Assembly: GCA_004292605.1 (NCBI GenBank) | Contig: RDXK01000101.1 | Location: forward strand, 1-46,129 | Source of the DNA: Bacteroidota bacterium | GTDB lineage: Bacteria > Bacteroidota > Bacteroidia > Chitinophagales > Chitinophagaceae | Reading direction: 5' to 3' | DNA: 46,129 bases | Shown here: positions 1 to 46,129 of the stretch, in pieces | Numbering within the stretch: the first letter of the stretch is position 1 | Layout of the letters: each line of letters starts with the position of its first letter | Program-made: the position numbers and the translations under genes | The notes under the pieces: model-generated | Told to the model about the DNA's origin: nothing | The model's input: the letters and a program-made list of their open reading frames with translations, nothing else | Databases searched by the model: none

Positions 1-99
1 TTTCCTAAATTGACAAATATTCCTTCGTATTGAGCTTAACGTTGTGGGCAGACGGAATGCTCTCCCACACACCTGCACAAAGCCCAATTCGTTAGCGGT
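1..99 (+). repeat. attC-like repeat, family 2, left-truncated by window edge
   Basis: Bases 11-80 match 5449-5517 almost base for base. Inside are GCTTAAC (a perfect RYYYAAC box) and, at 91, GTTAGCGG. TTGTG pairs with CACAA, and GTGGG pairs with CCCAC, giving a folded strand. Only the right part of the site lies in the window. Confidence 0.55.
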
Positions 100-179
100 A
101 AGTTTAGGGCGACCCAACAAGAGTTTTGTAACACATTCAAAATATGTGGTCTAATAGTTAAATAAAAAATAATTCAATT

Positions 180-839
180 ATGACAACTTTAAAAATTTTG
201 ACAATGGCAACAATGCTCCCCTTTGGCTTTACTTCTTGTAACGCCAAATCGTCTGAAACAGCAACAAATTTCACAAAATTAGAAAATCCTGAATTAGACA
301 GTTCAACAACGCAAATTCTTACAATTACAAAAGTGAAAAAGCCTTGGTATGCGTGGCGCGGTTTAGTGGCTGGTAAAATGGAAAAAAGTATTCCAGAATA
401 CCAAGCTATCAAAGGATTAAATCAAAAATTCTACTCCTTTACAGAAAATCACAAACTGTTTGGTGGTATTTATTTTTGGCAAAAACAAGAAGACGCCCTC
501 GCTTGGTTTAATAAGGCTTGGTACGATAGAACTGAGAAGAAATATGGTACGAAAGGCATTGTAACGTATTATAAAGTACAGTCTATCAAGACTATTGCAA
601 CGGTATACATAAACACAAAAGATTTGTATGCTACAATTACCTACCAAAAAGAAGACACTTTTTTGATAGAAAATTCGGCAGAAGGTTTACTAAAAATATT
701 TACTTTGACAGATGATAAAAACCAAAGCTGTTATCTAACCCTGTGGCAAAATCAGAAGAAAGCATCGGACTATTTTAAACTAAAAAATGTAACGAATGAG
801 TTTTTTGATGTTCCTCTTTTTATTGTAAATGAAAAATAA
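180..839 (+). CDS. Lipoprotein with YdhR-like (putative monooxygenase fold) domain
   Basis: This is a 219-residue protein with an N-terminal hydrophobic leader ending FTSC, a lipobox that would put it in the outer or inner membrane facing the periplasm. The middle (about residues 50-130) resembles the YdhR family of small dimeric alpha+beta-barrel 'putative monooxygenase' proteins: a KPWYAWRGLV start, a GGIYFW strand, an AWFNKAW helix and a KYG.KG turn. The second half (about 140-219) may be a second, diverged copy of the same fold. The true activity of this family is not established. It is the first gene of cassette 1 and its end overlaps the following sigma-factor gene by 11 bases, so the two are probably translated together. 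No catalytic residue can be named from sequence alone. Confidence 0.6.
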   Translation: MTTLKILTMATMLPFGFTSCNAKSSETATNFTKLENPELDSSTTQILTITKVKKPWYAWRGLVAGKMEKSIPEYQAIKGLNQKFYSFTENHKLFGGIYFWQKQEDALAWFNKAWYDRTEKKYGTKGIVTYYKVQSIKTIATVYINTKDLYATITYQKEDTFLIENSAEGLLKIFTLTDDKNQSCYLTLWQNQKKASDYFKLKNVTNEFFDVPLFIVNEK

Positions 840-1662
840 AATAATGCTTTCCCCGGATAATTTCAGTGAAAATACAGATAATTCGTTAATACAAGAAGCT
901 CTCGCAGGCAATAGAAAGTCGTTAGAAAAATTGATAAAAAAACACCAAGACTATATTTACAATATAGCACTACGACTTTTTCTTGACCCTCATGATGCCT
1001 TAGATGCCACACAGGAAGTGTTGATTAAAGTAGTAACTCACTTAAAGACATTCAAAAGTGAAAGTAATTTCAAAACGTGGCTCTACCGAATAGTGTTTAA
1101 CCATTTTCTTAACACGCCAAAAAGAAAAATAGAATTAGTTATTGCTAATAGAATAGACTTAATTGGTGGCTACTCAGAAGACAATGGCATTAATGAACAT
1201 AGTGAAAAAGAAATAGAAGAAGTTCGCATTCTTTGTTCTACTGCTATGCTAATGTGTTTAAATAGGGAGCAACGGTTATTATACATTGTGGGAGAAATAT
1301 TTGGCACAGACCATACACTTGGGGCAGAACTATTTGAAACAACTCCTGCCAATTATAGGGTAAAACTCCACAGAGCAAAAGCAGATTTATTGACTTTTGT
1401 TTCTGGGAAATGTGGCATTATAGACTCTAAAAATCCTTGTCGTTGTCCCAAAAAGACAAGACTAATGGTTGAACAAAAAATAGTTGATAAAGAACACTTA
1501 CGTTTCAATACTTCATTTACAACCAAAGTTTCTGAAATTGTAGAACAAAAGAGAGAAAGTTTGAGTGACGAAATTCAATTAAAATTACAACAACTTTTTA
1601 AGGACAGTCCTTTTCAAACAAAAAATGAATTGGATAAACTTATTAACGATATAGTAAAATAA
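829..1662 (+). CDS. ECF-type RNA polymerase sigma factor with C-terminal extension
   Basis: This 277-residue protein has a sigma-70 region 2 (about residues 15-95), with the ALAGN...LIKKHQDYIYNIALR start, the DATQEVLIKV core helix and the FKSESNFKTWLYRI DNA-melting segment. A region 4-like stretch follows (about 130-190), with REQRLLYIVGEIFG and the RVKLHRAKADL recognition-helix end. After it comes a Cys-rich patch (GKCG and NPCRC) and about 70 further residues, a layout seen in some Bacteroidota ECF sigma factors. The gene overlaps the upstream lipoprotein gene by 11 bases and is the last gene of cassette 1. No anti-sigma factor is next to it; the overlapping lipoprotein is not obviously one. 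An alternative start is the ATG at 844. Confidence 0.8.
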   Translation: MKNKIMLSPDNFSENTDNSLIQEALAGNRKSLEKLIKKHQDYIYNIALRLFLDPHDALDATQEVLIKVVTHLKTFKSESNFKTWLYRIVFNHFLNTPKRKIELVIANRIDLIGGYSEDNGINEHSEKEIEEVRILCSTAMLMCLNREQRLLYIVGEIFGTDHTLGAELFETTPANYRVKLHRAKADLLTFVSGKCGIIDSKNPCRCPKKTRLMVEQKIVDKEHLRFNTSFTTKVSEIVEQKRESLSDEIQLKLQQLFKDSPFQTKNELDKLINDIVK

Positions 1663-1665
1663 AAA

Positions 1666-1788
1666 ACTACCACAAACACGGGTTTTGCGTCAGGCGGGGT
1701 GACGTGCAAACTTGGAGCTTTGTGCTTCTATTCAAGTTCAGTGCAGGTTGACAGTTTTATGCTCCGAAGCCCGAAACCGTTAGCAGCA
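1666..1788 (+). repeat. attC-like repeat, family 1 (copy A)
   Basis: Starts four bases after the sigma-factor stop with CTACCACAAAC and ends in GTTAGCAGC at 1779. The 88 bases 1681-1768 align without gaps to 3685-3772 with four mismatches by eye. Internal pairings: GGTTT with AAACC, CGTCA with TGACG, and CTTGGAGC with GCTCCGAAG, the last with one unpaired base as in attC L boxes. Confidence 0.6.
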
Positions 1789-1827
1789 AGGCTATATAAA
1801 CAAAGCCAAATAGATGAAATGTAAAAC

Positions 1828-2163
1828 ATAAACGAACTCATTACGCTAAATGACTTTTCAAAAGTTGAAATTAGAGTAGGCACAGTAATTCGTGCTGAAC
1901 TCTTCAAAGAGGCAAAAAAGCCAGCATATAGAATTGTTATTGACTTTGGCGAATTCGGAATCAAAAAGACATCTGCACAAATCACTAAACTATATGTCCT
2001 GGAAGAAATAATTGGGAAGCAAGTGATAGCAGTCACAAACTTTCCTAAGAAGCAAACAGCCAATATTTTAAGCGAGTGTTTAGTTCTGGGAGCAGTGAAT
2101 AACGAAGAAGTTACCTTATTGACAACAGACAAGCAAGTGAAAAACGGACTAAGAATTGGATAA
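1828..2163 (+). CDS. csaA: CsaA-like tRNA-binding domain protein, no standard start codon
   Basis: An open frame of about 110 codons reads FSKVEIRVGTVI at its start, then KKPAYRIVIDFGE, KKTSAQIT, GKQVIAVTNFP and ends VKNGLRIG. This is the CsaA / EMAP-II-type tRNA-binding OB-fold domain, over its whole usual length of about 110 residues. CsaA has been linked to protein export and to tRNA binding; its exact role is uncertain. The frame has no ATG, GTG or TTG at the expected place: an in-frame ATG at 1819 is followed at once by TAA, and the ATG at 1814 is in another frame. Either translation begins at ATA (1828) or a nearby non-standard codon, or one small indel or substitution has broken the start. 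It is the first gene of cassette 2. Confidence 0.65.
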   Translation: MNELITLNDFSKVEIRVGTVIRAELFKEAKKPAYRIVIDFGEFGIKKTSAQITKLYVLEEIIGKQVIAVTNFPKKQTANILSECLVLGAVNNEEVTLLTTDKQVKNGLRIG

Positions 2164-2307
2164 TTTCGGTATCTAATACAAAAAATATGCACGTATTTTC
2201 TATCTAATACAGTCAATGACGATGTTGAATTCAGCAAATCAATGTACAATTTAAAAAGCGTCAAGTATGGCACTGTGCAATACTTGACGCTGACAATATT
2301 GATGCTT

Positions 2308-3168
2308 TTAAATTTTATTTTCAAAGGCTTCTTTATAATCACTAACGAACTGATGAAAGGTTGTCGGTTTACGGTTAAGTAGAAATTCCAAATCTCTGGT
2401 TGTTGATTTAAAATAATTAAGTTTAATGTAATGGTAGAGTGTCGCTAAAAAGTCAACAGTGTTTTGAGGTAATCCAAATTTTAATAGAGTTTCTTTATAT
2501 TCTACTTCTGTTGGATTTACATTTTTGATATTTCGCTGTAACACTTTTGAAAATATCTCAGATATTTTTGAATGTGAAAGTGCTTCTGGACCTGTAATTG
2601 TGTACGTTTTACCTACATGTTCTTCTGGCTTTTCAAGAACGTTAGCGATTGCCTCAGCTACATCTCTGATGTCATTATACGATGTTTCGCCATTTTCTGT
2701 TGGTAAAAAAATCATATCCTTCTTAATTGCCCATAAATCGTAATTAATAAAGTTCTGGAAAATAAAATTAGGTCTGATTATGGTAAAGCCGATGCTAGAT
2801 TCGTTAACTGCAATTTCAGCTCTGTAGTGTGAACTACTTGGATTAGCATCTGCTCCCATTACCGTTGTCAGCACAATATGATTTACCAACTTTTCTTTTG
2901 CTTTAGCTAGTAGCGGAACAATTTGTTCAGCAAACTGATGAGAACCTGATGGTGCAACTAAATAAATTGATTTTACACCTTCAAGCAGTTCATCGAATGT
3001 AGATGGATTGTTTAAGTCATATTTAATCGTTAAAACATCATCACCAAACTTATGCTGCATTTTTTCTAAGTTATCAAAGCTTGCGACTTTAATTTTTAAA
3101 CCTTTTTTCTGAAGTGCTTTTGCTACGTGACTTCCAAACGTTCCTGTTGATCCTGTTACTAAAATCAT
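2308..3168 (-). CDS. NmrA-like NAD(P)-dependent oxidoreductase (atypical SDR)
   Basis: This 286-residue protein starts with the Rossmann dinucleotide motif TGSTGTFG (residues 5-12) and continues with VASFDNL, the GVKSIYLVAPSG strand and HIVLTTVMGAD. This is the NmrA / quinone-oxidoreductase-2 group of atypical short-chain dehydrogenases, which bind NAD(P) and reduce quinones or act as redox sensors. No Tyr-x3-Lys catalytic pair of classical SDRs is evident. It is the only leftward gene among the cassettes and is divergent from an HxlR-type regulator, an arrangement typical for electrophile- or quinone-responsive pairs. Its promoter and a palindromic operator lie between the two genes. The substrate is unknown. 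Confidence 0.8.
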   Translation of the reverse strand: MILVTGSTGTFGSHVAKALQKKGLKIKVASFDNLEKMQHKFGDDVLTIKYDLNNPSTFDELLEGVKSIYLVAPSGSHQFAEQIVPLLAKAKEKLVNHIVLTTVMGADANPSSSHYRAEIAVNESSIGFTIIRPNFIFQNFINYDLWAIKKDMIFLPTENGETSYNDIRDVAEAIANVLEKPEEHVGKTYTITGPEALSHSKISEIFSKVLQRNIKNVNPTEVEYKETLLKFGLPQNTVDFLATLYHYIKLNYFKSTTRDLEFLLNRKPTTFHQFVSDYKEAFENKI

Positions 3169-3191
3169 GTTTTGTTTTTGAAATGTTTACG

Positions 3192-3222
3192 TTGCAAATG
3201 TAATTCCATTAGTTTACTTTTG
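3192..3222 (+). promoter_or_regulatory. Bacteroidota-type promoter for the HxlR gene
   Basis: TACTTTTG (3215-3222) fits the TAnnTTTG -7 element, and TTG at 3192-3194 lies 20 bases upstream as a -33 element. The regulator starts 53 bases further on. Confidence 0.5.
3195..3202 (-). promoter_or_regulatory. -7 element for the NmrA-like gene
   Basis: Read on the minus strand this is TACATTTG, a perfect TAnnTTTG, about 27 bases before the ATG. No clear -33 TTTG was seen. It lies inside the divergent rightward promoter, so both genes would be controlled from one site. Confidence 0.5.
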
Positions 3223-3228
3223 TAACTT

Positions 3229-3244
3229 GTTACCATATGGTAAC
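3229..3244. promoter_or_regulatory. Perfect 16-base palindrome, probable HxlR-family operator
   Basis: GTTACCATATGGTAAC is perfectly symmetric and sits between the divergent genes, just past the rightward -7 element. A second half-site pair, GTAAC-TT-GTTAC (3222-3233), overlaps it, and GTAAC recurs at about 3257 and 3268. HxlR-type dimers bind such short inverted repeats, so self-repression plus control of the oxidoreductase is likely. Confidence 0.6.
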
Positions 3245-3275
3245 TATTAAGAAACTAGTAACAAAAAAGTAACTC

Positions 3276-3602
3276 ATGGAACAGAATCTTAAGAATGAAA
3301 ACTCGTACTGTCCTGTATCAAAAACATTGTCTTTTATAGGTGGAAGATGGAAAGTTGTCATCCTGTTTTATCTTCAAAATGGCAAAAGACGATTTGGAGA
3401 AATTGCTGCACGAATTCCCAATATTTCGAGAAAAGTACTTACCGAGCAACTAAAAGAATTAGAAGCAGACGGTTTGATTCAAAGAGAATATTTTAAAGAA
3501 ATTCCTCCAAGAGTTGAGTATAGTATAACTACTTTAGGGCTAAGTTTAAACAATGTCCTTAAAGAAATGGAGAATTGGGGAGTCCAAAACAAAAATCTAT
3601 AA
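3276..3602 (+). CDS. HxlR-family winged-helix transcriptional regulator
   Basis: This 108-residue protein has the full HxlR (DUF24) winged-helix layout: CPVSKTLSFIGGRWKVVILF, the helix-turn-helix region RFGEIAARIPNISRKVLTEQLKELE, the wing DGLIQREYF..IPPRVEYSIT and the dimerisation helix LNNVLKEMENWG. A conserved Cys (residue 12) near the N-terminus is the position used by redox- and aldehyde-sensing relatives, so thiol sensing is possible. It is divergent from the NmrA-like oxidoreductase and very likely regulates it and itself through the palindrome between them. It is the last gene of cassette 2. Confidence 0.9.
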   Translation: MEQNLKNENSYCPVSKTLSFIGGRWKVVILFYLQNGKRRFGEIAARIPNISRKVLTEQLKELEADGLIQREYFKEIPPRVEYSITTLGLSLNNVLKEMENWGVQNKNL

Positions 3603-3670
3603 TTTTCAAATGGCTTCAATTAAATCTGACGTGAGATTGCTTCTAACAAATTTATAGTTAAAGACAAGCC

Positions 3671-3809
3671 CAGCCACCAACACAGGTTTTACGTCAGGCG
3701 GGGTGACGTGCAAACTTGAAGCTTTGTGCTACTATTCAAGTTCAGTGCAGGTTGACAGTTTTGTGCTCCGAATTCCCCAAATTCACAAACCCCCGAAACG
3801 TTAGTGGCA
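3671..3809 (+). repeat. attC-like repeat, family 1 (copy B)
   Basis: Begins CAGCCACCAAC and ends GTTAGTGGCA (3800-3809). It shares 88 aligned bases with copy A and carries about 12 extra bases near its right end. The CGTCA/TGACG pairing is kept. Confidence 0.6.
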
Positions 3810-3839
3810 ATTTTGACAATAAAATGTAATGTACTTACA

Positions 3840-5318
3840 ATGACCAAACTAATCATATCAATTCTATCCCTACTACTGTACGGCGTTTTAAGTTATGGCC
3901 AACCATACATGATACGTGCATTCCAACCATCGCATATTTATAATCAAATACCTTATGGTGCAAATAAAGAAGCAGGTAGATATGTACAAGCTGACGATGC
4001 CAAAATTTATTATGAGGTATATGGGAATGGACAACCAATTGTTCTTCTACATGGAGGGTTATTTGGTTCAATAATGGAGTATGCTGATTTAATAGATAAA
4101 TTGAAATCAAATTATCAAGTTATAGCTATCGCTACAAGAGGTCATGGAAAATCAGAAATTGGAAGAGAACCATTAACGCTGCTACAACGAGCCAATGACG
4201 CGTTGGCAGTTATTAACGCAGTTACAAAAGATAGCGTCACCGTGATTGGCTTTAGCGACGGTGGCTATTCTGCATACAATTTAGCAGCATTGTACCCAAA
4301 AAAAGTAAAAAAAATGATTGTAATTGGAGCTGGAGAATTGAAACCTGGCTTTCGAGACTTCTCTATTACTGCAAGCCAAGCAATAGAAATGGATAAGCCA
4401 TTTTGGGAGCAACAATTAAAACTTATGCCTGAACCAAACAGATTAGATGATGTGTTCTCGCAAGTAGCAAAATGTTATAGCCAAGTAATTATTAGTAAAG
4501 ATTTATTGGGTAAAATTAAGTGCCCCGTTATGATTATTGCAGGTGACAAAGACGAAGGAAATCCTATAGAGCGTGTACTAACTGCGGCAAGACATATATC
4601 AAATCATCAAATAGCTATTATCCCAAATACCGGACATGCTTGTCATAACGACAATTTTCCGGCCTTCTGGGAATGTGTTGCACCTTTTCTTGATGCTCCT
4701 AAAAACAACTATTATACATTGGCTGACGATAATCTGGAAGCATTCCAAGTGTCGTATGTGTTAAAACGAGTAAAAAATCGACCGATGATACAAGTTGCAA
4801 AAGATTCATCAGTTAAATCGGTTGACGAACCTACTTTTGTAAAAGTTAAAGGAACTAACTTCCGAGATGGTGAAATAGAAGTAAAGGTTTTAAGTAAATT
4901 GCTACACACTGCACCAGACTTTGCTCGAGGATTCATTGGAATTGCATTTAGAATTAGTGACGATAACTCTAAATTTGAATCTATTTATATCAGACCAGCA
5001 AACGGAAGATCAGACCAACAAATCAGACGCAATCACAGCATACAATATTTCTCCTATCCAAATTTCAAATTTGACCGATTGAGACAGGAATCTCCAGAGA
5101 TCTACGAATCCTATGCGGATATGGCACTAAACGAATGGATAAAGATGAAAGTAGTTGTAAAAGGAACGCAGGCTAAACTATTTCTGAACGACAATAATCA
5201 ACCATCACTAATTGTAAACGATCTCAAGCTAGGAGCAAACACCTCAGGAGGAATTGGACTTTTTGTAGATATTGGTACAGATGGATACTTTACAGACTTA
5301 AAAATAACCAACTACTAA
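3840..5318 (+). CDS. Secreted alpha/beta hydrolase fused to a LamG/DUF1080-like domain
   Basis: A signal peptide (MTKLIISILSLLLYG...) is followed by an alpha/beta-hydrolase domain (about residues 35-285). It has the oxyanion turn VLLHGG, the nucleophile elbow GFSDGG, an acid in AGDKDEG and a histidine in NTGHACHND. After a linker, about residues 325-490 form a beta-rich domain (DGEIEVKVL, GFIGIAFRI, WIKMKVVVKG, LFLND, GGIGLFVDIGTDGYFTDLKI) of the concanavalin-like LamG/DUF1080 type, which usually binds or cleaves sugars. The combination suggests an exported esterase or peptidase held on a ligand. A GTG at 3804 in frame lies inside the repeat end, so the ATG at 3840 is preferred because it begins the signal peptide. 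It is the only gene of cassette 3. Confidence 0.8.
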   Translation: MTKLIISILSLLLYGVLSYGQPYMIRAFQPSHIYNQIPYGANKEAGRYVQADDAKIYYEVYGNGQPIVLLHGGLFGSIMEYADLIDKLKSNYQVIAIATRGHGKSEIGREPLTLLQRANDALAVINAVTKDSVTVIGFSDGGYSAYNLAALYPKKVKKMIVIGAGELKPGFRDFSITASQAIEMDKPFWEQQLKLMPEPNRLDDVFSQVAKCYSQVIISKDLLGKIKCPVMIIAGDKDEGNPIERVLTAARHISNHQIAIIPNTGHACHNDNFPAFWECVAPFLDAPKNNYYTLADDNLEAFQVSYVLKRVKNRPMIQVAKDSSVKSVDEPTFVKVKGTNFRDGEIEVKVLSKLLHTAPDFARGFIGIAFRISDDNSKFESIYIRPANGRSDQQIRRNHSIQYFSYPNFKFDRLRQESPEIYESYADMALNEWIKMKVVVKGTQAKLFLNDNNQPSLIVNDLKLGANTSGGIGLFVDIGTDGYFTDLKITNY

Positions 5319-5326
5319 TACAAAAA

Positions 5327-5538
5327 CTGCCACTAACAGGAGGCTAAGTGTAAGTATAGGCAGATGAGTAAGCTGCATATCACGTACACTTCTTGTTTGC
5401 TCCTACCATTTGGCAGACCGACCGCTTTTCGAACATTTTTATTTAACTTGACAAATATTCCTTCGTATTTGGCTTAACGTTGCGGGCTGACGGAATGCTT
5501 TCCCACACACCTGCAACAAATCCGAAACCGTTGATGGT
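5327..5538 (+). repeat. Long attC-like repeat, family 2 (copy E), with an extra 5' module
   Basis: Begins CTGCCACTAAC right after the hydrolase stop and ends GTTGATGG at 5530, about 205 bases in all. The right half (5449-5517) matches bases 11-80; the left half (5338-5445) has no second copy here. GTTGCGGG pairs with CCTGCAAC (one G-T pair), the same position at which the first copy pairs TTGTG with CACAA. An internal GGCTTAAC box suggests two sites fused end to end. Confidence 0.55.
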
Positions 5539-5561
5539 AATTTTAAAAACAATGGTTAATT

Positions 5562-6899
5562 ATGAAAAGAAGTCTAATATTAACAGTCATACAACTTTTT
5601 AGTCTCAACCTATTTTCACAGGATTACAGTCCTCAAATCGACAGTCTACTTAATGCTTACAGAACATTAAATAAATTTAATGGTACTATATTAGTATATA
5701 AAAATGGGAAGACTACATATCACAAAAGATTAGGCTATAAGGACAAGAATAAAAATATACTATTAAACAAAAATAACATTTTTCCTATTGGGTCTTTAAC
5801 AAAACCCTTCACTTCCATTTTGATTTTAAAGTTAATTGAGCAGAAACTTATTTCTCTTGATGACAAAATCAATAAGTTCATTCCAGAATATCCAAGGGGT
5901 AGCGAAATAACAATTCAAAATCTTCTTACGCACACATCTGGCATCTATGAAGAGCTAAGAAATTCTAAATATCTCCAACAACTTTACTCAAAAAAAACAT
6001 TTAATCATGATGAGAAAATGTCATTCTTTATAAATGAACCACTAGATTTTGACCCTGGTAGCAAATTCAGTTACTGTAACTCTGGTTATACTTTGCTTGG
6101 TATAATTATCGAGAAAATAACTGGCGTATCTTATTCTCAAAATTTAAAGAAATATATATTTAAACCTTTAAAAATGAATAATACCGGGTTTGATTATAGA
6201 AGAATTAAAAAGGGCAGAGTAACAGGATATAGTTACTTATCAAATTCTAAAAATATTGAGGTTGAAATTCCTAACGCAGACCTACTTTTTTCATCTGGTG
6301 CTCTATATAGTAATTTGAAAGATTTACAAAAGTTTTACAGAGGACTTAAATTGGGAACTATTATCTCCGACAGGGCATTAAAACAATCAATTTCAATTTT
6401 CGAGCAAGGATATGGATTAGGCTGGTATATAGATAAAATTGGTAATGATTCTGTTGTAAATCATGGAGGTAATCTTGAGGGCTTTACAAGTTATTTTGCT
6501 ATGAATTTAAATAAAGATATTTGTGTGATTTTGCTGAGTAATACGACCTCTACTTCGTTAGAGAGAATAGGTAATTCGATTTATAAAATTATTACTAACC
6601 AACCTTATATTCTGCCTAAGCCAAAACAAGAAATTATATTATCAGAAGAGACAATATCTATTTATACAGGTGAATACAAGGTTTCAGATAGTTATATTGT
6701 TAAAGTAACATTGGAAGATGGCAAATTATTTTTTCAGACCAATAATGAACAAAAAAATAGAATTCTAGCAGAGAAAGAATCTCATTTTTTTATAATTGAC
6801 GAAGACATTGAAATAGAATTTATTAAAACAAATGGTAAGGTTAGAGAGATTAAAATAAAACAAGGTCTTTCAATAAAATTTGGAGACAAGATTAACTAA
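5562..6899 (+). CDS. Serine hydrolase of the class C beta-lactamase / PBP-like family, secreted
   Basis: A 445-residue protein with a signal peptide ending in FSQ. The beta-lactamase-type transpeptidase fold spans about residues 20-345 and shows the three active-site motifs in order: SLTK (nucleophile Ser and general base Lys, within FPIGSLTKPF), YCN (Y-x-N) and HGG (replacing KTG, as in esterase/peptidase members). The last about 90 residues form a small beta-rich C-terminal domain like those found after many such hydrolases. Members of this family are mostly D-amino-acid peptidases or esterases; a true beta-lactamase activity cannot be read off. It is the single gene of cassette 4, with codon use more AT-rich than the genes after 10 kb. 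Confidence 0.85.
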   Translation: MKRSLILTVIQLFSLNLFSQDYSPQIDSLLNAYRTLNKFNGTILVYKNGKTTYHKRLGYKDKNKNILLNKNNIFPIGSLTKPFTSILILKLIEQKLISLDDKINKFIPEYPRGSEITIQNLLTHTSGIYEELRNSKYLQQLYSKKTFNHDEKMSFFINEPLDFDPGSKFSYCNSGYTLLGIIIEKITGVSYSQNLKKYIFKPLKMNNTGFDYRRIKKGRVTGYSYLSNSKNIEVEIPNADLLFSSGALYSNLKDLQKFYRGLKLGTIISDRALKQSISIFEQGYGLGWYIDKIGNDSVVNHGGNLEGFTSYFAMNLNKDICVILLSNTTSTSLERIGNSIYKIITNQPYILPKPKQEIILSEETISIYTGEYKVSDSYIVKVTLEDGKLFFQTNNEQKNRILAEKESHFFIIDEDIEIEFIKTNGKVREIKIKQGLSIKFGDKIN

Positions 6900-6906
6900 A
6901 AAACTT

Positions 6907-7041
6907 CTGCTAACATTGTATTGGCAATAGCAGGGCTAACAATTGTAAACTAATCATTTGTAATTCAATGGGGCATTTGTGCAGCTGTTGGATTGAGGTG
7001 TTTTAATCCACCAACATCGGTAATACTTTTCGGTTAATCGC
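6907..7041 (+). repeat. attC-like repeat, family 3 (copy F)
   Basis: Starts CTGCTAAC eight bases after the serine-hydrolase stop and ends GTTAATC at 7033. TGGATT (6989-6994) pairs with AATCCA (7005-7010). It shares no long block with the other repeats, but has the same ends, spacing and location. Confidence 0.4.
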
Positions 7042-7086
7042 AATCTCAAGAAAGACATCCTAAACAAAAAAAACAAAATATTAAAA

Positions 7087-8001
7087 ATGAATAGACTATT
7101 TCAGTTGACCGTTTTACTATTATTACTTGTAATGAGTTGCAAGATACCAAACAACAAGACCGATTTGTTGCGGAAAAAAATTAAACAAATTGTATCTGGC
7201 AAAAATGCAGTAGTTGGAGTTTCAATTATAGGAAATGATGGGAAAGACACTCTATCTTTAAACGGAGAAAGACGTTTTCCAATGCAAAGCGTTTTTAAAT
7301 TTCATATAGCATTAGCTGTCATATCGGAGATTGATAAAGGCAACCTTTCATTAGACCAGGCAATAGAGATAAGCAAAAATGAACTATTGCCCGAAGACTT
7401 TTGGAGTCCACTGAGGGACGAAAATCCAAATGGTGGGAGTTTTACAATTGAAAAACTAATTCAATATTCTGTTTCTCACAGCGACAATACTGCTTGTGAT
7501 GTTTTAATACGAATCATTGGAACACCTAAGACGGTCGAAGAGTATATTAAAAAGAGTGGAATAGTTGATATACAAATCATTTTTAATGAAGAAGAAATGC
7601 AGGCAAAGTGGGAAAATATGTTTCAAAACTGGACTACACCAAAAGCAGCAAGTACAACTCTTAAACTGTTTTATGAAAATAAAAACAACTTGCTTTCAAA
7701 AACCTGTTACGACTTCTTTTGGAAAACCAATAAAGAGACGACAACAGGAAAAAAACGAATAAAAGGACTGTTACCCGAAGGAACAATTGTTGCTCACAAG
7801 ACAGGCTGGTCAGGGACAAACAAAGAAACAGGAATTACTGCCGCTGTAAACAATATTGGAATAGTATTTTTACCAGACGGTAAATATTTTATTATTAGCG
7901 TTTTTGTAACTGAATCAAAAGAAAACTTTGACACCAACGAAAAAATTATCGCCGACATTGCAAAAGCAGCATATGATTATTTCACCACAACGACTAAATA
8001 G
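7087..8001 (+). CDS. Class A beta-lactamase (subclass A2-like), lipoprotein
   Basis: This is a 304-residue serine beta-lactamase homologue. A lipobox LVMSC (Cys18) predicts a membrane-anchored periplasmic enzyme. The active-site motifs are S68-V-F-K71, S132-D-N134, an omega-loop acid in NEEEM (168-171) followed by QNW, and K238-T-G240. The QNWTTPKA segment after the omega loop is the feature that groups it with the A2 branch common in Bacteroidota (CepA/CfxA/PER type). All catalytic positions are present, so it should be active against penicillins or cephalosporins; the spectrum cannot be predicted. It is the single gene of cassette 5, without a visible regulator. Confidence 0.9.
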   Translation: MNRLFQLTVLLLLLVMSCKIPNNKTDLLRKKIKQIVSGKNAVVGVSIIGNDGKDTLSLNGERRFPMQSVFKFHIALAVISEIDKGNLSLDQAIEISKNELLPEDFWSPLRDENPNGGSFTIEKLIQYSVSHSDNTACDVLIRIIGTPKTVEEYIKKSGIVDIQIIFNEEEMQAKWENMFQNWTTPKAASTTLKLFYENKNNLLSKTCYDFFWKTNKETTTGKKRIKGLLPEGTIVAHKTGWSGTNKETGITAAVNNIGIVFLPDGKYFIISVFVTESKENFDTNEKIIADIAKAAYDYFTTTTK

Positions 8002-8006
8002 AAAAA

Positions 8007-8144
8007 CTGCCACTAATAAGGGTTTTGCGTCAGGCGGGGAGGCGTGCAAACTCGGAACCTTTTGCTTCTATTCAAGCTCAGTGTTGGTTGACAGTTTTGT
8101 GCTCAGAAACCCGCCCGAACGCAATCCCCGAAACCGTTGGAGGA
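8007..8144 (+). repeat. attC-like repeat, family 1 (copy C)
   Basis: Begins CTGCCACTAAT and ends GTTGGAGG at 8136. It is clearly the same sequence as copies A and B but more diverged: TGACG has become AGGCG, so the CGTCA hairpin is lost. It has extra bases near the right end as in copy B. It is the last recognisable site of the array. Confidence 0.55.
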
Positions 8145-8899
8145 AACGTTACGCTGGCAAATATTGAATATTGGTATCGATTTCACACTCAAAAGACTGC
8201 TCTTTACACGACCAAGACAACCTATTTAATTTGCAAGGCGAGACTAAATAAGACAAATTCACCATCGGCGTACTCGATGATACAATCATAAATTATGCCG
8301 CCATATTTTAAGGGCCACTTCCCCTGAAAAAACTTTCATAATATGAACACAGAGGCCTTCGTAAAATTCCAAACCATCCTCATGATAGACCCCAGTAAAC
8401 TTGGGATTCCACCTAAAAAGTACAACAGTCTTAACCCTGTCTATTCCCACTAAATAACAAACCGTTCTCGCGATCATAAAAAAAATAAAAGACGTCGTAC
8501 AGCTATAAAAAACGAGAATAAAGTAACGCGATGATGGCACCACTGTACTTTTCTTAAATTTAATAGCCAACGGCTGCATTGGCACTGTAAACGAATTACC
8601 TAAAATAATAAAATTAACAGGAGTAAACAGTTTTCGTCATCGAGCACCTGCACTTCAATCCATTATATTAAACCCATACGATCCTTTTTTATCAGTACAA
8701 GGTTAAAAACCATTTCCACCTTACTAACAGCCCATTTAAGGTAGGTTCGCCAAATACAAAAAGCGATATTCATCTATCAACATCACACCTTTCATTAGCA
8801 AAAAACAGCACTGCAATAACATACTACACTTGCCACCTACTTAAACCTACTGATTGTTATTTTATAAGAATGTAAACAGGCTTTACATAGTTTTGAATC
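8145..8899. other. Gap after the cassette array
   Basis: Apart from one doubtful leftward frame (8286-8585) nothing recognisable was found here. The stretch could be the decayed remains of a further cassette. Confidence 0.4.
8286..8585 (-). CDS. Possible small membrane protein (doubtful)
   Basis: This 99-residue frame has one hydrophobic stretch (about residues 22-48), a basic start and a mixed, non-repetitive second half with several Trp and Tyr residues. That composition is more protein-like than most chance frames here. I do not recognise a family, and there is no clear promoter in front of it. It lies just past the last attC-like site and could be the gene of a sixth cassette or part of the catabolic region. 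A chance frame remains quite possible. Confidence 0.3.
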   Translation of the reverse strand: MPMQPLAIKFKKSTVVPSSRYFILVFYSCTTSFIFFMIARTVCYLVGIDRVKTVVLFRWNPKFTGVYHEDGLEFYEGLCVHIMKVFSGEVALKIWRHNL

Positions 8900-9778
8900 C
8901 TAATGGGAAGCATGAAGTTTATTCCTATATTCCTTGGGCGAAACGCCTATAAGTTTTTTAAACAACCGAGCAAAGTAGTTAGGATACTCGAAATTGAGGA
9001 GATAAGCGATTTCTGCAACTGTATAGCTAGTATGCGACAAGTAATTTTTTGCCTGATCTACTAAACGTTCTTGTACTATTAACAAAGCAGATTTACCGCA
9101 TACTTGATTGCAAACACGGTTAAGGTGTACCGAACTAATGCCCAACTCACTTGCATATACGGGAATACTTTTCTGTACATCGCTTGTTTTCACTAACTGA
9201 ATAAACCTACGGTAATAATGCAATGTTGCATTTGTATCTTTTAAAGCGCTAATACTATGAACTAGCGATATACGGTATACGGTTACAAAAAGCTGACATA
9301 ATAATGCATGAAGCATTAATTTCTTTTCAACTCTATCAGTAAATAACTCGTCATTTATTTCTCTAAATAGCATCCGTATACTCTTGTTTGAAGATGCGTG
9401 TAACACAATGCATTTTAAAGTTTCAAATTCTAAAACAATAGGGGCGGATGCAGGAAACAACATATCAAAAATTGACTCAGATATTGTAAGAATTCTTCCT
9501 TTTACATTTGGACTATATCTAAAACCATGCATAGTATTTGGCGGTATAACCAATATACAAGGTGTTTTTAACTGTTCCGACTGTGCAGATGAGTCTACTA
9601 TTACCCGTCCCGATTCTATGTAGAAAACCTGATACAAATGTGTATGCAGATGTGGCTTAATAATCCAATCGAAACCCTTGCTTCTTGTTTCTATCCACTC
9701 CAAAAAAATATAATTTCTATCGGCACTAGAAACTACCTCCCCGTATAAGCCATCAAAATTCTTTATAGTTTTTTTCAT
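8900..9778 (-). CDS. AraC-family transcriptional regulator (PobR-like)
   Basis: A 292-residue protein with an N-terminal cupin-like ligand-binding half (HTHLYQVFYIESG..., VIPPNTMHGF) and a C-terminal AraC DNA-binding domain (about residues 195-290). The domain has two helix-turn-helix units, VYASELGISSVHLNRVC and YTVAEIAYLLNFEYPNYFARLFKKLIGVSP. The size and layout fit regulators of aromatic-acid degradation such as PobR. It is divergent from the catabolic operon at 9952, so it is likely its activator. The ATG at 9778 is preferred to an upstream in-frame ATG at 9907, which would add 43 residues not typical of the family and overlap the divergent leader. Confidence 0.85.
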   Translation of the reverse strand: MKKTIKNFDGLYGEVVSSADRNYIFLEWIETRSKGFDWIIKPHLHTHLYQVFYIESGRVIVDSSAQSEQLKTPCILVIPPNTMHGFRYSPNVKGRILTISESIFDMLFPASAPIVLEFETLKCIVLHASSNKSIRMLFREINDELFTDRVEKKLMLHALLCQLFVTVYRISLVHSISALKDTNATLHYYRRFIQLVKTSDVQKSIPVYASELGISSVHLNRVCNQVCGKSALLIVQERLVDQAKNYLSHTSYTVAEIAYLLNFEYPNYFARLFKKLIGVSPKEYRNKLHASH

Positions 9779-9882
9779 ATCAATCCCAATGTTTGATTTG
9801 TATCCGTAATATACAAATTTGTGCAACTTTTGAGAACCGCCTAATATTTTCTTTGTGTATGCAAATAAGTACTGAAGTAAAC

Positions 9883-9890
9883 CAAAACTA
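9883..9890 (-). promoter_or_regulatory. Possible -7 element for the AraC-type gene
   Basis: Reads TAGTTTTG on the minus strand, fitting TAnnTTTG, about 105 bases before the chosen start. No -33 element was confirmed. Confidence 0.3.
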
Positions 9891-9951
9891 ACAACCGAAT
9901 TTGTCATTACCTACTTGCAAAAATGGCACAACAATTACAATACCAAAGAAT

Positions 9952-10905
9952 ATGATAAACCGTACATGTAAACTTATGGCTCAGTGCATACTACCACTGA
10001 TAATAACCAGCATTAAAATAACCAATCTGTTAGCACAGCCACCAAGTGGTATGCCCATAGCAAGAACACAAAACATCAAAAATAAATGGCTTGATATTGC
10101 GTATGCATCCATTTCGCCTTCCCAAAAATTAGATATCTATTTACCCAATGAGGGCGACGGACCATTTCCGGTAATCATAAGCATTCATGGTGGTGCCTTT
10201 ATGTTTGGCGACAAAGCAGATGGCCAACTAAACCCAATGCTTGAAGGAGTGAAAAGAGGCTACGCCGTGGTGTCCATCAATTATCGTTTAAGTGGTGAAG
10301 CAACGTTCCCTAAAAACATCAACGATGTAAAAGCAGCTATAAGATGGGTTAAAGGTAACGCCTCAAACTACAAATTTAATCCTCAAAAAATTGCAGTTTG
10401 GGGCGGCTCTGCAGGTGGCAACCTTGCGGCCTTGGCAGGTACTTCTGGCCATGTAAACGAACTTGAAGATATGAGCCTCGGCAACGCCAATCAATCAAGC
10501 ATTGTACATGCTGTGGTAGATTGGTTTGGCCCAACCGACTTCCTAAAAATGGACGATCAACTAGCTAAAACAGGTAACGGAAAACCCAACCATAGCCATG
10601 CAAATTCGCCAGAATCAAAGGTTTTAGGACAAACGATTACCGAAATTCCCAATAAAGTAAAACTGGCTAACCCCGAAACCTATATAACCGAAGACGACCC
10701 TCCATTCTTATTGATGCATGGCAGCAAAGACCATTTAGTACCTACCCAGCAGTCAGAGAATTTTGCAGAAAAACTAAAACAAGTGTTAGGGGCAAAAAAA
10801 GTTACCCTGAAAATAATTGAAGGTGCAAAACATGGAGGACCCAAGTTCGAAACGGCAGAAAACTTAAATATAGTGTTTGAATTTTTAGACAAATGCCTAA
10901 AATAA
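9952..10905 (+). CDS. Secreted alpha/beta-hydrolase esterase (BD-FAE/lipase-like)
   Basis: A signal-peptide-like start (CILPLIITSIKITNLLAQ) leads into an esterase domain. It has the oxyanion motif IHGGAF, the nucleophile elbow GGSAGG, an acid in HGSKDHLVP and a histidine in GAKHGG. This is the hormone-sensitive-lipase / BD-FAE type, which hydrolyses carboxyl esters including those of plant phenolic acids. Since the next genes import and degrade an aromatic acid, it may free that acid from an ester in the periplasm (inference). Starts at 9952 or 9976 are both possible; an in-frame TTG at 9901 would run into the regulator's 5' region. It is the first gene of the operon, five bases from the next at the chosen starts. 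Confidence 0.8.
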   Translation: MINRTCKLMAQCILPLIITSIKITNLLAQPPSGMPIARTQNIKNKWLDIAYASISPSQKLDIYLPNEGDGPFPVIISIHGGAFMFGDKADGQLNPMLEGVKRGYAVVSINYRLSGEATFPKNINDVKAAIRWVKGNASNYKFNPQKIAVWGGSAGGNLAALAGTSGHVNELEDMSLGNANQSSIVHAVVDWFGPTDFLKMDDQLAKTGNGKPNHSHANSPESKVLGQTITEIPNKVKLANPETYITEDDPPFLLMHGSKDHLVPTQQSENFAEKLKQVLGAKKVTLKIIEGAKHGGPKFETAENLNIVFEFLDKCLK

Positions 10906-10910
10906 TTTTC

Positions 10911-12209
10911 ATGTTTGAAAACCCAACCTTTCATGCATATAAATTGAAAATGACTAAGGTACATTATACCGTACTAGCCATTTGCTTTGTAATGAATATG
11001 TGTGACGGTATGAATGTAATGGTAATAGCCTATACTGCTAATGCTATTGGCAAAGAATGGGCTATTAATGCTGCCGACTTTGGGCTTGTTTTCAGCACAG
11101 GCTTATTAGGTATGGCCTTAGGTGCCATGCTACTAGCTTCCAAGGCAGATATTTTTGGCAGAAAATTTATGATTACAATTTGTGCTGTGCTAATGGGGTC
11201 TGGTGTATTTATAACAGCATTTGTAGAATCATTATCACAGCTAATTATTCTTCGCTTATATACAGGTATTGGAATAGGAAGTATGCTTGCATGCACCTCT
11301 ACCATTACTGCAGAATATGTACCTGAAAAATCAAAAAATTTTTGGGTAAGTTTTGTAATGGCTGGATATCCTATTGGAGCAGTACTATCAGGCCTTGTGG
11401 CTACCAAAATAATTACTAACAATAGCTGGCAAACTATGTATTGCTTTGCAGGTGCCGCCACGTTACTTACAATTCCTTTAATTATATTCTTTTTGCGAGA
11501 GTCAATAGAATTTTTATTGACAGCCCAGCCAATAAATGCGTTACAAAAGGTAAACACAATTTTAGCGGCTATGAACTTGGAACTTTTAGCCAAGCTTCCT
11601 CCCAAAAAAATAAAGAACGGTAATACTACGGTTACTGCATTATTCTCCAGAAGTACTAAAGGCCCTACCATCTTGCTGTGGCTTGCCTTTTTACTATGTT
11701 TCGCTGGATTATATTTTTTAACCAGCTGGATTCCGAAGCTTGCTTCAAACGCTGGCTTATCAATAACATTATCAATTTATGCAGGAGTATTTTTCAACCT
11801 TGGTGCTTTTATTGGAATTATCACGCAAGGATATTTATCGGCAATATTTGGTCTACGAAAAGTAATATGTTATTTTCTTGCAAGCACGGCTTTGCTGATG
11901 GTATTATTCTCGTTTTTTACTGGCCCAACACTGACACTAATTCTATTTTGCCTGATCGGATTTGGAATGCAAGGCGGCTTCATTGGTTTATATTCTGTAG
12001 CCGCCAGAATTTATACAACAGAAATACGTGGCACGGGTATCGGTTGGGCGATTGGTTTTGGAAGATTGGGTGCCATAATTGGCCCATTTATAGGAGGCCT
12101 TATCATTAGCAGTGGTGCATCTTTACATATCAACTTTATATCATTTGCAATACCCGTTGCCATGGCTGGGGTTGTTACCTTATTTATTAAATCACGTCAC
12201 GTTACCTAA
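10911..12209 (+). CDS. MFS transporter, aromatic acid:H+ symporter type
   Basis: About 430 residues with 12 predicted membrane helices. The first helix has the CDGMNVMVIAY stretch matching the DGxDxxxxxY region of the aromatic acid:H+ symporter (AAHS) family. The loop between helices 2 and 3 carries ASKADIFGRKF, the MFS motif A. The repeat of that motif in the second half is weaker. Relatives such as PcaK, MhpT and GalT bring protocatechuate, phenylpropanoids or gallate through the inner membrane. It follows the esterase gene by five bases and precedes the dioxygenase gene by four, so it belongs to the same transcript. Alternative starts are 10893 (overlapping the esterase) and 10950. Confidence 0.85.
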   Translation: MFENPTFHAYKLKMTKVHYTVLAICFVMNMCDGMNVMVIAYTANAIGKEWAINAADFGLVFSTGLLGMALGAMLLASKADIFGRKFMITICAVLMGSGVFITAFVESLSQLIILRLYTGIGIGSMLACTSTITAEYVPEKSKNFWVSFVMAGYPIGAVLSGLVATKIITNNSWQTMYCFAGAATLLTIPLIIFFLRESIEFLLTAQPINALQKVNTILAAMNLELLAKLPPKKIKNGNTTVTALFSRSTKGPTILLWLAFLLCFAGLYFLTSWIPKLASNAGLSITLSIYAGVFFNLGAFIGIITQGYLSAIFGLRKVICYFLASTALLMVLFSFFTGPTLTLILFCLIGFGMQGGFIGLYSVAARIYTTEIRGTGIGWAIGFGRLGAIIGPFIGGLIISSGASLHINFISFAIPVAMAGVVTLFIKSRHVT

Positions 12210-12213
12210 TATC

Positions 12214-13173
12214 ATGAAACAAGAAATCATCTGGGATATTGCCCACCTTGCACATGTGGAAATATTTACACCAAAATTAGAAGAAAGCACTCGCTTTTTC
12301 ACAGATATCATGGGCATGTCTATCAGTGACGTAAATGGTAATTCCATCTACCTAAGGGCTTACGATGACTATGAACACCACACGTTGAAATTAACCGCTA
12401 ACAAAAATCCTGGAATGAAACATTTTGCATGGCGTGCCAAAAGTGAACAAGCCTTGCAACGGCGGGTAGATGCCATAAAAAAAACTAAATACGCCATTGG
12501 CTGGAACGATGGCGATTTGGGGCACGGACCTGCATTTGAATACACTTCGCCCGACGGGCATTTAACCGAAATTTACTTTGAAACACAAAAATACAAATCA
12601 GGTATTAACGATACTTCTGCACTAAAAAACACTGCTAGTAAATTTCCTGCACGAGGCATTAACGTACGCCGGATAGACCATCTAAATCTTTTTGCAAAAG
12701 ATGTTCGGTCATTCAAGCATTTCCAATTGGAAAACTTGGGTGGAATATTAACTGAAACTATTGTCGATAACCTTTCCAATAATAATCCCAAAGCTGCTTG
12801 GTTTGCTGTTAATTCAAAATCTTATGATCTAGCAGTTACAGAAGACCATACGGGAATGGCAGGCCGTTTTCACCATGTTACTTATGCCGCCAATAGCAGG
12901 GAAGAAGTATTGATAGCAGCTGATATTTGCTTGGAAAATGGCATCTGTATTGAAACCGGACCTCATAAACATAGTATTCAGCAAACATTTTTTTTATATG
13001 TATTTGAGCCAGGGGGCAACCGAGTGGAGATTGCCAATACAACGGCACGTCTAATTCTAGAGCCAGATTATGAAACTATTGTATGGACGCAAGATGAAAG
13101 AAAAAAAGGGCAGGCCTGGGGGCTACCAACGGTACCCACTTTTCATACCAGAGGAACCCCAATGGCACTGTAA
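12214..13173 (+). CDS. Type I extradiol ring-cleavage dioxygenase (VOC family, catechol 2,3-dioxygenase-like)
   Basis: This 319-residue protein has two VOC domains (about 8-125 and 150-280). The C-terminal domain carries the 2-His-1-carboxylate Fe(II) site: H156 in RRIDHLN, H221 in FHHVTYA and E272 in NRVEIAN. The tail ERKKGQAWGLP is typical of catechol 2,3-dioxygenase-type enzymes, as is the N-terminal HLAHVEIFTP. Such enzymes open an aromatic ring next to a pair of hydroxyls. Here the enzyme sits with transport, hydratase, aldolase and tautomerase genes of the gallate/protocatechuate 4,5-cleavage route, where the ring-opening step is normally done by the unrelated LigB family. The start at 12214 is chosen over a longer frame that runs inside the MFS gene. 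Confidence 0.85.
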   Translation: MKQEIIWDIAHLAHVEIFTPKLEESTRFFTDIMGMSISDVNGNSIYLRAYDDYEHHTLKLTANKNPGMKHFAWRAKSEQALQRRVDAIKKTKYAIGWNDGDLGHGPAFEYTSPDGHLTEIYFETQKYKSGINDTSALKNTASKFPARGINVRRIDHLNLFAKDVRSFKHFQLENLGGILTETIVDNLSNNNPKAAWFAVNSKSYDLAVTEDHTGMAGRFHHVTYAANSREEVLIAADICLENGICIETGPHKHSIQQTFFLYVFEPGGNRVEIANTTARLILEPDYETIVWTQDERKKGQAWGLPTVPTFHTRGTPMAL

Positions 13174-13293
13174 GTATTGTTAAATTATCACACACCGTAA
13201 ACGTAAAATATTTGAGGCCTGTAACAGTAAAAGTATTGGCTAAGTTCAGTACTCGCCTCCCCGGTTTTGCAGGCGCTTATTAAAATAAAAATT

Positions 13294-14013
13294 ATGAATA
13301 AAAAACTTCTAGTAGTAGGTGCCCACTCCGGCGATTTTGTATGGAGGGCTGCAGGTACCATAGCCAAAACCATAGAAGAGGGTGGCACAGCCTTAGTTAT
13401 TGCAATGACCTATGGCGAAAGAGGTGAATCTGGTGAATTATGGAAAGAAGATCCGAAACGTTCCGAAGAAAGCGTGAAAATAATACGGCAGCAACAAGCA
13501 ACAAAAGCTGCTGAAATTATTGGTACTACCATCCAGTTTCTAGATTGGGGCGATTACCCCATGGTGCTCACAAATGACAGAATAAAACAACTCACCACCA
13601 TTATTGGAGATTTCGAACCAAATGTAATTTTAACTCATTCAGAAAAAGACCCATTTAATCCCGATCATCCGCTAGCGTTTCAGGCAGTACAGCAGGCACG
13701 ATTATTATCTAGTGGTGCAGGCGTACCAAGTGCTTTTAAAAATATTGACCCACCCGTGTGGTATTCGTTTGAACCACATCAACCAGAGCTCTCTGGCTTT
13801 ATCCCCGATACATTCATTGATATCAGTTCGGTAATGGAAAAAAAATTAGCGGCAATGAACTGTATGGGTGCACAGAATTACCTGAAAGACTATTATGCCG
13901 AATTAGCGGGCAGAAGGGCAAATCACGCCAGAAGAATTTCAGGTAACAAGGAAATAAAATTTGCTGAGGCACATCAAAGTATGGTACCACGAGTAGTGTC
14001 AACTATTTTTTAA
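13294..14013 (+). CDS. galB: GalB-like 4-oxalomesaconate hydratase (PIG-L superfamily)
   Basis: This 239-residue protein has the PIG-L (LmbE) fold but in place of the deacetylase AHPDDE it has AHSGDFVWRAAG, and shortly after it MTYGERGESGELW. The DFVWR and YGERGES signatures are those of the zinc-dependent hydratase GalB of Pseudomonas, not of sugar deacetylases. GalB adds water to 4-oxalomesaconate to give 4-carboxy-4-hydroxy-2-oxoadipate. H11 and D14 are likely metal ligands, with a third His in NPDHPLAF. It is preceded by about 120 bases without a gene, the only sizeable gap in the operon, and followed by the aldolase gene. An in-frame TTG at 13267 is a less likely start. Confidence 0.75.
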   Translation: MNKKLLVVGAHSGDFVWRAAGTIAKTIEEGGTALVIAMTYGERGESGELWKEDPKRSEESVKIIRQQQATKAAEIIGTTIQFLDWGDYPMVLTNDRIKQLTTIIGDFEPNVILTHSEKDPFNPDHPLAFQAVQQARLLSSGAGVPSAFKNIDPPVWYSFEPHQPELSGFIPDTFIDISSVMEKKLAAMNCMGAQNYLKDYYAELAGRRANHARRISGNKEIKFAEAHQSMVPRVVSTIF

Positions 14014-14045
14014 AATTATTGCTAAATAATATAATACGTTTCTGT

Positions 14046-14663
14046 ATGGATTCGATAACACTTCTAAGTCAGTTCTCCACTGCAACTATTCATGAAGCAT
14101 TGGGCAAATGTGGAAACCTACCGTCCGCCATTAAACCAATCCATACCAACATGAAAGTATGTGGCCCCGCGTACACAGTTAAAACAATGCCTAGAGATAA
14201 TGTTTTACTACACCGTGCTTACGCCTATGCAAAACCGGGTGAGGTAATTGTAGCCAACTGCTCAGGGTTTTATGAAGCTGGCTACTGGGGCGATTTAATG
14301 AGCCTTGGCGCTATTACAAAAGGCATCAATGGCTTAGTGATAGACGGATGTGTACGAGATGCTGATGATATTGAAGCAATAGGATTTAGTGTGTTTAGCC
14401 GTGGGCTTTGTATACAAGGCACTTCGAACCATGGTGATGGCTTTTTAAATGAACCGATTATTATTGGCGAGGTGCTTATCAACCCCGGCGATATTATTGT
14501 TGGAGACAGAGATGGTGTAGTAGCGGTACCTCAACATAGAGTAACAGAAACTATTGAAAAATCTATTGCACGGATAGAAAAAGAAGTTCAAGTTAGAGAA
14601 CAACTAAGAGAAGGAAAAACATCCATAGAAATTTACGGTTGGGACAAAAAATTTGGCTACTAG
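14046..14663 (+). CDS. galC: 4-carboxy-4-hydroxy-2-oxoadipate / HMG aldolase (RraA-like)
   Basis: A 205-residue member of the RraA/HMG-CHA aldolase family, with STATIHEALGK near the start, the phosphate/carboxylate loop WGDLMSLGA and the catalytic GCVRDADD (Arg and Asp for pyruvate and Mg2+ binding). The C-terminal KEVQVREQLREGKTSIEIYGWD tail is found in the true aldolases (ProA, LigK, GalC) and not in RraA ribonuclease inhibitors. It would split 4-carboxy-4-hydroxy-2-oxoadipate into pyruvate and oxaloacetate, the last step of the route. The ATG at 14046 is chosen; a TTG at 14019 would add nine poorly conserved residues. The next gene starts 15 bases later. Confidence 0.85.
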   Translation: MDSITLLSQFSTATIHEALGKCGNLPSAIKPIHTNMKVCGPAYTVKTMPRDNVLLHRAYAYAKPGEVIVANCSGFYEAGYWGDLMSLGAITKGINGLVIDGCVRDADDIEAIGFSVFSRGLCIQGTSNHGDGFLNEPIIIGEVLINPGDIIVGDRDGVVAVPQHRVTETIEKSIARIEKEVQVREQLREGKTSIEIYGWDKKFGY

Positions 14664-14678
14664 ATTAAATCAAATAAC

Positions 14679-15449
14679 ATGCATATTGCTATACTTGGTT
14701 TGGGCGAAGCGGGAAGCATTTTCGCGAACGACTTGGCTGCGATGGGCATTACCGTTTCAGGATGGGACCCCAATCTTAAAAGAACGCTCAATGAAAGAGT
14801 ACGATTTGCAAAAAATAATTTGGATGCCGCAAAAGATGCTGATATTATACTAAGTGTAAATCTGTCCTCGGCCTCAGAAGCAATTGCTAAAGAAGTGTTG
14901 CCAGCATTAAATGCAGGCAAAATCTATGCTGAAATGAACACATCAGCACCGCAGAAAAAATATGCCATTTTCGAAATTATTAAGCCGTCTGGTGTACAAT
15001 ATGTGGATCTGGCTATTATGGCACCAGTACCGCCTAAGGGAATAAAAACACCATTCATAGCTTCAGGCCCAGGAGCAAAACAAATGAAGGAACAACTGGC
15101 AAATCTTCAATTAAATTTTTCCTTTTTAAGCAACAATGTTGGCGACGCATCTACCAGGAAATTACTACGCTCCATTGTATACAAGGGTGTGGCCGCTGTT
15201 ATATGCGAAGCACTCGAAAGTGCCAAAGTATTTGGGCTAGAACCCTATATTAGGGAGCAGATTCTTTCCATTATTGGGGGTAATGAAACGCTAATTGATC
15301 GTTTTGTAGAGGGTAGTTACTTACATACGGAAAGGCGTATACAAGAAATGGAAGCAGTAATTCAAATGTTGGAAGAAAAAGACATCCAACCATTTGCGTC
15401 AATAGCAGCAAGAAATAACCTAGAAAAAATTATGAGGAGTAAAAACTAG
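14679..15449 (+). CDS. NAD(P)-dependent dehydrogenase, 6-PGDH-like with DUF1932
   Basis: This 256-residue protein begins with a Rossmann nucleotide-binding motif GLGEAGS (residues 7-13). It continues as a beta-hydroxyacid dehydrogenase of the DUF1932 group (NAD-binding 6-phosphogluconate-dehydrogenase-like), with the catalytic-helix lysine in LLRSIVYKGVAA. It does not look like LigC, the CHMS dehydrogenase of the protocatechuate 4,5 route, which is of the GFO/IDH/MocA family. It sits between the aldolase and tautomerase genes with gaps of 15 and 4 bases, so it is surely part of the pathway or a side branch. A role in reducing a keto intermediate, or in oxidising a semialdehyde, is inference. 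Confidence 0.8.
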   Translation: MHIAILGLGEAGSIFANDLAAMGITVSGWDPNLKRTLNERVRFAKNNLDAAKDADIILSVNLSSASEAIAKEVLPALNAGKIYAEMNTSAPQKKYAIFEIIKPSGVQYVDLAIMAPVPPKGIKTPFIASGPGAKQMKEQLANLQLNFSFLSNNVGDASTRKLLRSIVYKGVAAVICEALESAKVFGLEPYIREQILSIIGGNETLIDRFVEGSYLHTERRIQEMEAVIQMLEEKDIQPFASIAARNNLEKIMRSKN

Positions 15450-15453
15450 CCAA

Positions 15454-16563
15454 ATGCAAACAGCCATTCCATACATGCAATTTAGAGGAGGGAGTTCAAA
15501 AGGACTCTACTTTAAAGCAACCGACTTGCCCGCTGATGAAGAATTACGAGATAAGTTGATCATAGCAGCAATGGAGGGTTTAGGACAAGGCGACCCAAGG
15601 CAAATTGATGGCTTAGGGGGCGGCACATCCCTAACTAGCAAGGCTGCTGTTGTTAGCTTATCTACTTCACATACGGCCCAGCTTGATTATCTTTTTTTAC
15701 AGGTAATAATAGGTAAAGGCAAAGTATCTACCACTCAAACATGTGGCAATATTTTGGCCGGCGTAGTTCATTTTGCAATTGAATGTGGGCTTATTAAAGC
15801 CACTAGTCCTACCACTTCTGCTAAAGTAAATTTGGTTAATACCGGTGGAATATGTGAAGTAACCATCGAAACACCTTTTGGTAAGGTTAATTATGAAGGC
15901 GATACAAAAGTAGATGGTGTACCCGGTACATCAGCCCCCGTTATTTGCCATTATATAGGTACATGTGGGGCTACATGTGGGTCCTTGCTACCAACTGGTA
16001 ATTTAAAAGATATTGTGAATGGAATACCAGTTACTTGTATTGATAATGGAATGCCACAGGTAATTATCAAAGCGAGTGATTTAGGAATTAAAGGCAACGA
16101 AACACCCACCTACTTAAATAACAATGAGTACTTGAAAAAAACACTAGAAGGTATCCGTTTACAAATTGGTAAAGCCATGAATTTAGGTGATGTTACGCAC
16201 AAGACAATCCCTAAAATGTGTATAGTATCGCCACCGCTCCATGGAGGCACCATCCACACTCGAACTTTTATTCCACATGTGTGCCACGAGGCTATTGGTG
16301 TTTTAGGGGCAGTTTCCATTGCTACTGCTTGTATGCTAAAGGGTACCGTAGTAGACAATGTTTGCGAAGTAGCTAATACCCAAACATTATCTATTGAGCA
16401 TCCAATGGGCGAATTCACGGTAGTATTGAACCTAACCAATTATGATGGAAATATTACGATTAATAAATCTGGAGTTGTCCGCACTGCACGGCTGATTAGT
16501 AAAGGCGAAGTGTATATACCTAGTTATCCAAAAAAAAATACAAATAATGCACCTCATCTATAA
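15454..16563 (+). CDS. galD: 4-oxalomesaconate tautomerase (PrpF/GalD family)
   Basis: A 369-residue PrpF-family isomerase of two similar diaminopimelate-epimerase-like halves. It starts IPYMQFRGGSSKGLYF, the substrate-binding Ser-Ser-Lys motif of the family, and has GDPRQIDGLGGGTSLTSKAA, TTQTCGNILAGV and ARLISKGEVYIP near the end. GalD of Pseudomonas converts the keto form of 4-oxalomesaconate to its enol tautomer, the substrate of GalB. A PrpF role in the methylcitrate cycle is the alternative, but the GalB- and aldolase-like genes in the same operon argue for the tautomerase. It starts four bases after the dehydrogenase gene and ends 17 bases before the DUF3500 gene. Confidence 0.8.
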   Translation: MQTAIPYMQFRGGSSKGLYFKATDLPADEELRDKLIIAAMEGLGQGDPRQIDGLGGGTSLTSKAAVVSLSTSHTAQLDYLFLQVIIGKGKVSTTQTCGNILAGVVHFAIECGLIKATSPTTSAKVNLVNTGGICEVTIETPFGKVNYEGDTKVDGVPGTSAPVICHYIGTCGATCGSLLPTGNLKDIVNGIPVTCIDNGMPQVIIKASDLGIKGNETPTYLNNNEYLKKTLEGIRLQIGKAMNLGDVTHKTIPKMCIVSPPLHGGTIHTRTFIPHVCHEAIGVLGAVSIATACMLKGTVVDNVCEVANTQTLSIEHPMGEFTVVLNLTNYDGNITINKSGVVRTARLISKGEVYIPSYPKKNTNNAPHL

Positions 16564-16580
16564 AAATTAAACCAAATAAC

Positions 16581-17957
16581 ATGAAACAAAAGCTCAAGTT
16601 TTTACTCCGTATCGCATTACTAAGTCCGATAGCATTTATAGCCTGTAAAAAAGATAATACAGGCGCCACCACCACCCCTACCACCACCGCTAGTGTAACT
16701 GCATTAAATTGCTCTTCTTCCATTTTTTCGGCAAGTGCTATTACAGGTGTAGCCTATACAGCTACCGCCACAGTGCCATATACTGGTGGCAATAGCTCCA
16801 GCTTTGCCGCGGGTACAGCTATTTCATCTACAGGAGTAACGGGTTTAACGGCTACCCTTACGGCTGGCACCCTAGCCAATGGCGCCGGAACACTTATCTA
16901 CTCTATCGCTGGAACCCCTACATCATCGGGTACCGCGTTGTTTCCATTATCTTTTGGCGGGCAATCCTGCACCCTTTCATTAATCGTTAACGCAGCACCT
17001 TCTAATTGCACAGCCTTAACAGGTACTACAAAACTCATTTGCTTGTGCGAAGCTTTTAAAGCAACCCTTACTCCCGCCCAGATTACTACCCTTCAACTGT
17101 CGTACAACTTTGCTAATATAAAAACGTGGAGTAACCTACCGGCGTCTATGTCGCCACGCCTAGGAATTAAACTGGGTACATTGACAGCAACACAGCTTAT
17201 AGCAGCAAGAGCTATTGTACAACAAATGAGTGGTTCTGCGGCCAATGAAGGCTGGGACGAAGTGCAGCAACTATGGTTAGCGGACGACTATTTAAGCGTA
17301 AATGGTGGCGGCAGTACCTACGGTGCAGGAAACTACTATTTGGCTTTTTTCGGTAACCCCGCTAGTACCGGCCAATTTGAAATAATGATGACCGGACATC
17401 ACAAAACCATAGCCAATACCTACAAAGATGGTTCCCTAATTGCAGCAACACCGCACTTTGCCGCTACGGAGCCTCTAACTTGGGTAACAAGCGGTACTAC
17501 TTATGCGCCGATGGAACAGGAGCAGGCCGCTTTTGCAGCACTAATTGCGGGGCTAACTACCACACAATACAATACCGCACATACTACCACCACTTATAGC
17601 GATTTAATTTTGGGTCCTAACGCCAATTGGTCGTTCCCAGCTACCAATAGCGGACTGGTATGCAGCGGACTAACTACGGCCCAAAAAACTTTACTGATGA
17701 ATGCGATTAAAACTTATGTGAACGATGTAGACGATACCAATGCTGCATCTATAACAGCGCTTTACGAATCGGAATTGAATAACACCTATTTATTGCATAG
17801 CGGCACTATGGGAATGAATACAAGAAACGACTATCTCCGTATCGACGGCCCGCACGTATGGATTGAATTTAGTGTGCAGAACGGAATAGTATTAAGTGGC
17901 ATTCACTATCACTCTGTTTGGAGAGATAGGGTAAATGACTACGGCACCACCCGATAA
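16581..17957 (+). CDS. DUF3500 lipoprotein
   Basis: A 458-residue protein with a lipobox at AFIACKK. The next about 120 residues are Thr/Ala/Ser-rich and resemble a bacterial Ig-like repeat. After a Cys-containing linker (CTALTG..LICLCEAF) the C-terminal about 300 residues form the DUF3500 domain, with GNYYLAFFG, TGHHKTI, PHFAATEP, RIDGPHVWIEF and HYHSVWRDRVNDYG. The many His residues suggest a metal site, but the activity of the family is not known to me. It starts 17 bases after the tautomerase gene and is followed by a strong terminator, so it closes the catabolic operon. DUF3500 genes often sit beside HupE/UreJ-type genes, and one follows here. Confidence 0.8.
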   Translation: MKQKLKFLLRIALLSPIAFIACKKDNTGATTTPTTTASVTALNCSSSIFSASAITGVAYTATATVPYTGGNSSSFAAGTAISSTGVTGLTATLTAGTLANGAGTLIYSIAGTPTSSGTALFPLSFGGQSCTLSLIVNAAPSNCTALTGTTKLICLCEAFKATLTPAQITTLQLSYNFANIKTWSNLPASMSPRLGIKLGTLTATQLIAARAIVQQMSGSAANEGWDEVQQLWLADDYLSVNGGGSTYGAGNYYLAFFGNPASTGQFEIMMTGHHKTIANTYKDGSLIAATPHFAATEPLTWVTSGTTYAPMEQEQAAFAALIAGLTTTQYNTAHTTTTYSDLILGPNANWSFPATNSGLVCSGLTTAQKTLLMNAIKTYVNDVDDTNAASITALYESELNNTYLLHSGTMGMNTRNDYLRIDGPHVWIEFSVQNGIVLSGIHYHSVWRDRVNDYGTTR

Positions 17958-17983
17958 ACATCTAAAAATTACATAGTTAATAT

Positions 17984-18015
17984 AAACAGCCGGCATAGCA
18001 AATATCCGGCTGTTT
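17984..18015 (+). terminator. Rho-independent terminator of the catabolic operon
   Basis: AAACAGCCGG pairs perfectly with CCGGCTGTTT around a 12-base loop, 27 bases after the DUF3500 stop. It separates that gene from the HupE-like gene. Confidence 0.8.
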
Positions 18016-18027
18016 AATTCACACATC

Positions 18028-19299
18028 ATGTACAAACACTTACTACTATTATTTCTTATTTTTCTATGTAAGATAAGTTTTGCTCACCCCATGCCTGGGT
18101 CCCTGGTAAATCTGTCAATTTTAGAGACAAGCATAAAAGGTGAAGCAAAAATTCCGATCACTGAATTGCAAAATGCAATAGGCGAGCAGCAAGATTATAC
18201 TGACATAAACAGCCCGTTCTTTATTCAATATTTTTTAAAACACATCAATGCAAACACGGGTAATAAAAAATGGCATACAGTAATTCATAGTGCTACAACA
18301 ACTGATGACATTGACTCCATTGTTGGAAAATACAAAGAGGTAATTGTATACTTCGAATTGATTGCACCACCCAATACCAGCCCACGACAATTTACTTTTA
18401 ATTATGACGTGGTAATACACCAAGTAATTACACACCAAATTTTTATAAACGTTCAGCAAGATTGGTTTAACGGATTGCACCATGAACAGCATAAACAACA
18501 ATTAGGCATTATTGCCTTAGATATTCCATCTGGCAAATACTCACCGCTTCACATAAATCTTGACCAAGGAAGTTGGTGGAAGGGCTTTTATAGCATATTT
18601 ACTCTAGGAATGCAACATATTAAAGAAGGTACCGACCATATACTGTTTTTAATTGTGCTATTATTGCCTGCTATGCTTGTGACAAACCAAAAAAAATGGA
18701 CCAACTATGGTGGACTAACATATAGCTTATTAAAATTACTTAAAATAGTAACTGCATTCACGGTTGGGCACTCTATTACATTACTGTTTGGGGCACTAAA
18801 TTGGGTAAACATACCGCAAAAACCTGTGGAAATATTAATTGCCTTCTCTATTTTAGTATCGGCCGTTAACGCCATAATGCCCATTTTTTTTGGAAAAGAA
18901 ATATACCTAGCCGCAGCATTTGGCTTAGTACATGGATTAGCATTTGCCACCGTTCTATCAAAGTTACAATTAAGTACCACTAAGCTAGCTCTAAGTATTC
19001 TTGGCTTTAATCTGGGTATTGAGTTCATGCAGCTATTCATCATCAGTCTTATTATACCTTGGTTAATACTACTTAGCAAAACACCTTATTACAAATGGTA
19101 TAAAAATGCATTAGCATTTATAGCTACAATAGCTGCGATAGCATGGATAGTGGAAAGAACTAATGAACGGCCGAATACAGTAAGTACAATTATGCAGTAT
19201 ATATTTCAATACTCGCCTTGGGCAATAGCGGCACTCGCCATAATTGCCATTATCACTTTTTTTTGGCATCAAAAAAAGATACAGAAAACATATAGCTAA
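18028..19299 (+). CDS. HupE/UreJ-family membrane protein with periplasmic N-terminal domain
   Basis: This 423-residue protein has a signal peptide ending ISFAHP, about 160 periplasmic residues (18-185), then about seven membrane helices. The membrane half carries the HupE/UreJ_2 marks HIKEGTDHILF, FTVGHSITLLFG and FGLVHGLAFA, with His residues in three helices as expected for a nickel/cobalt or other metal channel. The family is named for hydrogenase and urease clusters, but neither is present here. The neighbouring DUF3500 gene is a recurrent partner. It begins 12 bases after the terminator, so its own promoter would have to lie in or before that hairpin, or it is read through. Confidence 0.8.
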   Translation: MYKHLLLLFLIFLCKISFAHPMPGSLVNLSILETSIKGEAKIPITELQNAIGEQQDYTDINSPFFIQYFLKHINANTGNKKWHTVIHSATTTDDIDSIVGKYKEVIVYFELIAPPNTSPRQFTFNYDVVIHQVITHQIFINVQQDWFNGLHHEQHKQQLGIIALDIPSGKYSPLHINLDQGSWWKGFYSIFTLGMQHIKEGTDHILFLIVLLLPAMLVTNQKKWTNYGGLTYSLLKLLKIVTAFTVGHSITLLFGALNWVNIPQKPVEILIAFSILVSAVNAIMPIFFGKEIYLAAAFGLVHGLAFATVLSKLQLSTTKLALSILGFNLGIEFMQLFIISLIIPWLILLSKTPYYKWYKNALAFIATIAAIAWIVERTNERPNTVSTIMQYIFQYSPWAIAALAIIAIITFFWHQKKIQKTYS

Positions 19300-20059
19300 T
19301 CAAAAAATACAATATGATCCTCTAACGATAATGGAGTGCAAACACAATCCCATTCATTGTAAATCCAATTTACTAACACACATACCGACAATTGAAACAG
19401 ATGCCTTTATACACATGCATTGTAATAAACGTACATATAAAACGCTTTGGGGCATGTGATTAACTTTACTGATGAGCCAATAAATTTACTTTACGTATCA
19501 CACTGTTATCGTAAATCGTTTTTAACCTTTGTTGTTTTTTATATCAAACTGTACTTCCATTGTGTTTTGGGTATAACATTACTAGCAAACAAACACTTGC
19601 ATACCAGCAAAACAAGCCGGCGATAATAGCATAACCAAATCGAGATCAAAAAATACAACTTGTAAAAAATAATTTACTTCTCACTATACAGAAGAACATA
19701 CCATGGCATTTCTACTAAAAATAAATCTACTAAATTTACTGAGTTCTTGATACAATTCATCTTTAGCATAGATAGCATACAATCCGCTAAATATGGAAAA
19801 ATCAGATATACATAAAGTTACGAATAGTACTTTCCTTTAATAAACAAATTGCAGGATTCAAAGCAGTGGAAGAAGCAATGATACACCGATACAAGCCACA
19901 ATAGCTTTTACTAGTGTATTTATGAATGGATTTAGAAACAACAAAAAATAACGTCACTACCATCTGGGTTGTATTTATCGTACAGCAGTACAACCCAGCA
20001 ATTACCTATTTTGGAGAACAATAAAAAATGTTTATAATTACATTGAAACACATTTTAAA
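19300..20059. other. 760-base stretch without recognisable gene
   Basis: Only short frames (under 75 codons) are present and none has a signal peptide, motif or clear composition of a gene. No tRNA, terminator or inverted repeat stood out. Confidence 0.5.
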
Positions 20060-20680
20060 TTGAAAATCACCATTAAGATATTTCTCTTATTGCTTTGTAC
20101 TAAGCTATTCTCCCAAGAGCACCACACTAGTACTATTAGCTTACGCGTAACTTCATCTGTAACTAGCTGCCAATTCTTTATTGAAATATCTACTAGTAGT
20201 ACAAAAACAAATATTTTACTCAAAACTAAAAATCAACATCACAAAACTTCACCGAAAGATGGTAATGGTTTGAAGCTATATCAGCAGCCACCATCACTCA
20301 TAAACGCAGTGAATACACCACTGGACACCATTGAATCGTATATCGATAAATTTGACTCTATTGGATTAGCAAACAATGAATTTAATGTTGATAGTTTAAC
20401 CATAATCAATAGCAAGTATCCAAATTACACAAAGCTACTGAACAATATCCTCACGTCATCCGCAGATAGTCTACACGATGCACCTAACAGAATCGTTCTA
20501 GATGGCACATCCATCCGTATTAAAATCAACCACAACGGGAGAAAGTCCATACAATATTCATCCTCACCTACCTCTACGAGTAATCCAAAAATCTACCTTT
20601 TATTAACAGAAACAACTAGCTTATTCAAAACATTAAAAAAAAACTATTACTTAGATAGTAAACCCATCTGTGGATATTGA
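20060..20680 (+). CDS. Secreted hypothetical protein, TTG start
   Basis: This 206-residue protein begins at a TTG with a good signal peptide (KITIKIFLLLLCTKLFSQ). The mature part is rich in Ser, Thr, Asn and Lys. The segment after about residue 85 contains LDTIESYIDKFDSI and NRIVLDGTSIRIKI, which look like ordinary folded protein. The first 60 mature residues are of low complexity (STISLRVTSS, STSSTKTN), so a frameshift there cannot be excluded. I do not recognise a family. It stands alone between two gene-poor stretches. The signal peptide is the main reason to call it real. Confidence 0.6.
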   Translation: MKITIKIFLLLLCTKLFSQEHHTSTISLRVTSSVTSCQFFIEISTSSTKTNILLKTKNQHHKTSPKDGNGLKLYQQPPSLINAVNTPLDTIESYIDKFDSIGLANNEFNVDSLTIINSKYPNYTKLLNNILTSSADSLHDAPNRIVLDGTSIRIKINHNGRKSIQYSSSPTSTSNPKIYLLLTETTSLFKTLKKNYYLDSKPICGY

Positions 20681-20788
20681 GATACGCAATGTCATCACGT
20701 AGATGCCGGGTAAAAGCGTACGTTCTTCATTGTTTGACGTATTAGAAACTTTTAAGTTACTCACGTACCTATGTAAATTCTACTTATA

Positions 20789-20811
20789 TAGGCACCACAA
20801 AAAAGTGCCTA
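20789..20811. other. Isolated hairpin
   Basis: TAGGCAC pairs with GTGCCTA around a nine-base A-rich loop, between 20680 and 20905. There is no T-run on either side, so a terminator is doubtful. Confidence 0.3.
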
Positions 20812-20904
20812 CATTATCATCTACTCCCATCATTAAATGTACAGATAGAACAATATATTTCGTTACTTAGAGAAATCAATTACTGGCACATAAAACCAAA
20901 ACAT

Positions 20905-21360
20905 ATGACACGATCAATATTTTGTACGCTAGCCATAGCTACCCTTCTTTCTTGCCACAGTCCGAAACAAGATCCCAATACAGTCGATAAATCGGCAGCG
21001 AACAAAGCCCTGATTGTACAATATTTTAACCACTTCAATAACCACGAGTGGCAAAAAATGGCAGATATGTATACAGAGCGGCCAGAAATGAAAGACCCTG
21101 CCTATGGATTAACCAATGTGAAAATGACGAAGGCGGATATTGTAAAAAAATATAGTGAGTTGAATGAAATGATTCCAGACTTGCACGATTCAGTCATAAA
21201 CATGTATGATGCAAACGACAATATCATTGTAGAATTTGAATCTACAGGTACGGCTCCCGACGGATCAAAATTCAAGCTACCCATCTGCACTATTTTCGAA
21301 ATAAAAAATGGCAAAATAGCAAAAGACCTTACGTATTACGACAATTTTGAAAAAAAATAA
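20905..21360 (+). CDS. SnoaL-like (NTF2 fold) lipoprotein
   Basis: A 151-residue protein with a lipobox at LLSCHS and, from about residue 33, an NTF2/SnoaL-like domain: ALIVQYFNHFNNHEWQKMADMY, ADIVKKYSELNEMIPDL, NIIVEFESTGTAPDG and TIFEIKNGKIAKDLTYYD. Such cone-shaped folds act as small-molecule cyclases, isomerases or simple binding modules, and the function of exported lipoprotein members is not known. It stands alone with about 220 bases before it and 135 after. No catalytic His-Asp pair could be assigned. Confidence 0.8.
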   Translation: MTRSIFCTLAIATLLSCHSPKQDPNTVDKSAANKALIVQYFNHFNNHEWQKMADMYTERPEMKDPAYGLTNVKMTKADIVKKYSELNEMIPDLHDSVINMYDANDNIIVEFESTGTAPDGSKFKLPICTIFEIKNGKIAKDLTYYDNFEKK

Positions 21361-21495
21361 GTTAAACAACTATCAAGAAATAAATAACAGCAAACGAGTA
21401 ACACAGCTATCGCCTGCCTATATACCTACTGTAGCGGCGAATAATAAAAACCTTCCTAAAACGTTCTACCCAAAAACGAAAGCAGCAAAATTTGT

Positions 21496-22101
21496 ATGAT
21501 AAATCGAGTACCCCAACTACTCATTTATTTTCGACTGTCAGCCGGTCTAGCATTAATAGTACTTAGTTTTTTAGATATCACTTATTACAAAATCATAGCT
21601 ATTATACTATTTTCCCTAGGGCTGGTGACGGATATATTTGATGGAATTATTGCAAGGCATTTAAATATTTCATCGCAGTTTCTACGCCGGTTAGATTCTA
21701 CTGTAGATCAAGTATTCTTTGTATCAGTGGCTATAGCCTCCTACATTCAATGCAAGGAATTTTTTATAGATAACAAAATACATCTATCTATTCTGGTAGG
21801 TGTAGAAGCACTAACTTATGTGATAAGCTATAGTAAGTTCAAAAAAGAAGTAGCCACCCATTCTATAGGAGCAAAAATTTGGACGATCAGCTTGTTTATT
21901 ACCATGTTGGCGATTATATCTACCTGCCAATCTACCACTTGGTTTTCCATTTGTTTCTGGCTAGGCATCATTACTCGCATAGAAATTATTGCCATACTTT
22001 TTACGTTAAAACATTGGACGAACGATGAGCCAACACTGTATCACGCTATCCTACTACGGCAGGGAAAAACAATCAAACGCCACAAACTATTTAACGGATA
22101 A
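21496..22101 (+). CDS. CDP-alcohol phosphatidyltransferase with an altered motif
   Basis: This 201-residue protein has about six membrane helices and the CDP-alcohol phosphotransferase signature D46-x2-D49-G-x2-A-R54-x8-L63-x3-D67-x3-D71. All four metal-binding aspartates and the Arg are present, but the Gly normally found eight residues after the Arg is a Leu. The family transfers a phosphatidyl group from CDP-diacylglycerol to an alcohol (phosphatidylglycerophosphate, phosphatidylserine or inositol synthases). The size fits, but nothing here tells which alcohol is used. It has no partner gene. An effect of the Leu on activity is possible but unproven. Confidence 0.8.
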   Translation: MINRVPQLLIYFRLSAGLALIVLSFLDITYYKIIAIILFSLGLVTDIFDGIIARHLNISSQFLRRLDSTVDQVFFVSVAIASYIQCKEFFIDNKIHLSILVGVEALTYVISYSKFKKEVATHSIGAKIWTISLFITMLAIISTCQSTTWFSICFWLGIITRIEIIAILFTLKHWTNDEPTLYHAILLRQGKTIKRHKLFNG

Positions 22102-22693
22102 TGTTTCTATCTCATAAGGATGGATAACTGTTGTCCACTAAAAGCTTCCAACTACTAGGATTATTGTACAGTATCATCTCTTTCGAAATATTTCCCCCAC
22201 CTTAACGAATCATATTTTTCTTCCAGCTGATGGTTGTAGTACCAATTCGTCAATGCACACAATCACCTATTATAAAGGAGTAACGAGTACGGGTGATGTT
22301 GTCCAAAAACCACTGAGCTAAATCTAACATAAATACCTAACACTCAAATACAACAGGCTTTATAAATATGTGTTTCCTTCATCGCATTTTTAATGCTTTA
22401 AAGACAATACTGCAACTAGGAACTTCCTTGACCAATATATGTACCATCGCCATAGTTAAGTAACTCGTACCATCTTGTAGCAAACCGGCATCTACCTTTC
22501 GCCTATAACTTTAAAAATTGAGTATAAATGCCTTACCAAACCGATCAACTCGCAATACTATCATTGAAATCCCCTTTCCTATATTTATACCGCATGCTTT
22601 GCAAACCACCGCAAACCCATATATTTAGACATAATTACCTGGGCAAATAAAAAAATGGATAACTCACAAGATGATTCCTAAAAACTAACTAAA
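22102..22693. other. 590-base stretch without recognisable gene
   Basis: No frame over 60 codons and no structure of note. On the minus strand near 22400-22480 a short piece reads like the end of a Gly/Tyr-rich protein (YGDGTYIGQGS), perhaps a fossil, but this is too short to call. Confidence 0.4.
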
Positions 22694-23560
22694 ATGAAAC
22701 AGTACTTATTTATTGTCTTGTTACTATCGAATGCCGTATGCTACAGTCAAAATAGAATACTTAACAAAACAGACTTAAATACTGTTTTCGTTTGTATAGA
22801 TAGTATTTCATATAAACAATTATATATAAATAAATACATAAAAGATACCTTATTTTTTTGCATGGAAAGCAGCCAAGAAACAACCACTAATTCCTACACA
22901 GGAAAATATTTACTTGGTGAATCCGCAACACTAGAATTTCTTCAACCCAAAAGCGCCGGACAAATTGGTGATAATTTTGGCGACTGTGGCATTGAGTTCA
23001 AAACTAGAAAAATAAAAAATCTTGATGAAGTAATAAAAAAAGCAAAATCTCTCAATTTCCCAATTGATACTGCCACTACAAAAATCATGGACAGTTTACC
23101 AATCCCTTGGTACAAAACATTAAGCTTTAAAGGCCCAAATAGCGAATTGGCTATTATGGAGTATCAAGTGGATTATCTTATGGATCTTGGGTTTAATAAA
23201 ACCCAACTAAATCAATCGATGACGTTTAAGGAATTTAATAATATCGCCTTCGGCGGGAAACCGTATCCACGACAGTTTTCAATGATTACATATCTTAAAT
23301 TGTATGCAGATAAAAGCCTAATCGATAATTTACGAAAATTTGCAATGCTGAATAACTGTAAGAATATAAAAAATACTTTTACAAATGGTGAAACTATAAT
23401 TGAATATATTAAAGTAGATACTCTCCCCACCTTTCCAGTACTAGAAATCGGGATATCGCTATTAACTGAACAAAAGCCGAGAGTAGAACGAATCAGTGAA
23501 CATCTCGTGATAAATATTAATCGCAAAATGGCCAAGTTACTATTCAACTATACGCAGTAA
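22694..23560 (+). CDS. Secreted hypothetical protein, possibly DUF5829 / glyoxalase-like
   Basis: A 288-residue exported protein with a signal peptide ending CYSQ. Residues 25-130 (LNTVFVCIDSISYKQL, DTLFFCMESSQETT, YLLGESATLEFLQP, GDCGIEFKTRKIKNLDEVIKKAKSL) resemble Bacteroidota proteins that I associate with DUF5829, which look like one half of a vicinal-oxygen-chelate (glyoxalase-like) unit. The second half (YKTLSFKGPNSELAIMEYQVDYL) could be the second half of such a unit. The role is unknown. It is alone between two empty stretches. Confidence in the reading frame is high because of the signal peptide and length; the family call is weak. Confidence 0.65.
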   Translation: MKQYLFIVLLLSNAVCYSQNRILNKTDLNTVFVCIDSISYKQLYINKYIKDTLFFCMESSQETTTNSYTGKYLLGESATLEFLQPKSAGQIGDNFGDCGIEFKTRKIKNLDEVIKKAKSLNFPIDTATTKIMDSLPIPWYKTLSFKGPNSELAIMEYQVDYLMDLGFNKTQLNQSMTFKEFNNIAFGGKPYPRQFSMITYLKLYADKSLIDNLRKFAMLNNCKNIKNTFTNGETIIEYIKVDTLPTFPVLEIGISLLTEQKPRVERISEHLVININRKMAKLLFNYTQ

Positions 23561-24017
23561 CTACTCACCATCATCAAAAAAAGTATGCGAGTTTGCTAAT
23601 AAAAATTCAAGTATAAGAAACAAGTCATTTTCTACTGAAACAGTTTACTTACTACTAGCGAAAAATACTAAAATACTTTGTCAACACAAAACCTTCATTC
23701 TCGTAAGAACAAGCATACACTTTAGTGGCTTACCGCACTAAACTATACATTTGATACTTCTATTGATAAAAAAGCCTATCGATTCATTGATGTTTTAAAG
23801 AACTCTTGTAAATATCTTTTCAGGCAGGTACATACCACCTATTCCGCTAAACCAATAATTAAAACAAAACTCCCCAATACTTATTGCTTACAAACTATTT
23901 CGTAGCTACCAGCATTCAATGATTCTAATACAATTTCTAATGGCTATTATTTGTATATTAACCTATCAATAAAAACCTTGCTTAATAAATACACCAACAT
24001 ACAAATGCCTCGCAACA
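23561..24017. other. 457-base stretch without recognisable gene
   Basis: No coding frame, hairpin or tRNA could be supported. It is AT-rich and has no TAnnTTTG element close to the following gene. Confidence 0.4.
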
Positions 24018-24491
24018 ATGGAAAAAGAATATAAACTAGAAAAGTTTGACAGCGGTATGCACTTTATCATGTTAGATGAAAAAACGGTAAAAGTCTTATC
24101 AAAAAACGGCAATAAAAGAGTCATTTGTACTATCAATGGCACTGTAAATTTTCATAGTGCATTAATGCCAAAAAAAGAAGGCGGATACTTTATAAATATA
24201 GGTTCCGCCACCTGTAAAAAATTAAAAATAAAGGAAGGTAGTTTAGTAAAAGCATCATTTGAAATTGACTCCACAGAGTATCAATTTAGTTTCCCAGAAG
24301 AATTAAAAGAGGTTCTTGACTCCGACGATGAAGCCCACAAAATATTCCATAATTTAACAGAAGGAAATAAGCGTGGTTTAATGTATTTGGTACAGCAAGT
24401 AAAATCTGTCGATAAAAGAATTGAACGGTCTCTTAAGATAGCAGAGCAGATAAAAGCAGGAATAACTTCACCTAGAAAAATACTTCAATAA
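24018..24491 (+). CDS. YdeI/OmpD-associated (DUF1905-type) protein
   Basis: A 157-residue cytoplasmic protein with the two parts of the bacteriocin-protection YdeI/OmdA group: an N-terminal DUF1905-like small barrel (VKVLSKNGNKRVICTINGTV, YFINIGSATCKKL, GSLVKASFE) and a C-terminal helical tail (LTEGNKRGLMYLVQQVKSVDKRIERSLKIAEQI). The conserved KR/R residues of the tail are present. A similar protein lies at 27763-28245, and the two bracket the AAA/TPR operon. The molecular role of the family is unknown. It is set apart from the next gene by about 200 bases. Confidence 0.7.
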   Translation: MEKEYKLEKFDSGMHFIMLDEKTVKVLSKNGNKRVICTINGTVNFHSALMPKKEGGYFINIGSATCKKLKIKEGSLVKASFEIDSTEYQFSFPEELKEVLDSDDEAHKIFHNLTEGNKRGLMYLVQQVKSVDKRIERSLKIAEQIKAGITSPRKILQ

Positions 24492-24697
24492 TATCTATTA
24501 GTAGCTATAGCCTTTGTGTATATCGAGCCTACACAAAACAACACTATCCGTACTTACAGATAAATTATACCACCTATTGTTTTTTTAAATATTACTAGCG
24601 TTCAAATCAAGTAAAAAGTTTACTACATTTTTTGAAAAAAATAAATACCAAAACGCCAATCCTATAACTTTATACAGCCCAAATAACTTTGAATGAT

Positions 24698-26005
24698 ATG
24701 AATGAAAATACAATCAATAGCCTAAGAGAAGCCCTAAAGCACTCCCCTGAAAACACGCCTTTGAGAATTTTATTGGCAGATACATTGCTAGCCATGAACC
24801 GCCTTGAAGAAGCGGAAGCAGAATACTCCACTTTACTTACGCTCACCCACGACCCTAAAATAAAAATTAGTTTGGCCAATATCTTTTTCAGAAAGGGTAG
24901 CTATTCTGCCTGCAACGTAATTCTGGAGGATTTAATTGAGACTGGCACCGACAATATTCATGTTTTTATCCTTTACGCCAAAGCACTACTTAAGGAGCAT
25001 GCTTTATCAAAAGCGTTGGAAGCTTATAAAAAAGCACTAGCCATAGACCCTAATTATTTCGACGAAGAATTGGACCAAAATCTTCGCATGAAACAAGGAG
25101 GGAACCCAACCGAAATAGAGGACGAAATAGACCATCGATTTTTGCAAAAACCCACCATCAACTTTGCCGATGTAGGCGGTATGGAAGCCGTAAAAAAAGA
25201 GATTGACCTAAAAATAATTAAACCACTACTTCACGCCGAGCTATACAAAGCCTACGGTAAAAAAGTAGGCGGTGGTATATTATTGTACGGACCACCGGGC
25301 TGCGGAAAAACATTTATTTCCAAGGCCACAGCAGGGCAAGTAAACGCCAAGTTTATAAATGTAAGCTTGAACGATATTTTAGATATGTGGATTGGCAATA
25401 GCGAGAAAAACTTACATGAAATATTCGAACTAGCCCGAAATAATACGCCGTGCATATTGTTTATAGATGAAATAGATGCTTTGGGCGCTAGTAGAAGCGA
25501 TATGAAACAATCGAGTGGCAGGCACCTTATCAATCAATTTTTACAAGAGTTAGATGGCATCAACAGTACCAACGACGGTGTTTTGGTAATTGGTGCCACT
25601 AACACCCCATGGAATGTAGATCCTGCATTTAGGCGTCCGGGCCGTTTCGATAGAATTGTTTTTGTACCACCTCCGGATGGTCCTAGTCGGGAAGCTATTT
25701 TGCAAGTAAAATTGGCCAACAAACCCACGGGCACCATAGATGTGCAAGCCATTGCCAAGAAAGCGGAACACTTTTCTGGTGCCGATATAGATGCTATTAT
25801 AGATATTGCGATTGAACAAAAATTAGAATCCTCTTTTACAGATGGTATTCCAAAACCACTAGAAACAGCCGATTTTATAGCAGCTTTGAAAAAACATAAA
25901 CCAAGTACGCAGGAATGGTTTGCCACTGCAAAAAACTTTGCTTTGTTTGCTAACGATGCAGGACTTTACGATGATATTCTAACTTATATGAAAATAAAAA
26001 AATAG
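24698..26005 (+). CDS. AAA+ ATPase with N-terminal TPR repeats
   Basis: This 435-residue protein has about three TPR units (residues 8-125: LREALKHSPENTPLRILLADTL, AEAEYSTLL, ALEAYKKALAIDPNY). A linker leads to one AAA domain of the FtsH/CDC48/SpoVK type. It has Walker A GPPGCGKT (198-205), Walker B ILFIDEID (253-260), a second region of homology with GATNTPWNVDPAFRRPGRFD (Arg fingers near 312-316) and a pore-loop-like DMWIGN (229-234). Such proteins form hexameric remodelling or unfolding rings; the TPRs probably bind the client or partner. The ATG at 24698 is used, not the TTG at 24689. It is one base from the next gene, a TPR membrane protein, so the two almost certainly act together. Confidence 0.85.
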   Translation: MNENTINSLREALKHSPENTPLRILLADTLLAMNRLEEAEAEYSTLLTLTHDPKIKISLANIFFRKGSYSACNVILEDLIETGTDNIHVFILYAKALLKEHALSKALEAYKKALAIDPNYFDEELDQNLRMKQGGNPTEIEDEIDHRFLQKPTINFADVGGMEAVKKEIDLKIIKPLLHAELYKAYGKKVGGGILLYGPPGCGKTFISKATAGQVNAKFINVSLNDILDMWIGNSEKNLHEIFELARNNTPCILFIDEIDALGASRSDMKQSSGRHLINQFLQELDGINSTNDGVLVIGATNTPWNVDPAFRRPGRFDRIVFVPPPDGPSREAILQVKLANKPTGTIDVQAIAKKAEHFSGADIDAIIDIAIEQKLESSFTDGIPKPLETADFIAALKKHKPSTQEWFATAKNFALFANDAGLYDDILTYMKIKK

Positions 26006-26006
26006 C

Positions 26007-27266
26007 ATGGAACAAGATGAAAGACTGGTAAAAGTGGATATACTCATCCAACACAAAAAATTTGCTGACGCAGAAAAAATACTATCGTCATTGCTATCGG
26101 AAGATGCCAATAATATTTATGTTATATCGTTAATGGCAGAAGTAAAACTTCAGCAAGATCAATTTGAACACGCCCTTCAGTTAGTGGACACGGCCATTGG
26201 TATGGCGCCAGATGCACCGCAACTTTTCTACATAAAATCTCGTATTGCCATTCAGCAAGATAAACTATTAATGGCGGAAAGCAATATCCATCAAGCCATA
26301 GAACTTGACCCTTATGATGATGACTATTTTGCTTTATTAGCCAATATTAATTTGGCACGCAAACAGTTCGAGCCAGCATTGGAGGCGGCTAATACGGCAC
26401 TAGAAATTAATGCTGAAAACCTATTGGCGCTGAACGCAAGAAGCACCGCTTTAAACAAACTCAATCGAAGCCAAGAATCGATAGAAACCATTGCTGGTGC
26501 GTTACGGGAAGACCCCAATAATGCTTACACACATGCCAATTATGGTTGGGGTTTGCTTGAACGTGGCGACTATAAAAAAGCACTAGAACATTTTAAAGAA
26601 GCCTTGGCAAACAACCCTACACTGGAATACGCCCAATCTGGCATGGTAGAAGCATTAAAAGCCACCAACCCTGTGTATCGCATGTTTTTAAAATATGCCT
26701 TTTTTATGGGTAACCTAACTGCCAAATACCAATGGGGTGTGTTAATAGGTTTTTATATAGGATTTAAAATATTACGAACTATTGCAAGAAATAACGAAGC
26801 ACTGCAGCCGTATTTAATACCGTTAATTATACTATTGGCTATCGTTTCCTTTTCTACTTGGATTATCGGGCCCATTAGCAATGTTTTTCTTCGCTTCAAT
26901 AAATACGGACAGTTTCTGCTCAATAAAAACGAAAAAATAAGTTCCAATTTAGTAGCGATAAGTTTTGCCGTATTTGTACTAAGCTTACTATCTTATTTTT
27001 TTACCAAGAACGAAAAGCTATTACCAATGGTGGTTTATGGTTTTGCTATGATGCTACCACTCGGCACCATGTTCTCCCCTTCTAAAAAGAAACATATACT
27101 TACTATTTTTTCCGGTGTGTTAGCTGTTATAGGTTTACTAGCCATTGGTATCACATTCTTAAAAGGCGAAGTAGTAAACATCTTTTCAGGCCTTTTCATA
27201 TTTGGGTTTGTGGCCTTCCAGTGGGTAGCCAATTATCAGTCTATTAAGGAAGATAATCGCTCCTAA
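26007..27266 (+). CDS. TPR protein with C-terminal membrane domain
   Basis: A 419-residue protein: about six TPR units (residues 1-215, for example FADAEKILSSLLSEDANNIY, ALQLVDTAIGMAPDAP, ALEHFKEALANNPTLEYA), then about six membrane helices (about 235-410), including WGVLIGFYIGFKIL, LIPLIILLAIVSFSTWIIGP, ISFAVFVLSLLSYFF and TIFSGVLAVIGLLAIG. The TPR part faces the cytoplasm if the N-terminus is inside. It starts one base after the AAA ATPase stop, pointing to translational coupling. A membrane anchor that presents clients to the ATPase is the simplest idea; no homologue of known function is recognised. Confidence 0.8.
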   Translation: MEQDERLVKVDILIQHKKFADAEKILSSLLSEDANNIYVISLMAEVKLQQDQFEHALQLVDTAIGMAPDAPQLFYIKSRIAIQQDKLLMAESNIHQAIELDPYDDDYFALLANINLARKQFEPALEAANTALEINAENLLALNARSTALNKLNRSQESIETIAGALREDPNNAYTHANYGWGLLERGDYKKALEHFKEALANNPTLEYAQSGMVEALKATNPVYRMFLKYAFFMGNLTAKYQWGVLIGFYIGFKILRTIARNNEALQPYLIPLIILLAIVSFSTWIIGPISNVFLRFNKYGQFLLNKNEKISSNLVAISFAVFVLSLLSYFFTKNEKLLPMVVYGFAMMLPLGTMFSPSKKKHILTIFSGVLAVIGLLAIGITFLKGEVVNIFSGLFIFGFVAFQWVANYQSIKEDNRS

Positions 27267-27289
27267 AACCAATCGAATTCTAAGGAAGA

Positions 27290-27764
27290 TTTAGGTTTAC
27301 GGGTGCTTTCCTAGAAGTTCATCCTATTCCTTTGGAGGCCACCTTGGCATTAAAAATAAAAGTATACAGTCCTGTTCGTTACCAAGAAAAATTAATGGCA
27401 TGGAGTGCTTAGCCAAGGGAAACATAATCGCAATGCGAAGTTCGAAATACCGATGGGCAAATTGGTGCACAAACCATTTACTTAAGCAAAGGAAAGCAGT
27501 TTGGTTACCAAGAAATAACAGCGTTAGTAACGAATGAAAAAGTGAGTTTTCTACTTAAAAGCAAAGCACCGTTTTAGCAAGAAACAAAACTTCATTTTCT
27601 ATTCAAAGCCTGACAGGATAATGAAACCGAGGTTACACTTTGGTTCGATAATACATTGAAAAAGCCAAGCCTTTTGTTACCCTATATCTTTGGCATTATT
27701 AAGTGGACACACGGTATGCATTTGAAAGATTTGGCCGGACTGAAAAAATTTGTAGAAACAACAT
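27290..27764 (+). pseudogene. Decayed remnant of an SRPBCC-like gene
   Basis: Several short rightward pieces in different frames read like one protein: LEATLALKIKVYSPVRYQEK then stop (about 27335-27410), VTNEKVSFLLKSKAPF then stop, and a C-terminal piece ending GMHLKDLAGLKKFVETT with its stop at 27764. The LKDLxGLKKFVE end is common in SRPBCC/polyketide-cyclase-type proteins. No intact frame joins them, so the gene has lost function through several stops and frameshifts. The family name is weakly supported. The last codons run into the following gene's start. Confidence 0.4.
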
Positions 27765-28245
27765 GAAAACTTACAAAAGCGAGCAAATTATTGGGCAATT
27801 AGAAAAGCGTAAAGGCGGTTATTTTTTTCTAAAAATTGATGCCACTATTATTGAACAATATGAGAAGAAAAGGCATACTCGTTTTTTATGTACCCTTGAC
27901 AAACAAATTACTTTTGCGTGTGGCTTAAATCACTTAGGCGATGGCAATTTTTTTATCATATTATCTACCAAAAACCTGGAATTGGTTGGCAAACAATTGG
28001 GTGATAAAATTTCCTTTGAACTAAATGAAGACCCCAACCCATTGGGTGTAGAGATGCCAGAAGTGTTAGAAGCAGTTTTGGAACAAGACGAACACATCAA
28101 AGCAATTTTTGATACACTAACACCTGGTAAAAAACGCAATGTCATCCACCAAATAAATAAGATTAAGGACATTGATAAGCAAGTGCAAAAAACCATACAA
28201 CTAATTAACGAAAGTACCCGGCCAAGGCCGAAGAAAAACTTGTAG
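27763..28245 (+). CDS. YdeI/OmpD-associated (DUF1905-type) protein, second copy
   Basis: This 160-residue relative of the protein at 24018 shares its layout: a barrel part (RHTRFLCTLDKQITFACGL, FFIILSTKNLELVG, GDKISFELNED), a linker PEVLEAVLEQDEHIKAIFDTLTPG and a helical tail (KKRNVIHQINKIKDIDKQVQKTIQLI). Sequence identity is moderate at best, so the duplication is old. The ATG at 27763 is preferred to one at 27703, because the family match begins there. TATCTTTG at 27685-27692, inside the remnant upstream, fits a -7 promoter element. Function unknown. Confidence 0.75.
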   Translation: MKTYKSEQIIGQLEKRKGGYFFLKIDATIIEQYEKKRHTRFLCTLDKQITFACGLNHLGDGNFFIILSTKNLELVGKQLGDKISFELNEDPNPLGVEMPEVLEAVLEQDEHIKAIFDTLTPGKKRNVIHQINKIKDIDKQVQKTIQLINESTRPRPKKNL

Positions 28246-28336
28246 CACGGCACCAACGGTTAAACCTATGTATCTTAACACTTGTATCTTCCTAAATAGC
28301 ATTAGATTGGCTTAGCTTAGCGTAGTATAAAACCCC

Positions 28337-29494
28337 ATGAGCATGAAAAAAGGTATTATTATAGGTGCTGGAATTGGCGGACTTACAACGGCTATTACCT
28401 TGGTACAAAAAGGTGTAGAGGTTACTATTTATGAACAAGCTAGCGAGTTAAAGGATGTTGGTGCTGGCATTTGGATAGCCCCAAATGGCATGAAAATTTT
28501 CGAGAAACTACAGTTGGCTGAGCAAATTATTTCAGCCGGGAATTTGCTAAAAAATATTAGCGTAGTGGATACTGCCTACAAGCCTATTTCCACCATTCAC
28601 TACCATCAAATACAGGCAAAATACCCACAAGGAACCATTGCTATACACCGGGCAGCCTTACAAAAAATACTCCTAGAAAATTTAGCTCCTAATAAAATAG
28701 TGTTAGGTAAAACCTTCCAGCGTTTTGAACAAACACCAGCTGCCGTACAAGCAATTTTTACGGATGGTACAGCGGCGGAGGCTGATTTTTTAATTGCTGC
28801 GGATGGTATTTATTCCAAAGCAAGGCAGCAAATTCACCCTTTGCAAAAGTTACGATACGCAGGCCAAACATGTTGGCGTTTTATTGCTACTATACCCGTA
28901 CCCAAAGCGGAACAGCATAATATGTACGAAATATGGGCCAATGAAAAAGGGTTGCGAGTAGGCTATTCAAAAATCAACGCCCAGCAATTCTATGTATTTA
29001 TAACTTATGCAGCGGAACCCGGAGGTAAAGATGAAAACGGCATAGTAAAAAATTACCTTTTACAGCTTTGTGCATCCTTTCCAGCTATTGTTCATCAGCT
29101 CATAGAAGCCGCACATGAAAGTGAAATTATCCGAACCGATTTGTGGGATTTTAAACCCGTAAAAAAATGGGTACAAGGTCGTGTGGCTTTACTAGGAGAT
29201 GCTGCACATGCCACCACACCCAACTTGGGGCAAGGCGCCTGCCAAGCCATAGAGGATGCTTTTGTGCTTGCCCATGAACTAGTTAAGAGTGAACACATCG
29301 AAACCTGCTTATTAAACTACCAGAAAAAGCGTTTAGCCAAAGCCACCTATATTACCAACACATCGTGGCTATTATCGAACATTACCAATAGCACAGGCAT
29401 TGAGAAAAAATTATGGATGTTTATTTTAAGAAATACACCCAACTTTATTAATCAACTTCAGCTTGATAAAGTTTATAGCGTTGACGATGTTTAG
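28337..29494 (+). CDS. FAD-dependent monooxygenase (UbiH/TetX-like group A)
   Basis: A 385-residue class A flavoprotein monooxygenase. Near the N-terminus is the dinucleotide motif GAGIGGLTTA, then GAGIWIAPNGM. In the middle is DFLIAADGIYSKAR (the DG motif binding FAD and NAD(P)H), and near residue 290 GRVALLGDAAHATTPNLGQGA, the FAD ribityl motif. Such enzymes hydroxylate aromatics, quinone precursors or, in the TetX branch, tetracyclines; the substrate cannot be read from the motifs. It is single, convergent with the ATP synthase operon, and has no obvious link to the ring-cleavage cluster 10 kb upstream. The second Met (28343) is an equally good start. Confidence 0.85.
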   Translation: MSMKKGIIIGAGIGGLTTAITLVQKGVEVTIYEQASELKDVGAGIWIAPNGMKIFEKLQLAEQIISAGNLLKNISVVDTAYKPISTIHYHQIQAKYPQGTIAIHRAALQKILLENLAPNKIVLGKTFQRFEQTPAAVQAIFTDGTAAEADFLIAADGIYSKARQQIHPLQKLRYAGQTCWRFIATIPVPKAEQHNMYEIWANEKGLRVGYSKINAQQFYVFITYAAEPGGKDENGIVKNYLLQLCASFPAIVHQLIEAAHESEIIRTDLWDFKPVKKWVQGRVALLGDAAHATTPNLGQGACQAIEDAFVLAHELVKSEHIETCLLNYQKKRLAKATYITNTSWLLSNITNSTGIEKKLWMFILRNTPNFINQLQLDKVYSVDDV

Positions 29495-29596
29495 AATATT
29501 GCTGAATGAAATGGCCCCATACCATCTTTATGGTTCATTTCCCACCATCAGTAGTCATTACATTACTTCTTGATTGTTCAAACAATAGTCCACAAA

Positions 29597-29623
29597 AAAG
29601 CCGCTCCACAAGGGAACGGCTTT
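29597..29623 (-). terminator. Terminator of the atp operon
   Basis: AAAGCCG pairs with CGGCTTT, continued past one mismatch by TCC/GGA around a five-base loop. On the minus strand it is followed by TTTTTTG. It lies just downstream of the atpA stop and ends the operon before any atpG. Confidence 0.7.
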
Positions 29624-29645
29624 GCATATACTATAAAACAATCTA

Positions 29646-31223
29646 CTATTTGTACTGAGGCATCAATCCTTTGGCTAATTCAGTCATTTTTGCCAAACTA
29701 GCATCGTTCAACTGGCCTTTTTTAAACTCAGCCAATATTTCTGGGTGCTTATTTTCCATCTCTAATAAGAAATGCTCTTCAAACGCTTTCACATTTTTCA
29801 CAGCCACTTCTCTTAATAAACCTTGTGTACCCAAGTAAATAATAGCTACTTGCTTTTCTACGCTAAAAGGTGCAAATTGTGCTTGCTTCAATATTTCTAC
29901 GTTGCGAGCACCTTTATCTATCACACTTTTGGTAGCAGCATCCAAATCGCCACCAAACTTAGAAAACGCTTCTAGCTCACGGTACAAAGCTTGGTCGAGC
30001 TTCAAAGTACCCGCTACTTTTTTCATGCTCTTAATTTGAGCACTACCACCCACACGACTAACAGAAATACCCACGTTAATGGCCGGACGAATACCCGCAT
30101 TAAACAAGTTACCTTCTAGGAATATCTGTCCGTCGGTAATAGAAATTACGTTGGTAGGAATATAGGCAGATACGTCACCCGCTTGGGTTTCAATGATGGG
30201 TAAAGCGGTTAAGCTACCACCACCTTTCACCATGTGCTTGATGCTATCTGGCAAATCGTTCATATTTTTCGCTACTTCATCGTTGTTAATTACTTTGGCA
30301 GCACGCTCTAGTAAACGACTGTGTAGATAAAACACGTCACCCGGATAAGCCTCACGACCCGGCGGACGACGAAGCAACAACGAAACCTCACGGTACGCTA
30401 CGGCTTGTTTACTTAAATCATCATATACAATCAAAGCTGGGCGGCCGGTATCGCGGAAAAATTCACCGATGGCGGCACCCGCAAATGGAGCATAGAACTG
30501 CAATGGAGCAGGCTCTGCAGCACTAGCTGCTACAATGGTAGTGTAGGCCATAGCACCATTATCTTCCAAGGTTTTCATTACACCGGCTATAGTACTAGCT
30601 TTTTGGCCAATGGCTACATAAATACAGTATACTGGCTGGCCGGCATCAAAAAACTCTTTTTGGTTAATGATGGTATCTATACAAATGGCAGTTTTACCCG
30701 TTTGGCGGTCGCCAATAACCAACTCACGCTGGCCACGGCCCACTGGAATCATTGCATCAATAGCCTTGATACCCGTTTGTAATGGCTCTTTTACAGGCTC
30801 TCTAAAAATTACACCTGGGGCTTTACGCTCCAAAGGCATTTCATATAAATCACCTGCAATGGCACCTTTACCATCTATAGGCTGACCTAAAGTATTAATT
30901 ACACGACCGATAACGCCTTCACCTACATTTATAGAGGCAATTTTACCGGTTCTTTTTACGGTATCACCTTCTTTAATGCTGGCACTTTCACCCATTAAAA
31001 CCACACCCACATTATCTTCTTCTAGGTTTAAAGCTATGGCACGTACACCATTAGCAAACTCTACAAGCTCACCACTTTTTACACCTTGTAAGCCGTACAC
31101 ACGGGCAATACCATCGCCTATTTGTAATACTGTACCCACTTCTTCCAAGCTAGGAGCAGCATCAAAATTGCTTAACTGCTGACGCAGTATGGCTGAAATT
31201 TCATCTGGCTTAATGTTTACCAT
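29646..31223 (-). CDS. atpA: F1Fo ATP synthase subunit alpha
   Basis: 525 residues, the usual length. The P-loop GDRQTGKTA, the [26 protein letters not shown] stretch and the non-catalytic-site residues are all present. With beta it forms the F1 hexamer that makes ATP on the cytoplasmic face. It is the last gene of the minus-strand run atpB-E-F-H-A; the stop is followed by a terminator and not by atpG. The gap to atpH is 43 bases. Confidence 0.98.
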
Positions 31224-31266
31224 ATCTGTTTATTTGAAAGGTTTAGATGCCTTTGCACCTATTTAA

Positions 31267-31836
31267 TTATCTAATATTTGCTACAAACTCGTTACTCAAA
31301 AATTGTTGTTTAATTCCTAATAACTCATTTCTCACACTTCCATCTATTTGAATACCTTCTGCTTCTAAAATAAAGCCTCCCACAATGGTTTCGTCTACCA
31401 CCTCAGTAAGTTGTACATCGGCAGCACCCAAGGCTTGCTTCACTTGATTTACAATTTGCTCTTTTACAGCTGTGCTTGCTTGCACGGCTGTAGTAAGCTT
31501 GTATTGTTTTATATTATGTAAACGTTGGTATTCCTTTACCAGCTCCTGCATAATTTCTTTAAGCAATTCCTCTCGGCCCTTGCTAGTCATTAACCGCACA
31601 AACTTACTGGTAACTGCTTGTAAATTGGCAGATGCAAAAACAGCGTCAAAAATGGCTAACTTTTTATCGCCTTTTATAATGGGGCTTTTTAAAAGTTGCA
31701 CAAAGTCGGCATTGGAAGCACAAACATCTAGGATGGACTGAGCATCGGCATACACCTGATTTACTAAATTCACCTCTTTGGCTACATCTAGTAAAGCTAA
31801 AGCGTATCTATTGGCTACTCTTGGGTTTAACATCAT
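31267..31836 (-). CDS. atpH: F1Fo ATP synthase subunit delta
   Basis: 189 residues of the OSCP/delta family: VANRYALALLDVAKE at the start, FVQLLKSPIIKGDKK in the middle and VDETIVGGFILEAEGIQIDGSVRNEL near the end, the conserved C-terminal block. It joins the F1 head to the outer stalk. It lies 21 bases after atpF and 43 before atpA. Length and position both fit the family. Confidence 0.95.
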   Translation of the reverse strand: MMLNPRVANRYALALLDVAKEVNLVNQVYADAQSILDVCASNADFVQLLKSPIIKGDKKLAIFDAVFASANLQAVTSKFVRLMTSKGREELLKEIMQELVKEYQRLHNIKQYKLTTAVQASTAVKEQIVNQVKQALGAADVQLTEVVDETIVGGFILEAEGIQIDGSVRNELLGIKQQFLSNEFVANIR

Positions 31837-31857
31837 ATTCTATTGTGTGCTAAAAAA

Positions 31858-32370
31858 TTAGTTCAATTTTACTTGCTCAGTAAGTGTTTTTATATGAGCT
31901 TCTTGGGCTGCTTTATCAGCTAGTTCTCGCTTCAATATTTTTTCGCTTACTTCTATTACTAGGTTACCAATATGGTTCTTCACATCCACCAATGCAGCGT
32001 TCTTTTGCTGCTGTATAGCTTGCTGAGCTTCACCAATTAACTTATCGTATTCTGCCTTGGCTTTTTCCTTAGCAGCAGCTATCATTTTATCGCTTTGCTC
32101 TTTAGCTTCTTTAATTAATACAGCACGTTCTTCACGGGCTTTTGCCATCAAAGCTTCATTTTCACTTTGCATTTTTGCCATATCGGCCTGCATGCGTTCC
32201 GCTTTAGCTAAAGCATCTTCTATACCTTGCTCACGCTCCTTTATGGCTGCCATAATAGGCTTCCAAGCAAACTTGGTAAGCACTACAATAAGTAGCAAAA
32301 AGGCAACGGTACTCCAAAATACTAAACCAATTTCAGGAAGCACCAGCGGATTTATTTCTAACAATAGCAT
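31858..32370 (-). CDS. atpF: F1Fo ATP synthase subunit b
   Basis: 170 residues: one N-terminal membrane helix (IGLVFWSTVAFLLLIVVL) and then a long, charged, Ala/Lys/Glu-rich helix that forms the coiled-coil peripheral stalk. Typical beginning MLLLEINPLVLPEIGLVFW. It is placed between atpE and atpH, as usual. The gap to atpE is about 98 bases, the largest in the operon. Confidence 0.95.
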   Translation of the reverse strand: MLLLEINPLVLPEIGLVFWSTVAFLLLIVVLTKFAWKPIMAAIKEREQGIEDALAKAERMQADMAKMQSENEALMAKAREERAVLIKEAKEQSDKMIAAAKEKAKAEYDKLIGEAQQAIQQQKNAALVDVKNHIGNLVIEVSEKILKRELADKAAQEAHIKTLTEQVKLN

Positions 32371-32468
32371 AGTTTATAATTTCAATGTTTCAATACTTCT
32401 GTTCTAACAAATGGTGAAAATCTAAGCCCATTGCCCTGTGCTTTGAGCTTAGATAATTTTGTGTGCTA

Positions 32469-33843
<1,375 letters not shown>

Positions 33844-33863
33844 ACCTGCTTCGAAATTTTTTG

Positions 33864-33871
33864 CAAAGATA
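33864..33871 (-). promoter_or_regulatory. -7 promoter element of the atp operon
   Basis: Reads TATCTTTG on the minus strand, a perfect TAnnTTTG, about 20 bases before the atpB ATG. No clear -33 element was found. Confidence 0.45.
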
Positions 33872-33936
33872 AGAGGACGTAGCTATTTACCGCTGTATTA
33901 TTTTGGTTTTTTGACAAACACATTACCATACTTGCC

Positions 33937-35736
33937 TTAGCCTGTAGGTGAATTTTGTGTTTGCATGGCGTATAGCTGGTAATAATGGCCTTTTTGTTCT
34001 AATAATTGCTCATGGGTACCTTCTTCTACCAGTTCTCCCTTATCTAACACCAAAATTTTGTGTGCTTTTTTTATGGTGCTTAGTCGGTGTGCCACCACTA
34101 TGCTGGTTCTATTGGCTATTAAAGTATCAATAGCATTTTGAATCAATTGCTCACTTTCGGTATCTATACTGCTGGTAGCTTCATCTAGCACTAAAATGTA
34201 GGGATTGTACAAAAGAGCCCTCATGAACGAAATTATTTGCCGCTGCCCCACACTTAGTGTATTTCCACGTTCCATTACATTAAATTGGTAGCCACCATGT
34301 AATTGCATAATAAAATCGTGTACTTGCAATAGTTTGGCAGCATCCACCACCTGCTGTTCAGTAATGGTAGGGTTACGAAGGGTGATATTTTCCAATAAAG
34401 TACCCGAAAACAAAAACACATCCTGCAATACCACACCAATATTTTGTCGCAAAGAAGCCGTAGATACTTGTTCAATGTTTACGCCATTAATAGTAACCTC
34501 ACCAGCCTGTATGGGGTAAAATTTATTCAATACACTGATGATGCTGGTTTTTCCACTGCCTGTATGGCCTACTAATGCCACCGTGGTACCTGGTTCCACC
34601 GAAAATTCAATGTTTTTAAGCACCGGAACACCGGGCTGATAACTAAACTGAACCTTATTAAAGGAAATAGCGGCACCCTGTGGCCAGTGTGGGATAGTGA
34701 TATTGGTTTCTTTCGATGGTTCGCTGGCAGTATCCAACACAGCAAACACCCGTTCACTGGCTATAATACCCATTTGTAATACATTAAACTTATCGGCTAT
34801 TACCCGTAGCGGCCTAAAAATAAGGTTGATGTATAAAATAAAACTTACCAATAAACCCGCTTCTAACTGCTGCCCCGCTATCCACCATACCTGCAATCCC
34901 ATACTTACCGCTAGTACTACTTCCACTACAGGAAAAAATACCGAGTAGGCAAAAATGGCTTTGATGTTTGCGTTGCGGTGTTGTTGGTTAATGGTATCAA
35001 ATTTCCCAAACTCCCGCTTTTCTGCAGCAAAAGCTTGTACTAAACTCATTCCCGTAATATGTTCTTGCACAAAAGCATTTAAGGCTGCTACCGCATTACG
35101 CACTTTTATAAAACTTTTGTTTACGCTCTCCTTAAAATAATAGGTGGCCACCAGCAAAATAGGTAGTGGAATTAAACTCACCAGCGTTAACTGCCAGTTC
35201 ATGTAAAACATGGTGGCAAGGGTTAGGGCTATGGAGAGTAAATCGGCAATAATGGGTATCAAACCATCCGAAAATACCTCGTTAATACTTTCTATATCGT
35301 TAATAGTTCGGGTGGTGAGGGTGCCTATGGGCGTAGTATCAAAATGTTGTAATGGTAGTCCTAACACTTTCTGGTATACGGCCATGCGTAAATCCTTCAC
35401 CACGGCTTGGCCTAACCATGCGGTGGTGTATAAAAATATGAACCGCAATACGGTTTCAAACAATACAAACCCTACTTGAAAAAGGGTAATTTGTACCACA
35501 AACTGAAGCAAACTATTGGCTGGCAGCCACTGTAACCAAAAAGGTAAATGCCCCGTTTTACCTCCCGCCGTGTTCATGGTTACTTGTATTAAATAAGGCC
35601 TTACGGGTGTAAGTATGGCAAGGATAATGCACAACAATAAACTTGCCGCAAACACCCATCGGTAGGGCATTACATACCTAAAAAGCCTTTGTAATATGGA
35701 TGCGTTACGCGTTTGTTTTACTGACTTGCTTTGCAT
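33937..35736 (-). CDS. ABC exporter, membrane and ATPase domains fused (MsbA/MdlB-like)
   Basis: A 599-residue half-transporter: six membrane helices (about residues 20-310) and an ATPase domain with Walker A GHTGSGKTS, Q-loop VVLQDVFLFSGT, signature LSVGQRQ, Walker B ILVLDEATSS and the switch His in VVAHRLST. It would work as a homodimer exporting lipids, drugs or peptides. The ATG at 35736 is preferred to 35766 because a TAnnTTTG promoter element (35746-35753) lies inside the 30-base leader that the longer form would need. It is downstream of nothing and points the same way as the atp operon, about 90 bases before it. Confidence 0.9.
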   Translation of the reverse strand: MQSKSVKQTRNASILQRLFRYVMPYRWVFAASLLLCIILAILTPVRPYLIQVTMNTAGGKTGHLPFWLQWLPANSLLQFVVQITLFQVGFVLFETVLRFIFLYTTAWLGQAVVKDLRMAVYQKVLGLPLQHFDTTPIGTLTTRTINDIESINEVFSDGLIPIIADLLSIALTLATMFYMNWQLTLVSLIPLPILLVATYYFKESVNKSFIKVRNAVAALNAFVQEHITGMSLVQAFAAEKREFGKFDTINQQHRNANIKAIFAYSVFFPVVEVVLAVSMGLQVWWIAGQQLEAGLLVSFILYINLIFRPLRVIADKFNVLQMGIIASERVFAVLDTASEPSKETNITIPHWPQGAAISFNKVQFSYQPGVPVLKNIEFSVEPGTTVALVGHTGSGKTSIISVLNKFYPIQAGEVTINGVNIEQVSTASLRQNIGVVLQDVFLFSGTLLENITLRNPTITEQQVVDAAKLLQVHDFIMQLHGGYQFNVMERGNTLSVGQRQIISFMRALLYNPYILVLDEATSSIDTESEQLIQNAIDTLIANRTSIVVAHRLSTIKKAHKILVLDKGELVEEGTHEQLLEQKGHYYQLYAMQTQNSPTG

Positions 35737-35745
35737 AATACGCCG

Positions 35746-35753
35746 CAAATGTA
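35746..35753 (-). promoter_or_regulatory. -7 promoter element of the ABC exporter gene
   Basis: Reads TACATTTG on the minus strand, nine bases from the ATG at 35736. If real, transcription would begin almost at that codon and the longer start at 35766 would be excluded. Confidence 0.4.
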
Positions 35754-35804
35754 CAAGTAAAGCCATGCCACCGTTACAACATTTCTATACCTAAGGTGTT
35801 AACC

Positions 35805-36989
35805 ATGCAAACATTACCAGTAATTATGGGCAAAATGCATCAGCACGCCAGTCAGCCAAATTCTCTTACCGGCAAAACCTTACAGCCAGCTACTTTTACT
35901 ACCCAGTTAGCCGAGGTGCACCAACTTATACAGGCCATTAACCCCAACCGATACGCCAAAACAAGAAACTTTTTAAATGGAGAAGTTACGTACCTATCGC
36001 CCTATATTTCTCGTGGAGCCGTACAATTAACGGAGGTGGCCGATGCGGTGCTCAGTAAATTCAAATGGTACGAATGCGAAAAATTAATCCAGGAATTGGC
36101 TTGGAGAGAATTTTTTCAACGTGTTTGGCAAAGCAAAGGCCAACAAATAGAAAACGATTTAAAGCAAGAACAGCAGCAGGTACTCCATTATAAAATGCCC
36201 GAAGCTATTTCACAAGCCGCTACCCAAATAGATGGCTTAGATGCTGCTATCGCTAATTTATACCAAACGGGTTACATGCACAACCATGCCCGTATGTACA
36301 CCGCCATGCTAGCGTGTAATGTAGCCAAAGCCCACTGGAAAATGCCTGCACAGTGGATGTATTACCACTTGCTTGATGGCGATTTGGCCAGTAACCACCT
36401 TAGCTGGCAGTGGGTAGCCGGTAGTTTTAGCAGTAAAAAATACTATGCTAACCAAGAAAATATTAGCAAATACACAGGTAGTAATCAATACAAGGGCTAC
36501 CTAGCCAAAAGCTACGAGGAAATAGCCGAAATGCCTGTGCCCGATGTATTGCAGGCCAAACATATACCCACTTTAACCACTAGTTTGCCTACAACACCCA
36601 ATCCTAGTTTTGTAGAGGCCGATCTACTAGTATATAACAGCTATAATTTAGATGCTGCATGGCATAGCCACGAAAATGTAAACCGTGTTTTGCTGTTAGA
36701 GCCTAGTCATTTTGAAAACTATCCAGTTAGTGCACAAGTATTAGATTTTATTATTCAATTGGGTACCGATAATATTAACCAACTGCAGGTATTTGTGGGC
36801 AGCTTTACGGAGCTAAAAAAACTATACCACCAAGCGGTACCACAGGGTACCATGGTATTTAAGGAGCATCCATTGGCCAGTCATTACCAAGGCAAACAAG
36901 AAAGCCGAACTTGGTTAGTACCCGAGGTAACGGGCTACTTCCCTAGCTTTTTTGGTTTTTGGAAAAAATGTGAACGTTACTTCAAATAG
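35805..36989 (+). CDS. Photolyase/cryptochrome-like FAD-binding protein with reversed domain order
   Basis: This 394-residue protein starts with the helical FAD-binding domain of photolyases (about residues 30-235): TYLSPYISRGAVQL, ELAWREFF, GYMHNHARMYTAM, LLDGDLASNHLSWQWVAGSFSSKKYYANQENISKYTG. The usual N-terminal alpha/beta antenna domain is missing. Instead an alpha/beta-like segment follows at about residues 275-390 (ADLLVYNSYNLD, VNRVLLLEPSHF, LQVFVGSF), which looks like the antenna domain moved to the C-terminus. FAD-site residues are kept, so light-driven DNA repair or light sensing is possible. A frame that starts with GTG at 35796 also exists. It is divergent from the ABC exporter and 15 bases from the epimerase gene. 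Confidence 0.8.
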   Translation: MQTLPVIMGKMHQHASQPNSLTGKTLQPATFTTQLAEVHQLIQAINPNRYAKTRNFLNGEVTYLSPYISRGAVQLTEVADAVLSKFKWYECEKLIQELAWREFFQRVWQSKGQQIENDLKQEQQQVLHYKMPEAISQAATQIDGLDAAIANLYQTGYMHNHARMYTAMLACNVAKAHWKMPAQWMYYHLLDGDLASNHLSWQWVAGSFSSKKYYANQENISKYTGSNQYKGYLAKSYEEIAEMPVPDVLQAKHIPTLTTSLPTTPNPSFVEADLLVYNSYNLDAAWHSHENVNRVLLLEPSHFENYPVSAQVLDFIIQLGTDNINQLQVFVGSFTELKKLYHQAVPQGTMVFKEHPLASHYQGKQESRTWLVPEVTGYFPSFFGFWKKCERYFK

Positions 36990-37004
36990 GCTATCTTTCG
37001 GGGT

Positions 37005-38111
37005 ATGACTATTCGTAAAATTGAACTGTACGCTTATAGTATAGATATTGAGCCTTTTGCCATAGCTACTGGTACTATGTACTTTGCCCAAAATATGCTG
37101 GTTAAAATACATACCGGTGAAGGGCTGATAGGTTGGGGCGAATGTAGTGCCTTCCCCATGATTGCTGGCGAAACACAAGCAAGCTGTTTGGCTGTGGGCA
37201 AGGAAATGGCTGCTTTGTGGATAGGTAAAAACGCCTTGCAAATACCAGAACGCATACAGGAACTTCACCAGTTTATAGCCCGAAATTATACTGCAAAAAG
37301 TGCCTTTGATATGGCTTTGTACGATGTAGTTTCGCAGCATGCCCATCTACCGTTGTATAAATTTTTAAATCCGCAAGCCACTCTAAAACCCATTGAAACC
37401 GATTTAACCATTGGTATAGCCACCGTGGAGCAAATGGCACAAAAAGCAGTTCAGTTTGTACAAAACGGTGTAACCAAAATAAAAGTAAAAGTGGGTAAAA
37501 ATGCCCAGCACGATGTGGCAGCCATTGCCGCCATTAGAAAAGCCATTGGCTACGAAACCCGTTTGCAAATAGATGCTAACCAAGGCTGGAATTTTGAAAC
37601 TGCCCAAGCTACTTTACAAGCCTTGGAAGACTATGATATTTGGTTTTGCGAACAACCCATGCCCGTGCACCAAAACCAATATTTACCGGCCTTACAGCAA
37701 AGTACCAGCATACCCATAATGCTAGATGAAAGTGTGTTTACCGATACCGATTTAAACCTACTACTACCGCCCAAAGGGTTTAGTATGGTAAATATAAAAT
37801 TTGCCAAATGTGGTGGTTTTCATAATGCGGTATCTATTGCCGCCCTAGCCGCCGAACACAGGCTACCATGTATGATGGGTGGTATGCTGGAAAGTAGATT
37901 AGCCATGACGGCCTTTGCACATTTTGCCCAAAGCCAAGCCAATGTTATCATTTACGATATGGATACTGCTTTACTCGGCCATTTACAGGATCCTGTTTTG
38001 GGTGGTGCCACCTACCAAGGCTACCATATTCAAATGCCGGAAGGTGTGGGTTTAGGTGCCACGGTAGATGCCGAATTTTTGAATAATTGTACTTGCTTAA
38101 CTATAGCATAA
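37005..38111 (+). CDS. Dipeptide epimerase (enolase superfamily)
   Basis: A 368-residue protein of the mandelate racemase / muconate lactonizing group: a lid domain (1-125) then a barrel with KIKVKVG (the K-x-K base), QIDANQGW, FCEQPMP and LDESVF (Asp, Glu, Asp Mg2+ ligands) and NIKFAKCGG (second Lys base). The order and residues fit L-Ala-D/L-Glu-type dipeptide epimerases, which help recycle murein peptides; muconate cycloisomerase is the alternative. It begins 15 bases after the photolyase-like gene. Confidence 0.85.
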   Translation: MTIRKIELYAYSIDIEPFAIATGTMYFAQNMLVKIHTGEGLIGWGECSAFPMIAGETQASCLAVGKEMAALWIGKNALQIPERIQELHQFIARNYTAKSAFDMALYDVVSQHAHLPLYKFLNPQATLKPIETDLTIGIATVEQMAQKAVQFVQNGVTKIKVKVGKNAQHDVAAIAAIRKAIGYETRLQIDANQGWNFETAQATLQALEDYDIWFCEQPMPVHQNQYLPALQQSTSIPIMLDESVFTDTDLNLLLPPKGFSMVNIKFAKCGGFHNAVSIAALAAEHRLPCMMGGMLESRLAMTAFAHFAQSQANVIIYDMDTALLGHLQDPVLGGATYQGYHIQMPEGVGLGATVDAEFLNNCTCLTIA

Positions 38112-38144
38112 AAGGCACAAAAAAATCACTTGTGTAAATAAATG

Positions 38145-38152
38145 TAGCTTTG
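38145..38152 (+). promoter_or_regulatory. -7 promoter element of the CNNM/CBS gene
   Basis: TAGCTTTG matches TAnnTTTG and lies 16 bases before the ATG; TTG occurs at about 38130, closer than the usual spacing for a -33 element. Confidence 0.4.
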
Positions 38153-38168
38153 CCACATTCACATATAT

Positions 38169-39470
38169 ATGATAGAGTTTCTCATTATCTTGGCTTTACT
38201 GGTTATTAACGGCTTGTTTTCCATGGCAGAAATTGCCTTAGTATCTTCTAGAAAAGCCCGTTTAGAAGCACAAGCCAATAAAGGCGATGCCAAAGCCAAA
38301 GCAGCCTTACAGTTGGCCAACAAACCCGATACTTTTTTATCTACCGTGCAGGTGGGCATTACTTTGGTAGGTTTACTTACGGGTATTTACTCTGGCGAAA
38401 ACATGAAAACCGATTTGGTAATTTTCTTTAAAAACTATGCTGCCACACAGGCCTATGCTAGCTTTTTAGCCACCTTAGTTATTGTAATTATTATCACCTA
38501 TTTATCGTTAGTAATTGGCGAATTGGTGCCTAAACGTATTGGCTTAAGCAACCCAGAAAAAATAGCCAAAGCAGCTGCTGCACCCATGAAAGTGCTGAGT
38601 ACCATTACTTATCCATTCATTGCCTTGCTAAGTGGTTCCACCAATTTTTTGGTGAAAATTTTCAATATAAAAACCAACGAAAACCAAGTAACGGAGGAAG
38701 AAATAAAAGCCATCATTAGTGAAGGTACCGAGCATGGAGCCATAGAAGAAGCCGAGCAGGAAATTATAGAAAGGGTGTTTCATTTAGGCGATAGAAATAT
38801 TACGAGTTTAATGACCCACCGTAGCGATATAGTTTGGTTAGATATCAACGGTACCGTGGCCGATTTAAAAGCCATTGAAAGCGAGCAAATACATTCTATT
38901 TATCCCGTTTGCCAAAAAAACATTGATTCCATTAAAGGCATCATCGCCCTGAAAGATATTATACGGGTAAGCGATGACACGCCTTTAAAATCCATTGTAC
39001 AGCCAGCCGTTTTTGTACCAGAAAATAATACTGCCTACCAAGTATTGCAGCGTTTTAAAGAAACCCAAATACACCATGCGTTTATAGTAGATGAGTATGG
39101 TAGCATGCAAGGTTTAATAACGCTTAACGATATTTTAGAAGCAATAGTAGGCGATATTCCTGCGAAAGATGAGGACGACTACACCATAGTACAGCGGGAA
39201 GATGGTAGCTATTTGGTAGATGCTCAAATACCGTTCTACGATTTTTTAAGTTATTACGATAAAGCCGAATGGCAGGAAGAAGAAACCGAAGGCGAGTATG
39301 ATACTTTAGCTGGCTTTATCATCCATTATTTACAACGTATTCCCGCCACGGCCGATACTCTTACTTGGAAGGAATTTAAGTTTGAAGTAATAGATATGGA
39401 TGGCCACCGAATAGATAAAGTGCTGGTAACTATTTCCGATGCTATGAAACTAGAATTAGAAACTGAATAA
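38169..39470 (+). CDS. CNNM/CBS/CorC-type membrane protein (hemolysin family)
   Basis: 433 residues: a CNNM (DUF21) membrane domain of three to four helices (about 1-190, with EIALVSSRKARLEA and VQVGITLVGLLTGIYSGE), a CBS pair (about 210-335, for example MTHRSDIVWLD and FKETQIHHAFIVDEYGSMQGLITLND), and a C-terminal CorC_HlyC domain (about 350-430, DYTIVQREDGSYLVDA, YDTLAGFIIH). Members are magnesium/cobalt transport-related; the name hemolysin is historical. The last 15 bases overlap the DUF6702 gene on the other strand. Confidence 0.9.
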   Translation: MIEFLIILALLVINGLFSMAEIALVSSRKARLEAQANKGDAKAKAALQLANKPDTFLSTVQVGITLVGLLTGIYSGENMKTDLVIFFKNYAATQAYASFLATLVIVIIITYLSLVIGELVPKRIGLSNPEKIAKAAAAPMKVLSTITYPFIALLSGSTNFLVKIFNIKTNENQVTEEEIKAIISEGTEHGAIEEAEQEIIERVFHLGDRNITSLMTHRSDIVWLDINGTVADLKAIESEQIHSIYPVCQKNIDSIKGIIALKDIIRVSDDTPLKSIVQPAVFVPENNTAYQVLQRFKETQIHHAFIVDEYGSMQGLITLNDILEAIVGDIPAKDEDDYTIVQREDGSYLVDAQIPFYDFLSYYDKAEWQEEETEGEYDTLAGFIIHYLQRIPATADTLTWKEFKFEVIDMDGHRIDKVLVTISDAMKLELETE

Positions 39471-39947
39471 AGCCGTACTGTTCGGGTAATCTAGTTTAAA
39501 GCTTTGCTCCTTTTCGCCGTTCTTGATTTGCAATAGGTTTATTTGATCGTTCCTAAAATCGTGTAGCACACTATTTTTTACACGTAACCTTTTGAACGGA
39601 CCTACATTTTTCACTTCAAAATACACCCAAATACTTTCGGCCTGCTCCTCGTACCCCACGTACTGCAAGGCAAGCGGCGTATGGGTATTCTCCACGTTTA
39701 CCTGCAAATGCTGTAACAAATACCGTTTTACCAAACTATCATTTTCTGCCCGGTGTGGCTGTATGGTAAGGTTTATTTTTCCGCTGTTGGTTTTACGAAG
39801 TGTCTCCTCAAAATCGTCGGTAAAAATGCGTACACTTACTTCTATGGTTTTATCGGTAGGTTGATAAATTATTTGCGTCATACTCACATAAAGCGGGTGT
39901 GTAGCCACCACACACTGAAATAGTATTTGCCAAAAAACCATTGCCAT
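39456..39947 (-). CDS. DUF6702 secreted protein
   Basis: A 163-residue exported protein: a signal peptide, then HPLYVSMTQIIYQPTDKTIEVSVRIFTDDFEETLRK, the hallmark start of DUF6702, and a beta-rich remainder with AESIWVYFEVKNV. In Bacteroidota it usually stands beside a HupE/UreJ-type membrane gene and often an M1 peptidase gene. Both are here, divergent at 40008 and 40600. Function unknown; binding of a metal or partner in the periplasm is a guess. It overlaps the convergent upstream gene by 15 bases. Confidence 0.85.
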   Translation of the reverse strand: MAMVFWQILFQCVVATHPLYVSMTQIIYQPTDKTIEVSVRIFTDDFEETLRKTNSGKINLTIQPHRAENDSLVKRYLLQHLQVNVENTHTPLALQYVGYEEQAESIWVYFEVKNVGPFKRLRVKNSVLHDFRNDQINLLQIKNGEKEQSFKLDYPNSTALFSF

Positions 39948-40007
39948 TGGTATAAAGTTTTACCGTAATTAAATTTCCCTAATTACTTTGCAAGTTAAAG
40001 CTAGTTC

Positions 40008-40586
40008 ATGAATTCCTTTAGTTTTTACTTACCTATTGGGTTTGAGCATATCTTAGATATAAATGGCATTGACCATATCCTTTTCATTACTGCCATTTGC
40101 CTTCCTTATACTTGGAAAAATTGGCGTACACTTTTGTGGCTAGTTACCGCCTTCACCATTGGGCATAGCATTACCCTAGCACTAAGTACGCTGAAGTGGG
40201 TTACCGTTTCCAGTAAATGGATTGAATTCATTATTCCCATCACCATTGCCTATAGTGCTTTGTTTAATTTGCTACCGCAAAAAGATAGTACCAAACTGCA
40301 GCCCATGCAGTACTTCATAACCCTTGTATTTGGGCTAGTACATGGCCTTGGCTTTAGTACACTTTTAAAAAGTATGCTTGGTACCGAAAGCAGCATTTTA
40401 CTGCCACTATTGGGTTTTAATGTGGGATTAGAATTAGGTCAATTGATTATTGTATCTTTAGCCACCACAATTACGGCCTTGGTAGTTAATTTTTTCCGTA
40501 CCAAACAAAAAAATTATATCAGCTTTGTTTGTGGAGGAATTTGTTTTTTAGCAATACAAATGGCCATTCAGCGTTGGCCTTTATAA
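40008..40586 (+). CDS. HupE/UreJ-family membrane protein, short form
   Basis: A 192-residue protein with about six membrane helices and the same motifs as the protein at 18028 but without a periplasmic domain: FEHILDINGIDHILF, FTIGHSITLALS and FGLVHGLGFSTLL. Metal transport is inferred from the family only. It is divergent from DUF6702 and 13 bases upstream of the M1 peptidase gene. Confidence 0.85.
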   Translation: MNSFSFYLPIGFEHILDINGIDHILFITAICLPYTWKNWRTLLWLVTAFTIGHSITLALSTLKWVTVSSKWIEFIIPITIAYSALFNLLPQKDSTKLQPMQYFITLVFGLVHGLGFSTLLKSMLGTESSILLPLLGFNVGLELGQLIIVSLATTITALVVNFFRTKQKNYISFVCGGICFLAIQMAIQRWPL

Positions 40587-40599
40587 AACTTTTGTAGAA

Positions 40600-42963
40600 A
40601 TGAAAAAATGGCTTTTGGGTTGTGCAGTTTTTATTAGCGGTTCGCTATTAGCACAGGACATTCGTAACAACCCCACTAGTAACCACGGTAACAAATTTGA
40701 ACAGCTAGGTACTATTTTGCCTACGCCCAATGAGTATCGTACTGCCAGTGGTGCACCCGGTAGTAAGTATTGGCAGCAACGTGCCGATTATAAAATTCAA
40801 GCCCGTTTAGATGAAGCAAATCTTCGCCTATACGGTAGCGAAAAAGTAACCTATTTCAATAACTCACCCGATGTACTCACCTACATTTGGCTACAGTTAG
40901 ATGAAAACGAACACAGCACCAAAAACAATGCTGGGTACCCCGATGGTTCCAGCTTGAACAATTTGGGAATTGCCGTGGCACAATTAGATAGAATTGCCTC
41001 CGAAACCAAGGACGAAGGGTTTGGTGTAAACATTACCAAAATCACTACTGAAACTGGTGGTAAACTAGCTTACACCATTAATAAAACAATGATGCGGGTA
41101 GATTTACCTACTGCTTTATTACCCGGTCAAAAATTTGCATTTAACGTAGAATGGAATTATAAAATACCCGACCGTATGGCTCAGGGTGGTCGTGGTGGTT
41201 TCGAATTTTTCCCGGAAGATGGTAACCACCTATTCACCATTACCCAATGGTTTCCACGCCTGTGCGTTTACAGCGATTTTCAAGGCTGGCAAAACCATCA
41301 ATTTACCGGTAGAGGCGAATTTGCTTTGGTGTTTGGTAATTATGAAGTAAGCATTACCGTACCGGCCGATCATGTGGTAGGTTCTACTGGTGAGTGCCAA
41401 AACTATGCTCAAGTATTAACTCCCGCCCATTTAGCCAAATGGAACCAAGCCCAAACCGCTAAAGATGTGGTAGAAATAGCCACACTTGCAGAAGCTACAG
41501 CGGCAGAAAAAGGTAAAAGCAAAGCCACCAAAACATGGGTGTACAAAGCCAATAACGTAAGAGATTTTGCATGGACAAGTAGCCGTAAATATATTTGGGA
41601 TGCAATGCCTATAACCGTAGCAGGTAAAAAAGTAATGTGTATGAGCTTTTACCCTAAGGAAGCTTATAACCTTTACCGCCGTTACAGCACCAAAGCAGTA
41701 GCACACACCATCCGCAGTTATTCTAAATTTTCTATCAATTATCCTTACCCGGTAGCACAAAGCGTAGAAGCATCTAACGGTATGGAATACCCTATGATTT
41801 GCTTTAACTATGGCCGTACGGAAAAAGATGGCACCTACAGCGAAGCCACTAAAAATGGTATGTTAGGCGTAATCATACACGAAGTGGGGCATAACTTCTT
41901 CCCTATGATTATTAACAGCGATGAACGCCAATGGAGCTGGATGGATGAAGGTTTGAACACTTTTGTAGAGTACCTAGCCGAGGAATTATGGGATAATAAA
42001 TTCCCTAGTCGCCGTGGCCCTGCGTTTTCTATAGCCGATTACATGAAGCTTCCTAAGGATCAATTAGAGCCCATCATGACTAATAGCGAAAACATAATTC
42101 AGTTTGGCCCGAACGCTTACAGCAAACCCGCTACTGGTTTGAATATTTTGAGAGAAACCATTATGGGTAGAGAACTATTTGATTTTGCGTTTAAAACCTA
42201 CGCGGAACGCTGGGCATTTAAACACCCTACACCTGCCGACTTTTTTAGAACCATGGAAGATGCAAGCGGAGAAGATTTAGACTGGTTCTGGCGTGGATGG
42301 TTCTATAGTATAGACCCTGTAGATATTGCTTTAGATACCGTCATTGGCTTTAAAATAGATACCGCAAAACTAAGTGCACTGCCTGTACGTGGTGGCACCG
42401 AGCGTAGATTAGACAAGCCCATTCAAAATAGCTTTGACGATATTTCAAAGATTAGAAATAGACAAGACAAATCGATTGTTTTTGAAACAGATAAGGATAC
42501 TACCCTACGCGACTTTTACTGGCGTTACGATAGAGGATTAGAACCTTACGATAGTATGTACCGTTTTAAAAGTGCTACTACAGCCTTTGAAACCGCCGAT
42601 CAAGTCGATTTAGAAAAATATTTAGGCAAGTACCTATACCAAATTAACTGTAGCAACAAAGGAGGTTTGGTAATGCCGATAATAGTGGAGTGGACGTATA
42701 CCGACGGCACCAAAGAAGTAGACCGCCTACCCGCCCAAATTTGGCGTAAAAACGAATTAAAAGTATCCAAAGTATTCCTGAAGGATAAAGAAGTAGCCAG
42801 TGTAAAATTGGATCCTTTGCGTGAAACCGCCGATATAGATGAGGCCAATAATAGTTTCCCGAAGGCACCAAGCATGAGCAAATTAGGCATGTTTAAAATA
42901 AAACAAGCCGCCCGTGGCCAAAGCAGCGGCGCCAACCCAATGCAAGCTGCTAACAAAAAGTAG
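40600..42963 (+). CDS. Secreted M1-family metallopeptidase
   Basis: A 787-residue exported enzyme: signal peptide (LLGCAVFISGSLLAQ), an N-terminal beta domain (about 50-270), then the gluzincin domain with the zinc motif HEVGH-x18-E (IIHEVGHNFF and MDEGLNTF). The aminopeptidase GxMEN motif appears as SNGMEYP, so the second Glu is Glu but the Asn is Tyr. The C-terminal 250 residues are less conserved. It would trim peptides outside the inner membrane. It is the last gene before a strong terminator. Confidence 0.9.
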   Translation: MKKWLLGCAVFISGSLLAQDIRNNPTSNHGNKFEQLGTILPTPNEYRTASGAPGSKYWQQRADYKIQARLDEANLRLYGSEKVTYFNNSPDVLTYIWLQLDENEHSTKNNAGYPDGSSLNNLGIAVAQLDRIASETKDEGFGVNITKITTETGGKLAYTINKTMMRVDLPTALLPGQKFAFNVEWNYKIPDRMAQGGRGGFEFFPEDGNHLFTITQWFPRLCVYSDFQGWQNHQFTGRGEFALVFGNYEVSITVPADHVVGSTGECQNYAQVLTPAHLAKWNQAQTAKDVVEIATLAEATAAEKGKSKATKTWVYKANNVRDFAWTSSRKYIWDAMPITVAGKKVMCMSFYPKEAYNLYRRYSTKAVAHTIRSYSKFSINYPYPVAQSVEASNGMEYPMICFNYGRTEKDGTYSEATKNGMLGVIIHEVGHNFFPMIINSDERQWSWMDEGLNTFVEYLAEELWDNKFPSRRGPAFSIADYMKLPKDQLEPIMTNSENIIQFGPNAYSKPATGLNILRETIMGRELFDFAFKTYAERWAFKHPTPADFFRTMEDASGEDLDWFWRGWFYSIDPVDIALDTVIGFKIDTAKLSALPVRGGTERRLDKPIQNSFDDISKIRNRQDKSIVFETDKDTTLRDFYWRYDRGLEPYDSMYRFKSATTAFETADQVDLEKYLGKYLYQINCSNKGGLVMPIIVEWTYTDGTKEVDRLPAQIWRKNELKVSKVFLKDKEVASVKLDPLRETADIDEANNSFPKAPSMSKLGMFKIKQAARGQSSGANPMQAANKK

Positions 42964-42983
42964 ACGAATTGTTTGACCATCAA

Positions 42984-43018
42984 AAAGGCTGTCTCCCATA
43001 AAGAGATGGCCTTTTTTT
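42984..43018 (+). terminator. Terminator after the M1 peptidase gene
   Basis: AAAGGCTGTCTC pairs with GAGATGGCCTTT over 12 positions (two G-U wobbles) around a seven-base loop, followed by seven T. It ends directly before an ATG at 43019. Confidence 0.8.
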
Positions 43019-43141
43019 ATGATTGGCTTAGCCGATACTATTCATTCAATAGAATTACCTACGCCTAAATATGTAATTTCACTACCATACAATCCTTACA
43101 AATCATTTCAAAAATTACTCTTACGCACTAATTATTCTGTG

Positions 43142-44884
43142 GTGAAAATAAAAACTAAACTCACATTAGGTGTAGGCCTACTTTTTACACTCATCCTGCT
43201 TTTAAGTGGTGTAGCCACTATGTACTTACACCAGCTAAAAGCCGACACAGAAAATATTTTAGTGGCCAATTATCAGTCGCTAGAATACAGCAGAAATATG
43301 CTTACCGCATTAGAAAACCCCACACAAGAAAACTTAGAAAAATTTCAACAAAACTTACAGCTTCAGGAAAATAATATTACTGAAATTAGCGAGCCAGAGC
43401 TAACAAGAAACATTAGAAAAGGATATCAACAGTTGGCACAGTCTACCGCCGACTCGCTTGTAAAAGCTACCATTAAACAAAATGTTTTTGCACTAATGGA
43501 AATGAATATGCAAGCTATTCAACGTAAAAGCGAAGTAGCCCATACCACGGCCGACAAAGCGGTACTTTGGATAGCCGTTACTGGCACGCTATGCTTTTTC
43601 ATTGCCTTCATACTACTTATTAATTTACCTGCAAGCATTGCCAACCCCATACAAACACTCACGCAAAGTATACAACAAATAGCCATAAAAAAATATACAG
43701 AACGGGTACACTTTCAAAGCAACAGCGAGTTTGGGGAGTTGGCAAAATCGTTCAATATTATGGCGGAAAAACTGGAGGAATACAACAACAGTAACCTAGC
43801 CAAAATAGTACAAGAAAAGCAACGCATAGAAACACTCATCAATACCATGTACGATCCTGTATTAGGACTAGACGAAAACCAGCAAATTATTTTTGCCAAT
43901 GAACAAGCCATTCATATAGCTAACGTGCCACATGAAAACCTAGTAGGAAAAAATGCAACAGAAATAGCTTTACAGAACGACCTTATACGAAGTTTAATTA
44001 ACGACCTACATACCCCTAATCAAACCGACGAAAGCACCCTAAAAACGCCTATAAGAATATCTACACATAACAAAGAAAGTTACTTTGAAAAAGAAATAAT
44101 ACCCATTTCCATTGTACCCACCGGTGAAACAACCGCAAAAATGGTAGGCCATGTAATATTCCTTAGAAATGTAACCAGTTATAAAGAGCTAGACTTTGCC
44201 AAAACAAATTTTATAGCCACCGTATCGCATGAATTCAAAACACCCATAGCCGCCATAAAAATGAGTTTACAATTACTGGCTATGGAAAAAGTAGGCATAC
44301 TAAACACGGAGCAAAAACAACTATTAGAAAGTATAGGGGACGATGCCAACCGATTATTAAAAATAACCAGCGAATTACTAAATGTTACACAAATAGAAAG
44401 CGGTAAAATGCAGTTAGCCATACAGCCTACACCTGTGCATACCCTACTACAGTACGCTGTAAAAGCTACGCATATTCAAGCGTTAGAAAAACAAGTGCAA
44501 GTTCATATACCACCACAAACACATGATATACTAGTACAAGCCGACTACGATAAAACCGCATGGGTACTAACCAACCTTATATCCAACGCTATCCGATACT
44601 CCTATGAATACGCAAGCGTTCAAATTCACATCATTGAAAAACCTAACAGCGTAGAAATAATGGTGCAGGATACCGGACAAGGAATAGCACCACAATACCT
44701 AGATAAAATTTTTAATAGGTATTTTAAAGTTCCGGGTACAAAAAAGGAAGGTACAGGTCTGGGCTTAGCCATCAGCAAAGAATTTATGGAAGCACAAGGC
44801 GGTAGTATACAGGTACAAAGCGAATTTGGTGCAGGCAGCATATTTACAATATCTATACCAACGGTTCCCGCTACACATTCTTAA
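43142..44884 (+). CDS. Sensor histidine kinase (HAMP-PAS-HisKA-HATPase)
   Basis: 580 residues: one membrane helix at 8-30, a periplasmic sensor of about 125 residues, a second helix near 145-165, a HAMP domain, a PAS domain (about 225-340), the HisKA domain with the phospho-acceptor His near 363 (VSHEFKTPIAAI), and the ATPase domain with NLISNAIRYS, DTGQGIAPQYLDKIF and GTGLGLAIS. An open frame reaches back to an ATG at 43019, but that ATG abuts the previous terminator, and residues before the GTG at 43142 have no family match, so GTG is chosen. No response regulator is near. Confidence 0.88.
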   Translation: MKIKTKLTLGVGLLFTLILLLSGVATMYLHQLKADTENILVANYQSLEYSRNMLTALENPTQENLEKFQQNLQLQENNITEISEPELTRNIRKGYQQLAQSTADSLVKATIKQNVFALMEMNMQAIQRKSEVAHTTADKAVLWIAVTGTLCFFIAFILLINLPASIANPIQTLTQSIQQIAIKKYTERVHFQSNSEFGELAKSFNIMAEKLEEYNNSNLAKIVQEKQRIETLINTMYDPVLGLDENQQIIFANEQAIHIANVPHENLVGKNATEIALQNDLIRSLINDLHTPNQTDESTLKTPIRISTHNKESYFEKEIIPISIVPTGETTAKMVGHVIFLRNVTSYKELDFAKTNFIATVSHEFKTPIAAIKMSLQLLAMEKVGILNTEQKQLLESIGDDANRLLKITSELLNVTQIESGKMQLAIQPTPVHTLLQYAVKATHIQALEKQVQVHIPPQTHDILVQADYDKTAWVLTNLISNAIRYSYEYASVQIHIIEKPNSVEIMVQDTGQGIAPQYLDKIFNRYFKVPGTKKEGTGLGLAISKEFMEAQGGSIQVQSEFGAGSIFTISIPTVPATHS

Positions 44885-45080
44885 CCGCACGTCGTTTAAG
44901 AAGTATTCTTCTGCTCCATTAATTCTACTGAAATAAAACACCATTACTATACCTAAAAAGGCATACTACAAAAGCACCTATAAATTAAAACGATTTGTTA
45001 AGTATCTCGGCTTTTGCAAACATATAACAGGCCCAAAGCCAACAAATACAAGTACTTGCAGTTATTTACCAAAAAAAACT

Positions 45081-45773
45081 ATGAACCTTTATTCAAAGTA
45101 CTTTATCGGCCTCTTGTGTATAGCTACGCTTACCGTTAGCTGTGGTACTGCAAAACGTATTGGTGCCGACTATGATAAAACGGTCAATTTTCAAAAGTTT
45201 ACCTCCTATGCGTGGATTCCACAGCAAAACATAAGCTATAAGGACAGTCGTTACAACAATCAGATTATAGAAAATAATATTAAACTCTATGCTTGTAGTA
45301 CGCTACAAAATATCGGTTTACGATTAGATACTTCGAAACCCGATTTACTACTGAGCTACGATTTAGAAATAGAAAAAGGAGAACGCACCACCGAGGTACC
45401 CATTTACTCACACCCGCACAACTTTAATATGTTTGCTGGCAACCCCATGAACCCAATGATGATTGGCTTTAACCCCGGTTTGGACCCACGTAACGGTATG
45501 CTGATGAACCAACAATTCAATCCATTTGGTGGCGTAGGAATGGGAATGAACAATTTTTGGGCACCGCCACCACCCATGATAGTAGGGTATAGAACCAAAC
45601 AAATACCTTTTAAAGAAGGCACGGTAGTAATTACCGCCGTGGATAGAAAAACCAATAGATTGGTGTGGCGTGGCTGGGGAGCTTCCTGCATATTCGACCC
45701 TTACGAATTCAAAAAAGAACTGGAAGATAAAATTCAGGAAATGTTTGAAAAATATCCCACCAATAAAAAATAG
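45081..45773 (+). CDS. DUF4136 lipoprotein
   Basis: A 230-residue lipoprotein (lipobox VSCG, Cys21) whose domain begins GADYDKTVNFQKFTSYAWIP and runs to VITAVDRKTNRLVWRGWG, both standard DUF4136 features. In the middle is a Met/Asn/Gly/Pro-rich insert (residues about 110-165, with MNPMMIGFNP and GVGMGMNNF) that looks disordered. It probably sits at the outer membrane. Function unknown. It has its own terminator. Confidence 0.85.
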   Translation: MNLYSKYFIGLLCIATLTVSCGTAKRIGADYDKTVNFQKFTSYAWIPQQNISYKDSRYNNQIIENNIKLYACSTLQNIGLRLDTSKPDLLLSYDLEIEKGERTTEVPIYSHPHNFNMFAGNPMNPMMIGFNPGLDPRNGMLMNQQFNPFGGVGMGMNNFWAPPPPMIVGYRTKQIPFKEGTVVITAVDRKTNRLVWRGWGASCIFDPYEFKKELEDKIQEMFEKYPTNKK

Positions 45774-45795
45774 TCGTGGCAGCAACATATCATCG

Positions 45796-45822
45796 GAGCC
45801 GTAGCAAAAACTACGGCTCTTT
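45796..45822 (+). terminator. Terminator after the DUF4136 gene
   Basis: GAGCCGTAG pairs perfectly with CTACGGCTC around CAAAAA, followed by a T-rich run. Confidence 0.8.
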
Positions 45823-45877
45823 CTTGTTAGTGAATACTGTACTTTTATGAGTATTTTTCAACAAACTGCCATTTCTC

Positions 45878-46129
45878 ATGTATAAGTATACTGGGCTGCT
45901 CTGTATCATATTCTTATTTGCATGTCGCAAGCCTGCCACTACACAAACACAGGCACCGCCCAACATTCCTTCCACGGAAAACCTAGTGAAAGGAGCCGAT
46001 ATAAGTTGGCTCACCGAAATGGAACAAACAGGGAGAAAATTTTACGATACATTGGGTCGGGAGCAAGACCTACTTATACTACTAAAACAATATAAAATAA
46101 ACACCATACGTTTACGCGTTTGGGTAAAC
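45878..46129 (+). CDS. GH53 endo-beta-1,4-galactanase, 5' part only
   Basis: The frame is open to the window edge (84 codons). A lipobox FACRK marks it as a surface lipoprotein. Then come NLVKGADISWLTEMEQTG, KFYDTLG and INTIRLRVWVN, the well conserved start of family 53 glycoside hydrolases, which cut beta-1,4-galactan in pectin side chains. The catalytic glutamates lie outside the window. It suggests plant polysaccharide use by this organism. Confidence 0.85.
   Translation, partial: MYKYTGLLCIIFLFACRKPATTQTQAPPNIPSTENLVKGADISWLTEMEQTGRKFYDTLGREQDLLILLKQYKINTIRLRVWVN

Follow-up and report, generated by a model that had tools for sequence, protein, structure and literature searches.

The operon described here is likely to import gallate and to mineralise it through a ring-cleavage enzyme of the VOC fold acting as a type I gallate dioxygenase, with gallate as the inferred substrate and 4-oxalomesaconate (OMA) as the inferred product. 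The clade to which this enzyme belongs is in all likelihood a subfamily of type I gallate dioxygenases that has not been recognised before, although cleavage of gallate by any member is inferred and not shown. There are no activity, growth or expression data, and this limits the gallate reading throughout.

To our knowledge, no gallate dioxygenase outside the LigB type (type II) has been experimentally described, and AromaDeg places gallate dioxygenases only among LigB-type enzymes (PMC4250580). From this it follows that annotation gives the VOC enzyme names like "catechol 2,3-dioxygenase" or "VOC family protein", and in this way overlooks breakdown of gallate and tannins, of which gallic acid is a building block, in Bacteroidota, Chloroflexota, Thermus, rhizobia and agrobacteria. 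In the open-access literature that we searched there is no description of a type I gallate dioxygenase, but a prior report cannot be excluded (work on gallate in R. opacus PD630 is cited in PMC9942251).

The window, i.e., the whole stretch of DNA that was analysed, comprises positions 1 to 46,129 of the forward strand of contig RDXK01000101.1 (assembly GCA_004292605.1) from a Bacteroidota bacterium (Chitinophagales; Chitinophagaceae), whose genome is a draft of 331 contigs and 98% complete. Between positions 9,900 and 16,563 lie the genes for an esterase, an AAHS-type transporter, the VOC-fold ring-cleavage enzyme, GalB, GalC, a DUF1932 dehydrogenase and GalD, with the gene of an AraC regulator divergent from them (Table 1).

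Table 1. Genes of the gal operon and its neighbours, in positions of the window
Feature	Position	Strand	Match
AraC-family regulator	8900..9907	-	HTH_18 E 1.5e-19, AraC_binding
BD-FAE-type esterase	9901..10905	+	PF20434 BD-FAE E 1.4e-72
AAHS-like aromatic acid MFS transporter	10893..12209	+	best model TIGR00895, 332.7 of 418.6 bits
VOC-fold type I extradiol dioxygenase, Tyr clade	12214..13173	+	PF00903; TIGR03211 299.3 bits
GalB, PIG-L-type 4-oxalomesaconate hydratase	13297..14013	+	PF02585; P. putida GalB 5cgz E 8.1e-61
GalC, RraA-type 4-carboxy-4-hydroxy-2-oxoadipate (CHA) aldolase	14019..14663	+	NF006731; 3noj E 2.2e-38
DUF1932 NAD(P)-dependent dehydrogenase, 6PGDH fold	14679..15449	+	PF03446 + PF09130
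GalD, PrpF-type 4-oxalomesaconate tautomerase	15454..16563	+	NF033377; 6p3j E 3.7e-105
DUF3500 lipoprotein	16581..17957	+	PF12006 E 5.9e-56
HupE/UreJ-like membrane protein	18028..19299	+	PF13795 E 5.8e-41

The identities of the three enzymes of the lower gallate pathway are shown from sequence. GalD scores above the cut-off of the NCBIfam 4-oxalomesaconate tautomerase equivalog NF033377 (470.3 versus 440 bits), and its match 6p3j is a (4E)-oxalomesaconate Delta-isomerase; GalC, with an ATG at about 14046, is above the cut-off of the CHA aldolase equivalog NF006731 (188.2 versus 179); and the best solved relative of GalB is the crystallised enzyme of P. putida. A preliminary description, made before any database search, had grouped the gal-type genes in this part of the window, had reported the motifs DFVWR and YGERGES in the GalB-like hydratase, and had proposed a full lower route of GalB, GalC and GalD with an AAHS-like transporter and an AraC regulator. 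All of this held: the genes are where it had placed them, both motifs are present, and profile matches and solved relatives confirm the identities of the three enzymes. It had overlooked four genes of the run, i.e., those for the BD-FAE esterase, the DUF1932 protein, the DUF3500 protein and the HupE/UreJ-like protein, the last lying beyond the end that it had set.

The esterase probably starts within its called open reading frame, near 9950, and has a signal-like N terminus. A homologue occurs in 10 Bacteroidota loci with the VOC gene, and another, 48% identical, is found at locus L086 of the walnut Agrobacterium next to a tannase, whose gene (PF07519) lies directly downstream of GalD; the predicted role of the esterase is to free gallate from galloyl esters. 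The nearest model to the AraC protein is HpaA, which it matches well under the cut-off (136 of 275 bits), and an AraC gene is near the gal set in 33 of the 46 clustered VOC loci. The DUF3500 gene (12 VOC loci) and the HupE/UreJ-like gene that accompanies it (11 VOC loci) are recurrent companions.

The VOC protein has PF00903 as its sole Pfam match, with none to PF02900, and it falls below the cut-off of the catechol 2,3-dioxygenase equivalog TIGR03211 (299.3 versus 320.2 bits). Its structure model (20 close sequences, mean pLDDT 78, without a ligand pose) has the two-module VOC architecture and matches 3lm4, 7q2a, 1mpy and 1f1v with TM values of 0.80-0.87 (Foldseek). The iron ligands H156, H221 and E272 align to the triad of homoprotocatechuate 2,3-dioxygenase (HPCD; 1f1x), also a type I enzyme, and are kept in every row of the residue table. 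Equivalents of W192, H248, Y257 and N157 of HPCD are conserved in the VOC enzyme, where in its own numbering H253 and Y262 are conserved residues, whereas R243 and R293, by which HPCD binds a carboxylate, are replaced by T248 and G299. The second-sphere catalytic histidine that serves as a criterion for type I extradiol dioxygenases is missing: in the alignment to solved enzymes, Y204 occupies the position of His200 in HPCD. Since this histidine is what is usual in the VOC fold family, we take its loss as the mark of a variant and not as exclusion from the family.

The change from His to Tyr at position 200 is a trait of a whole clade, newly noted here and shown from sequence, with Tyr in all 59 rows inside the clade and His in all 15 rows outside it. 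The Tyr clade is monophyletic in the tree (support 100/99), is coextensive with the pathway context and has invariant K202, T248 and H251, while the 13 His-type relatives with gene context have no OMA genes within the stretches read. The label "catechol 2,3-dioxygenase-like" in the preliminary description was in this respect too modest. AphC, the Rhodococcus alkylcatechol 2,3-dioxygenase (3lm4, 7q2a; TM 0.87, 38-39% identity), has the same iron ligands but keeps His at the position where the clade has Tyr, lacks its set of invariant residues, and has plasmid relatives (L079) with no gal genes nearby. The closest solved sequence, PDB 9wgj (E 1.4e-89), deposited as "Catechol 1,2-dioxygenase", is of the Tyr type (NKSYD), branches outside the OMA-linked set and lacks H251; no paper on it was found in the open-access literature searched. 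The His-to-Tyr swap provides a sequence rule for spotting these enzymes, and a clean test of whether His200 is indispensable, a question that has been pursued in HPCD with H200 variants.

That the VOC enzyme replaces a ring-opener of the LigB family, as had been suggested at the outset, has withstood every sequence-level test available, with activity on gallate remaining inferred. The genome search for ligAB/galA that had been proposed along with it gave no match to LigB (PF02900) or to the gallate dioxygenase model NF009904 in the genome of the window (draft, 98% complete), and this genome also has no match to Amidohydro_2 (PF04909), the family of the known 2-pyrone-4,6-dicarboxylate (PDC) hydrolase LigI. 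Therefore, it encodes neither a known gallate dioxygenase nor a known route through PDC. NF009904 is without match in all 27 genomes with the VOC-gal set, i.e., that of the window and 26 others, while positive controls score. PF02900 does match in 18 of the 26; these LigB proteins were considered as the true ring-openers and rejected, as the six matches examined are all nearest to 4,5-DOPA dioxygenase and none in the VOC-gal genomes matches the gallate dioxygenase model. The LigA marker PF07746 and a tannase search of the window's genome gave no match, but the controls gave none either, and neither result was used.

The best evidence for replacement is a one-for-one swap of ring-openers around the same block of genes on two plasmids. 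The cluster on Klebsiella aerogenes pC9_001 (L092) shares MFS, galB, galC, galD and DUF1932 genes with the window and, where the window has the VOC enzyme, has a LigB-type gallate dioxygenase (827.9 bits versus a cut-off of 412) and no VOC homologue on the plasmid. Pantoea p174224 carries the same galB-galC-galD-DUF1932 block as Klebsiella, with identities of 83/65/69/56% (GalB 83%), together with a VOC gene and without GalA on the plasmid. Together, the two plasmids exemplify in compact form the non-orthologous displacement of an enzyme inside one operon.

Linkage of the VOC gene to the gal set across phyla is likewise shown. The neighbourhood analysis that had been suggested for other Bacteroidota finds the set recurring around the VOC gene: the VOC protein alone retrieves 45 loci (41 in Bacteroidota, 4 in Chloroflexota), all of which have GalB near the VOC gene and most also GalC, DUF1932 and GalD. 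Among 395 Bacteroidota genomes, GalD, in turn, is limited to two, and both have the VOC gene. It follows that the grouping is not due to chance. Thermus, Agrobacterium, Rhizobium, Thioclava, Roseibium and Pantoea carry the set as well, on plasmids. The early remark was that the pathway is little known in Bacteroidota; the VOC-gal route is rare there and not peculiar to them, as it is present also in Chloroflexota, Deinococcota, Alpha- and Gammaproteobacteria.

The lower route is shared with galTAPDCBR of P. putida KT2440, which has orthologues of GalD, GalB (5cgz-like) and GalC and an MFS transporter. P. putida, however, opens the ring with the LigB-family GalA and has a LysR regulator where the window has AraC, and it lacks the DUF1932, BD-FAE and DUF3500 genes.

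The DUF1932 enzyme is inferred to be an accessory of 4-oxalomesaconate pathways, acting somewhere at their OMA end in a reaction that is not resolved. It is fused to GalD in locus L039, occurs also in LigB-type gallate and protocatechuate operons, and is missing from the core of loci L028, L044, L045 and L054. A general role as CHMS dehydrogenase was rejected, since the gene adjoins the authentic gallate dioxygenase of Klebsiella, in a route without a CHMS step, and in pCAR3 and pSFD01 adjoins an oxidoreductase of the Gfo/Idh/MocA family, to which the known CHMS dehydrogenase LigC belongs.

In the mechanism that we propose, the esterase would probably supply gallate from galloyl esters, and the AraC protein would presumably regulate the operon. 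The non-haem Fe(II) held by H156, H221 and E272 would chelate gallate through two adjacent hydroxyls, and ring opening between C4 and C5 would yield OMA directly. GalD would then isomerise OMA, GalB would hydrate it to 4-carboxy-4-hydroxy-2-oxoadipate, and GalC would split this into pyruvate and oxaloacetate. HPCD without His200 nearly stops (PMC10760822), from which it follows that a Tyr enzyme must work differently; proton transfer may be taken over by Y204 or by the third hydroxyl of gallate itself. Because gallate is symmetric, its C3-C4 and C4-C5 bonds are equivalent, and the intradiol and the proximal extradiol product are the same; as a speculation, this identity of products could relax the need for a histidine. 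A bolder reading, to which we lean by a narrow margin, is that the subfamily arose once by the change of His200 to Tyr, as gallate dioxygenases that stand in for GalA of the LigB type in four or more phyla, with an altered proton transfer that draws on the symmetry of gallate as well as on its third hydroxyl.

In the strongest rival, which we consider unlikely, the VOC enzyme would act as a protocatechuate 4,5-dioxygenase and form CHMS, the hemiacetal of which DUF1932 would oxidise to PDC; an unknown hydrolase would open PDC, and GalD, GalB and GalC would finish the route. In its favour are the presence of DUF1932 in most VOC loci, a Thermus locus (L057) with 4-hydroxybenzoate 3-monooxygenase and aldehyde dehydrogenase, and amidohydrolases near the VOC genes of L060, L063 and L080. 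Against it stands the lack of PF04909 in the window's genome; moreover, the company that DUF1932 keeps in Klebsiella, pCAR3 and pSFD01 implies that it is not needed as a CHMS dehydrogenase, and it is absent from the core of the four loci named above.

Also unlikely is that the enzyme in truth acts on a compound related to gallate, such as 3-O-methylgallate or pyrogallol. Methylgallate also feeds OMA in Sphingobium SYK-6, and with methylgallate as substrate the esterase encoded within the operon would form OMA by hydrolysing the methyl ester that results. However, pyrogallol would not lead to OMA, the operon has no O-demethylase, and the signal-like N terminus of the esterase, together with the tannase or carboxylesterases that accompany it at other loci, points to upstream release from esters. 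Still less likely is an ordinary catechol 2,3-dioxygenase that stands beside OMA-pathway genes by chance. TIGR03211 is indeed the best NCBIfam model of the VOC protein, which also matches AphC and XylE in fold, but the score is under the cut-off, the catalytic His common to every classic catechol 2,3-dioxygenase sampled is absent, the clade as a whole is linked to OMA genes that its 13 His-type relatives lack nearby, and genes of a hydroxymuconate semialdehyde lower pathway were not found in the operon.

Some clade members do lie in loci with protocatechuate-type genes, i.e., L060, L063, L080 and the Thermus locus, and the clade may therefore include protocatechuate or other specificities. At L080, a LigB enzyme and a VOC enzyme occur together. 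As a separate observation, the fold of the DUF3500 lipoprotein is close to that of the dehydratase ApmL (9x86).

A draft genome of 2.97 Mb (98% complete) from a Chitinophagaceae-like Bacteroidota contains the window as contig 185, and the nearest relative of the window's VOC protein in the tree comes from a Chitinophagaceae MAG. The operon is a single run of genes with spacings of mostly a few bases. The preliminary description had grouped GalB, GalC, GalD, an AAHS-like transporter and an AraC regulator together, and this held: all these genes are present.

Features of the window and of the comparison loci (L handles)
Feature	Position	Strand	Content
Frame upstream of the operon's regulator	7087-8001		resembles a class A beta-lactamase (SVFK, SDN motifs by eye)
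AraC regulator	8,900-9,907		divergent from operon
Operon	9,901-19,299	+	BD-FAE esterase, AAHS-type MFS transporter, VOC dioxygenase, GalB, GalC, DUF1932 dehydrogenase, GalD, DUF3500 lipoprotein, HupE/UreJ protein
VOC dioxygenase	12,214-13,173	+	only ring-cleavage gene in operon
DUF3500 lipoprotein and HupE/UreJ	16581-19299		
Klebsiella aerogenes pC9_001 (L092)			MFS, LigB-type gallate dioxygenase, LysR, galB, galC, galD, DUF1932
Pantoea piersonii p174224 (L058)			LysR, galB, galC, galD, DUF1932; VOC gene five kilobases on
Runella MAG (L039)	16609-18552		DUF1932-GalD fusion
Chloroflexota operon (L049)	7708-11364		DUF1932-GalB-GalC-VOC-CHMI
Thermus oshimai plasmid (L057)	7342-17457		VOC-gal set, aldehyde dehydrogenase, DUF6282, 4-hydroxybenzoate 3-monooxygenase, ring-hydroxylating dioxygenase
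Roseomonas mucosa plasmid (L080)	3037-8972		LigB gallate/protocatechuate-type dioxygenase and Tyr-type VOC enzyme one gene apart in the same cluster; DUF1932; 4-sulfomuconolactone-hydrolase-like amidohydrolase

GalD scores above the curated cut-off for 4-oxalomesaconate (OMA) tautomerase, and structures of (4E)-oxalomesaconate Delta-isomerase (6p3j and others) are its best solved relatives. GalC is above the curated cut-off for 4-carboxy-4-hydroxy-2-oxoadipate aldolase, with 3noj as its best solved relative, and the top solved relative of GalB is P. putida GalB (5cgz). From these identities follows that the lower gallate pathway is complete on sequence evidence, and to that extent the route from OMA to pyruvate and oxaloacetate claimed earlier held in full.

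The best NCBIfam model for the VOC protein is catechol 2,3-dioxygenase, yet the score of 299.3 bits is below the cut-off of 320.2; the predicted structure superposes on AphC, XylE and homoprotocatechuate 2,3-dioxygenase (HPCD) with TM of about 0.80-0.87. That this VOC-fold protein is the sole ring-opening enzyme, as first proposed, held for the operon. A LigB-family gallate dioxygenase elsewhere in the genome, induced by gallate, had been named beforehand as a refutation, and a search of the window's own genome found no LigB-family protein, which removes the known gallate dioxygenase as a candidate. The known hydrolase of 2-pyrone-4,6-dicarboxylate belongs to the Amidohydro_2 family; no protein of this family was found in the same genome, and a protocatechuate route via that pyrone is therefore unlikely. 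A LigB-kind gallate dioxygenase was found in none of 27 VOC-gal genomes. PF02900 has matches in 18 of 26 genomes, and these were considered as gallate dioxygenases; the six taken as loci are closest to 4,5-DOPA dioxygenase, and the candidate was rejected.

Y204 of the VOC protein aligns to His200 of HPCD (1f1x) with no gaps nearby (SKSYDLAVTED over GTVHDTALTG), and the solved structures returned for the VOC model include residue-200 variants of HPCD. This residue is described for HPCD as serving both as base and as acid in proton transfer, with a vanishingly small rate in its absence (PMC10760822). The position is Tyr in 59 and His in 15 of 74 sequences, and the Tyr rows form one clade (support 100/99) with a single label change on the tree. 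At least one of GalB, GalC, GalD and DUF1932 lies in the stretch for all 57 Tyr rows from other loci and for the window, while the 59th, 9wgj, has no gene context; none was found near the 13 His rows with context, five of which were read over 1.5 kb per side only. K202, T248, H251 and K252 are common to nearly all OMA-linked members (Ala at 248 in one row), and the carboxylate arginines of HPCD are absent from them. The catalytic meaning of Tyr at position 200 is an inference. The closest solved chain, PDB 9wgj, was deposited as "Catechol 1,2-dioxygenase", yet almost the whole of it can be aligned with VOC extradiol enzymes; it has Tyr at the His200 position.

The earlier reading of a non-homologous replacement is supported, and is sharpened by the altered catalytic residue, without an enzyme assay: a known pathway would have a ring-opener from another superfamily that is itself altered at a catalytic position. 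A prior report in the subscription literature is not excluded.

Consider now the Klebsiella and Pantoea plasmids, between which the proteins are 83% (GalB), 65% (GalC), 69% (GalD) and 56% (DUF1932) identical. The LigB-type gallate dioxygenase of pC9_001 scores 827.9 bits against a cut-off of 412, and no VOC homologue was found on this plasmid; no LigB gallate dioxygenase was found on p174224, the other replicons of both strains being outside the search. Thus, with gallate cleavage by the VOC enzyme inferred, two unrelated dioxygenases feed the same downstream block.

When about 85,000 species genomes were scanned with the VOC alignment alone as query, 45 loci were retrieved (Bacteroidota 41, Chloroflexota 4). 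GalB is present in all 45, and GalC, DUF1932 and GalD in most, with the order usually kept; the neighbourhood check suggested for other Bacteroidota is thereby answered with 41 loci that carry at least GalB beside the VOC gene, and four more outside the phylum. Of 395 evenly sampled Bacteroidota genomes, two contain the VOC enzyme, counted at this identity level, and the same two are the only ones with OMA tautomerase. The set is also found in plasmid records of Thermus oshimai, Pantoea piersonii, Agrobacterium vitis (L059), Thioclava (L061), Rhizobium (L062, L064), Roseibium (L081) and a walnut Agrobacterium (L086). Therefore, the VOC-gal module is widespread but sparse, and no peculiarity of Bacteroidota. 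The gene mix of the Thermus plasmid hints that a thermophile may use the route in a protocatechuate version.

Besides the window, 10 Bacteroidota loci have a BD-FAE esterase; a carboxylesterase family is represented in seven loci and also in A. vitis. The walnut Agrobacterium has a true tannase (PF07519) directly 3' of GalD and a BD-FAE protein with 48% identity to that of the window. These differing neighbourhood esterases, tannase included, indicate galloyl esters as the source of substrate.

The DUF1932 dehydrogenase accompanies the OMA steps under any ring-opener: the VOC enzyme, the LigB gallate dioxygenase of pC9_001, or LigAB, which stands with DUF1932 and a Gfo/Idh/MocA oxidoreductase in two sphingomonad protocatechuate clusters (L091, L094). 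It therefore likely acts on OMA or its neighbours, the exact reaction being unresolved, and the Runella fusion, a single 647-aa protein, gives DUF1932 a direct functional link. No GalD was found within the Chloroflexota stretch L049, and its CHMI (PF02962), a 5-carboxymethyl-2-hydroxymuconate isomerase homologue, may replace OMA tautomerase there, which would be a second replacement. About a dozen loci from Bacteroidota again have the DUF3500 lipoprotein and HupE/UreJ close to the gallate set, and the predicted DUF3500 model resembles the dehydratase ApmL (9x86, E 9e-14).
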